Shown here: positions 1 to 64,000 of the stretch, piece by piece
Numbering within the stretch: the stretch's first letter is position 1
How the letters are laid out: each line of letters starts with the position of its first letter
NCBI GenBank assembly: GCA_013314735.1
Contig: JABUFD010000009.1
Span: 1-64,000 of the forward strand
Source: Anaerolineae bacterium
Lineage (GTDB): Bacteria > Chloroflexota > Anaerolineae > Anaerolineales > Anaerolineaceae
Length of the DNA: 64,000 nt
Direction: 5' to 3'
Position numbers and translations under genes: made by a program
Notes under the pieces: model-generated
Told to the model about the DNA's origin: nothing
Database searches by the model: none
Seen by the model: only the letters and a program-made list of their open reading frames with translations

Positions 1-18
1 TGAAAAAATCAACTTATC

Positions 19-65
19 GTTTGTCTTTGTTAACTATATTATAAACAAACAATTGAAAAAGTCAA
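19..65 (-). promoter_or_regulatory. Promoter with overlapping inverted repeat for a gene left of the window
   Basis: On the minus strand there is a TTGACT box (65-60), a 16-nt spacer and a TATAAT box (43-38), pointing out of the window to the left. An inverted repeat GTTTGT (19-24) / ACAAAC (45-50) brackets the -10, with GTTAAC between the arms. That is the layout expected of a repressor operator. The target gene is not visible, so the regulator cannot be named. The first 120 bases are AT-rich and hold no gene. A small palindrome, CTCAAG-ATT-CTTGAG (105-119), lies between this promoter and the first plus-strand gene. Confidence 0.55.
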
Positions 66-202
66 TAGTAAAACACAGATAATTCAATATTTTAAGGTAG
101 AAAACTCAAGATTCTTGAGGTTGGATGCGGATTCTGCCCCGTTAACACGCCCAAATGCGCCAGCCCCCCGATTTTCACCCCGCTGCGGCGCAATTCTGCC
201 GG

Positions 203-208
203 TATAAT
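203..208 (+). promoter_or_regulatory. -10 box TATAAT for the phosphotransferase gene
   Basis: A perfect TATAAT ends 34 bases before the ATG at 243. No convincing -35 box sits 16-18 bases upstream. The same isolated TATAAT-like box occurs shortly before many other genes in this window. Confidence 0.5.
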
Positions 209-242
209 GGGGACAAACCGAAGGAATGGAGCAACGAAAACG

Positions 243-1271
243 ATGATTAAACCCTGGGATCAACTCACCCAACGCGGCAAAAACCTGCGCCTGCGCCGCC
301 TGGCACTGCAAGCCCTGCAGGAATACCCGCTCGCGGTTACCCGCCTGCGGCTGGTGGGCAACTACACCAACCTGGTGCTGCGCGCTGATACCACCAGCGG
401 CGAAGCCTGGCTGGTGCGGGTGGGCGCCCCCGGCTGGCGCACCGATGCCGATATCCACGCCGAAATGGAATGGCTGCATGCCCTGCGCGGCAGCGGGATC
501 GGTGCCCCCCAACCGCTGGCGGCGCGCGATGGGCGCTGGATGGTGTATGCCAGTGTGCCCGGGGTGATGCCCTGCCGCGTGACGGTACAGAGCTGGCTGC
601 CCGGCACCCCGCTGGAGCGCGCCCTGACCGCCGACAACCTGTGGAAAATGGGCGCATTGTTCGCGCGCCTGCACGCCTTTTCGGCAACGTTCCAGCCCCC
701 GGCAGATTTCACCACCCGCCGCATGCAGCACTACCTGTCACGCGGGGAGGAGCATGCCCTGTTCAACGATGACAACCGCCCCCGGTTCGCGCCGGGCAGC
801 CTGCCCGTGTTTGAGGCCGTCCACCAGCGGGTGATGGCCGCTTTCAACCAGCGCTACACCGCCAGCGCGTGCCCGATCGTGATCCACAATGACCTGTGGC
901 ACGGCAATATCAAGGTCAACCGCGGTCGCCTGCTGCCGCTCGATTTCGAGGACACCCTGTGGGGTTTCCCGGTGCAGGATATCGCCATGGCGATGCAGGA
1001 CCTGATGACGGATGTGGCGCCGGGGCAGTACGAACCGCTGCTGGATGCCTTCCGCCGCGGGTACGAGAGCATCCTGCCGTGGCCGGAGGCGTACGAGGGT
1101 GAAATGGACCTGTTCCGCGCCGGGCGGGTGCTGTGGGTGGCGAATTACGTCGCCTGTTTTGAGCCGGAGTATTTCACCATCCATACCGAACACACCCGTC
1201 CGATGCTCGAGTGCTTCCTGGATGGCGGTCAGCTGCGCCGGTTGCCGGTGGAAGGCAAGGCAGCGGGTTGA
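243..1271 (+). CDS. Aminoglycoside phosphotransferase-family (APH) kinase-like protein
   Basis: This 342-residue protein has the APH/choline-kinase fold. Near residues 213-224 it carries the catalytic loop HNDLWHGN (Asp as base, Asn as metal ligand). About 15 residues later comes LDFED, whose Asp is the metal-binding DFG equivalent. An N-terminal lobe with a VRVGAPG strand precedes these. The family phosphorylates hydroxyls of small molecules such as aminosugars, choline, homoserine or Ser/Thr, and the substrate cannot be read from sequence. The ATG at 243 is preferred over the upstream ATG at 207 because 207 lies inside the TATAAT box and an AAGGA-like ribosome site precedes 243. It appears monocistronic. 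There is no sign that it is a drug-resistance gene. Confidence 0.75.
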   Translation: MIKPWDQLTQRGKNLRLRRLALQALQEYPLAVTRLRLVGNYTNLVLRADTTSGEAWLVRVGAPGWRTDADIHAEMEWLHALRGSGIGAPQPLAARDGRWMVYASVPGVMPCRVTVQSWLPGTPLERALTADNLWKMGALFARLHAFSATFQPPADFTTRRMQHYLSRGEEHALFNDDNRPRFAPGSLPVFEAVHQRVMAAFNQRYTASACPIVIHNDLWHGNIKVNRGRLLPLDFEDTLWGFPVQDIAMAMQDLMTDVAPGQYEPLLDAFRRGYESILPWPEAYEGEMDLFRAGRVLWVANYVACFEPEYFTIHTEHTRPMLECFLDGGQLRRLPVEGKAAG

Positions 1272-1281
1272 TCCCCCGCGG

Positions 1282-1587
1282 TCAACTGCGCAGCAGCGCC
1301 GCGCGGAACGGGTAGAGCCGTGCGGTCATGATGCCTTCCGCCACGGCCGGATCCGATTGCATCAGGTGTTCCGCTTCCGCCGGGGTTTCCGCCTCGAACA
1401 CCACAATCCCGAAGGTCTCGGCATCCAGCCCGTCTGTTTTGCCGGCGAGGAGCAATTTCCCCTGTGCCTGCAATGCCTGCAGCTGGGCAAAATGGCGGCT
1501 GACAATCGCCTCTTCGCGAGCGGTCCAATTTTCCGCCGCCAGCAAGGCGGGGATCAGCTTGAGGACATAGATATATTGGGATGCCAT
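1282..1587 (-). CDS. YciI-like (YCII-related) small protein
   Basis: A 101-residue protein typical of the YciI/DGPF dimeric ferredoxin-like fold. It opens with a hydrophobic strand (YIYVLKLIPAL), has a His in the SRHFAQLQALQAQGKLLLAG region, and shows the usual LAGKTDG...GIVVFEAETPAEAEHLMQSDPAV pattern. The family is compact and cytoplasmic, and some members act as dehydrochlorinase- or lyase-like enzymes. Most have no known substrate. AGGAGA lies just before the ATG. A TAAGAT-like -10 lies 20-30 bases further upstream. It converges with the phosphotransferase gene, leaving about 10 bases between the two stop codons. Confidence 0.75.
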   Translation of the reverse strand: MASQYIYVLKLIPALLAAENWTAREEAIVSRHFAQLQALQAQGKLLLAGKTDGLDAETFGIVVFEAETPAEAEHLMQSDPAVAEGIMTARLYPFRAALLRS

Positions 1588-1883
1588 ACGATTCTCCTGG
1601 AATACATGCCTGGGTTAATCTTACCTGCTTGCGCCCAGCCTGGCAACAGCGGAATGGTACCGGCGGCGTGCCTTTTGGTTTCCCGCCGCCCATGCCGCCG
1701 CCATTCCCTCCTGAAGGGCCGGGCGTTTAAAGCAACCCCGCATCCCCGATCCTGGGCATGAATCGTGAGCGAAACAACCACATGAGCCGTAGGAACCCAA
1801 AGGTTGTTAGAATCTTCCTCCCGCAGCCGCCGCCAAGTCTGGTAAGATTATAGGCAGCCACCGGCAAAGGAGTCGTTACCAGC

Positions 1884-3632
1884 ATGCAAGCCGTCAAGCA
1901 CAAACATTGGGCGATCGCCCCGGTTCTCCCCGAAGATATCCAGCAGGAACTCAGCGGTTACCACCGCCTGCTGCAGCAGCTGCTCTACAACCGCGGCATC
2001 GTCACCAAAGAGGGCGCCGACCGCTATGTACGCCAATCCGGGCCGCTGTATGACCCATTCCTGCTCAAAGACATGGAGACTGCGGTGGAACGCCTGCGGC
2101 AGGCGCTGCAGCAGCGCGAACGCATCATCGTCTACGGCGATTATGACTGCGACGGCGTCACCGCCACGGCGATGCTGGTGGAATTCCTGCAGCGCGTGGG
2201 CGCCAACGCCGAAGGCTATATCCCCGACCGCTTCGATGAAGGGTATGGCCTCAACAAGGATGCCATCCTCCAGCTGGCGGCGGAGGGTTGCCAGCTGCTG
2301 GTCACGGTCGATTGCGGCATCCGCTCAGTGGAGGAGGTGGCACTGGCCGTGGAACGCGGCATGGATGTGATCCTCTCCGACCACCACCTGCCCGGCGAGG
2401 TGCTGCCCCCCGCCCTGGCGATCATCGACCACCGCCAGCCCGGCGACGAATACCCCGAAAAAGAATTATGCGGCGCCGGCCTGGCATTCAAGATGATCGA
2501 AGCCTACCTGCAAAGGGTTCCCACCGAAGGCGTGGAAGCCGCCGAATGGCTCGATCTCGCCGCGGTGGCCACCGTGGCGGACATCGTGCCCCTCACGGGC
2601 GAGAACCGCGCCCTGGTCAAAGCCGGGCTGGAAGTGATCCGCCAGGGAAAACGTGTGGGGTTGAACGCCCTGATCGGTGCTGCCGGCTTGCAGTCCGGCA
2701 CGTTCAAAGCCTCCAACATTGCTTTCGGCATCGGGCCGCGCATCAACGCCGCCGGGCGCATCGAAAATGCCCAGGTGGCGCTGCAGCTGCTCACCAGCCA
2801 TGACCCGCACGAAGCCGCCACCCTGGCACAGGGCCTGGATGACCTCAATACCCGCCGCCAGGAAGAAACCGTGGACGTCCAGCGCGTTGCCGAAGAGCAG
2901 GCCCTCGAAAGCGGTGATCCGCCCCTGATCTTTGCCACCTCACCCGATTTCCACATGGGCGTGGTCGGGCTGGCCGCCAGCCGCCTGACCGAAACCTACT
3001 ACCGCCCCGCGGTGGTGGTGGCACTGGGGGAGGATTACGCGCGCGCCTCGTGCCGCAGCATCCCGGAATTCCACATCACGCATGCCCTCGACGGCTGCCA
3101 GGACCTGTTTGACGTCAACGACGGCGAACGCTACGGCGGGCATGCCGCCGCGGCCGGATTTACCATCCGCAATGAAAAATTGCCCGAACTGCGCCGGCGC
3201 CTGCTGGATGCCGCCCGTTCACAGATCGACAGCAAGCCCCTCGTACCCACCATCCCCGTGGATGTTTCCTTTAACTTCGGCTACCTGCTGCGCAACCGCG
3301 AGAACATCTATAAGCTGGTGCAACTGCTGGAACCCACCGGCACCGCCAATGACCCGGTGCTGTTCGCGGCGCGCGACCTGCGCGTGGTGAACGCCTATGC
3401 CGTCGGGCGCGACCAGACCCACCTGCGCCTCAAGCTCAGCGACGGCTTCAGCAGCGAATACGTGATCGCTTTCCGCCAGGCTTACTGGCTGGAGAACATG
3501 CCGGAGCGGGTCGATATCCTTTTCACCCTCGACCGCAACCTGTACAACGGCAAGGTGGATTTCCAGGTATTGGTGCGCGAAATCCGTCCGCACCAACCCG
3601 AAATCACCCCTTCACAGGATTCGGTTCTTTAA
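1884..3632 (+). CDS. recJ: Single-stranded-DNA-specific exonuclease RecJ
   Basis: This 582-residue protein has the full RecJ layout. The DHH domain shows DYDCDGVTA (about residue 86) and SDHH (about residue 166), which carry the Mn-binding aspartates and histidines. The RecJ core signatures VATVADIVPL and GPRINAAGRI follow. The DHHA1 domain has GVVGLAASRL and the GG(H/A)xxAAG-type motif YGGHAAAAGF. A C-terminal OB-like region follows. RecJ degrades single-stranded DNA 5' to 3' in recombination, mismatch and base-excision repair. The length matches the family. AAGGAG lies 11 bases before the ATG. It is transcribed alone, with a TAAGAT-like -10 about 35 bases upstream. Confidence 0.93.
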   Translation: MQAVKHKHWAIAPVLPEDIQQELSGYHRLLQQLLYNRGIVTKEGADRYVRQSGPLYDPFLLKDMETAVERLRQALQQRERIIVYGDYDCDGVTATAMLVEFLQRVGANAEGYIPDRFDEGYGLNKDAILQLAAEGCQLLVTVDCGIRSVEEVALAVERGMDVILSDHHLPGEVLPPALAIIDHRQPGDEYPEKELCGAGLAFKMIEAYLQRVPTEGVEAAEWLDLAAVATVADIVPLTGENRALVKAGLEVIRQGKRVGLNALIGAAGLQSGTFKASNIAFGIGPRINAAGRIENAQVALQLLTSHDPHEAATLAQGLDDLNTRRQEETVDVQRVAEEQALESGDPPLIFATSPDFHMGVVGLAASRLTETYYRPAVVVALGEDYARASCRSIPEFHITHALDGCQDLFDVNDGERYGGHAAAAGFTIRNEKLPELRRRLLDAARSQIDSKPLVPTIPVDVSFNFGYLLRNRENIYKLVQLLEPTGTANDPVLFAARDLRVVNAYAVGRDQTHLRLKLSDGFSSEYVIAFRQAYWLENMPERVDILFTLDRNLYNGKVDFQVLVREIRPHQPEITPSQDSVL

Positions 3633-3696
3633 CCCCTGCGCCGCCCCCAAACACAGATAGCAGCGACATCATCCCGCCCAATATTCCCGGTCATCC

Positions 3697-4593
3697 TCAG
3701 GGTGTATTCAATCGGTGAACTTTGGTATATCCCAGCCGGCCACGGGTACCGATGAGAAGCAACAGGGCTGGTATGCCAAAGCCGATCAGGGCGGCAATAT
3801 TCAAGGTGGTTGTAGTCACGGCCGGAAACAAGGGAACCAGCGCCAGTTGGGGGGTGTTAATGCTGGCATGTGCCAGAATGGCGAACACGACACTGCCGCC
3901 GGTATGATTAAACAGCCAGGTCAGCAGGATGGTGAGCGCGGTAATCAACAACAGGAAAATGGGAAAATTGACCACAAAGTCGGAAAGTCCGGTGCCCGGC
4001 CCCCCGCCCTGGGCAGAGGTGAGGAAATCCGGCAGGTGCCAGCCTGCCCAAAGCACTGAGAGCAATACTGTGCCCCACAGGGGTCCACGGCGCTGCTGGA
4101 GGCGCGGCAGGGCAAACCCGCGCCACCCGGGTTCTTCTCCCAACGGACCGCCGCCAATGGCAACGGACAAGAAAGAAACCAGGTAGGTAACTGGCAGTTG
4201 CGGCGGTATGCCATCGAATCCTGCCAGCATACCCGGTTGGATTGCGATGCCAGACACAATCAGCACGGGAAAGCCAAACAGAATCAACACATACCATAAC
4301 CATCCCGCCTTCCCCTGGCGGAATTGCCGCCAGAAAGATTGCGCGCCGTCCTTCCCGGGCAGAATGCGAGCCATGATCCATGCCGCCAGGAACGGCCCGA
4401 ATGATTTGATGGCAAACGTATAACGGATTCCTTCCGGCAATATTCCCCACTCAGAGAGGATGAAAGGAATGGACAATATCCATGAGATCAGATAGGCAAG
4501 AAAAAAGAACGCGAATAATGGATGATCTTGCATCCAGCATTTTACTTTTTCAGGCATAGGTTTCTGGGATCGGGGATTCTTTGCAGCGTTCAC
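3697..4593 (-). CDS. CPBP-family (CAAX/Abi) intramembrane metalloprotease
   Basis: This 298-residue membrane protein has about seven hydrophobic segments and the CPBP catalytic motifs. GEEPGWRG (EExxxR, about residues 151-157) is followed by WAGWHLPDF (His near residue 185) and HASIN (His near 240). The family cleaves membrane proteins or peptides, and bacterial members include bacteriocin-immunity and prenyl-protease relatives. I choose the GTG at 4593 because a perfect AGGAGG (4602-4607) stands 8 bases before it. The reading frame stays open upstream but that stretch is not protein-like and contains a TATAAT box (4642-4647) on this strand. The substrate is unknown. Confidence 0.8.
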   Translation of the reverse strand: MNAAKNPRSQKPMPEKVKCWMQDHPLFAFFFLAYLISWILSIPFILSEWGILPEGIRYTFAIKSFGPFLAAWIMARILPGKDGAQSFWRQFRQGKAGWLWYVLILFGFPVLIVSGIAIQPGMLAGFDGIPPQLPVTYLVSFLSVAIGGGPLGEEPGWRGFALPRLQQRRGPLWGTVLLSVLWAGWHLPDFLTSAQGGGPGTGLSDFVVNFPIFLLLITALTILLTWLFNHTGGSVVFAILAHASINTPQLALVPLFPAVTTTTLNIAALIGFGIPALLLLIGTRGRLGYTKVHRLNTP

Positions 4594-5021
4594 GTGGGTT
4601 TCCTCCTGGATGGAATGAGGCATGGTGTAAAACCAACGGTGATTATAGCGTGGAAATCCTGAACCGGCTATAGGCTGAGGTTTTTCCTCCGGCGCCCCCA
4701 TGGCTATCACAATGTCAGAGTCCACATGAAAAAACAAGTACCGTGTTGTTTGAACACCATCAAACCCGGGTACATGGGGGGTATTCATGGAAATGTGAAA
4801 GCGCATCTCTCCCGTTCAGGGGATTGTATTCCCGCACAATTATGATATGATTTTAATGATTCAGGCCGCTGCTGCCTGTGCGGTGGTTTCCGCTCCTCCC
4901 GCCCGTGCCCGGGGAACGCATCAGGAACAGGCTCCCAAACAACCATTCCAATCCGCTTCTGGCAGGCCGTTTTGGTGTGCCTGCCCCATTTCCCTTCCCA
5001 CCATCATTCAGGAGAAAACCC

Positions 5022-7571
5022 ATGTATTGTCATCATTGCGGAACCGCGATTCCCCAAAACGCGCGGGAATGTCCCAACTGCCATGCGCCGCTGCCTGTGC
5101 CGCAGGCACCCTACCAGGAACCTCCCACCATGATCACGGGTGCGGCCCCGCCGGTGTATACCCCGCCGCCGCAGGCCGCCGTCCCTGCCAAAAAACAGGT
5201 CAAGCCGGCCGTGATCGTCGCGGTTGTCCTCGGCGCGCTGCTGGTGCTGTGCCTGCTGGCGGCCGTGGTGGTGGTCCTGCTCCGACCAGCCTGGCTGCCG
5301 TTCGACCTGCCGCAATTGGGCGGCGGCGCCAAAGGAAAACAATCGGATGATTACCTGGTGGGCTACCTTCAGAACGATGATGAGATCGACCTGGCGTGGG
5401 TGCACGGCAAGAACGAAGATATGATCTATGAGGATGCCCTGCTGGACACCAACTACAACAGTATCTATTATATTGTCAATGGCGAGATCGAGCGCTACCT
5501 GTGGAACCAGGTTGATTTTCTCCCCACCGATCCCGGCAAGCTGCTGGTACGGGTGATGGACGATGAAGACACCGTGGTTTCCCTGCGCGACCTGAAAAAA
5601 GAAACCGAGATCGAGTTGTTTTCCAGCAGCGATTCCTTTACCGGCTACCTGCTGGAGAACGGCAACTTTGTCTTTGTGGAAAACCGCAGCGAAAGTGTAC
5701 GCGCGTATGTGTCTGACGGCAAAACCGAAGCCGAACGCGTGCTGAAAGCCGACCAGATCAGCTACCTGCCCGTGCTGAACAGTTTCCTGACGGTGGAATA
5801 TGAAGATGAGGAAGCCATCTACACCCTGTTCGACCTGCAGGGCAACGAAACCGTGGTGCTGTTCCAGGGAGAAGGCCTGGGCAACTGGTTGATCACACCC
5901 GATGGCCGCCTGATGGCCGCCGTGGTGGAGAGCGATGACGGCGCCGAGGTGCAGTTGATCGATACCCGCAGCGGCGAAGTGATTTCGACCAACGACCGCT
6001 ACAGCGGGATCGCCGGCCTGTTCAGTGCCGCCAGGGGCAGCCTGGTGTATTTCTACGGCGAAGATGAAGATGGCTTCCTCTCGCTCGAAGCCACCACGGA
6101 CGGTACCTGGGTGCTGCTGACGGAAGGCGCGCGCAAACTGGCCGCCACCGCCAACCGCGATGCCGCCCAGATCGCTTATGTGATCACCGATGAAGACAAC
6201 ACCAGCATCCTGTACACCGCCGATGTGAAAAGCGGTGAAAGCCAGGAAATCATGGATTCTGATGATACCCTCAACCTGATGAGCGAAACCCGCCTGGCGG
6301 ACACCTTCTTTGTCACGGAAGTGGTGGATGAAGAAACCACGCTCTACCGCTGCTCGTTTCGCGGCGGCGGCCCGTTGCCGCTGCTGGAAGAGGTCGAGGC
6401 CAGCATCAGCTACATGAACGGGATCAACGGCCTTTCATTCCTGCGGATGGATTTCATCGAAGACAGTACCGCGGCGGTGTGGGTGCTGCCCAAAAACGCG
6501 GAAGAAGGTTTTGTGCTGCTGGATGATTGGTACTCGCTCGATATTGCCGGTGTGTCACCCGACAGTTCAAAGGTGGTCATCAACGGCATGGAAGATTCCG
6601 GCGATGACCCCGTCCTGCTGGCAATCGATGTGAAAGAAGGCGCAGAACCGGTCGAAATTGATGACGACTTTGAATCCGTCTGGACCCTCTACTACACCAG
6701 TGACGGGAACAGCCTGCTCTACAACGCCCAGACCGGCGACGACGAGGAGGATTACGAGGTGCGCCGCTACGCGCTCAACACCCGCGATGCCGTGGTGGAA
6801 ACCCTGTATGAAGAAGCGCGTGTGATTGCCACCGGTTGGGTTCCGCTTGATTTCCAAAGCTACTGGTACGCCTATACCATCTATCCCACCCAGGGCAGCG
6901 GGGTTTCCCGCCTGGGCGTGGGGCAAAGCGCGAGCGGCTCACTGGGCGGCGAAGTGTACGAGACCCGCTTCAAAACCAGCCTGGAGGCCGATACCCTCTA
7001 CCGCGTGGTGGTCAGCGCCGCCGATACGGTCAACCCGGCCGTGTACCTGTATGACAAAGACGGCGTCCAGTTGGTGTACAAGAACGATTACGCCAATGCC
7101 GAGGAAAGTGTTTTCTTTACCCCACCCGTTTCGGGCACGTTCGAGATTGGCGTGACCGATTGGAACTATGCCAGCAGTGAAAGCAAGTTTTCGATCGAGC
7201 TATCCGCGGTACCCGCCACTGCGCTGAACCCGGGGGATTCCGTCAGTGATACGATGACCACCGGCGACCTGTACCGTGTGGGCGAAAGCGAGCAATACCT
7301 GCGCTTTTTCATCCTGCCGGTGAAGGCCAACGATTACCTCACGATCACGATCGACGGTTTCGGGGAGGATGTGCCGTTCGGCGCCACCCTGTATGATGCC
7401 TACTACACCTACCAGACCGGCACCTATGGCTACGGCTATCCAGCCTCATTGTATTACTCCGCCTATTACGATGGGCGCATGATCCTGGCCATCACCGATG
7501 ATTCCACGTTTTACGGGATGACGGTCGATTTCGGCAAGGACCACAGCTTTACGGTGGATGTGGTGAAATAA
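5022..7571 (+). CDS. Membrane-anchored protein: zinc ribbon, TM helix, beta-propeller, PPC-like C-terminus
   Basis: An 849-residue protein of unusual build. Residues 3-20 form a zinc ribbon (CHHC...CPNC). A Pro/Ala-rich linker follows, then one strong transmembrane helix at about residues 63-88. A large outside part reads like WD40/TolB propeller repeats (residues about 105-600), with many acidic DDED/DEE stretches. The last 200 residues resemble two bacterial pre-peptidase C-terminal (PPC) beta-sandwiches, as in SLEADTLYRVVVSA and SGTFEIGVTDW. The zinc ribbon should face the cytoplasm. I chose the ATG at 5022 because of AGGAGA just upstream and because the conserved zinc ribbon starts there. 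The function is unknown. A sensor or scaffold role is a guess. Confidence 0.7.
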   Translation: MYCHHCGTAIPQNARECPNCHAPLPVPQAPYQEPPTMITGAAPPVYTPPPQAAVPAKKQVKPAVIVAVVLGALLVLCLLAAVVVVLLRPAWLPFDLPQLGGGAKGKQSDDYLVGYLQNDDEIDLAWVHGKNEDMIYEDALLDTNYNSIYYIVNGEIERYLWNQVDFLPTDPGKLLVRVMDDEDTVVSLRDLKKETEIELFSSSDSFTGYLLENGNFVFVENRSESVRAYVSDGKTEAERVLKADQISYLPVLNSFLTVEYEDEEAIYTLFDLQGNETVVLFQGEGLGNWLITPDGRLMAAVVESDDGAEVQLIDTRSGEVISTNDRYSGIAGLFSAARGSLVYFYGEDEDGFLSLEATTDGTWVLLTEGARKLAATANRDAAQIAYVITDEDNTSILYTADVKSGESQEIMDSDDTLNLMSETRLADTFFVTEVVDEETTLYRCSFRGGGPLPLLEEVEASISYMNGINGLSFLRMDFIEDSTAAVWVLPKNAEEGFVLLDDWYSLDIAGVSPDSSKVVINGMEDSGDDPVLLAIDVKEGAEPVEIDDDFESVWTLYYTSDGNSLLYNAQTGDDEEDYEVRRYALNTRDAVVETLYEEARVIATGWVPLDFQSYWYAYTIYPTQGSGVSRLGVGQSASGSLGGEVYETRFKTSLEADTLYRVVVSAADTVNPAVYLYDKDGVQLVYKNDYANAEESVFFTPPVSGTFEIGVTDWNYASSESKFSIELSAVPATALNPGDSVSDTMTTGDLYRVGESEQYLRFFILPVKANDYLTITIDGFGEDVPFGATLYDAYYTYQTGTYGYGYPASLYYSAYYDGRMILAITDDSTFYGMTVDFGKDHSFTVDVVK

Positions 7572-7601
7572 CCGCCGCTGACGCGGCTGCGCAGTGAATT
7601 G

Positions 7602-7638
7602 AACGGGCAGGATTCCGCACAAGGAAATCCTGCCCGTT
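7602..7638. terminator. Bidirectional hairpin between convergent genes
   Basis: A perfect 13-bp stem, AACGGGCAGGATT (7602-7614) with AATCCTGCCCGTT (7626-7638), lies between the propeller-protein stop and the methyltransferase stop. It lacks a clean U-tract on either strand. It may be a weak terminator or an mRNA 3'-end stabiliser. Confidence 0.5.
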
Positions 7639-7677
7639 GTGTTCCCCATAGTAATCCTGGATGGCAATGGGCGCAAT

Positions 7678-8274
7678 TTACCCCGCACCCGGCGCAACCG
7701 GGATCAGGAACAGGACCTTGTGGGTCAGTTCCGCCATGCGCGGTTCGCCCAATCCGATCACCTGGCACAGGCGGGCGAGGTCCTTCAATTTCACGCGGTG
7801 CTCCAGCGGCGGGCCGTGCAGGCTGAGGCGCGGCGGCCATTCCAGCAGGGCAATTCCCACCCGCGCCGCACGGGCGGCTTCGCGCAGCGCGCGCTCGGGG
7901 TCGTGCACCTCATGGAACACCATCCCCATAAAGGCCAGGTCAAATGCCTTGTCACCGCAGGGCAGTGCCTCCGCGCTGCCCTCCAGCATCGGCACCCCGG
8001 GCAGGTGGGTACGTGCCTCGGCCAGCATCGCCGGGTTGGGGTCCACCCCCGCCACCTGCAAACCGCGACGGGCAAAGGCCTCGGCAAACAACCCGCTGCC
8101 GGTGCCGATATCCAGCAGTGACCAGGCAGTTTCCGCCAGCACACAATGGAAAGCCTCCAGCGTCAGGCTGACCACCCGCTCCACCTCCATCTCGCGCACA
8201 CGCTGCGCCGCGCGCAGTGATTGCGGACTGCCGTGGAAGATGTGCGGGGCGTGTTTGTGCAGGGGTTCGGTCAT
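7678..8274 (-). CDS. Class I SAM-dependent methyltransferase (Methyltransf_11 type)
   Basis: A 198-residue Rossmann methyltransferase. Motif I is LLDIGTGSGLFAEAFA, the acidic end of strand beta-2 is VAGVDPNP, and motif IV is FDLAFMGMVFHEVHDP. The pattern fits UbiE/Methyltransf_11 enzymes, which move a methyl group from SAM to a small acceptor that cannot be named here. The N-terminus HIFHGSPQSLRAAQRVREME is shared by small stand-alone methyltransferases of anaerobes. The start at 8274 follows AGGAG at good spacing. A TATAAT box on this strand lies about 30 bases upstream. It is divergent from the GGDEF gene. Confidence 0.8.
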   Translation of the reverse strand: MTEPLHKHAPHIFHGSPQSLRAAQRVREMEVERVVSLTLEAFHCVLAETAWSLLDIGTGSGLFAEAFARRGLQVAGVDPNPAMLAEARTHLPGVPMLEGSAEALPCGDKAFDLAFMGMVFHEVHDPERALREAARAARVGIALLEWPPRLSLHGPPLEHRVKLKDLARLCQVIGLGEPRMAELTHKVLFLIPVAPGAG

Positions 8275-8437
8275 GGTCTGACTCCTGTAAGCGATACCGG
8301 TATTATACATCCAACCCATCGCCTTCGGGAGAAACAAAAACAGCGGCCAGGCATCATGGACAGGGGTTGATCGCCATCATCCTTTCGGCGGTTGGCGCCA
8401 GGCACATTTTGGTACACCTTCCTGGCGATAGTTGGGT

Positions 8438-8443
8438 ATAATA
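8438..8443 (+). promoter_or_regulatory. -10 box TATAAT of the GGDEF gene
   Basis: This TATAAT would start transcription near 8450, giving a leader of about 80 bases before the ATG at 8529. That leader contains the terminator-like hairpin at 8480-8508. Confidence 0.5.
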
Positions 8444-8479
8444 ACATCCAACATTGCTTTGGCATCCGAATCATTTGGT

Positions 8480-8508
8480 TCAGGGGAAACAGGATTCCCC
8501 TGATTTTT
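8480..8508 (+). terminator. Terminator-like hairpin inside the 5' leader of the GGDEF gene
   Basis: A 9-bp stem, TCAGGGGAA (8480-8488) with TTCCCCTGA (8495-8503), has a 6-base loop and is followed at once by TTTTT (8504-8508). It has the form of an intrinsic terminator and sits between the promoter and the coding start. It could be an attenuator of the diguanylate cyclase, or the end of a small RNA of about 55-60 nt. Confidence 0.5.
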
Positions 8509-8528
8509 GGTTAATATGGAGTGTTCCT

Positions 8529-9893
8529 ATGATCCGACTGACCCGCAAGGTGTTTACTGATCTCTCCATCTGGATGATTGGGCTGGGACTGGCCATTGGG
8601 CTGATCTTTCCCTTTTTTATCACATGGATGGGAATCCCCTCTGAATACGTATTCACACCGTGGTTTTTTGGCGCCTGTGTCACAGCGGGGGTGATCCTGG
8701 GGGCCATGAATATCCGCCTTGCCAGGATGGTCGTTGGCTCCCGTCTGCGCCTGCTGGCAGAGCGTATGAGCCATGTAACCGAAAATTTACAGGGGATCAA
8801 AACCGGGAAAGATGCCCGATCCTGCAATACGGATGCCTGCCTGATCGCCATCGATTCGGAAGATGAGCTGGGAGAGAGCGCCGTGGCTTTCAACACCCTG
8901 GTGAAAACCCTGGCGGAATCCATGGAAACCGAAAGTTCTTTATCCGATTTTACGCGGATGATATCATCGCAACTCTCCCTTAATGACCTGACAGAAAGGG
9001 CCTTGCAGCAGCTGTTGGAACACACCGGAAGTGCAGCAGGGGCGATTCTGATTGAAAGCGAAGGGGATTTGCAGGTGGCTATCTCGCGAGGCATTCGTGC
9101 GATCGAGGATGTCATCCAAAGCGACCACATTAAAAATGTGCTGCGCAGCGAGAAGAAAGTGCACCTTTCGCTGCCAGACGATGTGAGGGTGGAGGGCGTA
9201 TTGACAGACTTCCGCCCGCGTGACGTGGTGATTGAACCAATCATCTACAAAGATATCATTCTGGGTGTGGTCCTGTTGGCTTCCGCCGCCAGTTTCAGCC
9301 CGGATGCGTTGACACGCCTGACCCTCTTCTGCGGGGGTCTGGCGTTGGCACTGCACAATTCCCTCTTGTTTGACCGCCTGGAACGCCTGGCCGCCCTTGA
9401 CCCCCTGACCGGCATTTATAACCGCCGCTTTGGCCTGACGCGCCTGAATGAGGAATTCGGCCGTGCATTACGAATTAATGCCCCGTTGGGTGTGATGATG
9501 TTTGACCTGGACCATTTTAAACAGGTGAATGATACCTACGGCCACCTGGTTGGCGACCGTGTACTCCTGCGCATATCCCAGATCGCACGCTCTGTCCTGC
9601 GGGAGGGCGACATACTCATGCGGTACGGGGGAGAAGAATTCCTCGTGATCCTGCCCGGCGCTTCGGTGAATGATGTTTCCCTGGCAGCCGACCGCATCCG
9701 CCGCCTGGTTGCCGAAGCGATAGTGCGGGATGGAGATGACCAGATTCAGGTCACGGTCAGCATCGGCGGCACATCCTTCCCGGAGGTGAATGCAGACAGT
9801 GCCAACGATCTGGTGCAGCAAGCAGACAAATCACTGTACCTGGCCAAAGAATCTGGAAGAAACTGCGTGATGCTGGCCGCCAACAACGCCTGA
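8529..9893 (+). CDS. Membrane diguanylate cyclase: 2 TM helices, GAF-like and GGDEF domains
   Basis: A 454-residue signalling protein. Two hydrophobic segments (about residues 12-32 and 42-62) anchor it. A HAMP-like linker and a GAF-like sensor region (about residues 135-290) follow. The C-terminal GGDEF domain begins near DPLTGIYNRR and has the intact active site YGGEEF (about residue 366). Five residues before it is RxxD (REGD), the inhibitory I-site, so the enzyme should make c-di-GMP and be product-inhibited. The ATG at 8529 is chosen because the first helix starts there and GGAG lies upstream. The longer frame would translate the leader hairpin. No EAL domain is fused and no partner gene is adjacent. 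Confidence 0.88.
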   Translation: MIRLTRKVFTDLSIWMIGLGLAIGLIFPFFITWMGIPSEYVFTPWFFGACVTAGVILGAMNIRLARMVVGSRLRLLAERMSHVTENLQGIKTGKDARSCNTDACLIAIDSEDELGESAVAFNTLVKTLAESMETESSLSDFTRMISSQLSLNDLTERALQQLLEHTGSAAGAILIESEGDLQVAISRGIRAIEDVIQSDHIKNVLRSEKKVHLSLPDDVRVEGVLTDFRPRDVVIEPIIYKDIILGVVLLASAASFSPDALTRLTLFCGGLALALHNSLLFDRLERLAALDPLTGIYNRRFGLTRLNEEFGRALRINAPLGVMMFDLDHFKQVNDTYGHLVGDRVLLRISQIARSVLREGDILMRYGGEEFLVILPGASVNDVSLAADRIRRLVAEAIVRDGDDQIQVTVSIGGTSFPEVNADSANDLVQQADKSLYLAKESGRNCVMLAANNA

Positions 9894-9987
9894 TCCTGGT
9901 TGTCATACCTGGCTGTCATTCGCAGATTGCTTCGTTTCTCGTGATACAATCGAAACAAAAAACCAACCATATCCCAAGGAGGTTCCC

Positions 9988-10398
9988 ATGGCGATTGAGA
10001 TTCGCGGCATGGCGCCGCTGCTGCAGGTCTATGATATCGGCGTGTCTTTACGCTTTTACTGTGACATCCTCGGCTTTTCCCTGGTCAGCCCCAAGGAATG
10101 GTCCGGCGAGTACCTCGATTGGGCGCTGCTGCAGTGGAACGGCGTGGAGCTGATGCTCAACACGATCTACGAGCGCGAGTTCCGCCCGCCGCAGCCAGAC
10201 CCGGCCCGCAGCGCCAACCATGATGACACCTGCCTTTTTTTCAGCTGCCCCGATGTGGACGGTGCCTATCAGCACCTGTTGTCCAAAGGGATGCAACTGA
10301 AACCGCCGAAAGACACCCCCTACGGGATGCGCCAGCTCTACCTGCATGACCCCGACGGCTACAACCTGTGCTTCCAGTGGCCGACGGCAACTGCATAA
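9988..10398 (+). CDS. VOC-family protein (glyoxalase/bleomycin-resistance fold)
   Basis: A 136-residue protein built of two beta-alpha-beta-beta-beta modules. The first is MAPLLQVYDIGVSLRFYCDILGF and the second is CPDVDGAYQHLLSKG ending in LYLHDPDGYNLCFQW. The final DPDGYxLxFxE-like segment keeps a Glu-to-Gln change at the usual metal position. This suggests binding or altered metal chemistry rather than classical glyoxalase I activity. The family covers isomerases, dioxygenases and drug-binding proteins, so the substrate is unknown. AAGGAGG lies a few bases before the ATG and a TACAAT box lies at 9945-9950. Confidence 0.8.
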   Translation: MAIEIRGMAPLLQVYDIGVSLRFYCDILGFSLVSPKEWSGEYLDWALLQWNGVELMLNTIYEREFRPPQPDPARSANHDDTCLFFSCPDVDGAYQHLLSKGMQLKPPKDTPYGMRQLYLHDPDGYNLCFQWPTATA

Positions 10399-10416
10399 CT
10401 GCTTGATCCGGCGGAA

Positions 10417-11367
10417 TCAGGCACGCCGCCGCAGCAGGGTGGGCAGCGAGAAGCGCGGAATGCTTTCCGTGGCATACTCCCCACCGCGCAGGATCGCTGC
10501 GGCAGCCAGCAGCCCGCTGCGAATGGCGGGGCCGATGCCCTCGCCCATGTCGCGCGTCGCCAGCCCCAGCGCGTCCCCTGCCAGCAGGGCATTGCCGATA
10601 CGGGTGGGCACGTTCCGGCGGCGCAGGGCATACTGCCAGCCGCGCGGCTGGAGGTCAACCCCGCGCACCAGTCCCTGCCTTGCCAGGGTATCCTGGAACA
10701 GCAGCCAGTGGCGTTTCAGGGTGTCGACCCGTTCTTTCAGCTTCTCCGCCATCGCGCCAATGCCGATGTTGACATACCCGCCCACCTTGGGCACATACCA
10801 GCTGTATCCGGGCAGACCATGCTCAAAAAACCACAAATGGCAGCGGTCATCTGCGCCGGAATACGCCAATTCCTGCTCAAGGGCAATGATCTTGTCCTGT
10901 TCACGGCGCGGGTTGCCAGGTTCAAAAAGGGTACGGTACACCGGGCAGTAGGTTCCCCCGGCGCCCACCAGGTAGCGGCAGGCGTACTGGCCGTCAATCA
11001 CATAACGGTCGCCCTGGCGGGTAATTTCCTGCACACGGTGAACCGCAAAAGCTGCCCCGGAACGTTCCAGCAGCCAGGCGTCGAACTCCACCCGCCGCAC
11101 CGCATATTGGTGCACCGGCATGCGAAACCGGATCCCCTTGATCGACAGTTGGAACGCGGTAAATTCGGTCAGTCCAAACGGTGCCGCCGCGGGGTAAACC
11201 TGCAGGTCGTCCAACACCGAAGGGGTGATCCAACCGGCGCACAGTTTCAGGCGCGGGAAAGGCACCTGGTCCAGCACGATGCAATCCACAGCGTGCTGCC
11301 GCAGGTGTGCGGCACAGGCCGCGCCGGCAGGACCGCCGCCAACGATCAATACTTCCGTCTCGATCAT
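10417..11367 (-). CDS. Geranylgeranyl-reductase-like FAD-dependent oxidoreductase
   Basis: A 316-residue flavoprotein of the GGR/PHBH group. It starts with the FAD-binding VLIVGGGPAGAACA. LCAGWITP then takes the place of the KxCGG(G)-type GGR motif, GYSWYVPK matches PxGYxWxFP, and the second FAD motif is LLAGDALGLATRDMGEGIGP. GGR enzymes reduce isolated double bonds in lipid chains (archaeal lipids, chlorophyll phytyl). Others in the wider group are halogenases or hydroxylases. At 316 residues it is shorter than most GGRs and lacks the C-terminal extension. It starts 9 bases after the cfa stop on the same strand, so the two form an operon, and a joint role on lipid chains is plausible. Confidence 0.75.
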   Translation of the reverse strand: MIETEVLIVGGGPAGAACAAHLRQHAVDCIVLDQVPFPRLKLCAGWITPSVLDDLQVYPAAAPFGLTEFTAFQLSIKGIRFRMPVHQYAVRRVEFDAWLLERSGAAFAVHRVQEITRQGDRYVIDGQYACRYLVGAGGTYCPVYRTLFEPGNPRREQDKIIALEQELAYSGADDRCHLWFFEHGLPGYSWYVPKVGGYVNIGIGAMAEKLKERVDTLKRHWLLFQDTLARQGLVRGVDLQPRGWQYALRRRNVPTRIGNALLAGDALGLATRDMGEGIGPAIRSGLLAAAAILRGGEYATESIPRFSLPTLLRRRA

Positions 11368-11376
11368 GCCAGCATC

Positions 11377-12492
11377 CTACGAGAACCGGCAGTCAGGCTG
11401 GGGCGTGCCGGGACGGGTGAGGACGAACTGCCACAACTGGGTACGGCGTGAACGGAACCCGCCGGCGCTGCTCAACAGGTAATACTTCCACATGCGCCTG
11501 AAGCGTTCATTATAGCGGCCTTTCAGGCTGTCCCAGGCGCGTTCAAAGTTGGCGTGCCACGCCATCAGGGTGGGATCATAATGCGGACCAATGTTGTGCA
11601 GGTCTTCGATAATGAAACGTCCTTCCATCGCCTTGCTCAACTGCGCGATCGAAGGCAGCACCCCGTTGGGAAAAATGTAGCGGTCGGTCCAGGGGTCGCC
11701 GGTGGTGATGCTGCGGTTGGAACCGATGGTATGGATGAAGGCGATCCCGCCAGGCGACAGGCAGCGGTCTGCCACCTGCATGTAGGTGGGGTAGTTCTTG
11801 TAACCCACGTGTTCCATCACGCCGATCGAGATCACCGCGTCAAACTGCCCCTGCACCTCGCGGTAATCCTGCAGGCGCAGTTCCACCGGCAGACCTTTGC
11901 ATCGTTCCATTCCCAACTGCACTTGCTCCCGCGAAATGGTAACCCCCAGTACCTCGGCGCCGTGGTTTTCGGCGGCATAACGGGCAAAACTGCCCCAGCC
12001 GCAGCCCAATTCCAATATGCGCATCCCCGGCCAGATGCCGATCTTGCGGCATACCAGTTCCAGCTTGGCTTCCTGCGCCTCATCCAGGCTGGCGGCATTG
12101 CGCCAGTAGGCGCAGGTGTAATTCAGGCGGCGGTCGAGCATCGCCTGGTACAGGTCATTGCCCAGGTCATAATGGCGCTCACCCACCTGGAAGGCGCGCG
12201 CCTTTGATTGGCGATTGACCAGTTTTGCGCGCAGCAGGTGAAAGAGCAGGCGGGTTTTGTTCTGCACTTTCTGCTCCAGCCTGGCCAGCAGTACCCGGGT
12301 GATCAGCGCGTCCAGTGCTTCACAATCCCACCAGCCATCCATATAACTTTCCCCCAGGCCAAGGGACCCATCACCCAGCACGCGGTCATAGAAGCGCGGG
12401 TCATGTACCTGGGGGTCCCACGCGTTAGGGCCGTTGACCTCGACGCCTGCGGATTCCAACAATTCGCGAATCACCATTTCCGATTTTGACAT
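11377..12492 (-). CDS. cfa: Cyclopropane-fatty-acyl-phospholipid synthase family methyltransferase
   Basis: A 371-residue protein closely matching Cfa in layout. The N-terminal domain has LGLGESYMDGWWDC, then comes HYDLGNDLYQAMLD, and the SAM motif is ILELGCGWGSFARYAA with GVTISREQ after it. GVMEHVGYKNYPTYMQ and IHTIGSN contain the conserved active-site region that binds bicarbonate in Cfa. Cfa enzymes methylate the double bond of phospholipid acyl chains using SAM at the membrane. Related enzymes make methyl-branched or methylene fatty acids. GGAGG precedes the ATG at 12492. It is the first gene of an operon with the flavoprotein reductase. A TATACT box lies about 90 bases upstream on this strand. 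Confidence 0.88.
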   Translation of the reverse strand: MSKSEMVIRELLESAGVEVNGPNAWDPQVHDPRFYDRVLGDGSLGLGESYMDGWWDCEALDALITRVLLARLEQKVQNKTRLLFHLLRAKLVNRQSKARAFQVGERHYDLGNDLYQAMLDRRLNYTCAYWRNAASLDEAQEAKLELVCRKIGIWPGMRILELGCGWGSFARYAAENHGAEVLGVTISREQVQLGMERCKGLPVELRLQDYREVQGQFDAVISIGVMEHVGYKNYPTYMQVADRCLSPGGIAFIHTIGSNRSITTGDPWTDRYIFPNGVLPSIAQLSKAMEGRFIIEDLHNIGPHYDPTLMAWHANFERAWDSLKGRYNERFRRMWKYYLLSSAGGFRSRRTQLWQFVLTRPGTPQPDCRFS

Positions 12493-12654
12493 ACACACCT
12501 CCTGCGATTGACTGCGGTGGGCTTGCGAGGAAGATGACGTCATTGTCCGGGAATAAGCGGTGCTTTTCCATTAACAGTATAGCAAAAAAAACCGTCGACT
12601 GGACAGGGATGGCGGGTTTGGCGAAGAAGGAATCAAACGCCCTAGCTTTTATCA

Positions 12655-12688
12655 AGACAAAACCCGAGAGAATGGGTATTCTCCCGGG
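12655..12688 (-). terminator. Intrinsic terminator of the GH2-GH51 operon
   Basis: On the minus strand, just after the GH51 stop, an 11-bp stem with one mismatch (12678-12688 with 12663-12673) and a 4-base loop is followed by GTTTTGTCTT. This is a standard rho-independent terminator. Confidence 0.8.
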
Positions 12689-12718
12689 CGGCATTGACGA
12701 TCAATCCACTGTATCCTT

Positions 12719-17342
<4,624 letters not shown>

Positions 17343-17777
17343 GATGGCAAACTCCTTTGCAACAGATAATTGATAGGCTGATTGTATTGTACTCCGCTTT
17401 GGACAGGCACATTTTGTTCGGGATGAAAAATGCACAAACGATGATATTCTTCCTTGCGGATTTTTCATTTGCCGGTAGAAATATTGACGTGAATGCTCAT
17501 CCACTGCTCATGGCAGCGGCGGCGGATTCCTCGCCCACATCAGGAGCAGTGCCATTTTTCTGCCCCTGCACAATGAATCATGTCATTATGAACCTCCGCG
17601 TAGGGGCAGAAAAGCGTAACGAAGTGAAGCTTTTCTGCCCGATCCCCAATTATCCCCCACACCGAAACACGGGCAGAGAGATTCAGTTTTCCCCTCCCCT
17701 TTTCCGCCGACGCCCACAACTGGTTGGCCCAGGCGCACCGCCCGCGGCAAAGCTCCCCTGGCGCATGCCGTGCCAGC
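17343..17777. repeat. Non-coding gap with a three-armed inverted repeat (arms 17556-17640)
   Basis: No gene is visible here. The 12-base arm TTTTCTGCCCCT (17556-17567) pairs with AGGGGCAGAAAA (17602-17613). That middle arm also pairs with a third copy, GCTTTTCTGCCC (17629-17640), through GGGCAGAAAAGC (17604-17615). The two hairpins exclude each other. The region also contains the GH2 promoter near its left end. Confidence 0.6.
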
Positions 17778-18560
17778 CTACCCCAATCCGTCGCCATTTT
17801 CGACCAGTTTCTTCAGGCGTTGGAGGAAGCGCGCCACGGGCGCGCCATCGATCAGGTCATGGTCAAAACTGAGGGTCACGCTCAGGTACTTGCGCACCTC
17901 GATCCGGCCTTTGACCACGCCCGGTTTGTCGCCAATCCCGCCCAGTGTGAGTTGAAGCGAATGGTTCGGCACCGGCAGCCCCCAGCCGTTCCCCTTCCCG
18001 AACATCCCCAGCGAACTCACCAGAACCGTCCCGTAATATTCCTTCAGTAATTTTGGACTGATAAACAGCATCCGCAGGAACATCCGCCGCAGGAAACCGG
18101 GCAGGCGCACGAACCATGCGATGAATTTGGATTCCGTGCTGTCCTGGTGCTGCTGCTGGAAGGCGGTGATCTCCGCCTGGATCTCCTGCGCGCTGCGCTT
18201 GTTGACCCCCCGCAGGATGTGCGGGCGCAGCACTTTCTCGCCATCCACTTCCACTTCAAACAGCATATTCACATCGACCTCATCAAACAGGATCACCTGC
18301 CTGCGCCAATTGCGGTAAGCATGCATTTCCTTGTTCTGGTCAATGGCTTTGCCCAGGCAGGCCAGGAAGAAAGCGTTAAACGACAACGCCTCGCCGGTTC
18401 GCGCCCGGTGCTGCAGCAATTTCTCACGGGCATCGGTGATGTCGAATTCCACCAGGCCATGCACGGTATGTTTCTGGCGCCCCAGGCGCCCGCCATCCGC
18501 CATCAATAACCGCTCGCGCGCATAGGGTAGAACTGTATGGGGGTGCTGTTCTGGTTTCAT
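17778..18560 (-). CDS. Stand-alone 2-oxoacid dehydrogenase E2-type acyltransferase domain
   Basis: A 260-residue protein consisting only of the catalytic (CAT-like) fold of dihydrolipoamide acyltransferases. Near residues 232-243 it has SFDHDLIDGAPVARFL, the active-site HxxxDG motif, and earlier it has HGLVEFDITDAREKLL. It has no lipoyl domain and no E1/E3-binding domain, and no dehydrogenase genes are near, so a role in a 2-oxoacid dehydrogenase complex is unlikely. A hydrophobic stretch, FVRLPGFLRRMFLRMLF, sits in the middle. Its ATG overlaps the stop of the glycosyltransferase gene (ATGA), implying translational coupling. Acylation of the product of that glycosyltransferase is a reasonable but untested idea. 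Confidence 0.72.
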   Translation of the reverse strand: MKPEQHPHTVLPYARERLLMADGGRLGRQKHTVHGLVEFDITDAREKLLQHRARTGEALSFNAFFLACLGKAIDQNKEMHAYRNWRRQVILFDEVDVNMLFEVEVDGEKVLRPHILRGVNKRSAQEIQAEITAFQQQHQDSTESKFIAWFVRLPGFLRRMFLRMLFISPKLLKEYYGTVLVSSLGMFGKGNGWGLPVPNHSLQLTLGGIGDKPGVVKGRIEVRKYLSVTLSFDHDLIDGAPVARFLQRLKKLVENGDGLG

Positions 18561-19846
18561 GCTTCCACCTCACTTTCACCGGCAAATGGTTCGCCGAAGG
18601 TACGTTTCACAATGGCCACCGCCCGGCCCACACCGTCCTCGGCGCGGATGCGTTCCCCGCAGGCACGGGCGCGTTCGCGCATGGCGTTGTCGGTGACAGC
18701 CATATCGATCGCCTCCGCCAGGGCATCGGCGGTTAGTTTCTTTTGCGGAATCGGTCTCGGACCCAACCCCAGGCTGCGGATGCGTTCCCCCCAGAAGGGC
18801 TGGTCGAAGATGAAGGGCAGGATGATGCCGGGCACCCCGGCACGCAACCCTTCGGCGGTCGTCCCGGCTCCGCCGTGATGCACCACCGCCGCCATGCGGG
18901 GGAACAGCCAGTTGTGCGGAGCGGCGTCAAGGACAAGTACATCCGCCGGCACTTGCTTTGCCTGCATCCCGCCCCACCCGGTCAGCAGAATGCCGCGCTG
19001 ACCGCTTTTGGCAAGCGCCGCCAGCATCAGTTCCGCGCGTTCATCAGGATTGCTGCCCGACATACTGCCGAACCCGATATACACCGGCGGATCACCGGCC
19101 TCCAAAAATGCCGTCAACTCCGGTGAGGGCTGCCAATCGGTTTGTCCATCCAGGAAAAAATACCCGGTGACATGCACATTGTCCCCCCAATCCGCCGGAT
19201 GCGGAATGATGGCCGGGCTATAGGCGCCCAGCATGGGGGTGGTGCGCAGGGTACGCAGATACCGGGCAGCAGTCAATGGGGCAAGCCCGAGTTGTTTGCG
19301 GAAGTCATTCACAAACGGGCGGTACCACATCCACACCACCTGGAACATGGCCCAGCCGGAGAAAGCATTGTGCAGCCCACCCAGGTTCTTCTGGAGGAAC
19401 CAGGATGGCGCAGGGAACGCCCGCGTGGGGATCAGCGGGGTCGGTTCGATGTTCATCACCGGGATATGGAGCGCTTCGCTGATCGATTGCCCAAAAGCGC
19501 CGAACACGCCCAGGCAGATCAGGGCATCGGCATCCGCACAGGCAGCATAAGCATCCTGCGCCATTTTCATCGCCACCGGCGCGATCATCGTGCGGATGGC
19601 ACGGATCGACTTGATCGGGTTCGCGCCCGAAGTTTCCATGAAGTTGCGCCCGGTATCACTCGCCATGATCGCCTGCACATCCCCGCCCACCGGGAAAAAG
19701 TCCAGTCCCTGCTGCTGCACAAAACCGGCAAAGTTATCCGGCGCCGCCAGGCGCACGGTGTATCCCGCCTGCTGCAGTCCCTTGCCCAATGCGGCACAGG
19801 GTTGAATATCGCCCTGCGAACCTGCTGCGAAAATGGTGAGTTTCAT
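18557..19846 (-). CDS. GT1-family glycosyltransferase (UDP-glucosyltransferase/MGT-like)
   Basis: A 429-residue GT-B enzyme. The N-terminal domain starts MKLTIFAAGSQGDIQPCAAL, typical of sterol, macrolide and rhamnosyl glucosyltransferases. The C-terminal nucleotide-sugar site is VHHGGAGTTAEGLRAGVPG (about residue 320), followed by PFIFDQPFWGERI. The family attaches a sugar to lipids, sterols, polyketides or other hydrophobic acceptors at the membrane face. There is no signal peptide. The gene is first in a two-gene operon, its TGA overlapping the ATG of the acyltransferase-like gene. A glycolipid product is plausible. Antibiotic inactivation by glycosylation is the main alternative. Confidence 0.85.
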   Translation of the reverse strand: MKLTIFAAGSQGDIQPCAALGKGLQQAGYTVRLAAPDNFAGFVQQQGLDFFPVGGDVQAIMASDTGRNFMETSGANPIKSIRAIRTMIAPVAMKMAQDAYAACADADALICLGVFGAFGQSISEALHIPVMNIEPTPLIPTRAFPAPSWFLQKNLGGLHNAFSGWAMFQVVWMWYRPFVNDFRKQLGLAPLTAARYLRTLRTTPMLGAYSPAIIPHPADWGDNVHVTGYFFLDGQTDWQPSPELTAFLEAGDPPVYIGFGSMSGSNPDERAELMLAALAKSGQRGILLTGWGGMQAKQVPADVLVLDAAPHNWLFPRMAAVVHHGGAGTTAEGLRAGVPGIILPFIFDQPFWGERIRSLGLGPRPIPQKKLTADALAEAIDMAVTDNAMRERARACGERIRAEDGVGRAVAIVKRTFGEPFAGESEVEA

Positions 19847-20042
19847 GATGTATTCCTTTGTGGTGACTGGAGCAACCCGGAGAGGATATGCCGGGATATA
19901 CGGTATTTTAAAAATTCACCGCAAATTGAAGGCTGCATCGTATCGATGCAGGTCATTTTTTTGGATGCGATATAGCTATTTTATACTATCCATGGCGGCT
20001 GACAAAGCGATTCCCGAAAGTGAAACAACCGGGGAGGAGATA

Positions 20043-20921
20043 TCACACCCACAAATGGTTGGTCCAGGCCCGTCGGCCGCAGTCATCTTCGATCTCCAGG
20101 TAGAGGTAATCCCAATGGGCGGGCAGGATGAAGCTGGCTTCAGCGCGCAGGCCGCCCTCGGCAAAGCTCCCCTGGCGCATACCGTGCCAGCGCGGCCCCA
20201 CCAGGCGAATGAAACGCACCGGCGAGGTACGCACCGTGAGCACATTCCCCTCCAGCGCAAACCCCAGGAATTCCGGCCCGGTACTGGCGTAATAATCCCC
20301 GCGGCGGATCGCCTGCAGGATGGCGGGACGCGTACATTCCGCCGCGTTCACCATCAGCCAGCCGCCGTTCCAACCGGGGTGCTCCGCACCCAGGTGGGTG
20401 TCATCCACCGCCAGCCCCAGCGTGCCGGGATCCTGCGCCAGGGCGGCATTCCAGTGTGCCAGGCCGTCGCCTTTGCCATTCAGCCAGCGGCAGACATGGT
20501 TGTAGACTTCCACCCCATCAAAGCGCCAGCCCTGCCAGTCGTGCAGTTCGTTGCCGCACCAGGCCGGGTGCGCCTGGATCAACAGCGCCCCCTGCTCGCG
20601 CGCCGAACGCAGAGCGGCATGCATCCCGTCTTCACGGCGGATGCCTTCCACGCGCCCCAGCCCGACCACGTGGTAGAACACGCCGTTGTCATCGGTGCCG
20701 TCAAACTCGATCCCGTCCAGCCACAGCAGCGGGTACGGCTGCGGGTCATGTTCGGCATCGGAACACACCCAGTGGTCGGTGCGGAACAGGAAATCAAACC
20801 CGGCGCCGGCGTACAGGTCAGCCAGCTGCACAAAATCCAGCCCACCGTCCGAGGCGGTGCTGTGGGTGTGGGTGTTGCCTTTGTACCATTGCCCGGTGAG
20901 GTTGTAGCGAAAGGTCTGCAT
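20043..20921 (-). CDS. PHP-domain metal-dependent hydrolase (CehA/McbA type)
   Basis: A 292-residue protein with PHP-family metal ligands. GNTHTHSTASDG lies near residues 15-26, RTDHW near 47-51, QAHPAW near 115, and a late VDDTHLG supplies Asp and His. This family includes histidinol phosphatase, polymerase PHP domains and carbaryl-type esterases. The arrangement here is closest to the CehA/McbA-like hydrolases found alone in many genomes. It should be a cytoplasmic phosphoesterase or esterase with a di- or tri-metal centre. AAGGAGG precedes the ATG. It lies 10 bases downstream of the flavodoxin-like gene in the same operon. The substrate is unknown. Confidence 0.8.
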   Translation of the reverse strand: MQTFRYNLTGQWYKGNTHTHSTASDGGLDFVQLADLYAGAGFDFLFRTDHWVCSDAEHDPQPYPLLWLDGIEFDGTDDNGVFYHVVGLGRVEGIRREDGMHAALRSAREQGALLIQAHPAWCGNELHDWQGWRFDGVEVYNHVCRWLNGKGDGLAHWNAALAQDPGTLGLAVDDTHLGAEHPGWNGGWLMVNAAECTRPAILQAIRRGDYYASTGPEFLGFALEGNVLTVRTSPVRFIRLVGPRWHGMRQGSFAEGGLRAEASFILPAHWDYLYLEIEDDCGRRAWTNHLWV

Positions 20922-20931
20922 CCTTCCTCCT

Positions 20932-21492
20932 TTAACGTGACTGCGGCCGGGATGCCAGCCAGCGGCCGATGATCTCGAGCGTTTCCAGTTTCACCGCCAG
21001 GTTCTGGCGACGCACCGGGATCAGGTCGACCACATCGACGCCGCAATTGCTGAGAACTTTGTTCAAACTCACACAGCATTCCGCCGCGCCACCCCCGCCG
21101 CCGCCCGCCACGCAGATTCCCACAGTGGGCTTGCCCTGCAGACCCAGGCGCACCGCCTCGACCGTGCAGACGCGCCGCAGGCGGTCGGTGAAGGCACGCA
21201 TGCTTTCGCTGAGATCGCCATAATAGACCGGGGTGGCGAACACCACCACATCCGCCAGGCGCAGCTGTTGGAACAGCAGTTCAAAATCATCCGCAATCAC
21301 GCAGTGCCCATTCTGGCGGCACAGCCCCCAGCCGTTGTTGTCGCACTGGCGGCAGCGCTCGATCTCGTATTCCGGCAGGAAGGCCGTGGTGGTTTCCACC
21401 CCGGCCGATTGCAACCCTTTCGCCAATGCCCCGATCGCCTGGGCGGTCTGCCCGGCAGGATTGCGGCTGCCACTGAGGATATATGCTTTCAT
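20932..21492 (-). CDS. Flavodoxin-fold NAD(P)H-dependent FMN reductase/oxidoreductase
   Basis: A 186-residue flavodoxin-like protein. The phosphate-binding loop is SGSRNPAGQTAQAI, and VVFATPVYYGDLSESMRAF is the typical FMN-binding stretch of the iron-sulfur flavoprotein/flavodoxin_2 group. Between them is CRQCDNNGWGLCRQNGHC. This matches the Cys-rich insert of iron-sulfur flavoproteins, which can hold a 4Fe-4S cluster in anaerobes. It would pass electrons to or from FMN in the cytoplasm, perhaps reducing quinones or O2. The ATG at 21492 follows GGAG. The longer upstream frame has no conserved features. It is first gene of an operon with the PHP hydrolase. Confidence 0.78.
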   Translation of the reverse strand: MKAYILSGSRNPAGQTAQAIGALAKGLQSAGVETTTAFLPEYEIERCRQCDNNGWGLCRQNGHCVIADDFELLFQQLRLADVVVFATPVYYGDLSESMRAFTDRLRRVCTVEAVRLGLQGKPTVGICVAGGGGGGAAECCVSLNKVLSNCGVDVVDLIPVRRQNLAVKLETLEIIGRWLASRPQSR

Positions 21493-21586
21493 GAGATGCT
21501 CCTTTATTTCCGTTGTTAATCCTGTGATGGTTTGAGTATACCCACAAATCCACCGGATGGGGCTGCTGGCGCAAAGCGAAAAGCAA

Positions 21587-22918
21587 TCAGGGCAGCCATA
21601 CCGCTGCAAGTCCACGTTGATGAAAGTTAAAGTAAGCGCTGACACCGGACAATCCATCCGTGACAACATACACCTCATCCCCTGTTTCTACATCAAACAG
21701 AGATAATCGGCAGCCTTGTCCTCCACTGTTGGTAATTCCTGCCACAACACTGCTGCCCGGAGACCAGGTCAGGGCATAAAACGGGGCGCCAAACTCATCC
21801 ACAATGGTAGGGGCATATGCCTCCTGCTCCAACGGTACGATCACGGTGTATGCATCCTCGTAAATGCAAGGACCGATCCCCAGGGACTTCGTAGATTTTC
21901 CGCTCACAGCCATGGCTGACCCATCTGGGGACAGTAAGAAATGGTATGCCATTTGTTGCATGCCTTCCGCACCCAGGTCCAATACCAGCGGTTCCGCCAG
22001 CAATGCATCGATCTCTTCTGTTGACCAATAGGCCAGTCCGCCGCGGCGGCTCAATTCATCTGCATACAGGTAGCGGTGTTGGTCAACATCCCGCAAAATG
22101 AAAGCATCCTGTTGCGGCAGCACGGCCCAGGCAAGCCAGTTGGAATGGGTGGCGGCAAACAGTTTGTTGCCCGGCAACTCCATGAACGGGGTGACATTCA
22201 GGGTTGCCAGGTTGATCTGCACCAGGTCATCGATATATCCGCTGTGGTAACAATACACAACGTCATCCATTGTGCCAACCCCAAACACACCTTTGCATTC
22301 CATCAAGGGCAGGTGCTTGCCGCTCTCCAGCAGGATTGCACCGGAACTGGGAAGCTGGCTGTTTAAATAATAATCATACAGCAGCCATTTGCCGTTGACA
22401 GAAAACTGCAATTTATCCAGCACAGCATTTTCCGGCAGTGTAAATAGCACTACCGGTTGTGGATCGTCTGTTTTGATCGGCACAGCCACAATATCCGTCT
22501 GGTCATTGCGCTGAATTTCCGCTGCGACCAGGCTGCCGTCGGGTGCAATTGCAATATTGGCAGCCGACAGGCCTTCAAACTGCGCCTCCATAGGTATTTC
22601 ATAGCGCTGCTGTCCATTCACAATGTGGATCGTGGTGCGTCCTTCGCCCTGTTCAAGATATGCCAACACCAGGCTGCCACCGCCAGGCGGTGTTGGAATG
22701 GGGGTGGCGCTGGGTATGGGCGTGGGAGTGTGCGTGGCTTGCGGGGTTGCCGTGGATTCCGGCAGGCTGGCTTCCAGGGTGAAGGTTGCCTCCACATCGG
22801 CTGTTTCAGCAAGGACTGGCGATCCGCCGGTGGTTTCGGATGGGAGGGCGGCGCAGGCAGTCAAACATGCCAGTATGATAGTCGCGCATGTGATCACGAA
22901 TCGATATTTCATAGCCAT
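21587..22918 (-). CDS. Lipoprotein with Thr/Pro linker and predicted beta-propeller
   Basis: A 443-residue exported protein. A signal peptide ends in a lipobox around LTACA (Cys near residue 22). A TPTPIPSATPIPTPP-type linker then separates the anchor from a globular part rich in WD40/TolB-like strands (IAIAPDGSLVAAEI, GKWLLYDYY, LLSPDGSAMAVSG). It should sit on the outer face of the cytoplasmic membrane. It lies 17 bases after the related 743-residue lipoprotein, on the same strand, so the two are probably cotranscribed. No catalytic motif is visible, and a substrate- or wall-binding role is a guess. GGAAAG precedes the ATG at 22918. An in-frame ATG two codons on is also possible. Confidence 0.7.
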   Translation of the reverse strand: MAMKYRFVITCATIILACLTACAALPSETTGGSPVLAETADVEATFTLEASLPESTATPQATHTPTPIPSATPIPTPPGGGSLVLAYLEQGEGRTTIHIVNGQQRYEIPMEAQFEGLSAANIAIAPDGSLVAAEIQRNDQTDIVAVPIKTDDPQPVVLFTLPENAVLDKLQFSVNGKWLLYDYYLNSQLPSSGAILLESGKHLPLMECKGVFGVGTMDDVVYCYHSGYIDDLVQINLATLNVTPFMELPGNKLFAATHSNWLAWAVLPQQDAFILRDVDQHRYLYADELSRRGGLAYWSTEEIDALLAEPLVLDLGAEGMQQMAYHFLLSPDGSAMAVSGKSTKSLGIGPCIYEDAYTVIVPLEQEAYAPTIVDEFGAPFYALTWSPGSSVVAGITNSGGQGCRLSLFDVETGDEVYVVTDGLSGVSAYFNFHQRGLAAVWLP

Positions 22919-22935
22919 TGTCTCTTTCCATCCGC

Positions 22936-25167
22936 CTACTGCGGTATCCCATATATTTCCAGGGTGGACCAGGCATGGATCCATTGGCCGTAGCGCACCA
23001 GGAGCAGGGTGTTGTCCGGCGAAAACACCAGGTTGAAGGACCCGATGAAGGCGAAGATGTCATTCGTCAGGTCATTGACCGCGAACAATGGTGATCCTGT
23101 TTCCATATCCCACACCTCCAGCGTTTTTTGGTAGCCAATCGCCAGCAGGCTGTCATCCGCTGACAGCCCGAAATTGATCTCGCTTGGGCCGGCGTAGGTG
23201 GTAAAGAAGGGGTTGTTGTCCATCGAAAGGCTCCAGGTGGCGACATCGTACACCCCCACCCGGCAGCCGGGGGTCAGCGTAACCACGTACTGGCTGTCGG
23301 AGGTGACCGCGAACGGCGCCGACATGCGGCAGTCGATGATCTCATGCTGGCGCAGGATGGTCATGCTGGCCGTATCCACCAGGGTCAGCCAGTAGGCACC
23401 GCCGCCAGGCTTAATGGAACTCACCAGCAGCAGCGAAGCATCCGGTGAAAAATCAAAATCAAACAATGTATCTTCCAGAAAAGCGCCGGTCATTCTGCCC
23501 AATTCAACACCAGTGGCGCTTTCCCACAGCACCAGGCTGTTATCGGATGCCCCCGCCACCAGGCGGTCGTCGGCGCTGAAACGGAATTCATAATAATCGG
23601 GCACCGGGCCGCTGGATGCGATCAGGAATTCCGGGCTTGCATTCAACGAGCCGTTGTCGGTGCGGTATAGTTCCACCATCAGTTTGTTTTTCACCGGGTT
23701 GGTGATGGCCGCGTACTGCCCGGTATTGGATACCAGTGATTGGCTGCGGCGGGCAGCACTGCGGTGGATCAGGGCATCCAGGTCATAGTCCAGGCTGGAT
23801 TCCCACGCCGCAAAGGCATCCGCCTGCTGATTAATCCGCGAGGTTACAAACGGCATTGCGGCTTCAGCCAGCACCGCACCTGTGGCTTCTTCCACCAGCG
23901 CCAGCCTGCCGAAGGTGTCCCAGGTGGCGGTCAGCCCCTGGCTGGTGCGGAAACCGCCCTGAACCTGTTCCCCCTGCGCGGCAAGCCACTCATCCTCCTG
24001 CGGTGTGATGCCCACACCCGTGAGCGGGAATTCAGCCTGCTCTTCCGGGGCAAGCTGACGGGCGGCTGTGCCGGTTTCTGTATTGACATACCAGGTCTTC
24101 TCCCCCAACAGGGTGATCCAGCGCCCGTCCGGGCTGACCCGCACCAGGGCGGGTTTGTAGCCGTTGGCAACGGAAAATTCCTGCAGTGCTTCGCCGCTGG
24201 CGGCATCATACACAATCGTGCGGTCGCCGTACACGGCGATCACCTGGCTGCTGTCCGGCATCCATCCCAGCCCGAACACCTGCCCGACCGGTTCGACCAC
24301 CACCTCGCCGGAGCCATCCACCGCTGTCAGGAGAACTTTCCCCCCCAGCCATTGGGCATAGCGGCTGCCATCCGGTGCAAACACCGGCAGCACTTCGGCG
24401 TTCTCCAGCGGCTCGTTGACCACCTGGCGGCAGCCATTCACCGCCCACAGGCGCACCTCGATCTTCCCGTTCTCGGCCCAGCGCCCGATGAGGGAAAAAT
24501 GGGCGTTATCGGGGGTGAACTCCATTCGCAGCGCACCCTGGTGGTAGTGCGACAGGGCTTCGCCCAGGTTCAGGTCGCATCTTTTTTCACCGCTGTCCAG
24601 TGACCACAGCTGCACCATGTAGGGCAGGTTGGCGCGATCCGCCACCGCCAGCAGGCTGCCATCTGGCGAGATGCCCAGTAAATTGCGTTCATTCGCCGGC
24701 GCCCCGCCCGGCATGGTGGTGATGCCAGTGCTGATCAGCGGCAGGGGTGACAGGGAGGGGAATTCAAACGCCTGGAGGCCAAAAAAGGAATGCACCACCA
24801 GGCGCGTCCCGCCTGGCGAGAGCAGTGCTTTCAACTGCCAGGTTTCGTAGTAGCGGCCCACCACTTCCAGCTGTGCAGCGTTGCCGGCATTGATCGCTTG
24901 CAGCGGCGGCAGCGCTGTGCCCAGCCCCACCGGCAGTTCAATGGGCGTAGGGGTGGGTGTGGGCAGCGGGGTGGACGTATATGCCGCCTCCAGTGTGCGG
25001 TGCGCGTTCAAGGTTGCCATGCTGTCCTGGTGGCTGGTATCCGGCGTGAGGGTTGCCGCCGCGACTGCGGGTGCTGCGGTTGGTGCCTTCCCTGGCGCTT
25101 CGGCGCAGGCCGTCAGCGAAGATGCTAGCAGGAGGAAGAGAATGCCGATGATCATTCGTTTTGCCAT
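22936..25167 (-). CDS. Large WD40-like beta-propeller lipoprotein
   Basis: A 743-residue exported protein. Its signal peptide ends in SSLTACAEA, with the lipid-bearing Cys at residue 21. A short Ala/Thr/Pro-rich linker (PLPTPTPTPIELP) follows. Most of the protein is WD40-like repeat, with SPDG or SADD turns such as LLGISPDGSLLAVADR, VRVSPDGRWITLLGE, FRFSADDRLVAGASDN and FDFSPDASLLLVSS. At least seven such blades are visible, enough for one or two propellers. No enzyme motif is present. It is the first gene of a pair with the 443-residue lipoprotein. It is probably a surface binding or sensing protein. Confidence 0.72.
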   Translation of the reverse strand: MAKRMIIGILFLLLASSLTACAEAPGKAPTAAPAVAAATLTPDTSHQDSMATLNAHRTLEAAYTSTPLPTPTPTPIELPVGLGTALPPLQAINAGNAAQLEVVGRYYETWQLKALLSPGGTRLVVHSFFGLQAFEFPSLSPLPLISTGITTMPGGAPANERNLLGISPDGSLLAVADRANLPYMVQLWSLDSGEKRCDLNLGEALSHYHQGALRMEFTPDNAHFSLIGRWAENGKIEVRLWAVNGCRQVVNEPLENAEVLPVFAPDGSRYAQWLGGKVLLTAVDGSGEVVVEPVGQVFGLGWMPDSSQVIAVYGDRTIVYDAASGEALQEFSVANGYKPALVRVSPDGRWITLLGEKTWYVNTETGTAARQLAPEEQAEFPLTGVGITPQEDEWLAAQGEQVQGGFRTSQGLTATWDTFGRLALVEEATGAVLAEAAMPFVTSRINQQADAFAAWESSLDYDLDALIHRSAARRSQSLVSNTGQYAAITNPVKNKLMVELYRTDNGSLNASPEFLIASSGPVPDYYEFRFSADDRLVAGASDNSLVLWESATGVELGRMTGAFLEDTLFDFDFSPDASLLLVSSIKPGGGAYWLTLVDTASMTILRQHEIIDCRMSAPFAVTSDSQYVVTLTPGCRVGVYDVATWSLSMDNNPFFTTYAGPSEINFGLSADDSLLAIGYQKTLEVWDMETGSPLFAVNDLTNDIFAFIGSFNLVFSPDNTLLLVRYGQWIHAWSTLEIYGIPQ

Positions 25168-25370
25168 GGGATGATTTCCTTTGAATCAGCGATGCGGGAG
25201 GCGCGCAGCCCGCGCCGGGCGGTGAACCACGAATACCAGCACCCCGGCACCTCTGCACCAGGGCGAAACCAGAACAATCTTAATCAAACTCCCCCCCGAT
25301 GATTATAAGCAAGACTTCCAGATTTGCAACCGGGAATCTGCCCTCAACCCGTGAACGGGAGCTGCCGGGA

Positions 25371-26360
25371 TCAGGCCATCCCCTCCCAATAGGCAGCCTG
25401 GTTGAGGTTGTCCACGCACCAGCGGTAATGCCCGTCGCTGCAATCCGGGGCGTAGGTGTCAGCGGAAAGCAGGCTGTAGATCAGCACGTAGCGGTACATC
25501 CTGCCGCGCACGCCCTCCCCCAGCCGCGCCAGGATGCGTTCCAATAAGCGCGCACGGGCGTCGATCTTCAGGTCATCGTACATGTCGAAGAACACCCAGG
25601 CGGTGGCGAGATCGAACAGCGGATCACCGAGCATCGTGAACAGCCCGAAATCGAGCAGGGCGCAGATTTCTAAGACTTCCGAAGTCTTTGGAGACTTCGG
25701 AAGTCTGGATGTCGGGGGCAAAGACTTCGGAAGTCTGACCTCTACCAGCAAATTCCCCGGGAAGAAATCCCCGTGCACCACGCGCAGTTCACCGCTGTAG
25801 GGCTGCGACAGCAGGCGCTCCATGCGATCCAGTTTCTCATCCCACCCGGTCACATCGCGGCGCAGGCAGGCAGCGGAAGCGTGCAGGCGGCGCTGCAGGA
25901 AAGCACGCAGGAAGGTGTGCCAGTCGCCGTTGGCGAAGGCGCTGAAGCCATCGGTGTCCAGCAGCCAATGGCGGCGCATCCCGTCCGGCAGGGGCAGGCA
26001 CGCCAGCGCCAGCACGGCATCGAGATAACCCTCCATCACTGCCGCCATTGCCCCATCCGCCAGGCCCGGCAGGTGCGCGGCAAGCACCTCCCCCGGCAGG
26101 CGGTCTTCGAGCGTGACGCAGAAATCACCTTCGGCTGCCAGGGTGCGGATGCGCGGCAGGCGGTAGGGCAGGGCATCACCGGCCAGTGCCTGGTAAAAAT
26201 CCATCAGCGCCCCCAGTTCCGGCAGGCGTTCCGCGCCGCGGTACAGCTTGAACACGGCCTCCGCGTTGAAGGCGTACACCTCCGCCTCCATCCCGCCGGC
26301 GATCCGTGCCGCCGGGGGAATGCCATATTTGCGCAGAATGTCATCGATCGCGAGGGTCAT
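25371..26360 (-). CDS. APH-family phosphotransferase with in-frame palindromic insert
   Basis: A 329-residue kinase-like protein. GGMEAEVYAFNAEAVFKLYR is the nucleotide-binding lobe, VVHGDFFPGNLLVE the catalytic loop, and ICALLDFGLFTMLGDPLFD the metal-binding DFG segment. About 25 residues (VRLPKS...TSEVLE) stand between the last two motifs, where the family usually has only a short turn. The insert is coded by three copies of a 15-bp palindrome (25673-25736). The ATG at 26360 lies 7 bases after a TACAAT box with no ribosome site, so the message is probably leaderless. The substrate is unknown. The insert keeps frame and leaves the motifs intact, so activity may be preserved. Confidence 0.75.
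   Translation of the reverse strand: MTLAIDDILRKYGIPPAARIAGGMEAEVYAFNAEAVFKLYRGAERLPELGALMDFYQALAGDALPYRLPRIRTLAAEGDFCVTLEDRLPGEVLAAHLPGLADGAMAAVMEGYLDAVLALACLPLPDGMRRHWLLDTDGFSAFANGDWHTFLRAFLQRRLHASAACLRRDVTGWDEKLDRMERLLSQPYSGELRVVHGDFFPGNLLVEVRLPKSLPPTSRLPKSPKTSEVLEICALLDFGLFTMLGDPLFDLATAWVFFDMYDDLKIDARARLLERILARLGEGVRGRMYRYVLIYSLLSADTYAPDCSDGHYRWCVDNLNQAAYWEGMA
25673..25736. repeat. Three copies of palindrome AGACTTC-N-GAAGTCT inside a gene
   Basis: Perfect 15-bp palindromes lie at 25673-25687, 25692-25706 and 25722-25736. The centre base is C in the first and G in the other two. They are translated as part of the phosphotransferase, adding residues between two conserved motifs without breaking frame. 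Confidence 0.85.
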
Positions 26361-26367
26361 GCCATTG

Positions 26368-26373
26368 ATTGTA
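26368..26373 (-). promoter_or_regulatory. -10 box TACAAT giving a probable leaderless mRNA
   Basis: On the minus strand TACAAT ends 7 bases before the ATG at 26360. A TTTACC hexamer stands 16 bases upstream as a partial -35. Transcription would start at or within a base or two of the ATG. Confidence 0.6.
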
Positions 26374-26533
26374 CCGCCAATATTTGCCCGGTAAAGCAGG
26401 CAACACCAGCACGCGCCAACACCGCCGTGTTGCACGCCTTTCACCCTTTTCACTTACCCGCGCCAACTGGCATCGCGCGGCAGATGATGGTATATTCCCT
26501 GTATCCGTTCACCCACCCCGCAGGAGGCTCCCC

Positions 26534-27445
26534 ATGCAAATCGCCAATGGCGTCTACCCCACCATGGTCACCCCGTTCACCGCTGACAACCGCATCGACT
26601 ACCCCGCGCTGGAAGCGATGGTGGAATGGTACATTGCGCGCGGCGTGAATGGCCTGTTCGCGGTGTGCCAGTCGAGCGAGATGTTTTACCTCAGCCTGCG
26701 CGAACGCGCCGAACTGGCGCGCGCCGTGGTGCGGATGGTGGATGGCCGCGTGGATGTGATCGCTTCCGGGCATATTTCCGACAGCCTGGCGGACCAGGCG
26801 GAGGAGATCAAGGCCGTGTACGACAGCGGCGCACGGGCGGTGGTACTGGTCAGCAACCGCCTGGCGGCGCGGGAGGAAAGTGATGATGTGTTCAAGCGCA
26901 ACCTCGATATCCTGCTGCATGCCACGGGCGAGATCCCCTTTGGCTTCTACGAGTGCCCGCATCCCTACAAGCGCCTGTTTTCGCCGGAACTGCTGCGGCA
27001 CGTGGCGTACACCGGGCGCTTCCATTTCCTGAAAGATACCTGCTGTGACATGGAACAGATCAAGCAGAAATTGGCAGCAGTGGCGGGCACACCGCTGAAA
27101 ATCTACAACGCCAATTCTGTGCTCCTGCTCGATTCATTGCTTGCGGGCTGCGCCGGCTTCAGCGGGGTGATGGGCAATTTCCATCCCCACCTCTACCGCT
27201 GGCTGTGTGACCACCCCACTGATGCGCGCGCGCCAGAAATGCAGGATTACCTGGGCACCTTCTCCTCGATGGAAGGCCGCCAATACCCGGCCAGCGCCAA
27301 GTATTCACTCCAGCTGGAAGGGCTTCCGCTGGGCACCCACAGCCGCGCGGTCAGCGGGGTGCTGACCGGCGACCTGCAGCAGGAGGTAAGCCAGCTGCGG
27401 CGCGTTGTCCAGCGCGTGGCGCAGAATTTCGGCCTGCAGCCCTGA
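26534..27445 (+). CDS. Dihydrodipicolinate synthase-family aldolase/lyase
   Basis: A 303-residue class I aldolase of the DapA/NanA superfamily. GVNGLFAVCQSSEMFYLS replaces the usual GTTGE region. The Tyr is in GFYECPHPY (about residue 139) and the Schiff-base Lys in HFLKDTCC (about residue 166). The family condenses or cleaves pyruvate-type aldols, as in dihydrodipicolinate, N-acetylneuraminate and KDG aldolases. The changed GTTGE motif (SSE) argues against true DapA and for a sugar-acid or unknown aldolase. AGGAGG stands before the ATG at 26534, and a TATATT box lies about 40 bases upstream. It is a single gene. Confidence 0.83.
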   Translation: MQIANGVYPTMVTPFTADNRIDYPALEAMVEWYIARGVNGLFAVCQSSEMFYLSLRERAELARAVVRMVDGRVDVIASGHISDSLADQAEEIKAVYDSGARAVVLVSNRLAAREESDDVFKRNLDILLHATGEIPFGFYECPHPYKRLFSPELLRHVAYTGRFHFLKDTCCDMEQIKQKLAAVAGTPLKIYNANSVLLLDSLLAGCAGFSGVMGNFHPHLYRWLCDHPTDARAPEMQDYLGTFSSMEGRQYPASAKYSLQLEGLPLGTHSRAVSGVLTGDLQQEVSQLRRVVQRVAQNFGLQP

Positions 27446-27464
27446 GCCGCGGTAAGAAGCAATT

Positions 27465-27795
27465 CACCACGGATAACGCGGATTTTCACGGATAAAAAGA
27501 ATTGTTATTAAATCCGCGTCGATCTGTGTAATTCGTGGTTTGAATCTAAAAAAAGTTAACCACGGATTTCGCGAATCTGCGCGGATCAAAGGGGGAGTAT
27601 GTAAATCCGTATTCATCTGCATCCATCAGTGCAATCCGTGGTTTGGTTCAAAAAAGTTAACCGCGGATATCGCAAATCTGCGCGGATCAAAGAATCATAA
27701 GAAAGAATCCGTGTTCATCAGCGTCGATCAGTGCGATGCGTGGTTGAAGTAAAAATTTACCCACGGATAACGCCAATCTGCGCGGTCTGTGGTTC
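27465..27795. repeat. Cluster of ~85-bp hairpin repeats (three full, one half)
   Basis: Full copies lie at 27465-27540, 27558-27643 and 27659-27745, with a half copy at 27759-27795. Each begins AACCACGGAT or AACCGCGGAT, continues with GCGAATCTGCGCGGATCAAAG, and ends with the reverse complement pattern ATCCGTGGTT, so each can fold into a long hairpin. No coding potential is seen. These fill most of the gap between the DapA-family gene and the next gene (27446-27922). Confidence 0.85.
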
Positions 27796-27922
27796 CCCGC
27801 CTCCTGGTGGTTTTGCGTTCGTGGCAATTCCCGGCCTGCACTTTTCTGCGCTTGAAGCAATCTGCCGGGCATGCTATCATAGCGGTGGAACCAATTGACC
27901 CAATGCGAAGGAAGGAATGACA

Positions 27923-29041
27923 ATGCAAACCCCCATCTACGACCATATTGCTGCGCGCGTGGCAGCCGCCAACCTGCGGATGCTGAGCCCGTTCGATCCC
28001 TGCCTGCCGGCGGACGCACCCGTTGACCAACAGGAAACGCTGCTCACCGCCCGGCGCGACCTGCACGCCTTTTTCGAGGCGCTGTACCGGGCGCTGGCGG
28101 AACAACCCGCGGCGTTCGGGATTGCCCCCACGCCGGATGACGCCCTCACTCCTGGCGAAGCGGATGAGAAAAACCGCAAGCAGGAGATCACCGCCAAAAT
28201 GAAGAAACCGCGCGACCTGCTCAACCAGGCACTCGACCTGCTGCTGCACGCTGGCAGCATCGGCAGCCTGGAGGGCGGTACGCTGCTCGCGGCACCCGAT
28301 GACACCCTCGCTACCGCCGGACGCAGCCGCAACCTGATGAAGTTCATGGAGGGAGCGCGCCTGGCCGGGCTGGAACTTGCCGCCGAGGGGCCGGCATGGC
28401 GCCTGCGCAACAGCCGTTTCCCGGCGATGATGCCAGCCCTGTGCGACCTGGCGCAGGCCTGCGCCGCCCACCCCACCGCCAACCTGGGGTGTTTCAACTT
28501 CGCGCGTTGTGACTTCCGCGCCCTTACCCAATCCGCCTATCAACCAGACCCGGCCGACCTGTACCGCGCCTTTGACGCCGAGGAAGCCCGCCAGCTGCTG
28601 GCGCTGCATGCCTTTTTCACCGCGCGCGGCTACCAGACGGAACTGGCGATGGGCGGTAAATTCGACTGGCTGGTCAGGTATCAGGGCAGCCGCAAGGTGA
28701 AATCGACCCCGCTGTTCCAGGTGGAATTCCAGGAGCGCTACCGCAGCCCGCTGATAATGCAGGTCAAATTTGCCAGCACCCAGCGTATTGCCCCGCTGCT
28801 GCCGCAGCAATCGCCAGCACTCCAGGCGGATTTCATCCAGCATACCTTCCGCTGCCGCGGGGATGAGTGCGGCTGGTGCCGCAATAACAAAACCCTCGGA
28901 CCGAGTGTGGTGGAATACAACGGCGAACAGGTGATGTTGTGCTGGTACGGCAACCGCACCGTGACCGAACTCGATCCGCCCACCACGCAGTTGATCCAGG
29001 AATACGCCCTGATGCACGAACAGCTGGCCCAGGCTGCCTGA
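27923..29041 (+). CDS. Conserved hypothetical protein with a C-terminal Cys cluster
   Basis: A 372-residue protein that I do not recognise. The N-terminal 100 residues are helical, with charged stretches (DEKNRKQEITAKMKKPRD). The middle contains GCFNFARCDFRAL. Near the C-terminus is CRGDECGWCRNNKTLGPS, a short Cys cluster suited to zinc, followed by MLCWYGNRTVTEL. There is no signal peptide or membrane helix, so it should be cytoplasmic. The promoter has TTGAAG-17-TATCAT (27852-27880), a good match. An AAGGAAGGA ribosome site favours the ATG at 27923 over the ATG two codons earlier. It is a single gene between repeat clusters. Confidence 0.6.
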   Translation: MQTPIYDHIAARVAAANLRMLSPFDPCLPADAPVDQQETLLTARRDLHAFFEALYRALAEQPAAFGIAPTPDDALTPGEADEKNRKQEITAKMKKPRDLLNQALDLLLHAGSIGSLEGGTLLAAPDDTLATAGRSRNLMKFMEGARLAGLELAAEGPAWRLRNSRFPAMMPALCDLAQACAAHPTANLGCFNFARCDFRALTQSAYQPDPADLYRAFDAEEARQLLALHAFFTARGYQTELAMGGKFDWLVRYQGSRKVKSTPLFQVEFQERYRSPLIMQVKFASTQRIAPLLPQQSPALQADFIQHTFRCRGDECGWCRNNKTLGPSVVEYNGEQVMLCWYGNRTVTELDPPTTQLIQEYALMHEQLAQAA

Positions 29042-29059
29042 CGCTGGCTTCAGGGTTGG

Positions 29060-29147
29060 AACCGCGGATCGCGCAGATCAACGCGGATCGAAACGGATGT
29101 TTTTATTACCATCCTTAGATCCATGAAGATTGGCGTTATCCGCGGTT
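29060..29147. repeat. Dispersed hairpin repeat, one copy
   Basis: This copy starts AACCGCGGAT and ends ATCCGCGGTT, with the same internal ACGCGGATCGAAACGGAT pattern as the cluster at 27465-27795. It lies just after the 372-residue gene and before the MOSC gene promoter. Confidence 0.75.
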
Positions 29148-29220
29148 GATGCTCTTGTGGGCATCTGGCGGTTTTCGGGTACAATCAGGGTATCGACAGC
29201 CATTCAACAGGAGCGATACC

Positions 29221-29670
29221 ATGGCCCATGTATTTCAGATCAATACCTCCCCGGGCGGGCTGCCCAAACGCCCCAAACAGCAGGCTTTCATCAGTGAACT
29301 CGATGTGGAGGGCGATGCCCACAACTGGAAAGGCCACGGCGGCCCCAAGGCGGCGGTGTGCCTGTTCTCATTGGAAGTCATCCTCGCCCTGCAGGCGGAA
29401 GGCCACCCGGTGTTCCCCGGCGCGCTGGGTGAGAACCTGACCCTCAACGGGCTGGATTGGTCCCGCATGCAAGCCGGCGTGCAGCTGCGCGTGGGCGACG
29501 CGGTGCTGCTGGAGATCACCAGCTTTGCCACCCCCTGCCCCAAACTGGAACCCTACCTGCTCGAGATCATGCGCGTTTCACAGGAACAGCACCCTGGCTG
29601 GGGACGGCCGTACTGCAAAGTGCTGCAAACCGGCACCGTCCGCATCGGCGATGCCGTATCGATCGTTTGA
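29221..29670 (+). CDS. MOSC-domain protein
   Basis: A 149-residue protein consisting of a single MOSC domain, as in the C-terminus of molybdenum-cofactor sulfurase and in YiiM/YuaD. The hallmarks are DVEGDAHNWKGHGGPKAAVC, FPGALGENLTLNGLDW, LRVGDAVLLEIT and a conserved Cys in FATPCPKLEPYL. MOSC proteins bind the molybdenum cofactor or carry sulfur on that Cys. Short stand-alone ones are thought to deliver or process Moco or to reduce N-hydroxylated compounds. A TACAAT box (29180-29185) and AGGAG precede the ATG. No Mo-enzyme gene is adjacent. Confidence 0.85.
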   Translation: MAHVFQINTSPGGLPKRPKQQAFISELDVEGDAHNWKGHGGPKAAVCLFSLEVILALQAEGHPVFPGALGENLTLNGLDWSRMQAGVQLRVGDAVLLEITSFATPCPKLEPYLLEIMRVSQEQHPGWGRPYCKVLQTGTVRIGDAVSIV

Positions 29671-29689
29671 GCCCCGCCAATCCCAATTT

Positions 29690-29919
29690 CACCACGAATA
29701 ACGCGAATCCGCGCTGATCGTTAGGCGAAAAAAATCCGTGTCCATCCGCGTCAATCTGTGTTATCCGCGGTTGAAACAGATATTGAACCACGGATACCGC
29801 GAATCTGCGCAGATAAAACGAATAGACAACCAATCTTTGTCCATTTGCGCATCTCCACGCGGATAGGTGGACTGGAATCAATTCGTGCTGATCCGCGTCG
29901 ATCGGTGCGATCCGTGGTT
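29690..29919. repeat. Two dispersed hairpin repeats in tandem
   Basis: Copies lie at 29690-29772 and 29786-29919, with the same ends (ACCACGAATA/ACCACGGATA and ATCCGCGGTT/ATCCGTGGTT) as the other copies. The second is longer (134 bp) and has extra sequence in its middle. Together they occupy nearly the whole gap 29671-29969. Confidence 0.8.
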
Positions 29920-29957
29920 GACATCCATATTGTCGCATGGCAGACAGCGAAGCACGG

Positions 29958-29963
29958 TATAAT
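29958..29963 (+). promoter_or_regulatory. -10 box TATAAT giving a probable leaderless mRNA
   Basis: TATAAT ends 6 bases before the ATG at 29970, and no purine-rich ribosome site lies between. The expected start point, about 7 bases after the box, is the first base of the ATG. Confidence 0.65.
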
Positions 29964-29969
29964 TGCCGC

Positions 29970-30689
29970 ATGCCCACCCCGCTTTCCCTTGCCGATTTTG
30001 ACGTGATCGCCTTTGATGCCGATGATACCCTGTGGCACAATGAGGAGTTGTTCTGGGAGTTCAAGCGCCACTTCAAGGCGATCCTTGCCCGTTACGTCGA
30101 CCCATCCGCCGATGGGATAGACGCCTACATCGACAACAAGGAAGTCAGCAATATCGGCTGCTATGGGTACGGCTTCAAATCCTACGCGTTGTCGATGATC
30201 GAGGCCCTGGTCGAACTCAGCCAGGGGCGCGCCGCCGCCGATGACATCGCCCGTATCCTCATCCTGCTCAAGCAGCAGATGGCAGCCGACCTCGATTTCG
30301 TCGCAGGTGTGCGCGAGGTGCTGGACCACCTCACCGGTCGCATTGACCTGATGCTGATCACCAAGGGCGACACCCAGGAACAACGCCACAAGATCGACAA
30401 ATCCGGCCTGGCGCACTACTTCCGTTGGATCGAGGTGGTGCACCGCAAGGATGAGGGCGTGTACCGTGAACTGCTCGCCAAGCACGGGGTCAACCCGGCG
30501 CGCTTTTTGATGGTCGGCAACGCGCTGCGCTCCGATATCCTGCCGGTGGTCGCCATCGGCGGGCAGGCGGTGTATATCCCCAACAACACCACCTGGGCGC
30601 ACGAACTGGAAGTGCCTCCCGAATACGCCGGGCTGCGCTACAGCGAATTGCCCGCGCTTTCCGCCCTGCCCGCCCTGCTGCGCGATTGA
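29970..30689 (+). CDS. HAD-superfamily hydrolase
   Basis: A 239-residue phosphatase-like protein. Motif I is FDADDTLWHNEE with the nucleophile Asp, motif II is MLITKGD, and motifs III/IV lie in HRKDEGVYRELL and FLMVGNALRSDILP. A helical cap sits between motifs I and II. HAD enzymes of this type hydrolyse phosphate esters of sugars, nucleotides or phosphoglycolate. GNALRSDILP in place of GDSxxD suggests a subgroup with an unusual acidic motif but an intact Asp. The mRNA is probably leaderless. The gene converges with the ASCH gene, leaving about 20 bases between stops. Confidence 0.85.
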   Translation: MPTPLSLADFDVIAFDADDTLWHNEELFWEFKRHFKAILARYVDPSADGIDAYIDNKEVSNIGCYGYGFKSYALSMIEALVELSQGRAAADDIARILILLKQQMAADLDFVAGVREVLDHLTGRIDLMLITKGDTQEQRHKIDKSGLAHYFRWIEVVHRKDEGVYRELLAKHGVNPARFLMVGNALRSDILPVVAIGGQAVYIPNNTTWAHELEVPPEYAGLRYSELPALSALPALLRD

Positions 30690-30709
30690 TCGCCGCCGCG
30701 CGGCGCGGC

Positions 30710-31204
30710 TCAGGCCGGCGTGTCTTCGCGGTAGATCACGCGGTAGCGTTCACACACCACCAGCATATCCTCGCGCGGTTCGCGCCCCAGCGCCGCCAGC
30801 GAGCGGGTGAAGTAGCGCCAGTGGCCTTCGCGCCAGCTGCGGTACGAACCGTCATCCTCGCCTTCGGCGGCGGCAAAGGCGGCATCCACCTGGTGGAAGG
30901 GCTTGCTTTCGATCTGCCAGGTTTCCACCACGCACAATGGGCGGCCGGCACCGTCGAGCACCACCGTCAGCAGGTCGAGGGCGGGTACGGCGCAGTCACC
31001 GTCGGCAAATTCCCACCACGTGGTACACGAGGCGGTCTTTTTCCCGCACGCGATCAGCGCGCCGAGTTCATCCGCCAGGGCGGGGTTGTCGCCCCATGCC
31101 TCCGCGATCCAGCGGTAATCGTGGTAGCGGGAATCCGGCGGGAGTGAAGCGAGGAAGCGCTGGTAATAGGCTTCGGCGGATGGGTTGGGGGCAGGTTGGT
31201 CCAT
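30710..31204 (-). CDS. ASCH-domain protein, copy 2
   Basis: A 164-residue protein with an ASCH fold (PUA-related beta barrel). It keeps the family core IACGKKTASCTTWWEF, VLDGAGRPLCVVETW, VDAAFAAAEGEDD and the ending MLVVCERYRVIY. ASCH proteins bind RNA or modified nucleosides, and the E. coli YqfB member hydrolyses N4-acetylcytidine. The conserved Lys-Thr-Ser-Cys stretch matches the proposed active groove. It lies 21 bases after a close paralogue on the same strand, so the pair arose by tandem duplication and is cotranscribed. GGGAG precedes the ATG. Confidence 0.82.
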   Translation of the reverse strand: MDQPAPNPSAEAYYQRFLASLPPDSRYHDYRWIAEAWGDNPALADELGALIACGKKTASCTTWWEFADGDCAVPALDLLTVVLDGAGRPLCVVETWQIESKPFHQVDAAFAAAEGEDDGSYRSWREGHWRYFTRSLAALGREPREDMLVVCERYRVIYREDTPA

Positions 31205-31225
31205 GGGGGTTCTCCCTGGGTGGCG

Positions 31226-31699
31226 TTAAAAAATGCGCCGGTAGCGTTCGCACACCAGCACCATGTCCTCGGTCATCGTGTGGCCGAGGGTTTTCAACTG
31301 CTCGGTGAACCACAGCCAGCGGCTTTTGCGCCAGTGCAGCAGCGAGCGGTCGCCGTCGGCTTCGGCGGCGGCAAAGGCGGCATCCACTTCCTTGAACTTG
31401 CGCAATGAAAGCTCGTAAGTTTCGATGATGCACAGCGGGTTGTCGGCGCCGTCCAGCACCATCGTCAGCAGCCCCAGCGCCGGGAAGCGGAAGCGGTCCG
31501 CCGCCCACGCCCAATAGGTGGTGCAGGAGGCGGTCTTTTCCCCGGCCGCGATCAGCGCACCCAGCGCGTCAGACGCCTCGGGGCTGTCGCCCCATTTTTC
31601 CGGCGACCACGCCCGGCCGCGGTAGCTTGAATCGGCGGGGAGGTTGATTAAAAATCGTTCGTAAAAAGTTTTGATCTGCTGGGAATATTCGATCTTCAT
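31226..31699 (-). CDS. ASCH-domain protein, copy 1
   Basis: A 157-residue ASCH protein, aligning end to end with its downstream neighbour: IAAGEKTASCTTYWAW, VLDGADNPLCIIETY, VDAAFAAAEADGD and MVLVCERYRRIF. I choose the ATG at 31699 because GGAAGG lies 7 bases before it. A GTG five codons upstream is less likely. A TATAAT box on this strand lies about 45 bases upstream. The role is unknown. By family it is a candidate RNA-binding protein or modified-nucleoside hydrolase. Confidence 0.82.
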   Translation of the reverse strand: MKIEYSQQIKTFYERFLINLPADSSYRGRAWSPEKWGDSPEASDALGALIAAGEKTASCTTYWAWAADRFRFPALGLLTMVLDGADNPLCIIETYELSLRKFKEVDAAFAAAEADGDRSLLHWRKSRWLWFTEQLKTLGHTMTEDMVLVCERYRRIF

Positions 31700-32029
31700 C
31701 GCGCAGCCTTCCACTCATCCGCAGTGAATCATTAACCGCATTATACTCCAGGTTGATGCGGAATGTGCGCGGAACCCGCCGCCGTGAAAAAAACCGCGAA
31801 TTTGGGTGGATCGGAGGAAATAAAAATCCGTGGCCATCTGCGCGATCCACGGTTCATAAACACATAACCGCGGATTACACGAATCTGCACGGATCAAAAG
31901 AATATCAGCAAATATCCATGCCCATCCGCGATTATCTGCGCGATCCGCGGTTCACCAATTGATGACCACGGATTACACGGATTCCTGCGGAGTTATCTTC
32001 TTTGCGCAAAGCGTGCTGGTTGCTGAGTT
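31700..32029. repeat. Gap with dispersed hairpin repeats (31792-31991)
   Basis: Copies lie at 31792-31854 (short) and 31865-31952 (full), with a left half at 31964-31991. They share the AACCGCGGATTACACG start and the GATCCGCGGTT end with other copies. No gene is visible in the gap apart from the promoter of the ASCH pair. Confidence 0.8.
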
Positions 32030-32746
32030 TTAGACCGAACCGGTGTGTGCCTGCGCCAGTTGGAGCGCGCGCGGGAAAAGAATGTTGTTCTCTTTGTGGA
32101 TATGCTGGTGCAGGTCGTTTTCCAGCTGCTGCAGGCCGGTCATCAGGGCGCGGTAGGTATTGCAGGCCCATTCCGGCAGGGCGAAGCCATCACTCAGGCG
32201 GCGCAGGTTGTCCAACCCGTCCCCCGCCTGCTGGTGCTCCAGCTCCATCTGGCGGATCGGACCGTTGATGGCGCCTGCCGGGGCGTGCGGTCCGGCTTCC
32301 ATCTGGCGGATGATCGGGAACAGGATGCGTTCCTCCTTGGCCATGTGCGCCTCAAGTTCCAGCGCCAGTTGCCCCAGGGTTTCCTGCACCTGCTGCAGAC
32401 GGGCGTCCTTGCTGCCGTGGGCGCGTACCACGCGCGCCGCCACCTCGCCCAGGCGCGGCAATTCGGCGCGCAGGTAGGCATGGTGGGTCTGTTCAATATG
32501 GTCCGCCAGTTCCGTCAGCGTAAAGGCGCCGGGGTCCAGCACGGGCTGGCCTGTTGGCGCAGCCGCCGCGGCTTCCAGGCGCTGGATCAGTTCGGCAACA
32601 TCCATTCGCTGGCTGCGGCAGGCCTGTGCCAGGCTGTTGCTGCCGCCGCAGCAGTAGTCTATCCCGGCATCTTCCAGCACACTCCACAGGGCGGGGTGGC
32701 GCACCACCACGCTGGCAACACTATCATCGGGTTGTATTTGAGACAT
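32030..32746 (-). CDS. ric: Iron-sulfur cluster repair di-iron protein (RIC/ScdA/YtfE)
   Basis: A 238-residue protein with both RIC parts. The N-terminal ScdA_N segment has PALWSVLEDAGIDYCCGG with its CC pair. The C-terminal hemerythrin-like four-helix bundle has His and Glu ligands in HIEQTHHAYLRAELP, HMAKEERILFP, QMELEHQQAG and HQHIHKENNILFP. RIC proteins repair Fe-S clusters and iron centres damaged by nitric oxide or oxidants. The ATG at 32746 follows AAGGAG. A near-perfect promoter (TTGACA-17-TACAAT) lies 85 bases upstream. The gene is divergent from the ABC transporter/asr genes and shares their regulatory gap. Confidence 0.92.
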   Translation of the reverse strand: MSQIQPDDSVASVVVRHPALWSVLEDAGIDYCCGGSNSLAQACRSQRMDVAELIQRLEAAAAAPTGQPVLDPGAFTLTELADHIEQTHHAYLRAELPRLGEVAARVVRAHGSKDARLQQVQETLGQLALELEAHMAKEERILFPIIRQMEAGPHAPAGAINGPIRQMELEHQQAGDGLDNLRRLSDGFALPEWACNTYRALMTGLQQLENDLHQHIHKENNILFPRALQLAQAHTGSV

Positions 32747-32831
32747 ATCACACTCCTTGAACCATCGGGCAAACATCCTTTGTTTCTGCATCCGGACTGC
32801 GCTACAGGACAGCAGCCGCGGGTTCATTTTG

Positions 32832-32860
32832 ATTGTAGGAAGGAGCGGGTGGGCTGTCAA
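32832..32860 (-). promoter_or_regulatory. Consensus promoter of ric
   Basis: On the minus strand a perfect TTGACA (32860-32855), a 17-base spacer and TACAAT (32837-32832) form one of the best sigma-70-type promoters in the window. An inverted repeat ATACC (32888-32892)/GGTAT (32901-32905) lies just upstream and could be an operator. Confidence 0.75.
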
Positions 32861-32958
32861 TTGCCGCGCAGGGGGAATATGACATTTATACCATAAAATA
32901 GGTATTTATCACTTAAAATACATAAATCCTCTTGCCGGTTTACGCAAACAATGCTATC

Positions 32959-32978
32959 ATTGTGAAATAAATCACAAT
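32959..32978. promoter_or_regulatory. CRP/FNR-superfamily operator (HcpR-like palindrome)
   Basis: A perfect palindrome, ATTGTGA-AATAAA-TCACAAT, fits the TGTGA-N6-TCACA pattern bound by CRP-type regulators and by HcpR, the nitrosative-stress regulator of anaerobes. Its centre (32968.5) lies about 62-66 bases before the likely start of the ABC transporter transcript, an activator position. On the ric side it lies about 140 bases upstream. Confidence 0.7.
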
Positions 32979-33020
32979 CAACGCTGGCACCCACGCCTGT
33001 TCCACTGATTTCATTCACGG

Positions 33021-33026
33021 TACAAT
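33021..33026 (+). promoter_or_regulatory. -10 box TACAAT for the ABC transporter/asr genes
   Basis: TACAAT ends 10 bases before the ATG at 33037. The -35 region is poor, which fits dependence on the activator palindrome at 32959-32978. There is no ribosome site, so the first gene is translated from a leaderless or nearly leaderless message. Confidence 0.55.
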
Positions 33027-33036
33027 CACGGTACAC

Positions 33037-34002
33037 ATGTCCAACAAATTTCCTCTCCCCCATCCTGCTGCCCAAACGCGTCCCTTCACCGCCCTCCTGC
33101 TGCTGTGGCTGCTCTTTACAGTCGGCTGCGCCGGCGTTCCCCCGGCCCCTGCGGCAGAAACCGTCCTGCTCACGGATGCGGCCATGCGCCCGGTGACTGT
33201 CCCCTACCAGCCCCACACCGTGGCCGCCCTGGGCGCATCGCTGGCTGAACTCTGGCTCGAAGCCGGCGGTTCGCTGGCCGGCGTCACCAGTGATGCCTTC
33301 GAAGGCCGCACCCTGGCACTGCCGGATACCATCACCGTGGTGGGCACCATCAAAGACCCCGACGCCGACCTGCTGCTCGCCCTCCAGCCCGACCTGGTGA
33401 TCCTTTCCCCGGACCTCGCAGGGCACACCCGCCTGGCACCCATTTTTGACCAGGCCGGCATCGCCTACTTCTATGCCACCGCCGACAGCTTCCCCGATTA
33501 CCTCACCGTGCTGGAAGCTTTTACCCGCCTCACCGGCGCGGCAGAAAACTACCAGCTGCACGGCACCGCCCAGCAGGAAACCATCCAGCAGTTGCTGGAA
33601 TCCTGCACCCCGCGCATCACTGATCCCCGCGCCCTGGTACTGCGGGCTTTCTCCTCCGGCGTCAGGGTCAAGGCGGATGGGATTGTCGCCACGGAAATCC
33701 TCGATGATTTCGCGGTGGCCAACATTGCCGCCAGCCGCAGCAGCCTGCTGGAGGAACTCAGCCTCGAGGCGATTGTGGAGGAAGACCCCGACTACATCTT
33801 TGTGGTTACCATGGGCGATGATACCGCTGCCGCCATGCAGGCGCTGGAAGCCTCCTTAACCACCCACCCCGCCTGGCAGACGCTCTCTGCTGTGCAATCC
33901 GGGCAGCTGCATTTTCTCCCCAAAGACCTCTTCCATTACAAGCCCAACGCCCGTTGGATGGAATCGTACCAATACCTCCATGAAATCATCTGCCAACCCT
34001 GA
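33037..34002 (+). CDS. Fe-siderophore/heme/B12-type ABC transporter substrate-binding lipoprotein
   Basis: A 321-residue protein of the BtuF/FecB (cluster A-II) type. The signal peptide ends LLFTVGCAG, lipid-bearing Cys 31. RPVTVPYQPHTVAALGASLAELWLEAG and DLLLALQPDLVILSP are typical of the first lobe. A long helix joins the lobes. Such proteins deliver ferric siderophores, heme or cobalamin to a FecCD permease, and the ligand cannot be told from sequence. The stop lies 23 bases inside the permease gene. This gene heads the likely transcript that continues to asrC, so iron or siroheme supply for sulfite reductase is a sensible context. Confidence 0.85.
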   Translation: MSNKFPLPHPAAQTRPFTALLLLWLLFTVGCAGVPPAPAAETVLLTDAAMRPVTVPYQPHTVAALGASLAELWLEAGGSLAGVTSDAFEGRTLALPDTITVVGTIKDPDADLLLALQPDLVILSPDLAGHTRLAPIFDQAGIAYFYATADSFPDYLTVLEAFTRLTGAAENYQLHGTAQQETIQQLLESCTPRITDPRALVLRAFSSGVRVKADGIVATEILDDFAVANIAASRSSLLEELSLEAIVEEDPDYIFVVTMGDDTAAAMQALEASLTTHPAWQTLSAVQSGQLHFLPKDLFHYKPNARWMESYQYLHEIICQP

Positions 34003-34984
34003 ACTCAGCCTGATCGCGGTGCTGCTTGCCGCTGCCATCCTGCTGGCGCTGGCAAGCATGGTGTGCGGGGCATCCACCCTGGGCGCACGGGATGCCGTGC
34101 AGTGGCTCAGCGGCAGTGCTGATGCCTCCGTTGATGCCATTTTCCGCTACATCCGCCTGCCCCGCACGCTGGCCTGCCTGCTGGTGGGCAGCGCCCTGGC
34201 GGCAGCCGGCCTGCTGCTGCAAACCGCCCTCAACAATCCCCTCGCCAGCCCCGGTGTGATCGGGGTCAACGCGGGGTCAGGCCTGTTCGTGGTGGCAGCT
34301 TCCATCCTGTTCCCGTCTGTCTTCTGGGTGCGCGGGCTGGCGGCGCTGGGCGGGGCGCTGGCGGCGGCGCTGTGGGTGTATGCCCTGGCACGCCGCGGCG
34401 GTGCTTCGCGCGTCACCATCATCCTCGCCGGTGTGGCGATCTCCAGCCTGCTGGCGGCGGGGATGGACGCGATCGTTACCCTGTATCCCACCGCGATCAT
34501 GGACAGAACCGCGTTCTTCATCGGCGGCTTCAGCAGCATCTACAGCGGCGCGCTCCTGGTTGCATTGCCCTTCCTCCTCGCCGGATTTCTCGGCGCCGCC
34601 TTCCTGGCCGGACGGTTGGACCTGCTCCTGTTGGGCGATGAGGTGGCGGCTTCACTTGGACTGCACGTGGAACGCACCCGCTTCCTGGCAATCCTGTTTG
34701 CCGCCGCACTGGCAGCCGGTGCCGTCAGCATCGCCGGGCTGGTTGGCTTTGTCGGGCTGATCGTGCCGCACATGGTACGGCGGCTGACGGGCGGCGCCCT
34801 GCGCCGGTCATTGCCAGTGACCATACTGCTGGGCGGGTGCCTGGTGTTGGGCTGTGATCTGCTGGCACGGTTGTTATTCGCGCCCTACGAGGTGCCGGCC
34901 GGGATCCTGCTTTCCTTGATCGGCGCGCCCTTCTTCCTGTACCTGATCCTCAACCGGAGGAAACACCGCTATGATACAGCTTGA
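33980..34984 (+). CDS. FecCD/BtuC-family ABC transporter permease
   Basis: A 334-residue integral membrane protein with about ten hydrophobic helices. It has the FecCD hallmarks RYIRLPRTLACLLVGSALA, LNNPLASPGVIGVNAGSG, a central GGFSSIYSGALL segment, and the cytoplasmic coupling loop near GLIVPHMVRRLTGG. It forms the translocation path for iron chelates, heme or cobalamin. It overlaps the binding-protein gene by 23 bases and the ATPase gene by 14 bases, so the three are translationally coupled. Confidence 0.92.
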   Translation: MKSSANPELSLIAVLLAAAILLALASMVCGASTLGARDAVQWLSGSADASVDAIFRYIRLPRTLACLLVGSALAAAGLLLQTALNNPLASPGVIGVNAGSGLFVVAASILFPSVFWVRGLAALGGALAAALWVYALARRGGASRVTIILAGVAISSLLAAGMDAIVTLYPTAIMDRTAFFIGGFSSIYSGALLVALPFLLAGFLGAAFLAGRLDLLLLGDEVAASLGLHVERTRFLAILFAAALAAGAVSIAGLVGFVGLIVPHMVRRLTGGALRRSLPVTILLGGCLVLGCDLLARLLFAPYEVPAGILLSLIGAPFFLYLILNRRKHRYDTA

Positions 34985-35768
34985 CAACCTCCGCGTTGCC
35001 TTCGCCGGCCGTGAGGTGCTGGCGCAGGTGACTGCCGTGTTTGCCCCAGGCAGTTTCACCATCATCGTCGGGCCGAACGGCGCCGGCAAATCCACCCTGC
35101 TTAAGGCCATGGCCGGCATCGTCCCCCTCGCCGGCGGGGCTGTTTTGTATAACGGCCAGCCGCTGCACCGCATGGCGCGCACCGAACGCGCCCGCCGGGT
35201 GGCGTTCCTGCCCCAGACCCGGCCTGTCCCCGAGATGACCGCCCTCGACCTGGTGCGCCATGGGCGCTACCCGCACATGGGCTTCTCCAAAACCCTCTCG
35301 CCCCGCGACCATAGCGCCGTTGACCACGCCGTTGCCGCGGCTGACCTGGCACCGCTGCTAGGGCGCAGCCTGGCAACCCTCTCCGGCGGTGAGCGCCAGC
35401 GCGCCTACCTGGCAATGGCCATCGCCCAGGAAACCGAGGTGCTCCTGCTGGATGAACCTTCCACCCACCTCGACCTGCACTACCAGCTTGAGCTTCAGCA
35501 CCTCCTCGCGCGGCTGCACACCCAGGGCAAAACCATCATCATGGTTGCCCAGGACCTGCCGCAGGCCTTCACCTTTGCGCAGCACATCTGCCTGATGCAG
35601 CAAGGGCGGATTGTTTGCCACCAACCCCCGCCGGTGGTGCAGCAAAGCGGAACCCTCGAGCAGGTCTTCGGGTTTTCCCTCCAGCCTGTCCCGGCCGGTG
35701 ACGGCCTGTTGTACCAATATTCCCTGGCCCCTGCCGATCCGCCGCCCCCGGAGGAGACTGCGTATTGA
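34971..35768 (+). CDS. ABC transporter ATPase (FecE/BtuD-like)
   Basis: A 265-residue ATPase. Walker A is GPNGAGKST (about residues 35-43), the Q-loop is in VAFLPQTRPVP, the signature is LSGGERQR (about 137), Walker B is VLLLDEPSTHLD (about 157), and the switch His position is filled by AQDLPQAF. The usual His of the H-loop appears replaced by Gln in this stretch, which is unusual for the family and worth checking. It powers the FecCD-type permease. The short C-terminal tail matches siderophore/B12 importers. Confidence 0.9.
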   Translation: MIQLDNLRVAFAGREVLAQVTAVFAPGSFTIIVGPNGAGKSTLLKAMAGIVPLAGGAVLYNGQPLHRMARTERARRVAFLPQTRPVPEMTALDLVRHGRYPHMGFSKTLSPRDHSAVDHAVAAADLAPLLGRSLATLSGGERQRAYLAMAIAQETEVLLLDEPSTHLDLHYQLELQHLLARLHTQGKTIIMVAQDLPQAFTFAQHICLMQQGRIVCHQPPPVVQQSGTLEQVFGFSLQPVPAGDGLLYQYSLAPADPPPPEETAY

Positions 35769-35807
35769 CGGCATCGTTTTTGATCAGAAAGAGAAGGTGA
35801 TCAATCC

Positions 35808-36575
35808 ATGTTTCAGGAAGAAGTAACCATGACAGCCCAGGCTGCCGCAAAAAAATCAAAATTCCTCACCAACAACGCCTGGGGCTATTTTGCAGCCGCG
35901 ATGCTCGCGGGCATCTACGTCGGCCTCGGCATCCTGCTGATCACCACCATCGGCGGGGTATTGGGCGGCGCGCCCGCCACCAAAATTGTGATGGGGGCCG
36001 CCTTTGGCGTGGCATTAAGCCTGGTGATCTTCGCCGGCGCGGAACTGTTTACCGGCAACAACCTGGTGATGACCGTCGGGCTGGTGCGGCGCACAGTAAC
36101 CCTGCGCCAGACGTTGTGGCTGTGGCTGGTGTGTTTCGCCGGCAACTGGGCCGGTTCCATCCTGCTGGCACTGCTGTTCCTGGCGGGCGGGTTTGGCGCG
36201 GGTGCGGTGGGCGAGTTCATCGCGGCCGCTTCCGCCGCAAAGGCGGCTCTGCCCTTCTTCCCGCTCCTGGTCCGCGGTATACTCTGCAACATCCTGGTCT
36301 GCCTAGCGGTGTGGTGCGGCTTCCGCTGTAAAACTGAAAGTGCCAGGCTGGTGATGATCTTCTGGTGCCTGTTTGTGTTTATCACCGTCGGGATGGAACA
36401 CAGCATTGCCAACATGTCACTGCTGAGCATCGCCCTTTTCAACCCGCTCACCACGGGCATAACCGCAGGCGGATATTTGTACAACATCCTGGTGGTCACA
36501 CTGGGAAATATGGTGGGGGGAATTGTTTTTGTCGCTTTTCCTTATCTGCTGATTTCAAGGCAACAGGAGCATTAA
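35808..36575 (+). CDS. FNT-family anion channel, probable hydrosulfide channel
   Basis: A 255-residue membrane protein with six helices of the formate/nitrite transporter family. Hallmarks are AGAELFTGNNLVM, RGILCNILVCLAVWCGF and GMEHSIANMSLL with the central His of the pore. The family passes formate, nitrite or hydrosulfide. The gene stands 1 base before asrA. In Clostridioides difficile a hydrosulfide channel of this family is also encoded next to asrABC, so HS- export is the best guess here. Nitrite or formate transport cannot be excluded. The start could be the ATG at 35808 (AAGGTGA before it) or an ATG 7 codons on. Confidence 0.85.
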   Translation: MFQEEVTMTAQAAAKKSKFLTNNAWGYFAAAMLAGIYVGLGILLITTIGGVLGGAPATKIVMGAAFGVALSLVIFAGAELFTGNNLVMTVGLVRRTVTLRQTLWLWLVCFAGNWAGSILLALLFLAGGFGAGAVGEFIAAASAAKAALPFFPLLVRGILCNILVCLAVWCGFRCKTESARLVMIFWCLFVFITVGMEHSIANMSLLSIALFNPLTTGITAGGYLYNILVVTLGNMVGGIVFVAFPYLLISRQQEH

Positions 36576-36576
36576 T

Positions 36577-37599
36577 ATGGGATACCGATTGTCTACAGAC
36601 GCAATGAACCAGGTGCTGGCGGAACTGGGGAAACAATACGCCATTTACGCCCCCAAATGCTACCCGGGCGGCAACACCTTTTCGGAGGTGGATTGCATCC
36701 GCTACGGCGAGGTGCACACGGTGGAGGAAATTGAAACCGAACGCAAATCAGATTACTCCTTCAAGGAGTTGCTGCTGCCGTTCTCCGAAACTTTGTTTTT
36801 CTTCACCGAAAACACCATCCAGGAAGCCTCCGTGATCGAAAAAGACATGGTCATCTTTCTGCGCAGCTGCGACCTGCACGCTGTGCGCCGGCTGGATGAG
36901 ATCTACCTGCGCAATGGCCTGCCGGATTTTTACTACCAGCGCCTGCGTGAGAAGGTGCAATTTGTCCTGATCGGCTGCCCGGCCGCGTTCGATTCCTGCT
37001 TCTGTGTTGACATGGGAACCAACCGCAGCGACAACTACGATGCCGCCTTCGAGCTGCGCGGTGGACAGGTATACATGGCCGCCCGCCATCCCCAATGGGA
37101 AGCCCTGCTGCGGCAGTACGGCGAGCCTGTCGAGGGTTTCGCGCCTTCCTATGTGACCGAAACCCCCACCCGGGTTTCCATCCCCGCCGATCTCTCACCG
37201 GCGGTGGCAAAATCGACCGTGTGGGATGAATACGACAAACGTTGCATCGGCTGCGGTCGCTGCAATTATGCCTGCCCCACCTGCACCTGTTTTACCATGC
37301 AGGACATCTACTACACCGACAACGCCAAAGCCGGTGAACGGCGCCGCGTGGCGGCATCGTGCATGGTGGATGGCTTCACCGACGTCGCCGGCGGCGGCAG
37401 TTACCGCAAGAAACACGGGGAACGCATGCGCTTCAAGGTGCTGCACAAGGTGTATGATTTCAAGCAACGCAACGGGTACCAGATGTGCGTCGGTTGCGGC
37501 CGCTGTGATGATGTCTGCCCGGAATATATATCTTTTTCCGCCATTTTGAACAAACTGGAAGAAGCCATGCAGGAGGTGCGCGGTGACGGTCAGCAATGA
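36577..37599 (+). CDS. asrA: Anaerobic sulfite reductase subunit A
   Basis: A 340-residue cytoplasmic iron-sulfur protein. Two ferredoxin-type clusters are visible: CIGCGRCNYACPTC (about residue 223) and CVGCGRCDDVCPEY (about 304). Upstream is the typical AsrA body, with FLRSCDLHAVRRLDEIYL and LIGCPAAFDSCFCVDMG. AsrA is the electron-transfer subunit that passes electrons from the NADH-oxidising AsrB to the siroheme subunit AsrC. AGGAG precedes the ATG. It starts 1 base after the FNT stop and its end overlaps asrB by 17 bases. Confidence 0.92.
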   Translation: MGYRLSTDAMNQVLAELGKQYAIYAPKCYPGGNTFSEVDCIRYGEVHTVEEIETERKSDYSFKELLLPFSETLFFFTENTIQEASVIEKDMVIFLRSCDLHAVRRLDEIYLRNGLPDFYYQRLREKVQFVLIGCPAAFDSCFCVDMGTNRSDNYDAAFELRGGQVYMAARHPQWEALLRQYGEPVEGFAPSYVTETPTRVSIPADLSPAVAKSTVWDEYDKRCIGCGRCNYACPTCTCFTMQDIYYTDNAKAGERRRVAASCMVDGFTDVAGGGSYRKKHGERMRFKVLHKVYDFKQRNGYQMCVGCGRCDDVCPEYISFSAILNKLEEAMQEVRGDGQQ

Positions 37600-38380
37600 G
37601 TATCTTTCCCACTGGGCTGAGATTCGGGAAGTCATCCCGCATACCGCCATCGAATATACCTTCCGCATGGCCTACCAGGGCGCAGTGCAGCCCGGCCAGT
37701 TCTTCCAGGTGTCCATCCCCAAATACGGTGAAGCGCCAATCTCGGTCAGCGGCATCGGGGAGGGAACAATTGACCTCACCATCCGCCGCGTGGGACGGGT
37801 GACCAACGAAGTCTTTGAACGCTATGCCGGAGAACGGCTTTTCCTGCGCGGACCGTACGGCATCGGGTTCGATGTGGAGCTATACCGCGGCCGCGAAGTG
37901 GTGATCGTTGCCGGCGGAACCGGGGTCTCACCGGTGCGCCCGGTGATTGAACATTTTTACTGGCACCCGGAACTCGGCCGCAAAGTCAGCCTGATCGCCG
38001 GCTTCAAATCGCGCGAGGATATCCTCTTCGCCGAAGACTTCACCCGCTGGCAGGAACAGATGGATGTGATCCTGACTGTTGACAACAACAACGGCGACCC
38101 CGATCTGCGCCAGGGACTGGTGACGGAATACATCCCCGCGCTGGCGATCGCAGACCCAGCCCGTGCAGCCGCGATTGTGGTCGGGCCGCCGGCGATGATG
38201 CGTTTTTCGATCCAGGCCCTGCTGCGGCGCGGGATTGCCGAAGAGAATATCTGGGTTTCATACGAACGCAAAATGTGCTGCGGTATCGGGAAATGCGGGC
38301 ATTGCAAAATCGATGATGTATATGTGTGCCTCGATGGGCCGGTGTTCAACTACACCCGCGCCAAAGACCTGGCAGATTGA
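37583..38380 (+). CDS. asrB: Anaerobic sulfite reductase subunit B
   Basis: A 265-residue flavoprotein of the ferredoxin-reductase type. An FAD-binding barrel (PGQFFQVSIPKYGEAPISVS) precedes a nucleotide-binding domain with VIVAGGTGVSPVRPVI. The C-terminal KMCCGIGKCGHCKIDDVYVC holds a 2Fe-2S cluster, as in dihydroorotate dehydrogenase PyrK. AsrB oxidises NADH and feeds electrons to AsrA. The start is GTG at 37583, 6-7 bases after AGGAGG and inside the end of asrA. Confidence 0.92.
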   Translation: MTVSNEYLSHWAEIREVIPHTAIEYTFRMAYQGAVQPGQFFQVSIPKYGEAPISVSGIGEGTIDLTIRRVGRVTNEVFERYAGERLFLRGPYGIGFDVELYRGREVVIVAGGTGVSPVRPVIEHFYWHPELGRKVSLIAGFKSREDILFAEDFTRWQEQMDVILTVDNNNGDPDLRQGLVTEYIPALAIADPARAAAIVVGPPAMMRFSIQALLRRGIAEENIWVSYERKMCCGIGKCGHCKIDDVYVCLDGPVFNYTRAKDLAD

Positions 38381-38398
38381 AAGGACGGATGGGAAAGC

Positions 38399-39361
38399 AT
38401 GGATATTAATGTCAAACAAGTACGTAAAAACGCCTTCCGCGTGACCAAAACCCGCGGCATCACGGCTTCCCGCATCCGCATCCCCGGCGGACACCTCGAT
38501 GCCGACCTGCTGCCGGTGATCCAGCGTATTGCACAGGAATACGGCGATGGCTCGATCCACCTGACCGTGCGCCAGGGGGTTGAAATTCCCGGCATCCGCT
38601 ACGAAGATATGCCGCAGGTCAACCAGCTGCTGCAGCCACTGATCGACCGGATGGGGATCAACCAGGAGGAACCAGGCACGGGTTACAGTTCGGCCGGCAC
38701 GCGCAATATTTCCGCCTGCATCGGGAACCGGGTGTGCCCCTACGGCTGTTACGATACCACCGCCTTCGCCCAGCGGATTGAGAAAGCGATTTTCCCCCAC
38801 GACCTGCACTTCAAAATCGCTCTCACCGGCTGCCCGAACGATTGCGCCAAGGTGCGCCTGCACGATTTTGGCATCATCGGCATGACCCTGCCGCAGTATG
38901 AGAAAGACCGCTGCGTGGACTGCCGCGCCTGTGTCAAAGCTTGCGCCAAAAAATCGGTGGACGCATTGAGGACTGTCAACTACAAGGTAGAGCGCAACCA
39001 TGAAAAATGCATCGGCTGCGGCGAGTGCGTGATCAACTGCCCCACCCGCGCCTGGACCCGCTCGCAGGAGCAGTACTACCGGCTGGTGCTGTTTGGCCGT
39101 ACCGGCAAGCGCAACCCGCGTCTGGCGGTGGACTTCATCAAGTGGGTCGATGAGGAAAGCATCCTCAAGATCATCAAAAATACCTACGCTTACGTCCAGG
39201 CCCACATTGACCCGAATGCCCCCGGCGGCAAGGAACACATCGGCTACATTGTTGACCGCACCGGCGTGCAGGAATACCTGAAATGGGCGCTGCAGGACGT
39301 GAACCTGCCGGATTGCGCCGAGGTCAGTTCACCGTTGTATTGGAGCGGCCTGCATTACTGA
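38399..39361 (+). CDS. asrC: Anaerobic sulfite reductase subunit C (siroheme)
   Basis: A 320-residue sulfite/nitrite reductase-like protein. The siroheme-4Fe4S ligands are in CIGNRVCPYGC (about residue 107) and TGCPNDC (about 143). Two ferredoxin clusters follow, CVDCRACVKAC (about 172) and CIGCGECVINC (about 204). With AsrAB it reduces sulfite to sulfide with NADH. It is the last gene of the group and begins 18 bases after asrB. No dsr or aps genes are in the window, so detoxifying or energy-linked sulfite use rather than full sulfate reduction is indicated. Confidence 0.93.
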   Translation: MDINVKQVRKNAFRVTKTRGITASRIRIPGGHLDADLLPVIQRIAQEYGDGSIHLTVRQGVEIPGIRYEDMPQVNQLLQPLIDRMGINQEEPGTGYSSAGTRNISACIGNRVCPYGCYDTTAFAQRIEKAIFPHDLHFKIALTGCPNDCAKVRLHDFGIIGMTLPQYEKDRCVDCRACVKACAKKSVDALRTVNYKVERNHEKCIGCGECVINCPTRAWTRSQEQYYRLVLFGRTGKRNPRLAVDFIKWVDEESILKIIKNTYAYVQAHIDPNAPGGKEHIGYIVDRTGVQEYLKWALQDVNLPDCAEVSSPLYWSGLHY

Positions 39362-39381
39362 CCAAACCCGCCGGAAACAGT

Positions 39382-39405
39382 TAACCACGGATTACACGGA
39401 TTTTC
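39382..39405. repeat. Half copy of the dispersed hairpin repeat
   Basis: AACCACGGATTACACGGAT after asrC matches the left half of the repeats at 27-32 kb. The right half is absent. Confidence 0.6.
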
Positions 39406-39415
39406 ATAGATAGTA

Positions 39416-39452
39416 AGAAAAAAAATCCCCCGGAGCGAAACCCCGGGGGATT
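39416..39452 (-). terminator. Intrinsic terminator of the alpha-mannosidase gene
   Basis: On the minus strand a 10-bp stem (39452-39443 with 39433-39424, AATCCCCCGG/CCGGGGGATT) is followed by a run of T including TTTTTTTT. It is a strong rho-independent terminator for the mannosidase gene and may also serve as a barrier for asr readthrough. Confidence 0.85.
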
Positions 39453-39465
39453 GGGTGCAAACTGG

Positions 39466-42400
39466 TTAGAGGCTCAGCACCACGGTCTTGATCTCGAACG
39501 GGCGGAAGTGCAGCTGCAGGCTGCCATCCGCCACGGCAAGGTCTTTCCGCGGCTGTTCGAGCATGTCGGTTTCGGCGGCGGATTTCACCGCCAGGCTGGT
39601 GGTCAGCGTGCAGTCCGTGGCCATGTGCAGCGCCTCGTACAGGCGCAGGGTGATCTGCTTTCCGCCCGCTTCCGCCGGTTTGACCGCCTCGATGATGATG
39701 TTGTCCGCGTCCAGGCGGAAGAGCGAACCGCTCCCGCCCATCCCGGGCGCCACCAGCGCCGGCACGTTCAGGTCGTAGGCCGCCTGCACCACACCGCTTT
39801 CGGCCAGGCTGCCGTTGAAGGGGTAGAAGGCGTAGGTGAAGGTCTGCGTGCCCTTGTCCGCGAACATATCCGGCGCGAGGGGTGATTTCAGCAGGGTCAG
39901 GTTGATGCTATTGTCAACCACGTTCAGACCGTACTTGCAGTCATTCAGCACCGCCGCCCCGCGGTTGGCTTCCAGCAGCGCGGACCACTTGTGGTTGCTG
40001 ACCTCAAAGCGGTCGGCATCGTAGGGGCGTGAGGCATGGTTGGGGCGTGACAGGTAGCCGAACTGGATCTCGTGCAGGGCTTCGTTGGCATGGATGTTCA
40101 CCGGGAAAGCCACCTTGAGCAGCTTGTGGCTCTCGTGCCATTCCACCGTGGTTTCAAAATCCACCCGGCGGCTGCCGCGGCGCAGGCTGATGCGCTGGGT
40201 GAGGGTGGAAAGGTCGCTCAGCTTGCGCTCCAGGCGCAGCACCCCCACCAGCGGGCCGGCGGCTTCCAGCGAGAGGTTCGCTTCAGCGCACAGCGCAACC
40301 GGGTCATCCACGTACATCGGATCGATGTCCCACGCGTCAAACCACGAGGGCACGTCCTTGTACATTTTGAGCACGTTGGCGGGGCCGGCCAGCACTTCGC
40401 GGCCGCTGTCTTTGTCGAACACGCTCACCATCTCGCCCAGGTCATTGAAGCTGACCTTGAGGAACTCGTTCTCCAGCGTGTGCGCGTCAGCCTGCACGGC
40501 GCAATCGGGGCAGGGCGCGGCGGGTTCACCCTGTGGCAGGGCTGCCCAACCGCAGGCGGGAATTTCCACTTCCGCCAGGGTCTGTCCGCCGACTTGCTGG
40601 GTGGGCGCGCTGGTGTGCACGCCCTGCGGCACGGGCACCAGGGCGGTGCGCTGCCACGAAAGCGAGTTGAAGGCGGTGGCGCCATCGCTGCCGCCGCTGA
40701 GTACACCCGCGGCCTGCAGCGCCAATGCCTGGGCGTGTTTGATCACCGCAGCGTGGTCGCGCTCCACCTCTTCATACACGCGCTGGATCGAAGAGCCGGG
40801 CAGGGCATCGTGGAACTGGTGCAGCAGCACGGTCTTCCAATCGGCATCCAGCGTCTGCGGGCCGAAGTCAAAGCCCTGCAGGACATGCGCGGCGGAACCC
40901 CACAACTCGGCTTCGCGCAGGGCGAATTCGCTCTTGCGGTTGCCTTTCTTGGTTTTGGCCTGCGAGGTGTAGGTGCCGCGGTGGCACTGGAAGTACAGCT
41001 CGCCCACGTAGCGGTCCTTGACCACGGCGCGGGTGAGGAGGTCATCCAGGAAGTCCACCGGGCTGGCGTGCTTCAATTTGGGCAGGCCCTCAAAGTTCTC
41101 GGCGCGTTGGGCAAACTCGAGGTGCAGGCGGCTGGAACCGCCGCCGCCGTCGCCCCATCCAATCGGCAGCACCAGGGCGTCAATATCGTTGCGCTGGCGC
41201 CGGTTGTTCCAGTGGTCAAGCAGGTCGTTGGGCAGGGGGAAATGCCCGTAGTTGTTGTAAAGGTGCGCCACCACCTGCGAACCGTCGATGCCTTCCCAGA
41301 TGAAGTTATTGTAGGGGAAGGGATCGCCGCCATTATAAGCCCAGTAAATTTTGGCGGTCATAAAGCCATCGATCCCGCAGCCGGCCATGATCTGCGGCAT
41401 GGCGCCGGAGTAGCCGAACACGTCCGGCAGCCACATGATGCGGCTGTTGACCCCAAACTCGTCCTGCATGAAGCGCTTGCCGTGAATGAACTGGCGGATC
41501 AGGCTTTCGCCGCCGGTGATGTTGGTATCGGCCTCGACCCACATTCCGCCTTCCACGATCATCTGCCCACCCTTCACCGCTTCTTTGAAGCGCTCATAGA
41601 TTTCCGGGTAGCGCAGTTTGAGCATGTTCATCAGGTGCGGCTGCGATTGCAGGAAGCGGTAGCCGGGATATTCCTCCATCAGCGAGAGCTGGGTGCTGAC
41701 GGTGCGCGCCATCTTGCGCTCGGTTTCCGCCAGGTTCCACAGCCATTCCACATCGAGGTGGCCGTGGCCGAAGGTGTAGAACACCGGCGCGGTGGAGCCA
41801 TTGACGCACTCCATCACCGGCTTGAGCAGCGCCCGCCCGGCTTTGGCGCTTTCGAGCATTTCGGCTTCCGGCAGTTCCATGTCGGTCGCGTGCGAGGCAT
41901 CCATCAGGGCGCGGTCGATCTGCGCCACGCGCAGCGCGTTCTGGTCCATCGCGTCGCGCGCGTTGAGCAGCATGGTAAAATCGATCAGCAGTTGGAACAC
42001 GTCCTCGCGCCAGATGCCGAAGTTCAGGTGCGGCACAATCGTCTGGGTGGGGCCGGGTTCCGGTACGCTTTCGCGCCCGTACACCACCGGTCCACGGCCT
42101 TCATTGCGCATGCCATTGCCGCCGAAGCATTCGTAGAGGATCTCGAAGGTGTCGCCGGGTTTGGCGTTGTGGGTAAGGGTGATCTCCTTGTGCCCGAAAT
42201 CGAGCGCGCCGGCGGCTCGGCCGTTGACCCACACCACGCTTTCCGCGGGGTCGCCCCAGTTCCATTCCATCGGGTTAAAGACGTTATAGAGGGCGATCAC
42301 GATGCGCTGCCCCGCGGCTTCGGCGGGGAGGGTGATGGTGCTTTTAAACCAGCCGTATTCCCACTTGGCGCCCCACGGGGTGCCGGCGGGCATCGGTTTG

Positions 42401-42549
42401 AATTCCCGCTGCAGGGCCTGCTGCGGGGTGAGTTGTTCCATGGTGGTGAAACCGTCCAGCGCCACCGGACCCAGCGGTCGGTACACGCTCTGGGAGATCG
42501 CGCTCTGCCAGGTTTCCAGGCGGCGTTTCCAGCCTTCTGTCAGTGCCAT
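39466..42549 (-). CDS. GH38 alpha-mannosidase
   Basis: A 1027-residue cytoplasmic enzyme. An N-terminal beta-sandwich precedes the GH38 catalytic domain. Zinc ligands are in FGHGHLDVEWLW (about residue 260), the catalytic nucleophile Asp in WLPDVFGYSG (about 370), and a His in VAHLYNNYGHF. The middle three-helix bundle and C-terminal beta-sandwiches complete the layout. It removes alpha-linked mannose from oligosaccharides such as N-glycan or mannan fragments. AAGGAG stands before the ATG and a TATAAT box lies about 30 bases upstream. It is monocistronic and ends in a strong terminator. Confidence 0.93.
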   Translation of the reverse strand: MALTEGWKRRLETWQSAISQSVYRPLGPVALDGFTTMEQLTPQQALQREFKPMPAGTPWGAKWEYGWFKSTITLPAEAAGQRIVIALYNVFNPMEWNWGDPAESVVWVNGRAAGALDFGHKEITLTHNAKPGDTFEILYECFGGNGMRNEGRGPVVYGRESVPEPGPTQTIVPHLNFGIWREDVFQLLIDFTMLLNARDAMDQNALRVAQIDRALMDASHATDMELPEAEMLESAKAGRALLKPVMECVNGSTAPVFYTFGHGHLDVEWLWNLAETERKMARTVSTQLSLMEEYPGYRFLQSQPHLMNMLKLRYPEIYERFKEAVKGGQMIVEGGMWVEADTNITGGESLIRQFIHGKRFMQDEFGVNSRIMWLPDVFGYSGAMPQIMAGCGIDGFMTAKIYWAYNGGDPFPYNNFIWEGIDGSQVVAHLYNNYGHFPLPNDLLDHWNNRRQRNDIDALVLPIGWGDGGGGSSRLHLEFAQRAENFEGLPKLKHASPVDFLDDLLTRAVVKDRYVGELYFQCHRGTYTSQAKTKKGNRKSEFALREAELWGSAAHVLQGFDFGPQTLDADWKTVLLHQFHDALPGSSIQRVYEEVERDHAAVIKHAQALALQAAGVLSGGSDGATAFNSLSWQRTALVPVPQGVHTSAPTQQVGGQTLAEVEIPACGWAALPQGEPAAPCPDCAVQADAHTLENEFLKVSFNDLGEMVSVFDKDSGREVLAGPANVLKMYKDVPSWFDAWDIDPMYVDDPVALCAEANLSLEAAGPLVGVLRLERKLSDLSTLTQRISLRRGSRRVDFETTVEWHESHKLLKVAFPVNIHANEALHEIQFGYLSRPNHASRPYDADRFEVSNHKWSALLEANRGAAVLNDCKYGLNVVDNSINLTLLKSPLAPDMFADKGTQTFTYAFYPFNGSLAESGVVQAAYDLNVPALVAPGMGGSGSLFRLDADNIIIEAVKPAEAGGKQITLRLYEALHMATDCTLTTSLAVKSAAETDMLEQPRKDLAVADGSLQLHFRPFEIKTVVLSL

Positions 42550-42655
42550 TGTTATACTCCTTTTTCTGAATGGGTTTTTGGTGATTATAACACCGAACCC
42601 CGGCCGCTTTCCAACCGGCGAACGGCGCTCCGGTTACGTTCCAATCCACCATTTC

Positions 42656-43262
42656 ATACTTACCACCGCCATCCCATCCCGGAGGGAGGTTCAGAAGTTG
42701 AACATCAACCATTCCCAACGTTCATCACCGATGCCTGCCTTTGACGTTCCAAACCAACCTTATACACATACCACCGCCATCCCATCCCGGAGGGAGGCAG
42801 TCAGGTCACGAACACCAGCGGCGTCTGTCCCTCCCTCCGGGATGGAAGTTCAGGAGTGTACCTTCAACCATTCCCAACGTTCATCACCAATGCCTGCCTT
42901 TGATGTACCGGCCAGCCATTTCACACTTACCTCCGCCATCCCATCCCGGAGGGAGGCAGTCAGGTCACGAACACCAGCGGCGCATGTCCCTCCCTCCGGG
43001 ATGGAAGTTCAGGCGTGTACCTTCAACCATTCCCAACGTTCATCACCAATGCCTGCCTTTGATGTACCGGCCAGCCATTTCACACTTACCTCCGCCATCC
43101 CATCCCGGAGGGAGGCAGTCAGGTCACGAATACCTGCGGCGCAAGTCCCTCCCTCCGGGATGGAAGTTCAGGCGTGTACCTTCAACCATTCCCAACGTTC
43201 ATCACTGATGCCTGCCTTTGGCGTTCCAAACCACCATTTCACACTTACATCCGCCATCCCAT
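42656..43262. repeat. Tandem array, 159-bp unit with an internal hairpin
   Basis: The same block recurs at a spacing of 159 bp (42776, 42935, 43094, 43253), with a 108-bp first copy at 42668. Three full units contain a perfect 15-bp inverted repeat, CCATCCCGGAGGGAG and its complement, at 42782-42845, 42941-43004 and 43100-43163. Units are nearly identical, so there are no CRISPR-like spacers. The array lies between the mannosidase promoter and the metzincin gene (gap 42550-43477). The frame stays open only because 159 is a multiple of 3, and I see no other support for coding. Confidence 0.88.
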
Positions 43263-43384
43263 CCCCAACGTCAACCACCGCGGCCAATCAGTTCAAACTC
43301 ACTCCCGCACACCTTCCTTCCTTTTAATAATCATTCCCGCTTTGCAGTTTTGCAAGGCGGCGCTGCGGCAGCGCGCGGGAATGC

Positions 43385-43390
43385 TATAAT
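43385..43390 (+). promoter_or_regulatory. -10 box TATAAT of the metzincin gene
   Basis: TATAAT lies 87 bases before the ATG at 43478. No clear -35 box is present. The leader contains the GGGAGG ribosome site near its end. Confidence 0.45.
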
Positions 43391-43477
43391 CGAAGCACCA
43401 TCCAGAATCCTTTGCGCCCGAATATTCCACCTGTGTCCCCGCACCCGCGGCGGGGCCAACCCCACCCGGGAGGTTCC

Positions 43478-45796
43478 ATGTCCTTCAAGCGTTTTGTTTC
43501 CCGCCTGTTCGATCCACTGGCCATCTTGCTGCTGCTGGCGCTCCTGCTGGCCGCCCTGCCCACCGCCGCGGCCGCCGCGCAATCGGGCAGCAGCCTCAGC
43601 GGCGTGCTGACCATCGTCTACGGCGACAGCCCCGAGGGCGGCGCACGCACGCTGTACTTTCTCACCATCCCCGATGGCACCCAGGCGCTGCTCCAGTTTG
43701 ACCCCGCCCGTACCGACTACGGCGCCTTGCGCACCCTGGCGGGCAGCGAGGTGGCGCTGCAAGGCACCTTCCTCGAAAGCGCGCAAAGTGATCCCGCCGG
43801 CCTGCCGTTGTTCGCGGTCAGCACCTTTGCCGCCGCCGCGCCCGACGCCCCGAACGAGCTCGATGCGCCCGCCCTGGCCGGCTCCTACCCGTTCATCTCA
43901 CTGATGTGCAAGTTCGCCGACATCAGCAGCGAACCGCAGCCGCTGTCGTATTTCACCGGGCAGTACGCCAACACCTACCCCGGGCTGGATGCCTACTGGC
44001 GCGAAGCCTCCTATAACCAGTTCAACATCGCCGGATCCACCGCCGCCGGCTGGAAAACCCTGCCCAATCCCCGCTCGTATTACCTCGATGCCAACGGCAA
44101 CCTGCTGCACACCTTGCTGGCGCAGGAATGCACCGCCCTGTTCGACGCCCAGATCAATTTCAGCGGCTACACCGGCATCAACCTGATGTTCAACGGCCAG
44201 CTCGATGCTGGCAACCATGCCTGGGGCGGCAGCGCCTGGGTGTGCCTCGACGGCAAATGCTCCTGGCGCATGACCTGGGAACCACCGTGGGGATGGGGCA
44301 GCAACGGCGTGATGGCACACGAAATGGGCCATTCCTTTGGCCTGCCGCATTCCACCGGGCATTACGTGGTGTATAAAAATCAATGGGATGTGATGAGCGA
44401 TACCTGGAGCAACTGCACCCGCCTCACCGCCGCGCCCTACGGCTGCCAGGGGCAGCATACCATCGCCCACCACAAGGACCTGATGGGGGTGCTGGGCACG
44501 GCGCGCAAAGCCGAGGTGCCGGATGGCACCAGTGCCACCATCACCATCGAACGCCTCACCAACCCCGCCACCAGCCATGTGCAGTACGTGAAAGTACCCA
44601 TCGGCGGCTCCTCCTCCTTCTTCTACACCATCGAAGTGCGCCAGAACAACACCGCTTCCGGCAATGACCAGAAACTCCCCGGCTCCGCCGTGATCCTGCA
44701 CGAGGTGCTCACCACCCGCGGCGATGATGCCGACGTGATTGATATTGACGCCACCGCCAGCACCGGCGATGCCGGGGCACAGTGGGTGGTGGGAGAAACC
44801 TTCACCGATACCGCCAACAACATCAGCATCAGTGTCCTCAGCGCGGGGGATTCCACCTACACTGTGCGCGTGCGCAACAACGCCCCGCTGGTGCCGCCCG
44901 CCCCGCAGTTGGATGCGCCCACCGATGCCAGCGTACTCACCACCGAGCCGCAATTCACCTGGCAGGCAGCGGAGGGCGCTGACAGCTACCAGGTGGCATT
45001 GATCGACCACGTCAGCGGCAGCAGCCAGTGGCAGCAGACCATCTCCGCCGCCAGCGCGTGCAGCGGCACAGCCTGTGCCTACACCCACGCCAGCACCATC
45101 GCCGACGGGCATTACCGCTGGCAGGTGCGCGGCAGCACCGACGGCGCCTACGGCGATTGGAGCGAAGCCTTCACCTTCAAAAAGGCGCAGCCCATCCCCC
45201 AGGCCGAGTTGCGTTCGCCCGGGGTGGATGCCGTCGTCTACGGCGGACGCCCCACCCTGAAATGGTACCCCGTCAGCAGCGCCACCACCTACGATGTGGA
45301 ACTGTACGGGCTGTCCGATGAATTACTCGGCACATGGACCAAAGGCACTGGCGCCTGCGCAACCTACTGCGAACACCGCATCCCGTTTGACCTGGAAAGC
45401 GCCTACGGTGACTACGAATGGCGTGTGCGCGCCCGCAACACCGATCTCCCGCTGTCGGGCGAATGGTCCGCCCTGCGCACCTTCAGCTACACCCAGCTGG
45501 CACGCACCTGGCAGATCAGCCCGGCGGATGGCTACAGCACCAGCGATACCAGCCCGACCTTGCAGTGGGCTGATATGGAAGGCGCCACCATGTACCTGGT
45601 GAACTTCCGCCTGCCGGACGACACCTTTGTTGCCAATATGCTGGTGAGTGATGCCACGTACTGCGACGGCAGTACCTGCACCTGGAATGTCGATCCCGCC
45701 CTGGCAACAGGCGAGTACAAATGGCACGTCCGCGCCAAGAACGGCCGTAACTTTGGCCGCTGGACCGCCTATCGGACGATTAACATTACAGACTAA
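43478..45796 (+). CDS. Secreted metzincin-type metalloprotease with three C-terminal beta-sandwich repeats
   Basis: A 772-residue exported protein. A signal peptide (about residues 1-34) ends in an Ala-rich stretch. The protease domain holds HEMGHSFGLPH (about residues 280-290), the HExxHxxGxxH zinc site of metzincins, followed by the Met-turn WDVMSDTW about 12 residues on. From about residue 472 to the end there are three related domains of roughly 95 residues, each with a P-x-F/L-x-W...A-x-x-Y-x-V core, resembling fibronectin-III. It should act outside the cell on proteins. GGGAGG precedes the ATG at 43478. The protease family (M6/M11/M12-like) is not settled by eye. Confidence 0.8.
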   Translation: MSFKRFVSRLFDPLAILLLLALLLAALPTAAAAAQSGSSLSGVLTIVYGDSPEGGARTLYFLTIPDGTQALLQFDPARTDYGALRTLAGSEVALQGTFLESAQSDPAGLPLFAVSTFAAAAPDAPNELDAPALAGSYPFISLMCKFADISSEPQPLSYFTGQYANTYPGLDAYWREASYNQFNIAGSTAAGWKTLPNPRSYYLDANGNLLHTLLAQECTALFDAQINFSGYTGINLMFNGQLDAGNHAWGGSAWVCLDGKCSWRMTWEPPWGWGSNGVMAHEMGHSFGLPHSTGHYVVYKNQWDVMSDTWSNCTRLTAAPYGCQGQHTIAHHKDLMGVLGTARKAEVPDGTSATITIERLTNPATSHVQYVKVPIGGSSSFFYTIEVRQNNTASGNDQKLPGSAVILHEVLTTRGDDADVIDIDATASTGDAGAQWVVGETFTDTANNISISVLSAGDSTYTVRVRNNAPLVPPAPQLDAPTDASVLTTEPQFTWQAAEGADSYQVALIDHVSGSSQWQQTISAASACSGTACAYTHASTIADGHYRWQVRGSTDGAYGDWSEAFTFKKAQPIPQAELRSPGVDAVVYGGRPTLKWYPVSSATTYDVELYGLSDELLGTWTKGTGACATYCEHRIPFDLESAYGDYEWRVRARNTDLPLSGEWSALRTFSYTQLARTWQISPADGYSTSDTSPTLQWADMEGATMYLVNFRLPDDTFVANMLVSDATYCDGSTCTWNVDPALATGEYKWHVRAKNGRNFGRWTAYRTINITD

Positions 45797-46115
45797 GCCT
45801 TTTGTCTGGAGAATCTGCCCCAGGCAGATTCTCCCCCTTGACCGGCTGTGCCGGTCATTCGGGGCAAAGCCCCACATTCGACGGCGTATCGGCCGTTGAT
45901 AATCATCGAATAACCCGTTTTCTCGGGGGCTGTCCCAAAAGTCAGCTGGAAAACCATCGAACCGCCAGAACTGGCGGTTCGATTCCTATATTCGTCCCAG
46001 GTGTAGCGGCGCGGCTCAGCCGCGCTGGATTTTTGGAACAACCTCGGGTTTCGAGATACCTACTTCGCCACCGTCAAGGCAGCGACCTTCCAGGGTGAAC
46101 CATTGGCCCGGGTGA
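45797..46115. other. Gap between convergent genes holding several hairpins
   Basis: No gene is visible. There is a 12-bp stem with a 3-base loop directly after the metzincin stop (45808-45834), small stems at 45839-45855 and 45860-45872, a 12-bp stem with a GAAC loop (45956-45983), and a GC-rich stem 46009-46025 (GCGCGGC-TCA-GCCGCGC) followed by TTTTT (46030-46034). The last resembles a sequence at about 55568-55585, so it may be a dispersed element. Confidence 0.55.
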
Positions 46116-47411
46116 TCAAACGCGTTCAGACTGCGTTTTCCCGGCCGCCCCGGCCTGGCGCGCCATGTGGCGCGATAGCCAGAGCAGGCACAGGAAGGCA
46201 GCCAGCGGGAACAGCGCGCCGGAAAGGATCCCCGCCCGCAGGCCGATCTGCTCCGCGGTCAAACCGGCAAAGCGTTCCCACCCGGCCAGCGCGGGCAGGC
46301 GGGTGATGTGGTCGGTCACCACGCTCACCAGCAACGGGCCAACCGATGCCCCGATATCGCCCCCCGCCGCCAGGATCGCGAACAGCCAGGCCCCGGCCAG
46401 CGGGTATTGCACCGCCGCGATCACCAGCGTGCCGGGCCACAGCAGGCTGACGGCAAAACCGCACAGCGCGCACGCCGCCAGGCTCAGCACCGGGTGGACA
46501 GCCAGCGCCACCACCAGGTAACACACCACCGCCAGCAGCGCGCCCAGCAGCATCACACGCTCCACCCGCACCCGCTTGCCCGCCATCCCGTACAGCAGCC
46601 GCCCCACCCCCAGCATCCCCGCGAACAGGCTGAACCCGGCCACGTCCCCCACCACCTTGGGCAGCTGGATCGCCTTTTCCATGAAGGCGGATGCCCACTG
46701 GCTGATGGAAAGCTCCGCCGCCCCGCCGGCAAAGATCGCCAGGAACGCCACCAGGAAAAAGGGTTTCGTGATCAGCATCCGCATCCCCTGGCGGTGTTCT
46801 TCGGGCACGGTTGGTGCCAGGGGCACGCGCAGGAACAGGAAAAAGTTAAAGATCGCCGGGGCGGTCCACAGCAGCATCACCAGCGGCCAGGCGCTGCGTC
46901 CCAGCCAGAACAGCAGCAGCGTGGTCAGCAGGATCACGGCCATCTGCCCCCAGGCATAAAAGGAATGCAGCAGCGCCATGGCAGAGGCCTTTTCATCGCC
47001 GGGAATCGCATTCACGATCGGGCTGAGCAGCAGCTCGAGCAGCCCGCCCGACCCGGCAAACACCACGGTCCCCAGGATGAAGCCGATGTAGGGATTGGCA
47101 GGGAACAGCACCGGGCTGGCAGCGAACAGCGCGAACCCCGCCACGGTGAGGGCATGCGCCGCCACCACGAACGGGCGGAAGCCGTATTTGTCCACCATCC
47201 CGCTGAAGGCGATATCGCACACCACCTGGGTGATGAAGTTGATGAACACCAGCAGCCCCAGCTGCTCATAGCGCAAACCGTACGCCTCGCGCAGCGGGAT
47301 GAACAGGATCGGCGTCAGGTTCACCACCACCGCCTGCACCAGGAACCCGATGTAACAGGCATGGATCGTGGATCGGTACGAAATCGGTTTGACTGCGGCA
47401 AGTGCGGCCAT
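46116..47411 (-). CDS. Major facilitator superfamily transporter
   Basis: A 431-residue membrane protein with about 12 hydrophobic helices in two halves. The loop between helices 2 and 3 is SGMVDKYGFRPFVV, a GxxxDRxGRR-like MFS motif, and its repeat in the second half is LYGMAGKRVRVERVM. The layout, with GEKASAMALLHSFYAWG in the middle, resembles sugar carriers of the FucP/LacY-related group. The start at 47411 follows GGAGG. The open frame upstream is not protein-like. It is divergent from the GH13 amylase gene, so carriage of a glucan-derived sugar is plausible but unproven. Confidence 0.8.
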   Translation of the reverse strand: MAALAAVKPISYRSTIHACYIGFLVQAVVVNLTPILFIPLREAYGLRYEQLGLLVFINFITQVVCDIAFSGMVDKYGFRPFVVAAHALTVAGFALFAASPVLFPANPYIGFILGTVVFAGSGGLLELLLSPIVNAIPGDEKASAMALLHSFYAWGQMAVILLTTLLLFWLGRSAWPLVMLLWTAPAIFNFFLFLRVPLAPTVPEEHRQGMRMLITKPFFLVAFLAIFAGGAAELSISQWASAFMEKAIQLPKVVGDVAGFSLFAGMLGVGRLLYGMAGKRVRVERVMLLGALLAVVCYLVVALAVHPVLSLAACALCGFAVSLLWPGTLVIAAVQYPLAGAWLFAILAAGGDIGASVGPLLVSVVTDHITRLPALAGWERFAGLTAEQIGLRAGILSGALFPLAAFLCLLWLSRHMARQAGAAGKTQSERV

Positions 47412-47528
47412 GGGGTCATCCTCCAGTGTGGGTGTGGTTGCCCACGATGATACCACGCCCGCCCGCGCGGCGGAAAAAGTGAAAATCCGCGGCCATCCGT
47501 GGCGGGGAAAACCCCTGCCGCCACTTTT

Positions 47529-47558
47529 TTGACCGCGCCCCTGCCTTTCCATTATAAT
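47529..47558 (+). promoter_or_regulatory. Promoter of the GH13 gene pair
   Basis: TTGACC (47529-47534), an 18-base spacer and TATAAT (47553-47558) give a start about 45 bases before the ATG at 47611. Confidence 0.7.
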
Positions 47559-47610
47559 CAGGGTAACCAGACTGTTCACCCATTCACCCATCCCATTGGA
47601 GGACAACCCG

Positions 47611-49266
47611 ATGAAAATCAAAGCGACCTTCCTGCTCAGTATGCTGCTGCTGACGGCATTCATCCTGGGCGCCTGCACGCCCACCACCCCGCCCGTACCG
47701 GAAAAGGCCAGCGCCGAAGACTACGGCTACCCGTGGTGGAATGACCGCGTCTTTTACCAGATCTTCGTGCGCAGTTTCTACGATTCCGATGGCGACGGCG
47801 TGGGGGATTTTGCCGGCATCACCGAGAAGCTCGATTACCTCAACGACGGCGACCCCGCCACCAACACCGACCTTGGCATCACCGGCATCTGGCTGATGCC
47901 GATCCTGCCCTCGCCTTCGTACCACGGCTACGACGTCACCGATTACAAGGCCGTCAACCCCGATTACGGCACGATGGAGGATTTCCAGGCCCTGCTGGCC
48001 GCCTGCCACGAGCGCGGCATCGCCGTGATCATCGACTGGGAGATCAACCACACCTCGGATCAGCACCCGTGGTTCGTCGCCGCCGAAGACCCCGCCTCGG
48101 ACTACCACGACTGGTACATCTGGGAAGAGACCTCCCCCGGCTACAGCGGCCCGTGGGGGCAGGGCGTGTGGCACCGCTCGCAGAAGGCTGAACTGTTCTA
48201 CTACGGCATTTTCACCAACACCATGCCCGACCTCAACTTTAACAACCGGGATGTCACCACGGCGATGTATGACGCGGTGGCGTTCTGGATCGAGGAGATC
48301 GGGGTGGATGGGCTGCGCATCGATGCCGCCCGTCACCTGATCGAAGAAGGCAAGGAGCAGGCCAACACCGCCAGCACGCATGCCTGGTACCAAGCCTGGT
48401 ACCCGTGGTACAAGGGCATCAACCCCGACGCGATGATGATCGGCGAGGTGTGGGATGCCTCGCTCAACGCCGCCAAATTCGTCGACGACCAGGAACTCGA
48501 CCTGGTGTTCAACTTCGACCTGGCTGGCAAGTTCACCCAGGCCGCCTCGATGGAATACAGCGGGGCCGCCGCCAGCGCACTCGAAAACGAACTGAAAATC
48601 TTCCCCGATTACCAGATGGGCACCTTCCTCACCAACCACGATATGGCGCGCTTTATGACCACCTTCATGCCCGATTACGGCAAGCCCAAAACCGCCGCCA
48701 CCCTGCTGCTGACCGCGCCCGGTGTTCCCTTCCTGTACTACGGCGAGGAGATCGGCATGGTGGGCGGCAAGCCGGATGAGAATATCCGCCGCCCGATGCA
48801 GTGGGACGGCAGCAGCAATGCCGGCTTCACCAGCGCCTTCATGCCGTGGATGACGGCCCAGCCCGATTACACCGAAAAGAACGTCGCCCAGCAGACCGAA
48901 GATGAAACCTCGCTCCTCAGCCATTACCGCAAGCTGATCCATTTCCGCAACACCTACCCCGCCCTCAAGATCGGCGACACCCACATTGTGGGCATCGACA
49001 ACGCCGGGGTGTACGCCATCCTGCGCAGCACCGAGGAGCAGACCTTCCTGGTGGTGGCCAACATGACCGCGAAGCCGATTGACACCTACACCCTCAACCT
49101 GGCGCAGGGGCCGCTGCAGGCGGGCAAATCCTACCGCATGGTTGAGTTCTTCAGCGCGGCCGGCAACGGCACCGCCCTCAAGGCGGATGAGAACGGCGGC
49201 TTTGCAGATTACAGCCCGCTGGATGTGTTGGAGCCGTATACCACCTACATCTTCTGGCTCAAGTAG
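47611..49266 (+). CDS. GH13 alpha-amylase-family lipoprotein
   Basis: A 551-residue exported enzyme. The signal peptide ends FILGACTP, a lipobox with Cys near residue 22. The catalytic barrel follows, with FYQIFVRSFYDSDGDGVGD, the nucleophile Asp in GLRIDAARH, the acid/base Glu in MIGEVWDA and the transition-state Asp in LTNHDMARF. It hydrolyses alpha-1,4-glucans or maltodextrins at the cell surface. GGAGG precedes the ATG. A hairpin (49279-49301) sits between its stop and the next GH13 gene, so the two are probably cotranscribed with a stability element between them. Confidence 0.9.
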   Translation: MKIKATFLLSMLLLTAFILGACTPTTPPVPEKASAEDYGYPWWNDRVFYQIFVRSFYDSDGDGVGDFAGITEKLDYLNDGDPATNTDLGITGIWLMPILPSPSYHGYDVTDYKAVNPDYGTMEDFQALLAACHERGIAVIIDWEINHTSDQHPWFVAAEDPASDYHDWYIWEETSPGYSGPWGQGVWHRSQKAELFYYGIFTNTMPDLNFNNRDVTTAMYDAVAFWIEEIGVDGLRIDAARHLIEEGKEQANTASTHAWYQAWYPWYKGINPDAMMIGEVWDASLNAAKFVDDQELDLVFNFDLAGKFTQAASMEYSGAAASALENELKIFPDYQMGTFLTNHDMARFMTTFMPDYGKPKTAATLLLTAPGVPFLYYGEEIGMVGGKPDENIRRPMQWDGSSNAGFTSAFMPWMTAQPDYTEKNVAQQTEDETSLLSHYRKLIHFRNTYPALKIGDTHIVGIDNAGVYAILRSTEEQTFLVVANMTAKPIDTYTLNLAQGPLQAGKSYRMVEFFSAAGNGTALKADENGGFADYSPLDVLEPYTTYIFWLK

Positions 49267-49326
49267 AACGATCGAAACGCGGCAGGGATGCCCCCTGCCG
49301 CCAACCCAACCGATAGGAGAAATGCC

Positions 49327-50934
49327 ATGAAAAAAGAAAACGCCCTCTGGTGGCAAAAAGGGATCATTTACCAGATCTACCCGCGCTCCTTTATGGACAG
49401 CAGCGGCAACGGCGTCGGCGACCTGGCCGGGGTGCGCCAGCGCCTCGACTACATCGAAAGCCTGGGGGTCGAAGCGATCTGGTTCTCGCCCATCAACCCC
49501 TCGCCGATGAAGGACTTCGGCTACGATGTGTCCGATTACGTCGATGTGCACGAACTTTACGGCGGGATGCCGGCCTTCCAGGCCCTGCTCGATGACGCCC
49601 ACCGCCGCGGGTTGAAAGTGGTGATCGACCTGGTGCCCAACCACAGCTCCGATCAGCACGCCTGGTTCCAGGAAAGCCGCAGCAGCCGCGACAACCCCAA
49701 ACGCGACTGGTACATCTGGCGCGACCCCGCCCCCGACGGCGGCCCCCCCAACAACTGGCTCAGCTTCTTCGGCGGCCCGGCCTGGACCTTCGATGCTCAC
49801 ACCGGGCAATACTACCTGCACCAGTTTGTGCCGGAACAGCCCGAACTCAACTACCGCAATCCGGCCGTGCGCCAGGCGATGCTGGACGTGATGGATTTCT
49901 GGATGAAGTTGGGCGTGGATGGCTTCCGCGTGGATGTGATCTGGCTGATGATGAAGGACCCCGACCTGCGCGACAACCCCCTCAACCCCGAATGGGACGG
50001 CGTCAACCCCCACAGCAAATTCATCCACCAGTACACCGCCAACCTGCCCGAAGTGCATGACCTGATCCAGGACATGCGCGGCGTGCTCGACCGCTACCCG
50101 GAACGCATGATGGTGGGTGAAATCTACCTGCCCAACCAGGAATTGATGAAATATTACGGCAACGATGATGAATGCCACCTGCCGTTCAACTTCCAGCTGA
50201 TCCACTACCCGTGGAACGCGCAGGCTTACCGCCGCGCGGTGGACCAGTACGAAGCTGACCTGCCTGCCGGCGCCTGGCCCAACTGGGTGCTGGGCAACCA
50301 CGACCAGCACCGCTTTGCCACCCGCCTGGGGGTGGAGAACGCGCGCACGGCGCAGATGATGCTGCTTACCCTGCGCGGCACCCCCACCTGCTACTACGGC
50401 GACGAACTCGGCATGACCGATGGGCACATCCCGCCCGAATTTGTGCAGGACCCGCCCGCCGTCAAGCAGCCCGAGATTGCCCACATTGTGGGGCGCGATC
50501 CCGAGCGCACCCCGATGCAGTGGAACGCCGGCCCCAATGCGGGCTTCTCCCCCGCCGGGGTGCAAACCTGGCTGCCGGTGAATGACAACCATGCCACCGT
50601 CAACGTGGAAGACGAAAGCAAAGACCCGAAGAGCTTCCTCAACTTCTTCAAAGCGCTGGCGCACCTGCGCCGCAGTGAGGATGCCCTGTGCGTGGGTTCG
50701 TACCAATCCGTCGATGCCGGCGATGATGACATCTTCGCTTACCTGCGGCGCGCCGAAGACGGCACCACCTTCCTGGTGGTGCTCAACTTCAGCAGCCGTA
50801 TCATCACCCTCGACCTGGGTGAGATCGCCCGCACCGCCGAGATCGCCGTCTCCACCGATATGGTGTCCAGCGGCACGGTCAAACTGGGCGCGCTGATCAT
50901 GGCCGAACACCAGGGGCTGCTGCTCAGGCTCTAA
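49327..50934 (+). CDS. GH13 alpha-glucosidase (oligo-1,6-glucosidase-like)
   Basis: A 535-residue cytoplasmic enzyme. YQIYPRSFMDSSGNGVGDL starts the barrel. The nucleophile Asp is in GFRVDVIWL, the acid/base Glu in MVGEIYLPN and the third Asp in GNHDQHRFA. The DVIW region after the nucleophile and the PTCYYGDELGM segment are typical of alpha-glucosidases. It lacks a signal peptide, so it would finish breakdown of oligosaccharides made by the lipoprotein amylase outside the cell. It follows that gene by 60 bases on the same strand. AGGAG precedes the ATG. Confidence 0.92.
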   Translation: MKKENALWWQKGIIYQIYPRSFMDSSGNGVGDLAGVRQRLDYIESLGVEAIWFSPINPSPMKDFGYDVSDYVDVHELYGGMPAFQALLDDAHRRGLKVVIDLVPNHSSDQHAWFQESRSSRDNPKRDWYIWRDPAPDGGPPNNWLSFFGGPAWTFDAHTGQYYLHQFVPEQPELNYRNPAVRQAMLDVMDFWMKLGVDGFRVDVIWLMMKDPDLRDNPLNPEWDGVNPHSKFIHQYTANLPEVHDLIQDMRGVLDRYPERMMVGEIYLPNQELMKYYGNDDECHLPFNFQLIHYPWNAQAYRRAVDQYEADLPAGAWPNWVLGNHDQHRFATRLGVENARTAQMMLLTLRGTPTCYYGDELGMTDGHIPPEFVQDPPAVKQPEIAHIVGRDPERTPMQWNAGPNAGFSPAGVQTWLPVNDNHATVNVEDESKDPKSFLNFFKALAHLRRSEDALCVGSYQSVDAGDDDIFAYLRRAEDGTTFLVVLNFSSRIITLDLGEIARTAEIAVSTDMVSSGTVKLGALIMAEHQGLLLRL

Positions 50935-51369
50935 GCCCGCATTCGTTTCCCCGATCGATGCCGTCCCCCAGGACGTTAACATTTTCGAAGCCAAAGATCA
51001 CATGCACCGGGAGTTGGCCATCAACACCCCACCCCAGGCCCCTCCCCGCAGCGAAAATTTGAGTAGATTGCCTGGCCTGCGCGGGGAGGGGTGCGGAGTT
51101 CCAGAGGTGAGGGGGTTCCTTGAACCCCCTCACCTCTGGGTAAGAACTCCCTCCCCCAACGAACCGTGTGAAACCGCTGATTTTTCGCCTGGGGGAGGGT
51201 CGGGGTGGGGGTCTGAATACAGCCATGCTCGCACGGGGTTGTGAACTCATTGAACCGCCGGCACTGCACTTGCTTGTCACAATCAACAGTGAAACTGTGA
51301 AAATCCTGTTCCATCCCCGGAGCGCCCTTGTGCCGCCCGGGGATGTTGTTTTTAAGTGGAACAGCCCTG
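50935..51369. repeat. Gap with a large foldback element (51027-51213)
   Basis: No gene is visible. At the core is a perfect 18-bp stem (51101-51118 with 51122-51139) with a 3-base loop. Around it the flanks are also imperfect inverted repeats: ACCCCAGGCCCCTCC...GCGAAAATTT on the left and GATTTTTCGCCTGGGGGAGGGTCGGGG on the right. The whole 187 bp could fold on itself. It resembles a MITE-like or repeat-derived element. Confidence 0.7.
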
Positions 51370-52380
51370 CTACCGCTGTGCCTGCGCTTCTTCGATGAAT
51401 GCCAGCATGTTCTCCAGCGGCACATCGCCCTCGACGGCGTGCGCCGGCGAGAGGATGAACCCGCCCGCCCGGCCCAGTTCCAGCAGGCGGTGCGTTTCGG
51501 CGCGGACGTCATCGGCTGTGCCGTAGGGGAGTGTCTTCTGGGTGGAAAGCCCGCCGTGGAACGCCAGCCGCCCGCGGTACTGCCGCACCAGCGTCGCCAC
51601 GTCCATCACCTCCGGCTGGAACGGGTTGAAACAATCCAGCCCGATCGCGATCAGGCGCTCAAAGAGTTCATCGACATCGCCGCAGGAATGGATGAAGACG
51701 TATTTCCCCTGCGCCTTGACCGCCCCGTACATGCGCTGCAGGCGCGGGTAAATGAATTCCATCCACAATTTGGGCCCCATCTGCAAACCGCGCTGCATGC
51801 CCCAGTCGTCGCCAAAATATACGGCGTCGATGTCGTAGGTCATGGCATGCTGCGCCTGGGTGATGTTGTAATCGCAGATCGTATCGAGCAGTTCATGGAC
51901 AAATTCCGGCGCGTCATACAGGTCCATCATCAGGCGGTCGATCCCGCCGCGCAGGGTCCAGGCGCGTTCCCACAAGGAAAAGCCGATCGAGAAAATGCGG
52001 AAACGGTCCTGTTCGCGCCGCACGCCTTCCGCCATGCCGTCAAAGAAGCGCCCATCCAGCGGGTCGGGCAGGGCATAGCCGTGCAGCGAGGGCTGTTTCA
52101 GCGGGGCATCCGCCACAATCCCGATGTCCTTGTCCACCGAGCGGTCCCACACCACCCCGAAACCATCACGCAGGTGATCGTTGCCCAGGTCGGTGAAGAA
52201 CCCCACCCCGCTGCCGAAGCCGGCGAAGTGGTTGCCCAGCACGCCATCGAGGTGTTCGGTGCCGTAATGGCGCCGGAGCGTTTCCGCGGCCTCGACGGTG
52301 AAACTGAAATGCCACGGCACATACGCGGGGGCTTGTCCCCGCAGCACCTGCAACACAACCTCGCGCTGGTTCATACGCAC
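51370..52380 (-). CDS. Uroporphyrinogen decarboxylase (URO-D)-like methyltransferase-family protein
   Basis: A 336-residue barrel protein of the URO-D superfamily. It holds FIHSCGDVDEL near residue 220, matching the HxCG(D/N) zinc motif of corrinoid methyltransferases such as MtaA. A conserved late segment, LSPAHAVEGDVPLENML, carries His where MtaA has a Cys. It starts with NQREVVLQVLRGQAPAYVPWHF. True HemE features are absent, and no heme genes are near. It may move a methyl group between a corrinoid and a thiol or substrate, but the substrate is unknown. A TATAAT box and GGAGG precede the ATG. Two other URO-D-like genes are in the window. Confidence 0.78.
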   Translation of the reverse strand: MRMNQREVVLQVLRGQAPAYVPWHFSFTVEAAETLRRHYGTEHLDGVLGNHFAGFGSGVGFFTDLGNDHLRDGFGVVWDRSVDKDIGIVADAPLKQPSLHGYALPDPLDGRFFDGMAEGVRREQDRFRIFSIGFSLWERAWTLRGGIDRLMMDLYDAPEFVHELLDTICDYNITQAQHAMTYDIDAVYFGDDWGMQRGLQMGPKLWMEFIYPRLQRMYGAVKAQGKYVFIHSCGDVDELFERLIAIGLDCFNPFQPEVMDVATLVRQYRGRLAFHGGLSTQKTLPYGTADDVRAETHRLLELGRAGGFILSPAHAVEGDVPLENMLAFIEEAQAQR

Positions 52381-52456
52381 ACCTCCAGTGATTGATGCCT
52401 GAATTATACGGGAAAATCCCCGAACCGCGAACCCAAGCCCTCCGCCGGGGAATGCG

Positions 52457-52489
52457 AAAAAAAACCGGCTCCCTCACGGGAGCCGGTTT
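52457..52489 (-). terminator. Intrinsic terminator of the groES-groEL operon
   Basis: On the minus strand a 12-bp stem (52489-52478 with 52473-52462) and a 4-base loop are followed by TTTTTTTT, 27 bases after the groEL stop. Confidence 0.88.
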
Positions 52490-52515
52490 GGTGTTCCAGA
52501 ATAGGGCTGAACGGT

Positions 52516-54153
52516 TTAGTACATGCCGCCCATGCCGCCGCCCATGCCGCCGCCGGCGGGCATCGGGGCTTCCTTTTCGGGGATGTCGGTCACCAGGGCT
52601 TCGGTGGTGAGGATCATCGCCGCGATCGAGGCTGCGTTTTCCAACGCGCCGCGGGTCACTTTGGCGGGGTCGATCACGCCGCCGGCCACCATGTCAACGA
52701 ACTCGTCCTTGAGCACATCGTAACCGATGTTGTTGTGGACTTTGCGGACATGGTCGACCACAACGGAACCGTCTTTGCCGGCGTTTTCGGCGATGCGGCG
52801 CATCGGCACTTCCAACGCCTTGAGGACGATCTTGACGCCGATCTGCGCGTCTTCGTTTTCGAGTTTGAGGTTCTCGATGGCGGGCGAGGCATTGATCAGC
52901 GCCACACCGCCGCCGGGGACGATACCTTCTTCAACCGCCGCGCGGGTGGCCGAAAGGGCGTCTTCCACACGGTGCTTCTTTTCCTTCAGCTCGGTCTCGG
53001 TGGCTGCGCCAACACGGATGATGGCCACGCCGCCGGAGAGTTTCGCCAGGCGTTCCTGCAGTTTTTCGCGGTCGTAGTCGCTGGTGGTCTTGTCGATCTC
53101 GACCTTGATCTGCTCGATGCGGCCCTGGATGGCATGTTCGTCGCCCTTGCCGCCGATGACGGTGGTGTTGTCCTTATCGGAGACCACTTTTTCGGCACGG
53201 CCGAGGTCTTCCACGGTGGCGCTGTCGAGTTTGCGGCCGATGTCTTCCGAGATCACGGTCGCGCCGGTGAGGGTGGCAATGTCCTGCAGCATGGCCTTGC
53301 GGCGGTCGCCAAAGCCGGGGGCTTTGATCGCCAGCACATTGATCATGCCGCGCAGTTTGTTGAGCACGAGGGTCGCCAGGGCTTCGCCGTCAACATCTTC
53401 CGAGATGATCACGAGATCGCGCTTGCCCAGCTGGACCAGTTTCTCGAGCACGGGGACGATATCCTGGGCGGCAGAGATCTTCTTGTCGTAGATCAGGATA
53501 TAGGGTTCCGCCAGGGAGGCTTCCATCTGCTCGGCATCGGTGATGAAGTAGGGGCTGATGTAACCGCGGTCGAACTGCATACCTTCCACGTATTCCTGCT
53601 CGAACTCGAGGCCCTTGGATTCTTCCACCGTGATCACGCCGTCTTTGCCGACTTTGTCCATCACATCGGCGATCAACTGGCCGATCTGGTCATCCTGGGC
53701 GGAGATGGTGGCAACGGAAGCGATTTCTTCCTTGCTGTTGATCTCGATCGCCTGCTTGCCAATTTCTTCGGCAACGCGCTTGGCGGCTTCTTCGATCCCG
53801 CGCTTGAGCATCATCGGGTTGGCGCCGGCGGCGAGGGTCTTGAGGCCTTCGGTCACGATCGCGTGCGCCAGGACGGTGGAGGTGGTGGTGCCATCGCCGG
53901 CGATGTCATTGGTTTTGGTGGCGGCTTCCTTGAGGAGCTGGGCGCCCATGTTCTCGAACGGGTCTTCCAGTTCAATTTCTTTCGCCACGGAAACACCATC
54001 GTGGGTGATGGTCGGGGAACCGAACTTGCGGTCGATGGCCACGTTGCGGCCCTTGGGGCCGAGGGTGGTCGCGACGGCATCTGCCACAACATCAATACCC
54101 TTCTTCAGGGCGCGTCGTGCATCTTCACCGAAAAGTAGCTGTTTTGCTGCCAT
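52516..54153 (-). CDS. groL: 60-kDa chaperonin GroEL
   Basis: A 545-residue chaperonin. It starts [19 protein letters not shown], has the ATP-binding [14 protein letters not shown] and the catalytic [14 protein letters not shown], and ends in the GGM-rich tail [12 protein letters not shown]. It forms the double ring that folds proteins with GroES. The ATG is 23 bases after the groES stop with AAGGAG between. Regulation is by the CIRCE element before groES. The length is normal and there is no sign of a second copy in the window. Confidence 0.98.
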
Positions 54154-54176
54154 TGTAAAAACTCCTTTAATTTCTC

Positions 54177-54473
54177 TTAGCCTTCGATCACGGCTAACAC
54201 ATCAGATTCTTTCATGACCAACAATTTCTTGTCGTCAATTTTTACTTCGGTACCGGCATACTTGTTGAAGAGAACAACATCGCCTTTTTTGACATCCATC
54301 GGGATGCGGGCGCCCTTGTCATCACGGTCGCCGGGGCCAATGGAGAGGACAGTGCCTTTCATCGGTTTTTCCTTGGCGGTATCGGGCAGGTAAATACCGG
54401 AAACGGTTTTTTCTTCCTGCTCGATCGGCTCGACGACGAGACGGCTGCCTAACGGTTTGAGATTCAGTGCCAT
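54177..54473 (-). CDS. groS: 10-kDa co-chaperonin GroES
   Basis: A 98-residue protein: [19 protein letters not shown], the mobile loop [13 protein letters not shown], and [20 protein letters not shown]. It caps the GroEL ring. The start at 54473 follows GGAGG. It is the first gene of the operon, with the CIRCE element about 75 bases upstream. Confidence 0.97.
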
Positions 54474-54549
54474 AGATTCCTCCAAATACTTGTGATTTTC
54501 GATTCTATTGCGAAGCGTTGCACGCTTTGGTTAGAATTTTTTCGGTTTT

Positions 54550-54576
54550 TTAGCACTCATTAAAAACGAGTGCTAA
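54550..54576. promoter_or_regulatory. CIRCE operator (HrcA binding site)
   Basis: A perfect TTAGCACTC (54550-54558), 9-base spacer and GAGTGCTAA (54568-54576). It begins at the predicted transcription start of groES, so HrcA would repress the operon until heat stress. Confidence 0.97.
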
Positions 54577-54583
54577 CAACCTT

Positions 54584-54611
54584 ATAATATCACCAAAATA
54601 CTCATCGTCAA
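54584..54611 (-). promoter_or_regulatory. Promoter of groES-groEL
   Basis: On the minus strand TTGACG (54611-54606), a 16-base spacer and TATTAT (54589-54584). The start would fall near 54577, at the edge of the CIRCE element. Confidence 0.75.
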
Positions 54612-54738
54612 CCCCCGTTAACAATTTCTTACAATTTTTTTATATTGCCTGCGGTGCGGCTTGGCGGGATGGCAATCCCTGGCTGGGATTGGGGTTGGTT
54701 GGCGCCAAATTCATCCAATAGCTGCTGGAGTGGGACGA

Positions 54739-55383
54739 TCAAGGACGATTTTCGGTTTTTTCTATCGTAACGGCTGTAGCAGTTATTGAGACCATAATAG
54801 TCCCGGAGTTAATTACACTGGATTCGAAATCGATACCTAATAAGGCATTCGCTCCCATATCGATAGCTTTCCGAATCACCCTATCCTTCAACGTAGTCTT
54901 CAATTCATTTAATCTCTCGCTGAGCGCGGATAATTCCTCCCCTGTCAGGCTGGCAAACGAGTTTCCTATTGATTTTAGGCTCGTCAGTATCCCCATACCA
55001 GCAATTAGCTCATCAAAAATCACATCGTGATACGCAGTAATTTTGTAACCCTGGAAATCAAAACCTGTGGTTAGCAGCATGGAATTCACCAGCTGTCTTT
55101 TTTTGTACATTTTGATTTCTTCTTCAGTCAAATTTTCCGGTTCGATTTCAACCTGCTCTCCATTGATAACTTTCCTGGCAAGCTGGAAAATGTCGTCCGA
55201 GCTATTTAAGACAATGTTTTTCGCTGAGGTGATATTGTTCTTTTGTACAACCGCATATTTTGCTTGTTCGCTATTGGGGTAATGATTGACGATTTCACTA
55301 TAAATCGCATAGGCGACAGAGAAATTTTTCTTCTTGTAATGTATGTCGTATGCGATTTTATACAATTCGTTCGCTGATAACAT
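54739..55383 (-). CDS. TPR-like/YbjQ-like fusion protein of low GC
   Basis: A 214-residue protein, clearly more AT-rich than its neighbours. The N-terminal 45 residues (YKIAYDIHYKKKNFSVAYAI then SEIVNHYPNSEQAKYAV) look like a tetratricopeptide repeat. The C-terminus (IRKAIDMGANALLGIDFESS then GTIMVSITATAVTIEK) matches the YbjQ/heavy-metal-binding family, which forms pentamers of unknown role. AAAAGGGG precedes the ATG and TATAAT lies at 55443-55438. The base composition and the position between groES and the CRISPR array suggest recent transfer. The function is unknown. Confidence 0.68.
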   Translation of the reverse strand: MLSANELYKIAYDIHYKKKNFSVAYAIYSEIVNHYPNSEQAKYAVVQKNNITSAKNIVLNSSDDIFQLARKVINGEQVEIEPENLTEEEIKMYKKRQLVNSMLLTTGFDFQGYKITAYHDVIFDELIAGMGILTSLKSIGNSFASLTGEELSALSERLNELKTTLKDRVIRKAIDMGANALLGIDFESSVINSGTIMVSITATAVTIEKTENRP

Positions 55384-55740
55384 TTATATTCCCCTTTTCC
55401 CAGTCATTGGGTCTTGCTTTGTGCTCCGATGTTGAAGATTATAATCGAATTCATAAAAAATGGTGGGGAACAATTGGATGCCGGGCAGGGATCGGGTTGC
55501 ACCTGTGGGATACGAAGGCTAGCTAGAAGGGATCCGCCCGGGACCAATTCCGTTTTCCCAACAGCCGGCGCGGCTGAGCCGCGCCCCTACCCTCAGCCCC
55601 TGGATGGCGGTTGGCGCAGCCGCGGGCGTGGTGGCAAAGCCGGCGCGGGGTTGGCGGAAGGGCATCGGCTGCGCTGCCGGTGGAAGGGGAGCGCAAGGCA
55701 CGCAAAGCACACCCTCGCGATGGATGGACGCGGTGAGCAG
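55384..55740. other. Gap between the YbjQ-like gene and the CRISPR array
   Basis: The left 70 bases hold the AT-rich promoter of the YbjQ-like gene. The rest is GC-rich, with a GGCGCGGC-TGA-GCCGCGCC hairpin (about 55568-55586) like one near 46009. An open frame across it reads like a repeat-derived low-complexity peptide and is not supported. No RNA gene is recognised. Confidence 0.5.
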
Positions 55741-56540
55741 GATGGAATCCCCTCAACGGGGAATGGGTGTTTCTAACGAAAGTGGACGGTTTGTCTGGTA
55801 CGTCGTATACCGTCAAGTCTTAATCCCCTGAACGGGGTATAGGTGTTTCTGACCTTTGGCGATACCTGGACATGCTGGGATCGTGGCGGTGCTATGTCTT
55901 AATCCCCTAAACGGGGTATAGGTGTTTCTGACTATTCTTGAAGAGGCTGTTATTTACGGCGGATCATGCCGTGTCTTAATCCCCTAAACGGGGTATAGGT
56001 GTTTCTGACTTTTCAACAGGAGAGACACGATGACCACTTCTACAGTCGGGTCTTAATCCCCTAAACGGGGTATAGGTGTTTCTGACAAGAATTAAAAATG
56101 AATAGCAAGAAATTTTTTGAAGTTTGGTCTTAATCCCCTAAACGGGGTATAGGTGTTTCTGACTTATCACCCTCAACGAGGAAATGCTGGAAAAGCTTGT
56201 GTCTTAATCCCCTAAACGGGGTATAGGTGTTTCTGACCAGACTGTGTGCATGGCAATACTCCGCCAAATTGCAGTCTTAATCCCCTAAACGGGGTATAGG
56301 TGTTTCTGACCGCCGCATGGAAGCGGCGGAGGCACAGTACCAGGAGGAAAGTCTTAATCCCCTAAACGGGGTATAGGTGTTTCTGACGGCGTGAGAGAAG
56401 TCGAGTTGGCAGTGCGCCTGGCTCAAGTCTTAATCCCCTAAACGGGGTATAGGTGTTTCTGACGTTTACATCTACGGCCTGGTACTGGCATTTTTGGGAT
56501 TGGGTCTTAATCCCCTAAACGGGGTATAGGTGTTTCTGAC
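55741..56540 (-). CRISPR. CRISPR array, 11 repeats and 10 spacers, no cas genes nearby
   Basis: The 37-base repeat begins GTCTTAAT, has a central CCCC-TAAAC-GGGG stem and ends TTTCTGAC (plus strand). Repeats start at 55741, 55817, 55896, 55973, 56050, 56127, 56201, 56274, 56351, 56427 and 56504. Spacers are 36-42 bases. Nine repeats are identical, the one at 55817 has a single change, and the one at 55741 is badly decayed. Decay at the left end marks the trailer, so the leader is on the right and transcription is on the minus strand. In that sense the repeat ends ATTAAGAC, a plausible 8-base crRNA handle. No cas gene is present within the window, so the type (I or III) cannot be fixed. Confidence 0.97.
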
Positions 56541-56759
56541 TGCTCTTTTGCCTTCCCACGGGAAATTGCCTGCACTGGCTGTTTTCCCAATCGGCGGGTT
56601 ATTGATGGTGAAATTTGGGCGGGCGGCCGCAGGTTGATCAATGATTCCCGCCCGGTTTCCCCTTTGTTAAGGTTCCTGCATCCACCTCTTTTTTTGGGGC
56701 TGTTTTTGGCCTGTTTTTTTGCGGTGGATGCAACGCACCGGCCACCTGTTTTGAGTATA
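56541..56759 (-). promoter_or_regulatory. CRISPR leader with -10 box TATACT (56759-56754)
   Basis: This non-coding stretch right of the last repeat has T-rich patches and, on the minus strand, TTGCCC-16-TATACT about 215 bases before the first repeat. That is the expected place for the array promoter. The AraC gene further right also reads in this direction and could run into it. Confidence 0.6.
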
Positions 56760-56830
56760 CCATATCCAGCCGCCCGGGCAAATGGTTTGGGGGGTGAATT
56801 TTTGGCATCGGGCAACCCTTCCCCCCGGCC

Positions 56831-56876
56831 ACTGAGCCTGGCGTTGCGGTTACTGAGCCTGCTTGCACTGAGCCTG
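56831..56876. repeat. Three copies of ACTGAGCCTG
   Basis: The 10-mer ACTGAGCCTG occurs at 56831, 56852 and 56867 and runs into TCGAAGTGCGG. It belongs to the same short repeat family as GCTTCGACAGGCTCAGCGA in the element at 60011-60133. No gene is present between the CRISPR leader and the AraC stop. Confidence 0.6.
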
Positions 56877-56887
56877 TCGAAGTGCGG

Positions 56888-57664
56888 TCACTTCCTTAAC
56901 TTCCCCGGCGGGACGCCCATCAACCGCCGGAAAACGCGGGAGAGCTGGGTTTCATCGGCAAAGCCCACCTGTTCGGCGATCTTTGGCAGCGTCCAGGGGG
57001 TGCTCAGCAGCAGCGAACGCGCCGCCGCCACCCGCTCCTGCCGCAGGTACGCCATCGGGGAAACACCGGCGAGGCGCTTGAATTCACGGCTGAAGTGATA
57101 GCGCGAGAACCCCGCTGCCGCCGCCAGGTCATCGAGGGTGAGCGGTTCCGCCAGGTGGTGCTGGATGTGCGCTTTCACCAGCGCCACCAGGTGTTGTTCC
57201 GGCGGCTGCGCCAGCTGTTGGTATTCGTACAGCAGGGCTTCCATCAGCACGGCCGCCGGGCGGAAGAATTCCACCGGGCGGGATTCCACCGCTGCGCCCA
57301 GTGGTGATAACTGGCGCAGCCACTCCAGCAGCATGCGCGCCCGCCCGTGCCGGTCATGCACCAGCAGCGGCAGGCCGGGGGGCTCGGGGAGCGGCCCTTG
57401 CCAGCCCACGAACAACGTCTCCAGCGGCTCATCGCCCACCGCCTGTTCGGCGTGCGCTTCACGCGCCGGGTACAGCAGCAGGTCGCCGCGCTGGCCGTGC
57501 AGCACCTCCCCGCGGATGCGGGTTTCCAGCTCGCCGTGCAGCACGAGGATCAACTCGTGAAAATCGGGATGGACATGCTCCTTCATCCCCCATTGCTTCT
57601 GCGGGGGGATGTGCCCGATATGGTTGGGAATGGCGTACAGGGGTTCCACGGCTTCAGCGGACAT
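56888..57664 (-). CDS. AraC-family transcriptional regulator
   Basis: A 258-residue regulator. An N-terminal cupin-like effector domain (HPDFHELILVLHGELETRI) is followed by two helix-turn-helix motifs. The first is LDDLAAAAGFSRYHFSREFK, followed by RLAGVSPMAYL, and the second is IAEQVGFADETQLSRVFRR. Such proteins sense a sugar and activate a nearby operon. It is divergent from the URO-D-like/Gfo-Idh/GH4 cluster, with overlapping -10 boxes between them, so it probably controls that cluster and itself. The start at 57664 is preferred because the cupin begins there. Confidence 0.88.
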   Translation of the reverse strand: MSAEAVEPLYAIPNHIGHIPPQKQWGMKEHVHPDFHELILVLHGELETRIRGEVLHGQRGDLLLYPAREAHAEQAVGDEPLETLFVGWQGPLPEPPGLPLLVHDRHGRARMLLEWLRQLSPLGAAVESRPVEFFRPAAVLMEALLYEYQQLAQPPEQHLVALVKAHIQHHLAEPLTLDDLAAAAGFSRYHFSREFKRLAGVSPMAYLRQERVAAARSLLLSTPWTLPKIAEQVGFADETQLSRVFRRLMGVPPGKLRK

Positions 57665-57737
57665 GCGCCCTCGCAAATAGCAAGAATTGCCATGTTTTTG
57701 GCACGGGCAGGCATTCAAAACAGCCTGCTTTGCCGCT

Positions 57738-57745
57738 ATTATACT
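57738..57745. promoter_or_regulatory. Overlapping divergent -10 boxes
   Basis: TATACT on the plus strand (57740-57745) overlaps TATAAT on the minus strand (57743-57738). The two promoters face away from each other and cannot be fully occupied at once, which would couple the AraC gene and the sugar cluster. Confidence 0.6.
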
Positions 57746-57781
57746 ATGGAGAAGCGTACCGAAAGGATTACCAACCACCGC

Positions 57782-58876
57782 ATGAATGACCGCGAACGCA
57801 TGATCGCCTGGCTGCTGGGTAAACCGGTGGACCGGCCGCCCTTCTGGCTGTTCTGGGGCGCCTGGGACAGCACCTGGCGGCGCTGGGAGAGCGAAGGCAA
57901 ACCACCCGCCTGCACCGACCTGCGCACCTGGTTCGGGTCGGATCGGCTGCCGGGGGCGGTGACGGTCAACTGCGGCCCCTGCCCGTTGATCGATACCGCC
58001 GTCCTCGCGGAGGATGACGAAACCATCACCTTCCGCGATTCCTGGGGCATCCTGCGGCGCGATTTCAAGCACGGGGTTTCCATGCCGCAGTTCCTCGATT
58101 TCCCGGTTAAAAGCTGGGAGGATTGGTACACCTTTCGCGATACCTGGCTCGACCCGCACCACCCGCGGCGGCTGGATGGCCCCTGGCGTGAACAGTGTGC
58201 CGCCTGGGCGGCGGAAGGGCGCCCGATCCAGCTGGGCAATTACCCCGATGTGGGCATCTTCGGCACCTTCCGCTGGCTGATGGGTGATGAGGAGGGCCTG
58301 GTGGCGTTCCATACCCGGCCGGACCTGGTGCATGCCATCATGGAGCACATGACCACGCTCTACCTGGTGGTGTTTGAACAGGTGGTGCGCGAGGTGCCGG
58401 TGGACCGCATCCACCTGTGGGAAGATATGTGCTACCGCGGTGGGCCGCTGATCTCGCCGCGCCACTGGCGGGAATTTTTGGGGCCGCATTACCGGCGCAT
58501 CAAGGCCTTTGCCGATGCGCACGGCATCCCGATCCTCTCGGTGGATACCGACGGCAACCCGTGGAAGATCGCCGAACCGATGATCGAAACCGGCGTGAAC
58601 CTGCTCCTGCCGATGGAAGTCGCCGCCGGGTGTGATGTCGACCAATGGCAGGCAGCCTTCCCCGGCCTGGCGATGATGGGCGGGATTGACAAGCGCGCCC
58701 TGGCGCAGGACTTCGCCGCAATTGACCGCGAGCTGGAACGCATCCGCCCGGCACTGGCGCGCGGACGCTACATCCCCGAACTCGATCACCTCGTGCCGGA
58801 TGATGTCCCCTGGCGCAACTATTGCTATTATGCCGAACGCCTTAAGCAGCTGGTGTATACCAGCAAGGTACAATGA
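57782..58876 (+). CDS. URO-D-like (COG0407-type) protein
   Basis: A 364-residue protein of the URO-D fold, starting NDRERMIAWLLGKPVDRPPF. It has the long barrel of this family but lacks the HxC zinc motif, showing LSVDTDGNPWK at that site. The late pattern MMGGIDKRALAQDFAAID and the ending PELDHLVPDDVPWRNY fit uncharacterised members common in Chloroflexota and Planctomycetes. Without the Cys and His ligands a methyltransferase role is doubtful. Isomerase, lyase or binding roles are open. The ATG at 57782 is favoured since the conserved start falls there. It is first in the cluster with Gfo/Idh and GH4. Confidence 0.72.
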   Translation: MNDRERMIAWLLGKPVDRPPFWLFWGAWDSTWRRWESEGKPPACTDLRTWFGSDRLPGAVTVNCGPCPLIDTAVLAEDDETITFRDSWGILRRDFKHGVSMPQFLDFPVKSWEDWYTFRDTWLDPHHPRRLDGPWREQCAAWAAEGRPIQLGNYPDVGIFGTFRWLMGDEEGLVAFHTRPDLVHAIMEHMTTLYLVVFEQVVREVPVDRIHLWEDMCYRGGPLISPRHWREFLGPHYRRIKAFADAHGIPILSVDTDGNPWKIAEPMIETGVNLLLPMEVAAGCDVDQWQAAFPGLAMMGGIDKRALAQDFAAIDRELERIRPALARGRYIPELDHLVPDDVPWRNYCYYAERLKQLVYTSKVQ

Positions 58877-58931
58877 CAATCACCGGGTGCCGCAGAAAGC
58901 ACCCGGCCTGTGAGAAACAAGGAGTTGTGAG

Positions 58932-59984
58932 ATGAAAAAAGTTAAGATCGGTTTTGTGGGGGTGGGCAGCATGGGGCAGTGCGCCCACCTGAAAAATTAT
59001 GCAACCCTGCCCGATTGCGAAGTGGTTGCCATCGCCGAGGTGCGCGAAGGCCTGGGGCGCAAGGTGGCGGTGCGCTACGGGGTGCCGCGGGTGTACCCCT
59101 CGCATGTGGAAATGCTGGCGCACGAGGAACTGGATGGGATCGTATCCGCGCAGCCCTTTGGCCGGCACGGGGTGCTGCTGCCGGAGCTGTTCCAGGCTGG
59201 CGTGCCGGTGTTCACCGAAAAACCGCTGGCGGCATCGCTGGAAAGCGGGGAGCGCATTATAGAGGCGCTGCAATCCAGCGGTACCTGGCACATGCTGGGT
59301 TACCACAAGCGCTCCGATCCCGCCACGATGGCCGCCAAAGCCGAGATCGACCGCCTGAAAGCGAGCGGTGAACTGGGACGGCTGACGTATGTGCGCATCC
59401 TGATGCCCGCCGGCGATTGGGTGGCGAACGGTTTCAGTGACCTGATCACGGATGATAGTCCCGCCCCGCGCCTGGCATTTGACCCCCCCGCCAGCGATAT
59501 GGATGCCGCCGTCTTTGACCAGTACACCGCTTTCGTCAATTACTACATCCACCAGGTCAACCTGATGCGCCACCTGCTGGGCGAGCCCTACCGCGTGACC
59601 TATGCCGAACCTTCGGGGGTGCTGCTGGCGGGTGAAAGCGCGGGCGGCGTGCCGTGCGTGATCGAGATGACCCCCTACCGCACCACGATCGACTGGCAGG
59701 AATCGGCGCTGGTGTGCTTCGAAAAGGGCTATGTGAAACTGGAACTGCCCGCGCCGCTGGCGAACAACCGCCCCGGGCGGGTGGAATTCTTCCGCGACCC
59801 CGGCGAGGGCGCCGTGCCGCAGACGGTGGTGCCGCAGCTGCCGTGGGTGCATGCCATGCGCCAGCAGGCGATGAACTTTGTTGCCGCCATCCGTGGCGAG
59901 AGTGCACCGCCCTGCCAGGCGGCGGAAGCCCTGGAGGATTTGCAGGTCGCGCGGGCGTATATCCGCTTATTGACCGGGATATAG
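58932..59984 (+). CDS. Gfo/Idh/MocA-family oxidoreductase
   Basis: A 350-residue NAD(P)-dependent dehydrogenase. The Rossmann motif is IGFVGVGSMGQCAHLKNY, the lysine site is VFTEKPLAAS, and the active-site His is probably in YYIHQVNLMRHLLG. Members oxidise hydroxyls of inositols, sugars or glycosides, often as the 3-keto step that opens a glycosidic bond. It lies 55 bases after the URO-D-like gene, with a short hairpin (58883-58906) between. AAGGAG precedes the ATG. Its place next to GH4, which uses the same 3-keto chemistry, supports sugar oxidation. Confidence 0.88.
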   Translation: MKKVKIGFVGVGSMGQCAHLKNYATLPDCEVVAIAEVREGLGRKVAVRYGVPRVYPSHVEMLAHEELDGIVSAQPFGRHGVLLPELFQAGVPVFTEKPLAASLESGERIIEALQSSGTWHMLGYHKRSDPATMAAKAEIDRLKASGELGRLTYVRILMPAGDWVANGFSDLITDDSPAPRLAFDPPASDMDAAVFDQYTAFVNYYIHQVNLMRHLLGEPYRVTYAEPSGVLLAGESAGGVPCVIEMTPYRTTIDWQESALVCFEKGYVKLELPAPLANNRPGRVEFFRDPGEGAVPQTVVPQLPWVHAMRQQAMNFVAAIRGESAPPCQAAEALEDLQVARAYIRLLTGI

Positions 59985-60010
59985 AATTGGAAATCATCTT
60001 CCCCTAACGC

Positions 60011-60133
60011 AGATTCACCCCTCGACACATCGACAGTGGGGGATGTCGCTTCGACAGGCTCAGCGACCGTTGCTGTCATACGCACCCCGAGCTTGCCTGC
60101 ACAGAGCTTGTCGAAGTGTCAAGGGGTGAATCT
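60011..60133. repeat. Foldback element with 18-bp terminal inverted repeats
   Basis: AGATTCACCCCT-GACAC at 60011-60028 is mirrored at 60116-60133 with one mismatch. Inside are GCTTCGACAGGCTCAGCGA and GAGCTTGTCGAAG. The 123-bp block fills the gap between the Gfo/Idh and FG-GAP genes and looks like a small mobile or repeat-derived element. Confidence 0.75.
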
Positions 60134-60165
60134 CCACCAAAGAGACCCATTCAAAGGAGAACCTT

Positions 60166-61230
60166 ATGCCACTACATTGGAAAAAACACTGTCTTTCATT
60201 GGAACGGTACGAATCCGCCGGGGTGTTCGATGTCACCGGCGACGGCAAACCCAACATCGTGTGCGGGGCGTACTGGTACGACACCCCCGATATCCGCACG
60301 ATTCATTCCATCGGCACGATTGCTGTCTATGGCGATTACTATGATGATTTCTCGACCATCCCGATGGACATCAACGGCAACGGCCGGCTGGATTTCATCA
60401 CCGGCGGCTGGTGGGGCAACACCCTGCGCTGGCGCGAGAACCCCGGCGACCCCGAAAAAGAATGGCCGGAGCACATCATCGCCGAAACCGGCAGCATCGA
60501 AACCACCCGCGCCTGGGATGTGGACGGTGATGGTCAGCTTGAGATCGTCCCCAACACCCCCGGCGGGCCGCTGGTGGTCTACAAACTGACCGCACCGGGC
60601 GTATTCACGGCCCATACCATTTACCCGCATCCGCAGGGGCATGGGCTGGGCTTCGGCGATGTCAACGGCAACGGCCGCGGCGATTTTATCCTCGCCAACG
60701 GCTGGCTGGAAGCCCCCGCGGACCCCTTCAATGGGGAGTGGACCTTCCACCCCGAATTTAATTTTGGCACCGCCAGCGTGCCGATCCTGGTGGTGGACGT
60801 GAACGGCGACGGGTTGAATGACCTGATCGTGGGGCAGGCGCACGGCTACGGGTTGGATTGGTGGAAACAGGTGGTTTCTGCTGATGGCAGCCGTGCCTGG
60901 GTAAAGCACCCGATCGACCCCTATAACGGGCAGTACCACGACCTGATCTGGGCCGATATCGACAATGACGGCGCCAACGAACTGGTCACCGGCAAGCGCT
61001 ACCGCGCCCACTGCGGGCACGACATCAGCAGCTTTGATGACGTGGGCATCTACTATTTTAAATGGAACGGCGAATCCTTCAGCAAGCAGGTGATCGACTA
61101 CGGCGCGCCGGGCAGCGGTAAGGGCTGCGGCATCCACTTTGCCCTCGCCGACCTGACCGGCAACGGCTGGCTTGACCTGGTTGCCCCCGGTAAGGATGGG
61201 CTGTACTGGTACGAAAATCTGGGATTGTAA
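60166..61230 (+). CDS. FG-GAP/VCBS-repeat beta-propeller protein without signal peptide
   Basis: A 354-residue protein made of about seven FG-GAP-like repeats. Each carries a Ca-binding loop of the DxxGDGxxD kind: DVTGDGKPNIV, DINGNGRLDFI, DVDGDGQLEIV, DVNGNGRGDFI, DVNGDGLNDLI, DIDNDGANELV and LTGNGWLDLV. Such propellers are normally outside the cell, but no signal peptide is seen here (it starts MPLHWKKHCLSLERY). It may be a glycoside- or lectin-like binding protein for the cluster, or an intracellular enzyme of an unknown class. It lies between Gfo/Idh and GH4 on the same strand. Confidence 0.75.
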   Translation: MPLHWKKHCLSLERYESAGVFDVTGDGKPNIVCGAYWYDTPDIRTIHSIGTIAVYGDYYDDFSTIPMDINGNGRLDFITGGWWGNTLRWRENPGDPEKEWPEHIIAETGSIETTRAWDVDGDGQLEIVPNTPGGPLVVYKLTAPGVFTAHTIYPHPQGHGLGFGDVNGNGRGDFILANGWLEAPADPFNGEWTFHPEFNFGTASVPILVVDVNGDGLNDLIVGQAHGYGLDWWKQVVSADGSRAWVKHPIDPYNGQYHDLIWADIDNDGANELVTGKRYRAHCGHDISSFDDVGIYYFKWNGESFSKQVIDYGAPGSGKGCGIHFALADLTGNGWLDLVAPGKDGLYWYENLGL

Positions 61231-61238
61231 TCTTTTTT

Positions 61239-61302
61239 AACCGCAAAGGCGCGAAGAAAGGCAATTTAACTTTTTCCTTGGCGACCTTTGCGTCTTTGCG
61301 GT
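61239..61302. repeat. Imperfect inverted repeat before the GH4 gene
   Basis: ACCGCAAAGGCGCGAAG on the left is mirrored by CTTTGCGTCTTTGCGGT on the right, with a T-rich middle. It resembles a short dispersed repeat. The ribosome site AGGAGG of the GH4 gene follows directly. Confidence 0.65.
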
Positions 61303-61322
61303 GATATTTTAGGAGGCAAACA

Positions 61323-62738
61323 ATGGCAAAAGTAGCAATCATTGGCGCGGGATCGATCGTATTCTGCAAGACCCTGATCCTCGATATCCTTGGCACCCCC
61401 GGCATGGAAGGGACGGAATTTGCCCTGATGGCGCCCAGCACGCGCCGCACATCGCAGGTGGAAGCCTTCATCCAGCGCGTGATCGACGCCAACGGGCTGG
61501 AGGCAAGCGTGTGGAAAACCACCAGCACCCGCGAAGCCCTCACCGGCGCGGATTATGTCATCGCCACCTTCCAGGTGGGCGGGCTGGCCGGGTTCGAGGC
61601 CGATTACAGGATTCCCCTCAAGCACGGCGTGGACCAGTGCATCGGTGATACATTGGGCCCCGGCGGGGTGTTCCGCGCCCTGCGCAGCATCCCGGTCATG
61701 GTGGACCTGGTGAAAGAGATGGAAGAACTCTGCCCCGGCGCCACCCTGCTGAACTACGTCAACCCGATGGCAATGGTCAGCTGGGCGATCGGGCGCACCT
61801 CAGCGGTGCCGTTTGTCGGGCTGTGCCACGGCGTGCAGACCACGATGGACCTGATTTCCGGTTATGTCGGCCTGCCCAAAGACGAGATCGATTTCCTGTG
61901 CGCCGGCATCAACCACATGGGCTGGTTCCTGCGCCTGGAACACCACGGCAAAGACCTGTATCCACTGCTGCGGGAACGCTTTGAACAGCCGGAATATTAC
62001 GTCAATGAAAAAGTGCGCGGCGAGGTCTTCCGCCAGTTCGGCTATTTCATGACCGAATCCACCGGGCACCTGGCGGAGTACGTACCGTGGTTCCGCAAGA
62101 ACCGGAAAGCCCTCGACCTGTACTGCGACGAACCCGGCTTCGGCGGCGAAAGCGGTGCCTACTACAACTGGTGTGAATACGTGGCCGACAAGTACGAGAG
62201 CGAAATGCTGCTCGACCAGGAACCGCTGGCGCTGCCCGCGCGCAGCATCGAGTACGGCTCCTACGTGATCGAAGCGCTGGAAACCGGGCGCACCTTCAAA
62301 CTCAACGGCAACCTGATCAACGGCGGGATGATCACCAACCTGCCGGCGGATTGCTGCGCCGAAGGGCCGATCTTTGTGGATGCCACCGGCCTGCACAAGA
62401 CCATCGTCGGCGACCTGCCGACGCAGTGCGCTGCCCTCAACCTGACCAATATCAACGTGCAGCGCCTGGCGGTGGAAGCCGCCCTGAGCGGCGACCCGGA
62501 ACACATTGTGCATGCCTGCGCGCTCGATCCGCTTTCCGGCGCTGTGCTGACCCTGAATGAGATCCGCGAGATGGCCTCCGAAATGCTGGCGGCCGAAAGC
62601 CAATGGCTGCCGCAGTTCGCGGGCAAGGCCATCCGCCCCACGCCCGTGATCAGCATCCCAAAGGATGTGAAACGGGCGAACGTCCCCGTCGATCCTGCGT
62701 TGGCGATCATGGCACGTTTTGGGGAACTGGGAAAGTGA
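61323..62738 (+). CDS. GH4 family glycosidase (alpha-galactosidase/alpha-glucosidase)
   Basis: A 471-residue NAD- and Mn-dependent glycosidase. The NAD site is VAIIGAGSIVF, the metal Cys and His lie in CHGVQ (about residue 166) and GINHMGWF (about 197), and the substrate site includes LNYVNPMAM. GH4 enzymes oxidise C3, eliminate the glycoside and reduce the product. CHGVQ resembles the MelA-type alpha-galactosidases (CHSVQ) more than the phospho-glucosidases (CNxP). AGGAGG precedes the ATG. It overlaps the nitroreductase start by 4 bases (GTGA). Confidence 0.9.
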   Translation: MAKVAIIGAGSIVFCKTLILDILGTPGMEGTEFALMAPSTRRTSQVEAFIQRVIDANGLEASVWKTTSTREALTGADYVIATFQVGGLAGFEADYRIPLKHGVDQCIGDTLGPGGVFRALRSIPVMVDLVKEMEELCPGATLLNYVNPMAMVSWAIGRTSAVPFVGLCHGVQTTMDLISGYVGLPKDEIDFLCAGINHMGWFLRLEHHGKDLYPLLRERFEQPEYYVNEKVRGEVFRQFGYFMTESTGHLAEYVPWFRKNRKALDLYCDEPGFGGESGAYYNWCEYVADKYESEMLLDQEPLALPARSIEYGSYVIEALETGRTFKLNGNLINGGMITNLPADCCAEGPIFVDATGLHKTIVGDLPTQCAALNLTNINVQRLAVEAALSGDPEHIVHACALDPLSGAVLTLNEIREMASEMLAAESQWLPQFAGKAIRPTPVISIPKDVKRANVPVDPALAIMARFGELGK

Positions 62739-63316
62739 GGGAAACAACCTTGCTCACGAATGAAACCCTGGCCGTCATCCGGCAGCGGCGCAGCATCCGC
62801 CGATACCAGCCGGAACAGATCAGCGATGCGGAACGGGATGCGATCCTGGCGGCGGGGCAGTGCGCCCCGCACGCCGGCGCCCCGGTGTGGCATTTCACCG
62901 CGGTGCAGAACCGCGTCCTGCTGCAGCGGCTGAACCAGGCCGCCAAAGCCGCCGTGCGCCAGATGGGCATCCCGGGGCTGCTGCCCCTGGCGGAGAATGA
63001 AGCCTACGACTGCCTGTACGGCGCACCCACCCTGGTGATCGTTTCCGCGGCGGAAGCCTCCCCCCTCCCGCCCGAAGCCGACTGCGCCGCCGCCGTGCAG
63101 AACATGCTCCTGGCGGCGCAATCCCTCGGGCTGGGCTCCTGCTGGATCTTTTTTGTCACGATGGCCTTTCTCTCCCCGCAGGGCGGGGAACTGCGGGAAG
63201 CGCTGCGCCTCCCCGCCGGCTACAAGCCGCTGTTCTCTGCCGTGTTCGGTTACCCGTCTGAAGCCGCGCCGGAACGCCCGCCGTATGATCCCGGCGTGGT
63301 GACAGTGATTGATTAA
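62735..63316 (+). CDS. Nitroreductase-family FMN protein
   Basis: A 193-residue FMN oxidoreductase: LAVIRQRRSIRRYQPEQISD, the NxGxAPHAGAP-like GQCAPHAGAPVWHF, a middle LLAAQSLGLGSCWIFFV and the ending AVFGYP. The family reduces nitro, quinone or enone groups with NAD(P)H. I take the GTG at 62735, which overlaps the GH4 stop as GTGA. A TTG five codons later with AGGGAAAC before it is an alternative. The ATG at 62760 is out of frame. It is the last gene of the plus-strand cluster, and its substrate is unknown. Confidence 0.8.
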   Translation: MRETTLLTNETLAVIRQRRSIRRYQPEQISDAERDAILAAGQCAPHAGAPVWHFTAVQNRVLLQRLNQAAKAAVRQMGIPGLLPLAENEAYDCLYGAPTLVIVSAAEASPLPPEADCAAAVQNMLLAAQSLGLGSCWIFFVTMAFLSPQGGELREALRLPAGYKPLFSAVFGYPSEAAPERPPYDPGVVTVID

Positions 63317-63320
63317 TTAA

Positions 63321-63371
63321 AAAGACATCCGATTTCGCCAAGTAATACTTCACTCGAAATCGGATGTCTTT
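63321..63371. terminator. Strong bidirectional terminator hairpin
   Basis: A perfect 17-bp stem (63321-63337 with 63355-63371, AAAGACATCCGATTTCG and its complement) separates the nitroreductase stop from the convergent URO-D-like stop. T-runs lie on both sides (TTTGCTTTCGG on plus, TTTTTAATTAA on minus). Confidence 0.9.
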
Positions 63372-63391
63372 GCTTTCGGATTACAGAATCC

Positions 63392-64000
63392 CTATCCCCC
63401 CGCCACCTGCATGGCGATCTCGGCCCATTGGAACAGGCGCTGGGGTTCGTAGCGCACGGTGCTGATGTCCTTCAGGATCATTTCCAGGGCGCAGCCGTGT
63501 TCGCGACAGGTATCGGCCGTGGCCTGCAGGTCGGCGCGCACGGCCTCGGCATCGAAGCGGTCCCACGCCAGCAGGGCCGGGGAGGGTTTGCGCGAAAAGA
63601 CAAACTCCTTGCCGATCTCCGCCGCGCCGCGCTGTTGGTCCACCCACGGGCTCATCGACACCTTGCGCACATGCGGGATCATCCGCACCTGCTTCATCTT
63701 CTTCTCCAGCGGGTCGCAGCAGCCGTAATACACCAGCCCGAAGCGTTCGCAGATGCGGCTGGCGTAATCGACCTCGAATTCCTGGAACATGCGCGGCGAG
63801 ACGGTCGAGAACATCTGCGCCAGGCCGAACATCCAGATATCCTGGGTGCGCGGTTTCTCCGGGTTGTAGCCGGGGGCGGGCAGTTCATCGGTCCAGGCGC
63901 CGGTGCAGTGGATCAGGCTCTGGGGCTGGCACAGCAGGCCGCCTTCCACCAGCTGATCGAGCATCGAGAGGTAACCGTCCGTCATGCGCCCGACGATGGC
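63392..64000 (-). CDS. URO-D-like protein, C-terminal part (cut by window end)
   Basis: The frame is open to the right edge, so the N-terminus lies beyond the window. The visible 202 residues (IHCTGAWTDELPAPG, YASRICERFGLVYYGCCDPL, the ending MILKDISTVRYEPQRLFQWA) match the C-terminal barrel of a URO-D-superfamily protein. GLVYYGCCDPLEKKM has a CC pair at the position of zinc ligands. It is convergent with the sugar cluster. It is the third URO-D-like gene of the window and closer to the methyltransferase-like type than the one at 57782. Confidence 0.72.
   Translation of the reverse strand, partial: AIVGRMTDGYLSMLDQLVEGGLLCQPQSLIHCTGAWTDELPAPGYNPEKPRTQDIWMFGLAQMFSTVSPRMFQEFEVDYASRICERFGLVYYGCCDPLEKKMKQVRMIPHVRKVSMSPWVDQQRGAAEIGKEFVFSRKPSPALLAWDRFDAEAVRADLQATADTCREHGCALEMILKDISTVRYEPQRLFQWAEIAMQVAGG

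Follow-up and report, generated by a model that had tools for sequence, protein, structure and literature searches.

For Staphylococcus aureus a Rex consensus of TTGTGAA-W4-TTCACAA has been reported, with Rex bound at adhE and nirC and its binding at adhE prevented by NADH (PMC2883068). In Thermoanaerobacterium saccharolyticum the Rex site TGGTTATTTATTTAACAAA had already been predicted in front of asrABC (PMC5886521). The locus described here contains asrABC together with an importer and a channel gene. We consider it probable that this gene set is an operon from Clostridia-like anaerobes which is governed by a Rex operator of its host and serves as an NADH sink.

The window, i.e. the whole stretch of 64,000 nucleotides that was analyzed, carries seven of the island genes on the plus strand. 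The importer comprises a fecB-like substrate-binding protein with a class III fold (33037–34002; PF01497; model pLDDT 83, Foldseek), for which a ribosome-binding site is not evident, a fecC-like permease (33980–34984; PF01032, 273.6 bits) and a fecD-like ATPase (34971–35768; PF00005, with the best NCBIfam model, FecE, under its cut-off). It is followed by an FNT-family channel (35808–36575; PF01226, 217.2 bits; closest PDB entry by sequence 3tdo, 238 bits) and by the anaerobic sulfite reductase, whose three subunits lie in a single operon, every one above the curated cut-off of its profile: asrA, subunit A (36577–37599; TIGR02910, 498.8 bits versus 323.15), asrB, the NAD-binding and Fe-S subunit (37583–38380; TIGR02911, 409.3 bits versus 288.6; PF00175 and PF10418), and asrC, the siroheme/4Fe-4S sulfite reductase subunit (38399–39361; TIGR02912, 533.8 bits versus 324.1; PF01077 and PF03460). 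On the minus strand ric encodes a di-iron Fe-S cluster repair protein (ScdA_N and hemerythrin; PF04405 and PF01814 present; equivalog TIGR03652, 242.4 bits versus 204.7). Its first ORF call, beginning at TTG 32860, is probably too long. Because the TIGR03652 match starts at residue 48 of that frame and AAGGAG stands just before ATG 32746, we placed the gene at 32030–32746. The preliminary description had counted seven linked genes; the grouping is real, with all members identified by profile, and the number is eight. A search with Rfam at the gathering score gave no riboswitch in the gap between ric and fecB, the sole match being a CRISPR repeat elsewhere.

In similarity and gene order, the seven genes on the plus strand correspond to cassettes of clostridial genomes. 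The order fecBCD-FNT-asrABC recurs in the loci L062, L085 and L077, which bears out the linkage of these genes proposed earlier. In L077 a Crp-family gene lies between fecD and fnt, and fecB is cut by the contig end; in L079 a convergent fecBCD adjoins FNT-asrABC. Of the 80 asr loci compared, 22 have FNT directly beside asr; over all 80, identities (broken matches left out) are 42–64% for AsrA, 44–71% for AsrB and 55–75% for AsrC. AsrABC is placed among Bacillota and Spirochaetota, with Sporobacter termitidis as sister. Among 121 relatives AsrC scores above the family cut-off in this genome alone, with weak matches (E 0.001) in 111. When 400 genomes sampled from the phylum were searched at the protein level (E 1e-40, at most five candidates scored per genome), AsrC turned up in one, again this one. 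Since it was found in none of the others, a transfer is suggested, and the gene set appears to have been acquired from a clostridial source. GC content was uninformative as a mark of transfer (57–66% in the island genes, 60.5% in the window).

The gap upstream of fecB contains the perfect palindrome TTGTGAAATAAATCACAA (32960–32977), which we read as a predicted Rex operator. The arrangement of the genes around one gap with a perfect TTGTGA-N6-TCACAA, as first described, is indeed seen. In the whole 4.09-Mb genome this pattern occurs perfectly at two places and a reversed control pattern at none; the two copies are identical in all 18 letters and are placed alike at a promoter. The second copy is at the promoter of the osmC-adhE operon (osmC-like, 2Fe-2S, adhE, nuoE and nuoF genes), 3.3 kb from a rex gene (NF003994, 232 bits versus 130); the genome encodes two Rex proteins. 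Three near-copies lie at the same rex-adhE locus, at C9:333221 (before adhE), 334122 and 337373 (17 bp before rex), and one of them has the ending TTAACAA that is typical of Rex sites. Both rex and adhE are thus preceded by sites of this type. With a matrix built on nine further sites, including one identical to the 18-mer of the gap, the gap site scores 20 bits above every other place in the 64 kb. In three other genomes of the family the adhE orthologues are preceded by TTGTGAAAATATTCACAT, TTGTGAAATTTTGCACAA and ATGTGATAAATTTCACAA, and with a matrix from these three sites alone the window site ranks first in the 64 kb (26.5 versus 10.8 bits, a lead of 16 bits). It deviates from the strict Rex pattern TTGTKAA-N4-TTMACAA by one mismatch, having A instead of T at position 12, whereas it agrees with the CRP consensus in every letter. 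Part of the operator is repeated at 33006–33018 (11 of 13 letters).

For fecBCD-fnt-asrABC the promoter TTGCCG-17-TATCAT was predicted (32932–32960, plus strand), in which the -10 is preceded by TG. It is a consensus match only (9 of 12), and the palindrome overlaps the last base of its -10. The distance from the end of the -10 to the start of the palindrome is -1 in the window, +2 at osmC-adhE and +4 at rex, with a spacer of 17 bp each. At these three predicted promoters the position of the palindrome is that of a repressor site. Within 4 bp of the other Rex-type sites examined there was no promoter match of at least 9 of 12, so this geometry is not general; weaker matches (8 of 12) end 6 bp ahead of the site at an acyl-CoA dehydrogenase gene and 4 bp ahead of one of the adhE sites of the family. 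Another weak promoter match, GTTCCA-16-TACAAT (8 of 12), is found further downstream.

The same letters could be the site of a CRP/FNR-type activator, with the Crp-family protein of C8 acting as in clostridial asr operons beside a Crp-family gene. The palindrome matches TGTGA-N6-TCACA exactly, the weak downstream promoter could be activator-dependent, and the C8 protein, with R, D and R at the specificity positions, might bind TGTGA. Of the 80 asr loci, from Clostridia and relatives, 47 include a Crp-family gene in the stretch that was fetched. Where this gene is of the CrpL077 type, 16 of 28 loci have the TGTGA-type site upstream, versus 2 of 40 loci without such a gene. Rex-like sites, too, occur almost only together with it (17 of 28 versus 1 of 40). 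They precede 18 of 68 clostridial asr operons versus 16 of 423 other upstream regions, and the CRP-type pattern is as enriched (17 of 68 versus 7 of 423). Since enrichment is also seen for this pattern and for three of the five decoys, in one of them more than for Rex (20 of 68 versus 6 of 423), the clostridial Rex-like sites lend our reading weak support; the two strongest decoys have TTAAC letters in common with the Rex pattern. Against CRP stand the absence of a crp gene from the cassette here, the clustering of the same 18-mer and its variants near rex-adhE, including the one ending in TTAACAA, and the overlap of the palindrome with the better-scoring -10. We regard activation by a Crp-family protein as unlikely, though it deserves to be kept in mind.

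The preliminary description favored CRP/HcpR-type control, with ric and asr as one nitrosative and sulfite stress unit. The two do diverge from a single gap, and TTGTGA-N6-TCACAA is the form in which HcpR sites of Desulfovibrio were initially reported (PMC545781); according to later work cited in PMC7531388, however, the repressor of Desulfovibrio sat is Rex. The HcpR-like protein of this genome, at C6 (R-P-S recognition helix), adjoins hcp with a GTAAC-N4-GTTAC site of its own, a perfect GTAACATACGTTAC, which is the HcpR2 consensus of PMC1274295. In the island gap no GTAAC-N4-GTTAC with fewer than four mismatches was found. This different site at hcp, the repetition of the 18-mer near rex-adhE and its overlap with a predicted -10 argue against the assignment. 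In addition, ric has a predicted promoter of its own, TTGACA-17-TACAAT (32832–32860, minus strand; 11 of 12, consensus match only), about 100 bp from the palindrome. A RIC relative (E 1e-8, identity 27%) was found near asr in one of the 80 loci; by eye, L079 has a further hemerythrin-like protein 5 kb from asr. RIC is above its cut-off in this genome alone among the 121 relatives, with weak matches (E 0.001) in 13, and at E 1e-20 in two of the 400 phylum genomes, the second at 38%. Given this separate promoter prediction and the lack of conservation of ric alongside asr, joint control is doubtful and a shared program is not supported; ric is probably a neighbor outside the control of this operator. 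HcpR control of both genes seems very improbable to us. A chance or relic site without a shared regulator would agree with the count of the bare pattern when two mismatches are allowed: the window holds 2 and its shuffles a mean of 1.48, which is not significant. The two perfect copies in the genome, alike in every letter and in promoter placement, leave this explanation very little credence.

For control by Rex we propose the following mechanism. The genes fecBCD-fnt-asrABC (33037–39361) would form a single operon, acquired from Clostridia-like anaerobes and transcribed from the promoter at 32932–32960, and the palindrome would be the operator of the host Rex repressor. At a low NADH/NAD+ ratio Rex would occupy the region of the -10 and the start site and block transcription. 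Once NADH rises, Rex would be released, AsrABC would be made, and NADH would be spent on the reduction of sulfite to sulfide. If the palindrome is read as a Rex operator, expression would therefore occur at high NADH, with sulfite reduction as a sink for it. The FNT channel would transport anions, either sulfide outward or sulfite inward, and the importer would provide chelated iron, to be used in the Fe-S and siroheme centres. In this view the operon would represent a second outlet for NADH beside the adhE operon, with the same operator on both.

The cargo of the channel is likely hydrosulfide or sulfite. Its scores lie under the cut-offs of the curated subfamilies NirC (181.9 versus 293), fnt (174.7 versus 232.3) and FocA (154.5 versus 290.1). 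The channel of C. difficile-type asrABC operons goes by the name HSC/FNT3. For the importer no NCBIfam model listed reaches its cut-off (fecD: best 25 of 194). Among the 50 Foldseek matches listed for the FecB model the neighbors are mostly siderophore binders (TM on the query 0.59–0.69), and the structure does not decide the cargo. The siroheme synthase profile TIGR01470 had no match at E 0.001 in this genome, which is 95.5% complete; the same profile also fails to match in 5 of 14 control genomes, including those of two siroheme-dependent species, S. elongatus and C. glutamicum. The asr neighborhoods say little on siroheme genes because a query with the N-terminal part of E. coli CysG matches only 2 of the 80 loci. 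It is quite improbable that the host lacks siroheme synthesis and that FecBCD imports siroheme or a related iron tetrapyrrole for AsrC from one NADH-controlled operon. If true, the importer of a salvaged cofactor and the enzyme needing it would lie in one operon. The importer in the cassette raises a testable question, cofactor or iron supply.

Our reading suggests how an acquired anaerobic pathway may be wired into its host: the NADH sensor of the host takes control via an operator in host letters. This operator would replace the dedicated Crp-type regulator that is often near clostridial asr operons. Sites of the type TTGTGA-N6-TCACAA in anaerobes are easily assigned to CRP or HcpR and may be Rex sites.

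The locus shares with the Rex regulon of Firmicutes the palindrome, the presence of rex, adhE as a co-target, an FNT-family target (nirC in S. aureus) and an asrABC target (predicted in T. saccharolyticum). An importer in the controlled operon is a feature of this genome, where Rex binding is predicted. The sat/apsAB genes of Desulfovibrio are comparable as sulfur-reduction genes that have sites resembling TTGTGA-N6-TCACAA in front of them. These sites were initially attributed to HcpR (PMC545781), with repression of sat by Rex reported later (cited in PMC7531388). The Desulfovibrio genes serve sulfate activation, whereas the genes here encode sulfite reduction by AsrABC. The clostridial asrABC and FNT operons are similar in their subunit identities, in FNT beside asr and in the complete order found in L062, L077 and L085. 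They differ in the host phylum, which is Chloroflexota here according to the preliminary description, and in the Crp-family gene often near them, which the cassette here lacks. Among Rex-like sites of Clostridia the TTGTTA type prevails, whereas the predicted operator here is of the TTGTGA type, as near the host's own rex-adhE.

The island comprises eight genes confirmed by protein profiles. The minus strand carries ric, and pointing away from it on the plus strand are fecB, fecC, fecD, fnt, asrA, asrB and asrC. The gap between them holds TTGTGAAATAAATCACAA at positions 32960-32977, which is a perfect palindrome. The gene set and palindrome of the preliminary description are sound observations. 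Since the plus-strand genes overlap or lie at most 39 bases apart, they are consistent with a single operon. AsrABC is an NADH-dependent sulfite reductase, and AsrB contains NAD-binding and Fe-S domains. The solved structure nearest to FNT is 3tdo, the C. difficile hydrosulfide channel. The predicted model of FecB is good (pLDDT 83) and resembles siderophore-binding proteins, which makes iron supply the plainest guess for the importer. No match to the siroheme synthase model TIGR01470 was found in the genome, though AsrC needs siroheme; the model was also silent in five of 14 control genomes, including two from organisms that need siroheme. Ten further window proteins were scanned, among which the near neighbours (MOSC, HAD, two ASCH proteins and a GH38 mannosidase) had no evident link to the island. 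The window also contains a CRISPR array (55896-56536) with nine CRISPR-DR35 repeats above the Rfam threshold and a tandem repeat (42672-43265; 159-bp unit, 3.7 copies, 91% matches). A similar translated motif, recognized by eye on contig C8 of the same genome (locus L158), raises the possibility that the tandem repeat may belong to a dispersed family.

In the whole genome, TTGTGA-N6-TCACAA occurs perfectly at two sites, identical in all 18 letters, and the reversed pattern at none. The second site precedes genes for an osmC-like protein, a 2Fe-2S protein, adhE, nuoE and nuoF on contig C9; at a distance of 3.3 kb stands a rex gene, and a single large gene separates the two. This locus contains three additional sites: TTGTGAAATAAATCACAT before adhE, TTGTGAAATAATTAACAA, and TTGTGAAGTTTGTCACGA 17 bp before rex. 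Near-copies also precede an acyl-CoA dehydrogenase gene (by about 35 bp) and an arsR-like gene (by 69 bp), the latter followed by a pyridine nucleotide-disulfide reductase identified by eye. Two Rex paralogues are encoded (C9 and C12), both above an NCBIfam Rex cut-off. At E 1e-100, adhE is present in eight of 101 genomes, our own included. A clear site of the palindrome kind lies upstream in three of the seven others, and a fourth has the weaker ATGTTCAAAATTTCACAA. In one genome a Rex-like gene (by eye) adjoins adhE, yet no such site lies upstream; the remaining two, with partial adhE matches, likewise have none there.

A plus-strand promoter, TTGCCG-17-TATCAT, is predicted by consensus match; its last base, 32960, is also where the palindrome starts. 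The corresponding promoters of osmC-adhE (TTGACA-17-TATATT) and rex (TTGACG-17-TATAAT) end two and four bases ahead of their palindromes. Judged by these predictions, the three palindromes are repressor positions. Weaker matches were found at the acyl-CoA dehydrogenase site (8/12, 6 bp off) and at one family adhE site (8/12, 4 bp off), and none of this kind at the remaining sites examined, so the geometry argument rests on three promoters. For the island promoter and the minus-strand one described next, the shuffled region yields 0.4 such sites. The predicted minus-strand ric promoter, also a consensus match (TTGACA-17-TACAAT), ends at 32832, approximately 100 bp from the palindrome; a repressor bound there would therefore not cover it, and the proposed tie between ric and asr is not supported.

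The preliminary description had assigned the palindrome to the CRP/HcpR type and suggested looking for an HcpR-like regulator elsewhere in the genome. HTH_Crp_2 gave 11 matches, five above the cut-off; we examined the two of these that combine a near-full model match with a cNMP-binding domain. One of the two is an HcpR-like protein on contig C6 (loci L048 and L167), which adjoins hcp and is divergent from hcp and from two genes that by eye look ferredoxin-like and cupin-like. The residues in its recognition helix are R-P-S, with positions numbered by E. coli CRP. The gap between it and these genes holds a perfect GTAACATACGTTAC, which is the HcpR2 consensus in PMC1274295, where proline at this place is tied to the HcpR2 motif. 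Within the island gap, every stretch departs from GTAAC-N4-GTTAC at four or more positions. HcpR control of the island is not supported. The other of the two, a Crp protein on contig C8 with R, D and R at the specificity positions, may read the TGTGA of the palindrome.

The more likely switch of the island is Rex. Rex would act as the repressor of fecBCD-fnt-asrABC, and a rise in NADH would open the operon, as it would adhE. PMC2883068 describes Rex recognition and the NADH effect and mentions an earlier description of the motif for ArcR. A Rex site has been predicted before asrABC (PMC5886521), and for Desulfovibrio sat, where HcpR was proposed earlier (PMC545781), Rex is given as the repressor (PMC7531388). 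The literature searched, mostly without subscription papers, gave no report of Rex binding at an asr operon.

AsrC scored above the cut-off in one of 121 relatives (runner-up 124.9 bits, cut-off 324.1) and was found by protein search in one of 400 genomes of the phylum. RIC exceeds its cut-off in one of 121 and is detected in two of 400, with 38% identity for the second one. AsrABC is listed in deep-sea Chloroflexota MAGs (PMC11005417). A pattern-led search of genome contigs gave 92 relatives, of which the best 80 were taken; the concatenated AsrABC tree covers 74 of these loci (63 Bacillota, 7 Spirochaetota, 3 Fusobacteriota, 1 ungrouped). The tree groups the window and Sporobacter termitidis (69% identity) at a support of 100, and both fall into a starred set with four Spirochaetota and a Christensenellaceae bacterium in which fecBCD, FNT and asrABC occur together. 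Because the tree is quick, the window row is flagged for unusual letter make-up and near records were absent from the search, any direction of transfer would be inferred.

In a first scan of 70 loci, 19 had Rex-like sites (1.8 expected from shuffles). The controlled scan covered 68 of the 80 loci; of the 12 omitted, nearly all had too little DNA upstream (319 bases in L091). Rex-like sites occurred in 18/68 asr upstreams vs 16/423 control regions, CRP-like sites in 17/68 vs 7/423, two HcpR types in 0/68 vs 7/423 and 2/68 vs 4/423, and the FNR pattern in 0/68 vs 1/423. Five decoys were found in 5, 2, 14, 3 and 20 of 68 and in 5, 11, 5, 14 and 6 of 423, respectively; three were enriched, two of which share the letters TTAAC with Rex. 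Hints of a hemerythrin-like or RIC-type protein near asr were restricted to L130 and L079 (in the latter by eye, 14648-15205, 5 kb from asr). A Crp-family relative lies somewhere in the fetched stretch of 47 of the 80 loci. In seven clostridial loci (L056, L093, L098, L103, L109, L115 and L129), the DNA upstream of asr or fnt contains TGTGA-N6-TCACA and, as a distinct second palindrome, a Rex-like or TGTTA-type site; the pair suggests two regulators. The stretch fetched for each of these loci also includes a Crp-family gene. Rex-like and TGTGA-N6-TCACA sites both track the type of Crp-family gene found in locus L077. There, the fecBCD-FNT-asrABC cassette itself includes this gene, which separates fecD from fnt (2150-2842 of that locus), whereas the cassette of the window is built without it.
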